Below are positions 1-14,417 of a DNA stretch of 14,417 bases, piece after piece. Below the pieces are notes generated by a model. It saw only the letters and a program-made list of their open reading frames with translations. It was not told the origin of the DNA and made no database searches. The position numbers and the translations under genes are program-made. Source of the DNA: Strigomonas culicis (Eukaryota > Euglenozoa > Kinetoplastea > Trypanosomatida > Trypanosomatidae); assembly GCA_000482145.1 (NCBI GenBank), contig AUXH01000495.1:1-14417 (forward strand), read 5' to 3'. Numbering within the stretch: the first letter of the stretch is position 1; the number at the start of each line of letters is the position of its first letter.

Positions 1-722
1 AGAGCCGAACACATTAAAAAGAAAAAAAAAGCGAGTGCAGATATAAATAATGCATTTTTTTTTTGGATTTTGAAAGGGTGAGAACAAAAGAGGGGAAAAA
101 AAGATTCTATATGCTGCTAATTAATGTGTGTCTATGTATAAAAGTAGTATATATTTTAAAAAGAAAACAAAGCATGTTCACAACAGATGTAGGAAGTAGA
201 AAAAGGAAAAGAGAAAAAAAAGAAAAAAAAAGAGATTCCTTTTTTTTTTCTTGTTTATCATTCATGTTATTGCTTAGCATCAATAGTATGTATTAGTTTA
301 TTTCGTTTCGTATGATTCTATATGTTCTTTTTTTTTTTTGTATAAGTGCGTGTTATCTCATACAAACACTTTCCAAAAAAAAAAGAATCGAAAAAAAAAA
401 GAGGGGTACAATAATTTCTCTTTCTATTATCTAAAATGCCAAACAACAAAACCAAATAAATAAACAAATAAAGAAAAAAAACAAGAACTAATAACAACAA
501 CAAAGCTCTCACATTTTTTGTTGTTGCTTCTGATTTCTCTTTTTCCTTTATCTCTCAGTTTTTCCTTTTTACCTTTTTACGTTCCCAGTTCCAACGGTCA
601 CTTCACAACACATGGCGACCACAGCACGCCACTATTCCTCACCTGTTCCAGAACAAACACTTTCCTCTCTTTCTCCAAACGCACACAACAGGAGAAAAAA
701 AAAAGAGAAGGAAGCCATATGG
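1..722. other. AT-rich spacer, 3' flank of the carrier gene
   Basis: This stretch has no convincing gene. It is dominated by A and T runs and short GA or CT tracts, and the short reading frames here are low-complexity. The part nearest the carrier stop codon, about 585-680, has a more mixed composition and is probably its 3' UTR. That proximal mixed-composition strip recurs after the stop codons of other genes in the window. No tRNA, snRNA or repeat family is visible. Confidence 0.7.
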
Positions 723-1772
723 TCACTGGTGGAGGCGCTCGTACCGCCGCTCCGCCATCTGCGCGTACATGAACATCGCCAGCTCGAAGGAGTAAATCTG
801 CGTCGCCTTGCTGAGGACGCTGCGCAGCAGCTGCGGCGAGAGGCCCTTGTAGAAGCCGAAGATGCCGTCCTGTCTATAAATGTGGCGCACGGTCGGTCCG
901 ACGCGCGTGAAGTCGTGCTGCCCGGTGTGCTTGTTGACCGTCCGCAGGTGGTTCATGACGACGTTGTACGGGTACGCGATGGAGGTCGCGGTGAGCTTGG
1001 AGAACATGGTGAGCCCCACCATCGCCATGCTCGTCCACCAGAAGCTCTTCATGGTGCTGGTGCTGCTGCCCGCGTTCGTGGTGAGGTCGGTCCCGCCGGC
1101 CGGGCGGCGCGGCGCCGCCGCGAAGGAGCCCTCCTCCGTCGTGCGCCGCAGCAGCTCGAAGATGGACCAGAAGAGGCCTTCCTCCACAATGCGGCCGCAG
1201 ACATTCGTGACGGTGCCGCGGTAGAAGCCGCGCGCGCCCTCGCGGCGGTAGACCTGCGCCGCGACCTCGCGAATTGTCAGCTTGTCATCGACCTGCACCC
1301 GCGTGCGGACGACAAAGAGCGGCGCGAGCGTCAAGTTCGTCGTCGCGACGGCGCCGAACGCGCAGCACAGCGGCAGCACCGCCTCGGGGATCACCGCGAG
1401 CGGCTGCGGCCCGGCGCCGGGCGCGCGGTGGCGGTGGCCGGAGCTGTACGGCTCGAGCGTGTTCTTCAGGAAGCGGTAGGTCGGCAGGTAGACCGCGTTG
1501 GAGGGCATACTCGCGAGGATATTCGCACCGAGCCCGCGGCTGAAGGCGTGCCACAGCCCCTCCTGCGTCAGCTCGCGGATTGTCTGCAGCAGCGTGTTCT
1601 GCGCCTGCCCGGTTGCGTGGCGGCCCGCCGACAGCCGCACCCGCACGGTGTCCAGGGGGTTGATCACACACGTGCTGCACACGCCCGCTAAGCCGCCCGC
1701 GAAGACGGAGGCAACATTGCTGCGATTGTCGTTCTTGGCGTAGCCGGGCGACGTGGAGACGGAGACTGACAT
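723..1772 (-). CDS. mitochondrial carrier family (SLC25) transporter
   Basis: This 349-residue protein is a six-helix solute carrier of the inner mitochondrial membrane, and its length is typical of the family. Three homologous repeats are visible. Repeat 1 (about 20-110) has the canonical PLDTVRVRL at 39-47, followed by a second-helix block beginning SRGLGANIL. Repeat 2 (about 130-210) has PLFVVRTRVQ at 151-160, then GFYRG. Repeat 3 (about 245-340) has YPYNVVMNHL at 267-276, then GFYKG. The aromatic residue replacing the acidic one in repeat 2, and the repeat-1 pattern RGLGxN...PSxAVYxxxY, resemble the folate/pyrimidine-nucleotide carrier branch. That assignment is inference and the substrate is unknown. 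The start at 1772 is the first ATG on the sense strand after the likely splice acceptor near 1967. The linker before repeat 3 (about 212-240) is longer and of lower complexity than usual. The neighbouring genes give no functional hint. Confidence 0.93.
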   Translation of the reverse strand: MSVSVSTSPGYAKNDNRSNVASVFAGGLAGVCSTCVINPLDTVRVRLSAGRHATGQAQNTLLQTIRELTQEGLWHAFSRGLGANILASMPSNAVYLPTYRFLKNTLEPYSSGHRHRAPGAGPQPLAVIPEAVLPLCCAFGAVATTNLTLAPLFVVRTRVQVDDKLTIREVAAQVYRREGARGFYRGTVTNVCGRIVEEGLFWSIFELLRRTTEEGSFAAAPRRPAGGTDLTTNAGSSTSTMKSFWWTSMAMVGLTMFSKLTATSIAYPYNVVMNHLRTVNKHTGQHDFTRVGPTVRHIYRQDGIFGFYKGLSPQLLRSVLSKATQIYSFELAMFMYAQMAERRYERLHQ

Positions 1773-2441
1773 GATAGACTTTATTTCTTTTTTTTTCCCT
1801 TTAAACAATTTATGTCTTTTATGTGTTGTTCTGTGTTACTGCGGTCGCCTAATAGCAAATAGGATTTTTGCGTCTGCGAGCGAGAAGAACAAACTTATGA
1901 TGAAACGGTTAGTATCTATAAAAGTGTGAATGGCACAGATTTTTTTATATTTCGACTGAAAGTACTCTTTTTTTTTTCAGAAAAAAATAAATAAATGAGA
2001 AATCAAGCGAAAAGAAAGAAAGGAAAATAAAAAAGTACTCTATTATTTAGTGTATCTTACCATTGTGTGCGTATAAGAAGAGAGATAGCGAGAGACAAAC
2101 AGAAAGATAATACAGTTCACACGTGTGAGTATCATTGCGGTTTTTAATCAGTTCGGTACATCACTTCCAGGAAACAGAAAGAGTACCACCATTTCATTTA
2201 TAACATGCATCCTTGAAGAAGAATAAAAAAAATATAGTATTATTATTATTACTCGAAGTTTAATTGTCGATTTAAGTTACAGTGTTTAATGAGGAACAAA
2301 ACCAAAAAAAAAATAAGTAAAACCGAAGAGGAAAAAACAAAACAAAACAAAATAACTAATTGTAAAGGTCCAGAAGCAACCATTGACCTGATGCACACCC
2401 TACGCACGCCGCAGAAGACTCCATATATATTAGAGATTTGT
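1773..2441. other. intergenic spacer between helicase and carrier genes
   Basis: This AT-rich spacer should hold the 3' UTR of the helicase gene and the 5' UTR of the carrier gene. The strip next to the helicase stop (about 2360-2441) is mixed in composition, and the rest is AT-rich. CU-rich tracts on the sense strand lie at about 2110-2070 and 2035-1990. No reading frame of coding composition is present. Confidence 0.75.
1967..1968 (-). promoter_or_regulatory. candidate spliced-leader acceptor AG for the carrier gene
   Basis: This is the first AG on the minus strand after the CU-rich tract at 2035-1990. It would give a leader of about 195 nt in which the first ATG is the annotated start at 1772. 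The position is inferred from the general trypanosomatid rule of a polypyrimidine tract followed by AG. A second AG lies two bases further on. Confidence 0.35.
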
Positions 2442-5228
2442 TTAGTGGCGCTTGACCTTCTTCGCGTGGCGCGACTTCTTGTTCCGCTTCTTGCCGTCGC
2501 CGTGCTTGAAGGGCGCCTTTCCGGCGCGCTCGCGGCTCTCGGCGCGCTTCTCCTTTCGTGCCTCGCGCACCTTGCGTTGCTTCATCTTCTTGACCACGCC
2601 GGCCTGCAGCTTCTTCTGCGACTTCTGCATCATCTCTTTGCGCTTCTGCCGCACCGCCTCCCGCTCCTTCGCGCGCGTGGCGCGGACCCGCCCCTTCTGT
2701 TCCTTCGACACCCGCAGCAGCTGCGTTTCCTCGCGCTCGAGTGCGCTGAGCTCGTTCTGGAAGTAGTTCATCGTCGTCGTCGCGGCCTTGTCCTGCCGCT
2801 GCTTCGCCGCCTTGTCGCGCCGCCGCTGCTCCTCGTGGCTCAGGAACCACTGGTGCTTCGGCGCCGGCATCAGCGTCTGCAGGAAACCGCCGTCGGCTGC
2901 GCCCTCCGCCGCCTTGGGCCGCGCCTTGCCGCCGCGCCCCTGCAGCAGCGACAGCGACCGCGCGTAGCGCTTCTCCGCGTCGTTGATCTTCTCCTCCAGC
3001 TCCTCCGCCGCGAGGTGCTCGCGCACCTGCGGGAACACCTCGTCGATCGCCGCGCGGGCTTCCTGGAGGTCGGCCGCCGCGATGTCGCGCCGCTTCACGG
3101 AGGCGAGCGTGCGCGCAGCCGCCGGCGGCACCGCCTCGCCGTCCGGCTGCGGCTCCGCGGCGGCCGCGGCCGCGGCCGCGTTCTCCGACTCGTTCGCGCT
3201 GCGCACGCCGCTGATGGTGAGGATCTTCTTCATCATGGGCGCGTCCTCCTGTTCGTAGACGAGCGAGATGGCGGTGCCGCTGCCGCCGATGCGCGCCGTG
3301 CGGCCGACGCGGTGGATGTACGCGGTCAGCGTCGGGGGCAGGTCGAAGTTCACGACGACCTGCACGTCGGCGATGTCCAGCCCGCGCGACGCGACGTCCG
3401 TCGTGATGAGGTAGTTGCACGCGGCCGGTACGCCGTCGTCCGCCGCGGCGGTGGCGGCGGCCGCGGCCCCCTCCGCGGGGAGGGGCCGCGTGAAGGCCTG
3501 TAGCGCGCGGAAGCGCTCCTCCTGCGTCTGGTTGCCCTGGACCTCGACGGCGGGCAGCCCCAGCAGGTGGAACAGCAGGCAGAGCCGATGCACCGTGCTC
3601 TTGTAGCGGCAGAAGATGATCGTCTTCTCGTGCGTCACGTAGCGGCGGCAGAGCGCGACGAGGTAGCGCGCCTTCACCTGCGAGATGTGCACCTGGCGGC
3701 CCTGCAGCGCCACCGGCAGCGCCGGCGCCGCGGCGCTGTTGCTGCTGTGGTCGGCGGCCGCCGCGCCGCGCCGCCGCTTGCTGCCGGCGCCGTCCGGCTT
3801 CGCGGGTGCGTCGGTCTCCGCCGCCGGCGGCGGCGGCGCCTCCGCCGCCTCCTCCTCCGCCGTCGGCAGCACGACGCGCACGAACTGCTGCCGCAGGTTC
3901 GACTGCAGCGCGACGTGGCCAATGTCGATGTTGACCGGGTGCACCAGGTAGTGCTCCGCGAAGCGGTCGACGTCGTCCGTCATGGTGGCGCTGAACATGC
4001 ACACCTGAACGGTGGACGGCGCGCCGCTGCCGCGCGGCCGCGGCGCCTCGGCCTCCGCGTCGTCGACCTGCTGGATCGTGTTGAGGATCTCGCGCACCTG
4101 CTCCTGCATCGGGTCCGTCAGAAGCTTGTCGCACTCGTCCAGCACGACGAGCTCCACCCCCGAGAGGTCCAGCCCCTTCTGGTGCGCGGCCGCGCTCGCC
4201 TTGTTGCGGTTCACGAGGTTGTGCCCCTTGTAGTTGTACAGGAAGTCGACGAGGCGCCCGGGCGTCGCGATGAGCACGTCCGGCACCGCGTCCAGCGCCG
4301 CCTCCTGCCGCGCGGCCGCGACGCCGCCGATGGCGAGCGCGACCTGCAGCGCGCGCTCGCGCTGCTCCGTCTGCGCGTCGGGGGCGGGGGTGCGGCGCCG
4401 CTTTTTCTGCGTCTGCAGCTCCTCCGACGGCACCGGCACCGCGTCGCGCATCTGCGCCTCCTGGAAGGCGAGCAGCGCGCGCAGCATGCCCTCGCACTGC
4501 ACCCCGAGCTCGCGCGTCGGGACGAGCACCAGCGCGCGGATGTAGCGCCGGCGCGCGGGGGCGGCCTCCATGCCGAAGAAGGCGGCGCGGTGGCGGCCGG
4601 CGCCCGCGCGGCGCGGCGCGGCGGTCAGCAACCGGTGCAGGACCGGCAGCAGGTACGCGGCGGTCTTGCCACTGCCGGTCACCGCGCGCACGCACACGTC
4701 GCGGCCCTCCAGCATCGCCGGCACCGCGCGCACCTGCACCGGCGTGGGTGCGAAGTAGTAGGTGCTGCTGAAGCTGCCGGTCGCGAGCGCGTTCGTGCTG
4801 TTGCGGCGCGTCTCGTTGTCCATCGTGTGGTGCAGGTGCTGGATCGCGCGCAGCACGGTCTTGCAGAGCCCCAGCTCGAGCCACGACGTCGCGTCCTGCG
4901 TCTGGCGGCTGCCGGCGTGCTGCGGCGTCGGCAGGCTCTCGCCCGGCAGCGCGCCGCCGGCCGCCACCGCGCCTGCGCGGCCGCGCGGGCCGCCGGCGGC
5001 CTTCGCACCGGTGAGGTCGCCGAAGAAGGAGGCGCTGTCGTCCGCCAGCTCCAGCTGCTGGTCCGGGACGGGCTCCGCCGCCATCGCCGCCGCAACAGGA
5101 GCTGCTGTCGGGCGGTGGTGCGGCGCACCCGCACGGGCGGGCCGCCGCGTGGCCGCCTGCTGCCGCCGCTGCTGCTTCTGGTGCTGCTGCTGCTGGTAGG
5201 CACGGCGCGTCGTGCTGCCACTCTTCAT
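2442..5228 (-). CDS. DEAD-box ATP-dependent RNA helicase, probably Drs1/DDX27-like
   Basis: This 928-residue protein is an ATP-dependent RNA helicase with every core motif in order: Q motif FAPTPVQ at 159-165, motif I AVTGSGKT at 182-189, PTREL at 237-241, TPGR at 322-325, motif II DECD at 364-367, SAT at 413-415, IIFCR at 537-541, TTDVASRGLD at 609-618, and HRVGRTAR at 639-646. The C-terminal tail matches the Drs1/DDX27 layout of an acidic-basic helix (about 720-765), then PKHQWF at 790-795, then a lysine/arginine-rich coiled tail to the end. Drs1 relatives act in the nucleolus in 60S ribosomal subunit maturation. That subfamily call is inference. Oddities are the cysteine in DECD, a Q-rich N-terminus (11-24), and Ala/Pro-rich inserts at about 455-505 and 585-600. 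The ATG at 5228 is the first after the likely acceptor at 5308. The frame is extremely GC-rich and throws long shadow frames on both strands. Confidence 0.95.
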   Translation of the reverse strand: MKSGSTTRRAYQQQQHQKQQRRQQAATRRPARAGAPHHRPTAAPVAAAMAAEPVPDQQLELADDSASFFGDLTGAKAAGGPRGRAGAVAAGGALPGESLPTPQHAGSRQTQDATSWLELGLCKTVLRAIQHLHHTMDNETRRNSTNALATGSFSSTYYFAPTPVQVRAVPAMLEGRDVCVRAVTGSGKTAAYLLPVLHRLLTAAPRRAGAGRHRAAFFGMEAAPARRRYIRALVLVPTRELGVQCEGMLRALLAFQEAQMRDAVPVPSEELQTQKKRRRTPAPDAQTEQRERALQVALAIGGVAAARQEAALDAVPDVLIATPGRLVDFLYNYKGHNLVNRNKASAAAHQKGLDLSGVELVVLDECDKLLTDPMQEQVREILNTIQQVDDAEAEAPRPRGSGAPSTVQVCMFSATMTDDVDRFAEHYLVHPVNIDIGHVALQSNLRQQFVRVVLPTAEEEAAEAPPPPAAETDAPAKPDGAGSKRRRGAAAADHSSNSAAAPALPVALQGRQVHISQVKARYLVALCRRYVTHEKTIIFCRYKSTVHRLCLLFHLLGLPAVEVQGNQTQEERFRALQAFTRPLPAEGAAAAATAAADDGVPAACNYLITTDVASRGLDIADVQVVVNFDLPPTLTAYIHRVGRTARIGGSGTAISLVYEQEDAPMMKKILTISGVRSANESENAAAAAAAAEPQPDGEAVPPAAARTLASVKRRDIAAADLQEARAAIDEVFPQVREHLAAEELEEKINDAEKRYARSLSLLQGRGGKARPKAAEGAADGGFLQTLMPAPKHQWFLSHEEQRRRDKAAKQRQDKAATTTMNYFQNELSALEREETQLLRVSKEQKGRVRATRAKEREAVRQKRKEMMQKSQKKLQAGVVKKMKQRKVREARKEKRAESRERAGKAPFKHGDGKKRNKKSRHAKKVKRH

Positions 5229-5827
5229 GTCGGTGGGATGATAAGGACGAGTACGGTTAAGGCGGGATAAACTCTTTTTTTCTTGTTTACTATTTTACTT
5301 TTCCGTTCTTTTGCATAAAAAAAAAGAAAAAATAACAAAAAGAGAGAAGTGGAGCAGTCATGTGTGGAGAGATGACATTTTTTTTTTTTTGAGAGCGGTG
5401 AAATAGATACTGTGCTTTTATTCCGCAACAAAAAAATAAGTGAATAAACAGTTTTGCTGTTTTTTTTTGTGTGTTTCTTTTTGTTTGCGTAGATGCTGAA
5501 AGATACTGTACTTAGAAGAGAAAAACGAGGACCATTGTAGTAATGATAATAAGAGTTTTTTTTCCAGGATAGTTTTCTTTTTTCTTTTTTTTCCCTTTCC
5601 TTCCGTTTCCCTTTTTACGATTTAACACCATACCACAAACAATATGCAAAGAAATAAAAATAAAGGAATAGAGTCGTATTTAGACTTGGCCTGATTTTTT
5701 TTTCACAATGTGGTTCCACTATTCTCTCTTTCTCAAGGCATGCATAGTCTACAAGCGACGATCTGATGGTCCAAACGGCGGTGTATCACTCATAGAAGGC
5801 AGAGCACATGTTTACTTGTGTGCCTAT
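5229..5827. other. intergenic spacer between CaaX-protein and helicase genes
   Basis: This AT-rich spacer holds the 3' UTR of the orphan CaaX protein gene and the helicase leader. Bases 5735-5827, just after the stop, are mixed in composition. Reading through that stop in frame meets another stop after 13 codons, so the strip is probably 3' UTR. A polypyrimidine run on the plus strand at 5570-5620 is purine on the sense strand and so is not a splice signal for these genes. Confidence 0.7.
5308..5309 (-). promoter_or_regulatory. candidate spliced-leader acceptor AG for the helicase gene
   Basis: On the minus strand a CU-rich tract at about 5355-5320 precedes this AG. The predicted leader is about 79 nt with no ATG before the annotated start at 5228, which supports that start. 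Further AGs lie closer to the start, for example near 5298. Confidence 0.4.
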
Positions 5828-6679
5828 TCACATCACCACACACGGCGTCATATACCTCTTAATAAACAACACTATGTCATCCTTTAGCCGATCCTTCAGC
5901 TCGGATGGCCCACAGCCAAACTGCACACATGTCACCTCCGTGAGCCGCTTCTGGAAGGGATTCAAGAAGGTGGACGCGTCTTTGAGGACCTTCAAGTAGT
6001 GAGGAAGTGTCGTTCTATACGCAGAGAACAACCCCTCCATTAACACACCGCCGCACAGCAGGAACCAGCTCCATCCCACGGTCGGAGGTGTAAGGGGCGT
6101 TGCTACTGCTGCGGCACCCAGAACGTAACCACCTCTCCTTGCGCCTAACGTTGTTCGGAGCCAACGTGCCCCACTGGGGTGCGCCAGTGCCAACGCGAAG
6201 TGTTGACTGTTGCACATCCATTCATCATATGGAGTGTGCTCAAAGTCCATCGCTACCAACATTTCCGCGAGCCATACAAAGTAGAGGGGCTCCACAAACA
6301 GTGTTTTCTGTTCATCCACGTCCTCTCTTTGCTCCGCTGTGAATGCCACCCCAGTGCTCTCCAAGTGCACCCACGTGGCCTCGCATCTAGCCAGCTTGGG
6401 CCACAGGGCGCCCCATAGGCGCGGGCAGAGATCCTTGGCCATCTTACCGGCGTACGCTTTCCGTAGGCGTTCTTCCTTTTCTTCGCTTTCTAACGCTTCT
6501 TTCATATCGGGGTTCGACCGCTTCACGGTGCGGGTGGCGTTCTTCATGCAATCGGAGAGCAGCTCCATCTCCGCTATGGTGTCACTTAGACACCTCTCTA
6601 GCTTGTTTTGAGAGCATATCTGTATTTCGCAATGCGCAAACGGGCGATATCGTATACCAACGCTTTGCGTAGCGCCCAT
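5828..6679 (-). CDS. orphan protein with N-myristoylation and CaaX farnesylation signals
   Basis: I do not recognise the family of this 283-residue protein. The N-terminus MGATQSV fits the N-myristoyltransferase consensus, with Gly2, small residues at 3-4 and Ser6. The C-terminus ends in CVVM (280-283), a textbook CaaX box. Methionine as X favours farnesyltransferase, including the trypanosomatid enzyme. If both modifications occur, the protein is anchored to membrane at both ends. Residues 58-80 form a charged, probably helical segment rich in E and K/R. Residues 184-219 are hydrophobic (Gly/Ala-rich, then WSWFLL) and could insert in or lie on a membrane. There is no signal peptide and no catalytic motif that I can name. 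Codon use is less GC-biased than in the neighbours. The ATG at 6679 overlaps the myristoylation signal exactly, which supports the start. Confidence 0.85.
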   Translation of the reverse strand: MGATQSVGIRYRPFAHCEIQICSQNKLERCLSDTIAEMELLSDCMKNATRTVKRSNPDMKEALESEEKEERLRKAYAGKMAKDLCPRLWGALWPKLARCEATWVHLESTGVAFTAEQREDVDEQKTLFVEPLYFVWLAEMLVAMDFEHTPYDEWMCNSQHFALALAHPSGARWLRTTLGARRGGYVLGAAAVATPLTPPTVGWSWFLLCGGVLMEGLFSAYRTTLPHYLKVLKDASTFLNPFQKRLTEVTCVQFGCGPSELKDRLKDDIVLFIKRYMTPCVVM

Positions 6680-6751
6680 ATCGTTAGGCGAATAATAATA
6701 GTATTAATAGTAATATAAATGGAAAAAAATAATAAAAAAAGAAATGTGCCA

Positions 6752-6753
6752 CT
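6752..6753 (-). promoter_or_regulatory. candidate spliced-leader acceptor AG for the CaaX-protein gene
   Basis: A broken CU-rich tract on the minus strand, from about 6812 to 6755, precedes this AG. Splicing here leaves a 72-nt leader with no ATG before 6679. An earlier AG at 6786-6785, right after the best CU tract, would instead include a 7-codon upstream ORF beginning at 6777. Confidence 0.35.
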
Positions 6754-7120
6754 TCAACAAAGAAGTGAGAAATGCATGAGAAGGCTCAGCAACGACGAAG
6801 AGGAGAGAAGAAGCATATACATGTATATTTACGCAACAAAACATCATCATCCGGATTCACTGAAGAACACTAATCTATAGATGAAGGTGGAGATACATAT
6901 ATATTTTTCTTTTCACTATAACATCGGAAAATTATTTTTTCTCATTTTTTGAGCCTCTCTAGTTCTTCTCTATTTCTTTTACTATTCGATTTGCAGGTTA
7001 AAGAAAAGGGAGTTGAACAGTTTTCTTTTTGTTTTAAGAAAGTAATTTTTTTTTTGATCTGTGTTTTTCTTTCCTTTATGCGTTGAGAACACCCCAACTG
7101 GAAATAAAAAACAGATCTTT

Positions 7121-7138
7121 GTAATAATAATAATAATA
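7121..7138 (-). repeat. AUU microsatellite on the sense strand
   Basis: The plus strand carries consecutive AAT triplets, so the transcribed minus-strand RNA has an AUU-repeat run. It lies in the long spacer downstream of the CCCH zinc-finger gene. AUU repeats are a known binding element for trypanosome ZC3H11, but a role here is only a suggestion. Confidence 0.6.
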
Positions 7139-7647
7139 GTATTTTTTTCCTTTTAAATAATTAAAACGCAAAAAAAAGAAGAGATAAAGGAAAATGTGTG
7201 TTTCCCTTTCTTCTCTTTTTTTTTTTTGGTATTTACTATTTAACATCAACAGCACAAAAAAAAAAACTTTTATTATTGCATGAAGTTTAGTGTCACACAT
7301 CACGTTTCACAACTTTTTCTTCCTCCTTTCTTTCTTTTTTTTTTCTTATTTTTCCCTCTCCGTTAGAAAAACACGTTAATGTGGTTTCAAATGTCGTTAT
7401 CAGAGCATTTGGAAGTTAAGCCATGAACGTTCTAAAGGAAAGAAAAAAACAAAAAAGAAATCAAAAAAGAAAAAAAGTTAATTCCTTTTCCTTTTCTTTT
7501 TAGTACTTACGTGTGTAGTATTCTGTTCACTGTTTCTCTTTTGCACTTTCTTTTGTTTATTCAGCCTTGTATTTAATGTTTTTTTTCTTTCTCTCTTTCC
7601 ATAATATTATTTATCTATTAGTATAATCATCTTTTTTTCTCTATGTT

Positions 7648-7770
7648 TACCTGTGCCACCGACGAAACAACGCATGGCCGCAGCACAAAAAAGGACACCC
7701 AGCCTTGCCTGCCACCTGCCGTTTCGACCGCAACACATGCATACACAACGACATCAACCATAAAAAGAGA
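7648..7770 (-). other. GC islet inside an AT-rich spacer
   Basis: About 120 bases of mixed to GC-rich sequence interrupt an otherwise AT-rich desert. On the minus strand a short frame from the ATG at about 7740 encodes MHVLRSKRQVAGKAGCPFLC and eleven more residues before a stop at about 7646. The longer frame overlapping it is low-complexity outside this patch. A 6-bp inverted repeat (CGAAAC at 7663, GTTTCG at 7721) brackets its core. It could be a small protein, a structured RNA, a 3' UTR element or a decayed gene. None of these is proven. Confidence 0.3.
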
Positions 7771-7791
7771 AATAATAATAATATAATAATA
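7771..7791 (-). repeat. second AUU-rich cluster on the sense strand
   Basis: The plus strand has AAT repeats broken by one extra AT, so sense RNA carries AUU-type repeats. A shorter AAT run follows at 7864-7875. These clusters lie beside the GC islet and the G-run at 7819-7836. Confidence 0.55.
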
Positions 7792-9428
7792 AGATGAAAG
7801 TATGAGAGGACAACAAGAGGGGGGGGGAGGAGGGGGTACGTCATTTGAAAGAAAAACAAAGAAGAATAATAATAAAAAAATGGACAAACAAAGAAAAAGA
7901 ATGAACGAACACATAAGTAACAACAACAAAAAAGAGGAGCGAAGAGTGAAAACGCTTCTGGAAAGACAAAAAAACAGAAAACAAACAAAAAAGAAAAATG
8001 TAAAAAAGTGTAAAAAAAGTGCATTGTGTTGTACAACAGTAGCATTTTGAAAGTAGTAACAATTAGAATAAAAAACAAGAATCACTTTTTTTTTTATGTT
8101 GGCGTATAAGCACACGCTTATAATTTTTTTTTTTGTTTTCTTTGTTTTATGAAAGCGTATTATGATGATTACGGATTCCCTTAGACACCTGAAAGAAAAT
8201 CAAAGAAGAGAAAAAAGAGAGAAAAAAATGGAAAAAAAAAGAAGAGAATCTGAAAATAATAAAAAAAAAACAAATAACAACAAAGAGAAGAAAAAAAAAT
8301 GAAACTAAATGAAAGAAAAAAAAAGAAAAAGAATCTGAAACAAAAAAAAATAATATATAAAGGTACTAAAAAAAAAAAACAATCTTGAAAGAAAGAATGC
8401 TGCTACTTTTTTTCTATTTAATAGATAGAATGGCCAAATATGTTTTATTTTTATTGTCATTGGTACATATGTTTTTCGTTTCTTTTCATTTGTATGTTTG
8501 CATGATTAGTTTTTTTTTTGTTCTCAACAACTTAAAGAATAAAACGCAAGAATCAAATAGAAAAAAAAAAGGAAATCAAAAAGTGTGGGGATACACTGTT
8601 TCTGCTGCTGTATATTACTATAGGTGTGTATAACTAAACATTAACAGAAAAAAAAAGAAAACAAGAGTATTATAATATCTTCAAATAAAGAATTACAATA
8701 CATAATTATCTTGCTCTCTCTCTCTTATTTTTTTTTTAATTATTCTGACTCTTCTCATTACATTATTTCGGTTTTGTATTCGTTATTCTTATATACCTTT
8801 CTCAACTCATTATCTCTCCTTTCCCTTTTGCTCTTTTTTTTTTTGTTCTGCTATGTATTTATTTGTTCTTATTATTATGAGTTGTATTCCTTTGTGATAT
8901 TGTTACCAAAGTACGAACAAAAGCATAAACATAATGATAGCAATAAACGACACGGCAAACGGAACGAAAAAAAAAAAGAACAAGAGGAAGAGAAAACAAA
9001 CAAAGAAAAGAGTAATAACGTTACGCCGACACTGAGGGAGAGCGAATAAAAAGAAAAAAAAAAGGAAAAATAAAAAGACAATATTTAGAGTTCTTTTTTT
9101 TCTTTTGATTATTATTGTGGGGATATAGAAAACAGTGTGATCGCTTAGTGGAAGAGTATATAATATATAAACACTTTTTTTTCATTTCCTTTTTTAAAAC
9201 TGCTTCTGCATTTTACGGTGGTGAGAGAACGACACACAGACACACAATACACAAAAAGACACAACAACGATAATGATAGATGTTTTTTTTTTTGATATAT
9301 ATATGTATATAAGGCTCATACTTTCTAAAAAAAAGCGCTTTTTTAATAGTTTACCTCTCTACTACACGGTTCCTCTCGTCCCTCTCCCGCGTATAGGCGC
9401 ACCACACCACCACCTCGTTTTTTTTTTA

Positions 9429-10166
9429 TTAAGAAAAACGATAGGGGTTGTGGCGGTAGACAAGCGGCTGCTCGCGGCTGCACGTCGCAGACATGGCCTG
9501 CGCGCACGCCGTGTCCTGCGGTGTCGGCTGAATGATGGCGGTGGCGTAGGGCTGGTGCGTGCGGCGCCGCGCGGCGGGCTGTTGCTGCTGCTGCTGCTGC
9601 GGCAGCTGCGGCTGCTGGTAGCTGAACTGCGTGACGTGTGCGTCGGCCTGGTAGGCGGCCGCGTACGGGCTGTGGATCTGCTCAGACGTCGTCGTGTGCT
9701 TCGGCAGCGACACCATCACCGGCCGGCGGCGGCGCGCCGTCGCCGAGGTGAAGGAGCCGTTGGCGGTGTGCGTCGGCGACATGGGCGGCGACAGCACGTG
9801 CTGCGGTGGCTGCTGGTACTGCTCCTGCTGCGGCTGCTGCTGCTGGTGGTGGTGCGCGTTCTCCGAGGTGCTGGAAGACACATCCGAGGCGGACAGGATG
9901 TGGTCCGTGGTGCGGTCGGCGGCCGGGGTGGCGGTCGGCTGGTTCGTGAGCTCCGCGGCGCCGCCGTCGAAGAACGGCTCTAGCCTCTGCAGTCCGGTGG
10001 TCTTGAGGAGCGTGATGTTGTCCTGCTCATGCAGCAGCTCCTCCTCGCCGTGGGCGAAGGCGCACTTGGCGCCAAAAGGGCACACCTTCTCCGCCATGAA
10101 GAAGCTGCAGAGCGTCGTCTTGAACTTGCTCGGCTTCACCTCAGCGTGCTTGTTGGCCTTGGGCAT
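9429..10166 (-). CDS. CCCH zinc-finger RNA-binding protein with C-terminal MKT1-docking motif (ZC3H11-like)
   Basis: This 245-residue protein has one CX8CX5CX3H finger near the N-terminus (Cys20, Cys29, Cys35, His39; KTTLCSFFMAEKVCPFGAKC). Such fingers in trypanosomatids bind mRNA. The middle is disordered and rich in Q, S, T and P, with Q runs at 107-118 and 190-196. The last residues are VYRHNPYRFS. YRHNPY (237-242) matches the (Y/W/T)RHNPY motif described for proteins that recruit MKT1, and through it PBP1 and poly(A)-binding protein, to stabilise mRNAs. The finger-plus-C-terminal-HNPY layout fits ZC3H11, the trypanosome heat-shock mRNA stabiliser. Orthology is inferred, and other CCCH proteins share the motif. 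SP sites at 126-131 could be phosphorylated. The start at 10166 is the first ATG in a leader with no other ATG. The gene ends in tandem TAA TAA followed by an A run. Confidence 0.92.
   Translation of the reverse strand: MPKANKHAEVKPSKFKTTLCSFFMAEKVCPFGAKCAFAHGEEELLHEQDNITLLKTTGLQRLEPFFDGGAAELTNQPTATPAADRTTDHILSASDVSSSTSENAHHHQQQQPQQEQYQQPPQHVLSPPMSPTHTANGSFTSATARRRRPVMVSLPKHTTTSEQIHSPYAAAYQADAHVTQFSYQQPQLPQQQQQQQPAARRRTHQPYATAIIQPTPQDTACAQAMSATCSREQPLVYRHNPYRFS
9579..9599 (+). repeat. CAG/CTG-type microsatellite coding a Q7 run
   Basis: Seven consecutive triplets, six ctg and one ttg on the plus strand, encode glutamines 190-196 of the CCCH protein on the minus strand. It is a short triplet repeat likely to vary in length between strains. 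Confidence 0.8.
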
Positions 10167-10300
10167 GGTTGACTTTTTTTTTTTTCGGGTAGAGTTAGAT
10201 GGGTGAAAAAAAAAAGAAAGAGAGTGAGAAGAAGAAATGAAGAAAGTAAACGAAGAGAAAAAGCGCAAAGAGAGAAAAAAAGTGGTAAGAGGAGGAAATA

Positions 10301-10302
10301 CT
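10301..10302 (-). promoter_or_regulatory. candidate spliced-leader acceptor AG for the CCCH gene (alternative at 10173-10174)
   Basis: There is no AG on the minus strand between this one and the AG at 10174-10173, which is only 6 nt before the ATG. Both follow strong CU tracts. The upstream choice gives a 134-nt leader made largely of CU; the downstream choice gives an almost leaderless mRNA of spliced leader plus 6 nt. The sequence does not decide between them. Confidence 0.4.
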
Positions 10303-10860
10303 TTTTTTTTTGGGAGGGGTTGGTAAGAAGAGGGAGAGAGGGAAGGGGATAGTGTTGGTCATAGAAAGAAATACATATAATGTATACATATATAAAGAAT
10401 AAAAACGAAAAAAGTAGCAGCCACACTTATATGTGGATACACAAGGATAAAGAAGGGTAGCGTTTTTTTTTTTTTTTGTATGTGTGCGTGTTTAATGCAT
10501 GAATAATAATACTTTTGTTCTTCTCTTTTAAGAGCTTTTTTTTTAAATGTTCATTTTTGACTTTCCTTCTTTTTTTAATAAATCTTTGGATGCGGTTAGA
10601 AGAAAAAGAGTATCAGAGAGATCTTTAGGAAATACAAGAAGAAGAATAAACAAGCGGAAAGGAATAAAGGAAAAAAAAAGTAAATATTATCATTTTTTGG
10701 GGTTACCTCCTTTTTTTTTTCTATATGAAGAATTTTGAAAAAAAAGTATATTGCTGAAAAACGAGAAAAAAAAGCGACAGAAACAAACAAATGAAAAAGA
10801 GAGAAAAATTATGAATAACAACAACAAAAAAAGAGAGAGGCTCTTATGAGGAAGAGAAAG

Positions 10861-10882
10861 ATATAATAAATATTTATTATAT
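10861..10882. repeat. 22-bp perfect AT palindrome
   Basis: These bases read the same on both strands (centre AAATATTT) and run into a TA repeat ending near 10892. It lies in the probable 3' UTR or spacer downstream of the polyQ gene. It may be chance in AT-rich DNA or an RNA hairpin. Confidence 0.75.
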
Positions 10883-11495
10883 ATATATATATTGAAAGCA
10901 AACAAGTAAAGTTTATACCTTACTTCATAATAAGTATTATTATATGTTTCTTCCCTTTTCATTATTTTGTTTTTAAATCTGTTTGTTCTTCTTTGAATTT
11001 TCGAACGGATAAGCACACAAATAAATTACATGTTTGTGTGTTTATGGAATTACAAGCTGAATTTTTTTTTTTAGTTCGCTCTTTCGTATGTAAGGTATTC
11101 AACTTTTAAAAGAAGAAAAAAAAATGGGAAAAACAGGAAAGGGTCCGAAAAAAAAAGTTGGACCAAAGAGTGTATATATATAGATATACATATTAACACT
11201 TTTTTTTTTGGATGGCCACCAAGTGCGTACCTCTTTTTTTTCTTTTTTTCTTTTTTTTCGATTTTATTTCTTTTCCTTTAACGTTGTTTGTATAGAATTA
11301 GAATTCAAATAATAAATAAATAAATGAAAACAAAAACACGCGAGGGAAAGAGTTTGAGAAAGACGGAGGAAAAAAAAAAGCGAAAAAAAAACGTGACAAA
11401 AAAAACCTTTTTGCCTTTTCTGCATTTTTTGGGCTTTTTCTTTTTTCCTCCCCCTCCCTTCTTTCTCTCTCTTTCATTAATTTTATCATTTTTTT

Positions 11496-11519
11496 ATATA
11501 TATTTATATAAATATATAT
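11496..11519. repeat. 24-bp perfect AT palindrome just behind the polyQ gene stop
   Basis: All 24 bases are self-complementary (centre TTTATATAAA). It begins about 10 bases after the stop codon of the polyQ gene in the transcribed direction. In RNA it could form a short AU hairpin, and in DNA a cruciform or breathing site. Confidence 0.8.
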
Positions 11520-11529
11520 TCCATCTTCT

Positions 11530-12348
11530 TTATAGAAGTCGGAATGTGACGGGCTGGAGCGTCAAGGGCACAAACTGCGGCTGGGACTTTTGGCGTGAGA
11601 AAAAGAATATTTTTGTGTTCACATTATTATTATTATTATTGTCATTCTGCATCCTGTTCGCTGCCATGAGACGCGGGGGACAACGCACGGAGGCGCAGTA
11701 GCAGGACGGTGTGGCGGTCTGCTGCTGCTGCTCGTGTTGTTGTTGCTGCTGCTGCTGCTGCTGCGGGTTGTGGTTCTGGCGGCGCGCCTTGGGCGCCGGG
11801 GCGGTGCCATCGGCGTGGGGCTCCGCGGCCGGCGCGTGCGCCGACGACGTGAGCGGCGCGGAGGCCGTTGTTGCTGTTGTGGTGGTGGTGGTCATGGACA
11901 GGGGGGGACAACTACAACAACAACAGCGTCCGTTCTTGTAGTAGAACACGTCGTTGTGGTTGCCGGCCGCGGCCGCCGCGGCCGCCAGCAAGTTGCGGCG
12001 CGCGCCGACGGGATTGAGCTTGGGGAAGAGCGTCGCGCAAATGGGCGCGCGGGGCTGCAGCTCTCGTGGCCGGTGCTGCGTCCGCTGCTGCGCGGTGGGC
12101 CCGGCGGCGTTATCAGAGGAGGAGGACTCCGTGATGGAGTTGCGGTCGAGCGAGCAGGCATCGCCGTCGTCGTGGGCGTGGTGCTTGTCGCAGTGCGGCG
12201 GCGGCGCCTCCGCACTCGCGCGGGGGGCAGCGAAGAAGTCCGAGCGGTCGTCAAAGAAACCGGCGGTCAGCTTCAAGTAGTTCTCATTCGAATAGCTGGC
12301 GTTGTACGCCTCGTCTTGCGAGAGAAGGAACTCGGTAAGGAGGCTCAT
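11530..12348 (-). CDS. unrecognised low-complexity polyQ/polyN protein
   Basis: I do not recognise this 272-residue protein. It starts with an ordered-looking acidic/aromatic segment (MSLLTEFLLSQDEAYNASYS, then FFDDRSDFF). A His/Asp/Ser-rich stretch follows (52-80), then a second plausible conserved patch, ICATLFPKLNPVGARRNLL (103-121), next an Ala run, VFYYKNGRCCCCSC (134-147), a Thr run, Q9-HE-Q4 (196-210) and N6 (237-242). It ends with SQPQFVPLTLQPVTFR (255-270). The GC-rich composition, and the return of GC-rich sequence after the AT-rich polyN codons, support the whole frame. It may be a disordered RNA-associated or regulatory protein, but no domain is identifiable. NHNP at 192-195 lacks the tyrosine of the MKT1 motif. 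The ATG at 12348 is preceded by a purine-rich leader without other ATGs. Confidence 0.8.
   Translation of the reverse strand: MSLLTEFLLSQDEAYNASYSNENYLKLTAGFFDDRSDFFAAPRASAEAPPPHCDKHHAHDDGDACSLDRNSITESSSSDNAAGPTAQQRTQHRPRELQPRAPICATLFPKLNPVGARRNLLAAAAAAAGNHNDVFYYKNGRCCCCSCPPLSMTTTTTTATTASAPLTSSAHAPAAEPHADGTAPAPKARRQNHNPQQQQQQQQQHEQQQQTATPSCYCASVRCPPRLMAANRMQNDNNNNNNVNTKIFFFSRQKSQPQFVPLTLQPVTFRLL
11623..11640 (-). repeat. AAT microsatellite coding N6
   Basis: Six AAT codons in a row on the minus strand encode asparagines 237-242 of the polyQ/polyN protein. It is an AT-only repeat in an otherwise GC-rich reading frame. Confidence 0.85.
11719..11763 (-). repeat. CAG/CAA repeat coding Q9-HE-Q4
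   Basis: Fifteen codons encode nine glutamines, His-Glu and four more glutamines. CAG and CAA are mixed, which suggests an older, partly stabilised tract rather than a fresh expansion. Confidence 0.85.
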
Positions 12349-13987
12349 TCTTTCTTCTTCTTTTTCTTTTTCTTTTTCCTTTTAAATGTTCTTGTGTGTT
12401 AGACAAATAAAAAATGGAAATTAAAGAGAAAACAGAGTTAATACTAACTATTTCAATGAGATCCTTATTCTTGCTCTTTTATCTTGACAGTAGCGCTTAA
12501 GTGTAAAACGAAAAATATACTTTTTTCTTTTGATGAGAAAGGGCAAAAAAAAAGTAAAAAAAATGAGAGAAGAAATGAAAGAAATCAATGAACATATCAT
12601 ACTGGCCCACACCTTTCACGACAAAAAAAGAACACACTAGGATGAAGAAACAGCATCATCTACACATTTCTCCCTTTTTTTTTTAATAGCAAACGTATTC
12701 TTAATTCATCGCCTCGATGCATTTATAGATAATTACAATTATAAGTGTTTTCTCTTTTTGAAGCAAACGGAAATAAAAAAAAAGAGAGAGAAAAAGGACG
12801 AACAACAGTTATAACTATTCATTATTATATATAATATGTGAATACAACCCTTTTTTCTAACTACTCCTTTCATAGTTTATTATTATTAATACTATTATTA
12901 TATGTATACATTATGATTATTAATACTGTTCTTAGGATTATCACGACCGCTTTACAACGGAAGGAGATGAAGAGATGGAACAAAAAAAAAAGCAACGAAA
13001 AAAAGCAAAAGCAAGAATCATAATGCGTTCAGTACATAATAATAAGTGTAATAAACAATAATTAAACTGAAAAGAGGGGGAAAAAAAAACAGCGAGTTGT
13101 TTTCACGACAATAGCTAACGTCCAGCATACGAAGAGCAACAAGCTGGTGAAGAAGAGAAATAATAAACCAAACATATACATGCACACATACACGAAAAGA
13201 CATGTGTATGACCATCGCAGAGATATGAGTGACTCCACACTCATTTACATTCATTTTTATATATACTTACATATATATATATATTATAATGATAGGAAGG
13301 AAAAGGAAAAACGAAAATGTGATTCCTGCCTTTTTTTTCTTTTGTAATCTGCACTCTACAAAGAGGAAGAAGAAAAGAAGAGCTTTTATGTTTCCTGATC
13401 GATCAGTCAATAAATCATGTTCCCTTTTTTTTTCCTTTAAGATTGTTTCTTTATTATTATTTTTCTTTTCTGATTGTATATGCTTTTTCCCTTTCTTGTC
13501 GCTTAAAATATTAAGAAAACAAAACGTGACAGAAAGGCAAGAGAAAAAGAAAAAAAATGAAAAATTGTTACCAAATAATGATTCTCTTTCCTACTTTTCA
13601 GAAAACGACACGTTTTCGTAAAACAAGAACGAATCACAGTAATAAAAAAAGTAAATGAATAAATAAATAAAACAGAAAAAAAAACAGAGGACAAAAGAAA
13701 AAACAAAAATGAAACCAGTGTACATACATAGAGGAATGCTATGTGTATAGTTTATTCTCTTTTCCTTTCTTTATTCGCTTCTTTAGTTAGTTGTTGCTCC
13801 TTTAATACTAGAAAAAAAAAAACGAACAGGCACTTTTGAAGTATGAACAGAGCGTTTATTTGCCAAGGACAAACAACAACAACAAAAATATACCATCCTC
13901 ACAGTAAACACACATACATACATATACTTGCGAAAAACGTTGAGTACTGATTCCGCAAAACTAAGCGTTGGGTGAGGGAGCGGGGGA
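12349..13987. other. 1.64 kb AT-rich spacer upstream of the polyQ gene
   Basis: No gene is supported here. The spacer contains poly-A and poly-T runs, AT dinucleotide stretches (about 12826-12838 and 13270-13285) and several CU-rich sense-strand tracts. The strip at 13940-13987, next to the right-hand gene's stop, is of mixed composition and is probably its 3' UTR. Confidence 0.7.
12527..12528 (-). promoter_or_regulatory. candidate spliced-leader acceptor AG for the polyQ gene
   Basis: It follows a CU/T-rich minus-strand tract at about 12585-12531. The resulting leader of about 178 nt has no ATG before 12348. Other AGs lie nearer the gene, so the exact site is uncertain. Confidence 0.3.
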
Positions 13988-14417
13988 TTAGATACAGTAG
14001 CCAACCGCCTCGCTCTCCTCGTCCTCATCCATCATGAGATGCTTCACCTTTCCGGGGCGGCAGCGGATGGACTGCACCGGCGGCGTCGCCGCGACCCGTC
14101 CGTTGCCGCGCGGCGGCGCCGGCGCCTCCGCCGCGGCCGGCGTCTCTTCGAGCTGCTTCTTGGTGAGCGCCGACTTGGTGAGGTAGAGGATCGTGTTCTT
14201 CTCCGCGTAGTACAGCATCAGGTACTCGTCGTCGGCGGCCGCGGCGGCGTCGTCAGCGCCACCGCCGGCGGCGGCGGTTTCGTCGAGCGCGGCGCCGCTG
14301 GCGGTGCGCGACGGGCGCCGCCCCTCGTTGAGGCGCTGCGTCGCGCGGTCGTTGCTGCCGACCGCGACGGCGCAGAGCCGCAGCGGCCGCCGCTTGGCCG
14401 GGGCCGCCGCCGCGGCG
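13988..14417 (-). CDS. 3' end of an unrecognised gene, cut by the window edge
   Basis: An open GC-rich frame of 142 codons runs from the right edge to a TAA at 13990-13988. Its 5' part lies outside the window, so no start is given. Visible in order are an Ala-rich, basic stretch (AKRRPLRLCAVAVGSNDRAT), a Gly/Ala/Asp low-complexity linker, then a patch that looks ordered, DDEYLMLYYAEKNTILYLTK, followed by SALTKKQLEE. The end is an acidic tail MMDEDEESEAVGYCI. The terminal CI is not a CaaX box. Composition matches the neighbouring genes. I cannot name the family. Confidence 0.75.
   Translation of the reverse strand, partial: AAAAAPAKRRPLRLCAVAVGSNDRATQRLNEGRRPSRTASGAALDETAAAGGGADDAAAAADDEYLMLYYAEKNTILYLTKSALTKKQLEETPAAAEAPAPPRGNGRVAATPPVQSIRCRPGKVKHLMMDEDEESEAVGYCI

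Follow-up and report, generated by a model that had tools for sequence, protein, structure and literature searches.

A candidate dual-lipid protein of Strigomonas culicis with putative N-myristoylation and CaaX farnesylation signals at its two ends

Is the 283-residue protein encoded at 5828..6679 on the minus strand of this window (the whole analysed stretch of 14,417 nucleotides from Strigomonas culicis) held at a membrane by a different lipid at each of its ends? The original prediction raised this possibility from the termini of the reading frame, MGATQSV and CVVM, and both are exactly as it described them: the re-read codons give the former at 6679-6659 and the latter at 5842-5831, directly before the TGA. 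Residues 1-7 of the protein, here called P0001, form a candidate N-myristoylation signal (6659..6679, minus strand) with Met-Gly, a small residue 3 and Ser6, at a start that is fixed by an upstream stop. Residues 280-283 form a candidate farnesylation signal (5831..5842, minus strand), a C-terminal CaaX box in which Cys280 is followed by two aliphatic residues and X is Met. We regard P0001 as a real and unusual candidate. The explanation that we favor, with slightly less than even confidence, is that P0001 is the product of a genuine kinetoplastid gene, a lineage-restricted or fast-evolving protein that would sit at the cytosolic face of a membrane and be held there by lipids at both ends.

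The co-occurrence of the two motifs was compared with what is expected in this genome. The base-rate sample comprises 200 kb, taken as 20 stretches of contigs C1-C10 from an assembly of 17.7 Mb, and its 240 open reading frames of at least 100 residues were reduced to 72 by a composition and overlap filter; the 48 of these with at least 250 residues serve as background for the comparisons below. Given the composition of the 72 ORFs, a strict CaaX box (X = M or Q) is expected by chance in 1.3e-4 and the MG motif in 4.6e-3 (0.46%) of proteins. Both end motifs together are expected in 6.1e-7 per protein, which corresponds to 0.005 pairs per assumed 8,000 genes, or 0.025 with a broader CaaX definition; because the feature was picked post hoc, these motif-pair figures are no true P-values. 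Among 31,508 internal positions of the same ORFs the strict CaaX pattern occurs 0 times, the broad pattern 18 times and the myristoylation core 163 times. Three of the 72 ORFs start with MG, one of which carries the strict motif, and four have a Cys at position -4, two of them fitting a CaaX box. The observation of paired end motifs in P0001 is sound, and the pairing is unlikely by chance.

The CaaX box is the stronger of the two lipid signals, and P0001 is probably farnesylated at Cys280. This is well supported because genes for the beta subunit of farnesyltransferase and for PRL-type phosphatases that end in CaaM are present in the genome, and because Met at X is accepted by the T. brucei enzyme. 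The beta subunit (locus L004) matches solved farnesyltransferase beta at 5.1e-21 and, more weakly, the beta subunits of GGTase-I (1.4e-5) and GGTase-II (1.2e-4); a second prenyltransferase beta subunit is encoded at locus L003. The T. brucei farnesyltransferase readily uses Met or Gln at X, and Ser, Thr, Ala and Cys not readily (accessible part of PMC3206815), which bears out the earlier suggestion that Met at this position suits the trypanosomatid enzyme. The two PRL-type genes lie about 3 kb apart on the minus strand of contig C5 (L019; 4895-5422 and 8722-9351) and end in CVMM and CAVM. The gene ending in CVMM matches solved PRL phosphatases (7.3e-79 to 3s4o, 2e-38 to PTP4A1); the one ending in CAVM has weaker Pfam matches, and its likeness to the CVMM gene was judged by eye. 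The CAVM gene also opens with MG and was considered as a second dual-lipid case, but an internal Met aligns by eye with the start of its neighbor, and we dropped it. Farnesylation of PRL-1 has been reported in T. cruzi (PMC2175518), and the two genes would be useful as internal farnesylation controls.

The evidence for myristoylation is weaker than that for farnesylation. Searches of the 17.7 Mb assembly for an N-myristoyltransferase, run with the Pfam profiles of its N and C domains, with a motif pattern and with a fragment of human NMT1, had no working positive control and returned no match; two of these searches found no match in any control genome either. Both this enzyme and a spliced-leader core are expected in a kinetoplastid, and two patterns for the spliced-leader core also had no match in the 17.7 Mb, which either speaks against a kinetoplastid origin or reflects an assembly gap. 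We read the missing transferase as a gap in the assembly or the search because the same genome encodes an ARF-like frame with an MG start and a calpain-like protein that begins MGCLHST. The ARF-like frame contains MGGWLSS, which we took to be its start by analogy with ARF1; earlier Met codons are present in this frame. At 12 ARF loci, an ARF-like frame was found in five (four with an MG start, by our reading), none in six and an unrelated frame in one. Together, the MG-start ARF-like frames and the calpain-like protein point to myristoylation in this organism. The genome also holds a single match to the GMP_PDE_delta family (PF05351) at locus L038, 1483-2190, minus strand, with no second match at E <= 0.01; we take it to be UNC119-like, UNC119 being a protein that carries myristoylated cargo.

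MG opens 5.26% of the T. cruzi proteins in databases, and about 0.43% of that species' proteome is estimated to carry myristate (PMC4974623); predictions of the myristoylated share give 0.75% for L. major and 0.76% for T. brucei (PMC1885993). By itself, the MG motif of P0001 makes its myristoylation about an even bet, because the chance rate of 0.46% is close to the estimated T. cruzi share of about 0.43%. Somewhat unlikely, in our judgment, is the alternative explanation that P0001 is an ordinary CaaX protein, of no known family, carrying farnesyl as its one lipid, its MG and Ser6 being coincidental. The greater strength of the CaaX box (1.3e-4 by chance), the presence of the enzyme and of other CaaM proteins in the genome, the 163 internal positions that fit the MG core, and the transferase searches, which found no match and had no working positive control, all fit this alternative; however, Gly2, a small residue 3 and Ser6 occur jointly at a well-fixed start. 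That P0001 carries both lipids is roughly an even bet.

If both lipids are present, Gly2 would receive myristate from N-myristoyltransferase while the protein is being made, and Cys280 would receive farnesyl from farnesyltransferase, after which the VVM residues would be removed and the new carboxyl end methylated. With two weak anchors, a single chain would be attached to the membrane lastingly rather than reversibly, and an uncharged, proline-centered stretch (residues 183-214; 6038..6133, minus strand) may dip into the same leaflet as the anchors. The role of P0001 as a clamp or scaffold is something we infer, as are both modifications and the topology.

The original prediction described a hydrophobic segment at residues 184-219 as a third possible membrane contact. 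A stretch of this kind is present; its limits differ (32 uncharged residues, 183-214, with PLTPP in the middle), and the highest hydropathy lies elsewhere. The Kyte-Doolittle maximum of 1.54 falls on residues 126-144 (6248..6304, minus strand), and residues 200-218 reach 1.33. As a transmembrane helix the third contact is unconvincing, since half of the sampled ORFs (24 of 48) attain an equal peak; the octanol scale gives residues 196-214 a score of -7.8 kcal/mol, a value also reached by 15 of the 48, and we have demoted this reading. N-myristoyltransferase and farnesyltransferase are both cytosolic enzymes. Because of this, both lipidated ends would have to be cytosolic, which forbids a single-pass helix. 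In L. donovani, only three MG hits have a predicted transmembrane domain (PMC4372256). An uncharged stretch as long as residues 183-214 occurs in four of the 48 sampled ORFs, and a comparable proline-centered one in one of them. Residues 183-214 could form a hairpin that leaves both ends of P0001 in the cytosol, an idea that arose after seeing the sequence. A parallel is ANKRD22, an N-myristoylated monotopic hairpin protein that, like P0001, combines an MG motif with a proline-centered hydrophobic segment; the hairpin of ANKRD22, with both ends cytosolic, was tested experimentally (PMC8478909), whereas P0001 offers only a resemblance in sequence features. A more specific form of the explanation is a clamp in which the Gly2 myristoyl, the Cys280 farnesyl and the 183-214 hairpin enter one leaflet and make attachment on the cytosolic side practically permanent, or, should the two ends reach apart, a tether that links two membranes such as those of flagellum and pellicle; we consider this form unlikely.

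Two further alternatives concern the termini. The CVVM may be buried or due to chance, so that P0001 would be attached through Gly2, perhaps with help from the hydrophobic stretch. Typical CaaX linkers are flexible. The residues preceding the CaaX box of P0001 include IVLFI, less open than such a linker, and the MG motif is a good one, but CVVM is near-ideal for the T. brucei enzyme (PMC3206815), and we consider myristoylation as the only modification quite improbable. Little probability also attaches to the explanation that neither end is modified, P0001 being soluble or bound to membranes in another way and its ends coincidental: no relative was found to attest conservation of the ends, and searching for motif pairs yields them, yet only 0.005 to 0.025 pairs are expected per 8,000 genes.

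Dual lipidation presupposes that the frame is translated as read. The ATG lies at 6679-6677 and the TGA stop at 5830-5828, both on the minus strand. Upstream, an in-frame TAA is separated from the start by eight codons, none of them ATG, and the start therefore cannot lie further upstream, barring an intron. Counted from the upstream stop the open frame has 291 codons; its second in-frame Met is residue 38. The other five frames across 5828..6679 contain 6 to 19 stops each, and 1,000 base shuffles of this interval, three frames each, yielded open runs of at most 182 codons. The codon score of -0.012 is undercut by only two of the 48 sampled ORFs, and the margin over the best other frame (0.142; sample median 0.220) by five. 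GC3 is 0.64, below which four of the sampled ORFs fall, and it is 0.91, 0.96, 0.85 and 0.80 in four neighbors within the window. The 48-ORF background had passed a filter that demanded high GC3, and the comparison therefore leans against P0001. The frame scores as coding, weakly, and its profile resembles that of a non-core or weakly expressed gene. At 6785..6815, minus strand, a pyrimidine tract with AG resembles a spliced-leader acceptor by consensus; 105 bases separate it from the start codon, and another ATG lies within them. That P0001 is not translated as read, with another start (the Met at residue 38 being next) or no gene at all, is very improbable: its codon score is under that of 46 and its margin under that of 43 of the 48 sampled ORFs, GC3 is only 0.64 and the best acceptor-like site leaves an ATG upstream of the start, but this is the sole stop-free frame, 101 codons longer than the longest shuffled run, and the calpain-like gene of the same genome has a lower codon score.

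Protein database searches with the whole of P0001 and with residues 88-283 found no relative, and scans of viral contigs, genome contigs and its own genome returned only the gene itself. The searched database does contain kinetoplastids, as the helicase gene in the window shows; the method reaches fairly close relatives only. Distant orthologues could escape such a word-based search, and P0001 is not established as an orphan: even the conserved helicase is just 38 to 46% identical to its named relatives, and for this reason a faster-evolving orthologue of P0001 could be missed. The claim that the protein belongs to no recognizable family agrees with Pfam and NCBIfam, neither of which gave a match; Pfam offered no family up to E 10. 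The sole PDB match, a xylanase at E 0.2, was taken as chance, and a single-sequence AlphaFold2 model (mean pLDDT 41.6, mostly helical) is not usable. The string NSQHFALAL (residues 157-165) suggested an LRAT-like acyltransferase domain; there is no such Pfam match in P0001 at E <= 10, the one weak match in the genome lies elsewhere, and we dropped this candidate. That match is below threshold (18.8 bits, cut-off 24.3) and lies within an 819-codon open frame (L002, contig C470, 10889-11035, minus strand).

Several known proteins share parts of the proposed arrangement. KinesinCaaX (CVIM) and the PRL-1 phosphatases end, like P0001, in a Cys, an aliphatic pair and Met; P0001 has neither a kinesin nor a phosphatase domain in Pfam, and the accessible parts of PMC3206815 and PMC2175518 mention no N-myristoylation for these proteins. 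The kinetoplastid proteins PPEF, CAP5.5 and HASPB share with the candidate an MG start and, if the prediction holds, a chain that bears two lipids (PMC1885993, PMC4372256), but their second lipid is palmitate, in CAP5.5 presumably on a nearby Cys (PMC4372256), whereas P0001 would carry farnesyl at its opposite end. The nearest case found in the literature is that of protist FYVE-Rheb and PX-Rheb proteins with a CaaX box, which contact membranes through both termini, as proposed for P0001, by other means: a lipid-binding domain makes the contact at the N-terminus, and the myristoylated FYVE-Rhebs of euglenozoans are without CaaX (accessible part of PMC5869587). P0001, unlike Rheb, has no GTPase domain in Pfam.

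According to the authors of GPS-Lipid, the common partner of myristoyl is palmitate, not a prenyl group (PMC4910163). In the open-access literature, mostly at the level of abstracts and including PMC8358228, PMC4910163, PMC5869587 and PMC8478909, we found no natural protein with myristoyl plus farnesyl, and a term search of PMC10940682 had no match; the absence of such proteins is unproven. If proven, the combination on P0001 would be a new anchoring arrangement and would allow a test of two different end anchors acting together. The protein would also report on two enzymes at once, both of them subjects of trypanosomatid drug-target work (PMC3206815, PMC4372256).

The window itself is kinetoplastid in character. 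Rfam and tRNA scans of it were empty. On its minus strand lie all the genes with recognized domains, which encode a mitochondrial carrier, a DEAD-box helicase and a CCCH zinc-finger protein. The relatives of the helicase bear the name DDX27; among its best 25, 21 are named to organism and 21/21 are kinetoplastids, at the 38 to 46% identity given above, which makes the source a kinetoplastid with no close kin among these named genomes. The CCCH zinc-finger protein (9429-10268, minus strand) contains glutamine-rich runs. A 272-residue Gln/Asn-rich frame at 11530-12348, minus strand, has no Pfam match and a positive codon score.
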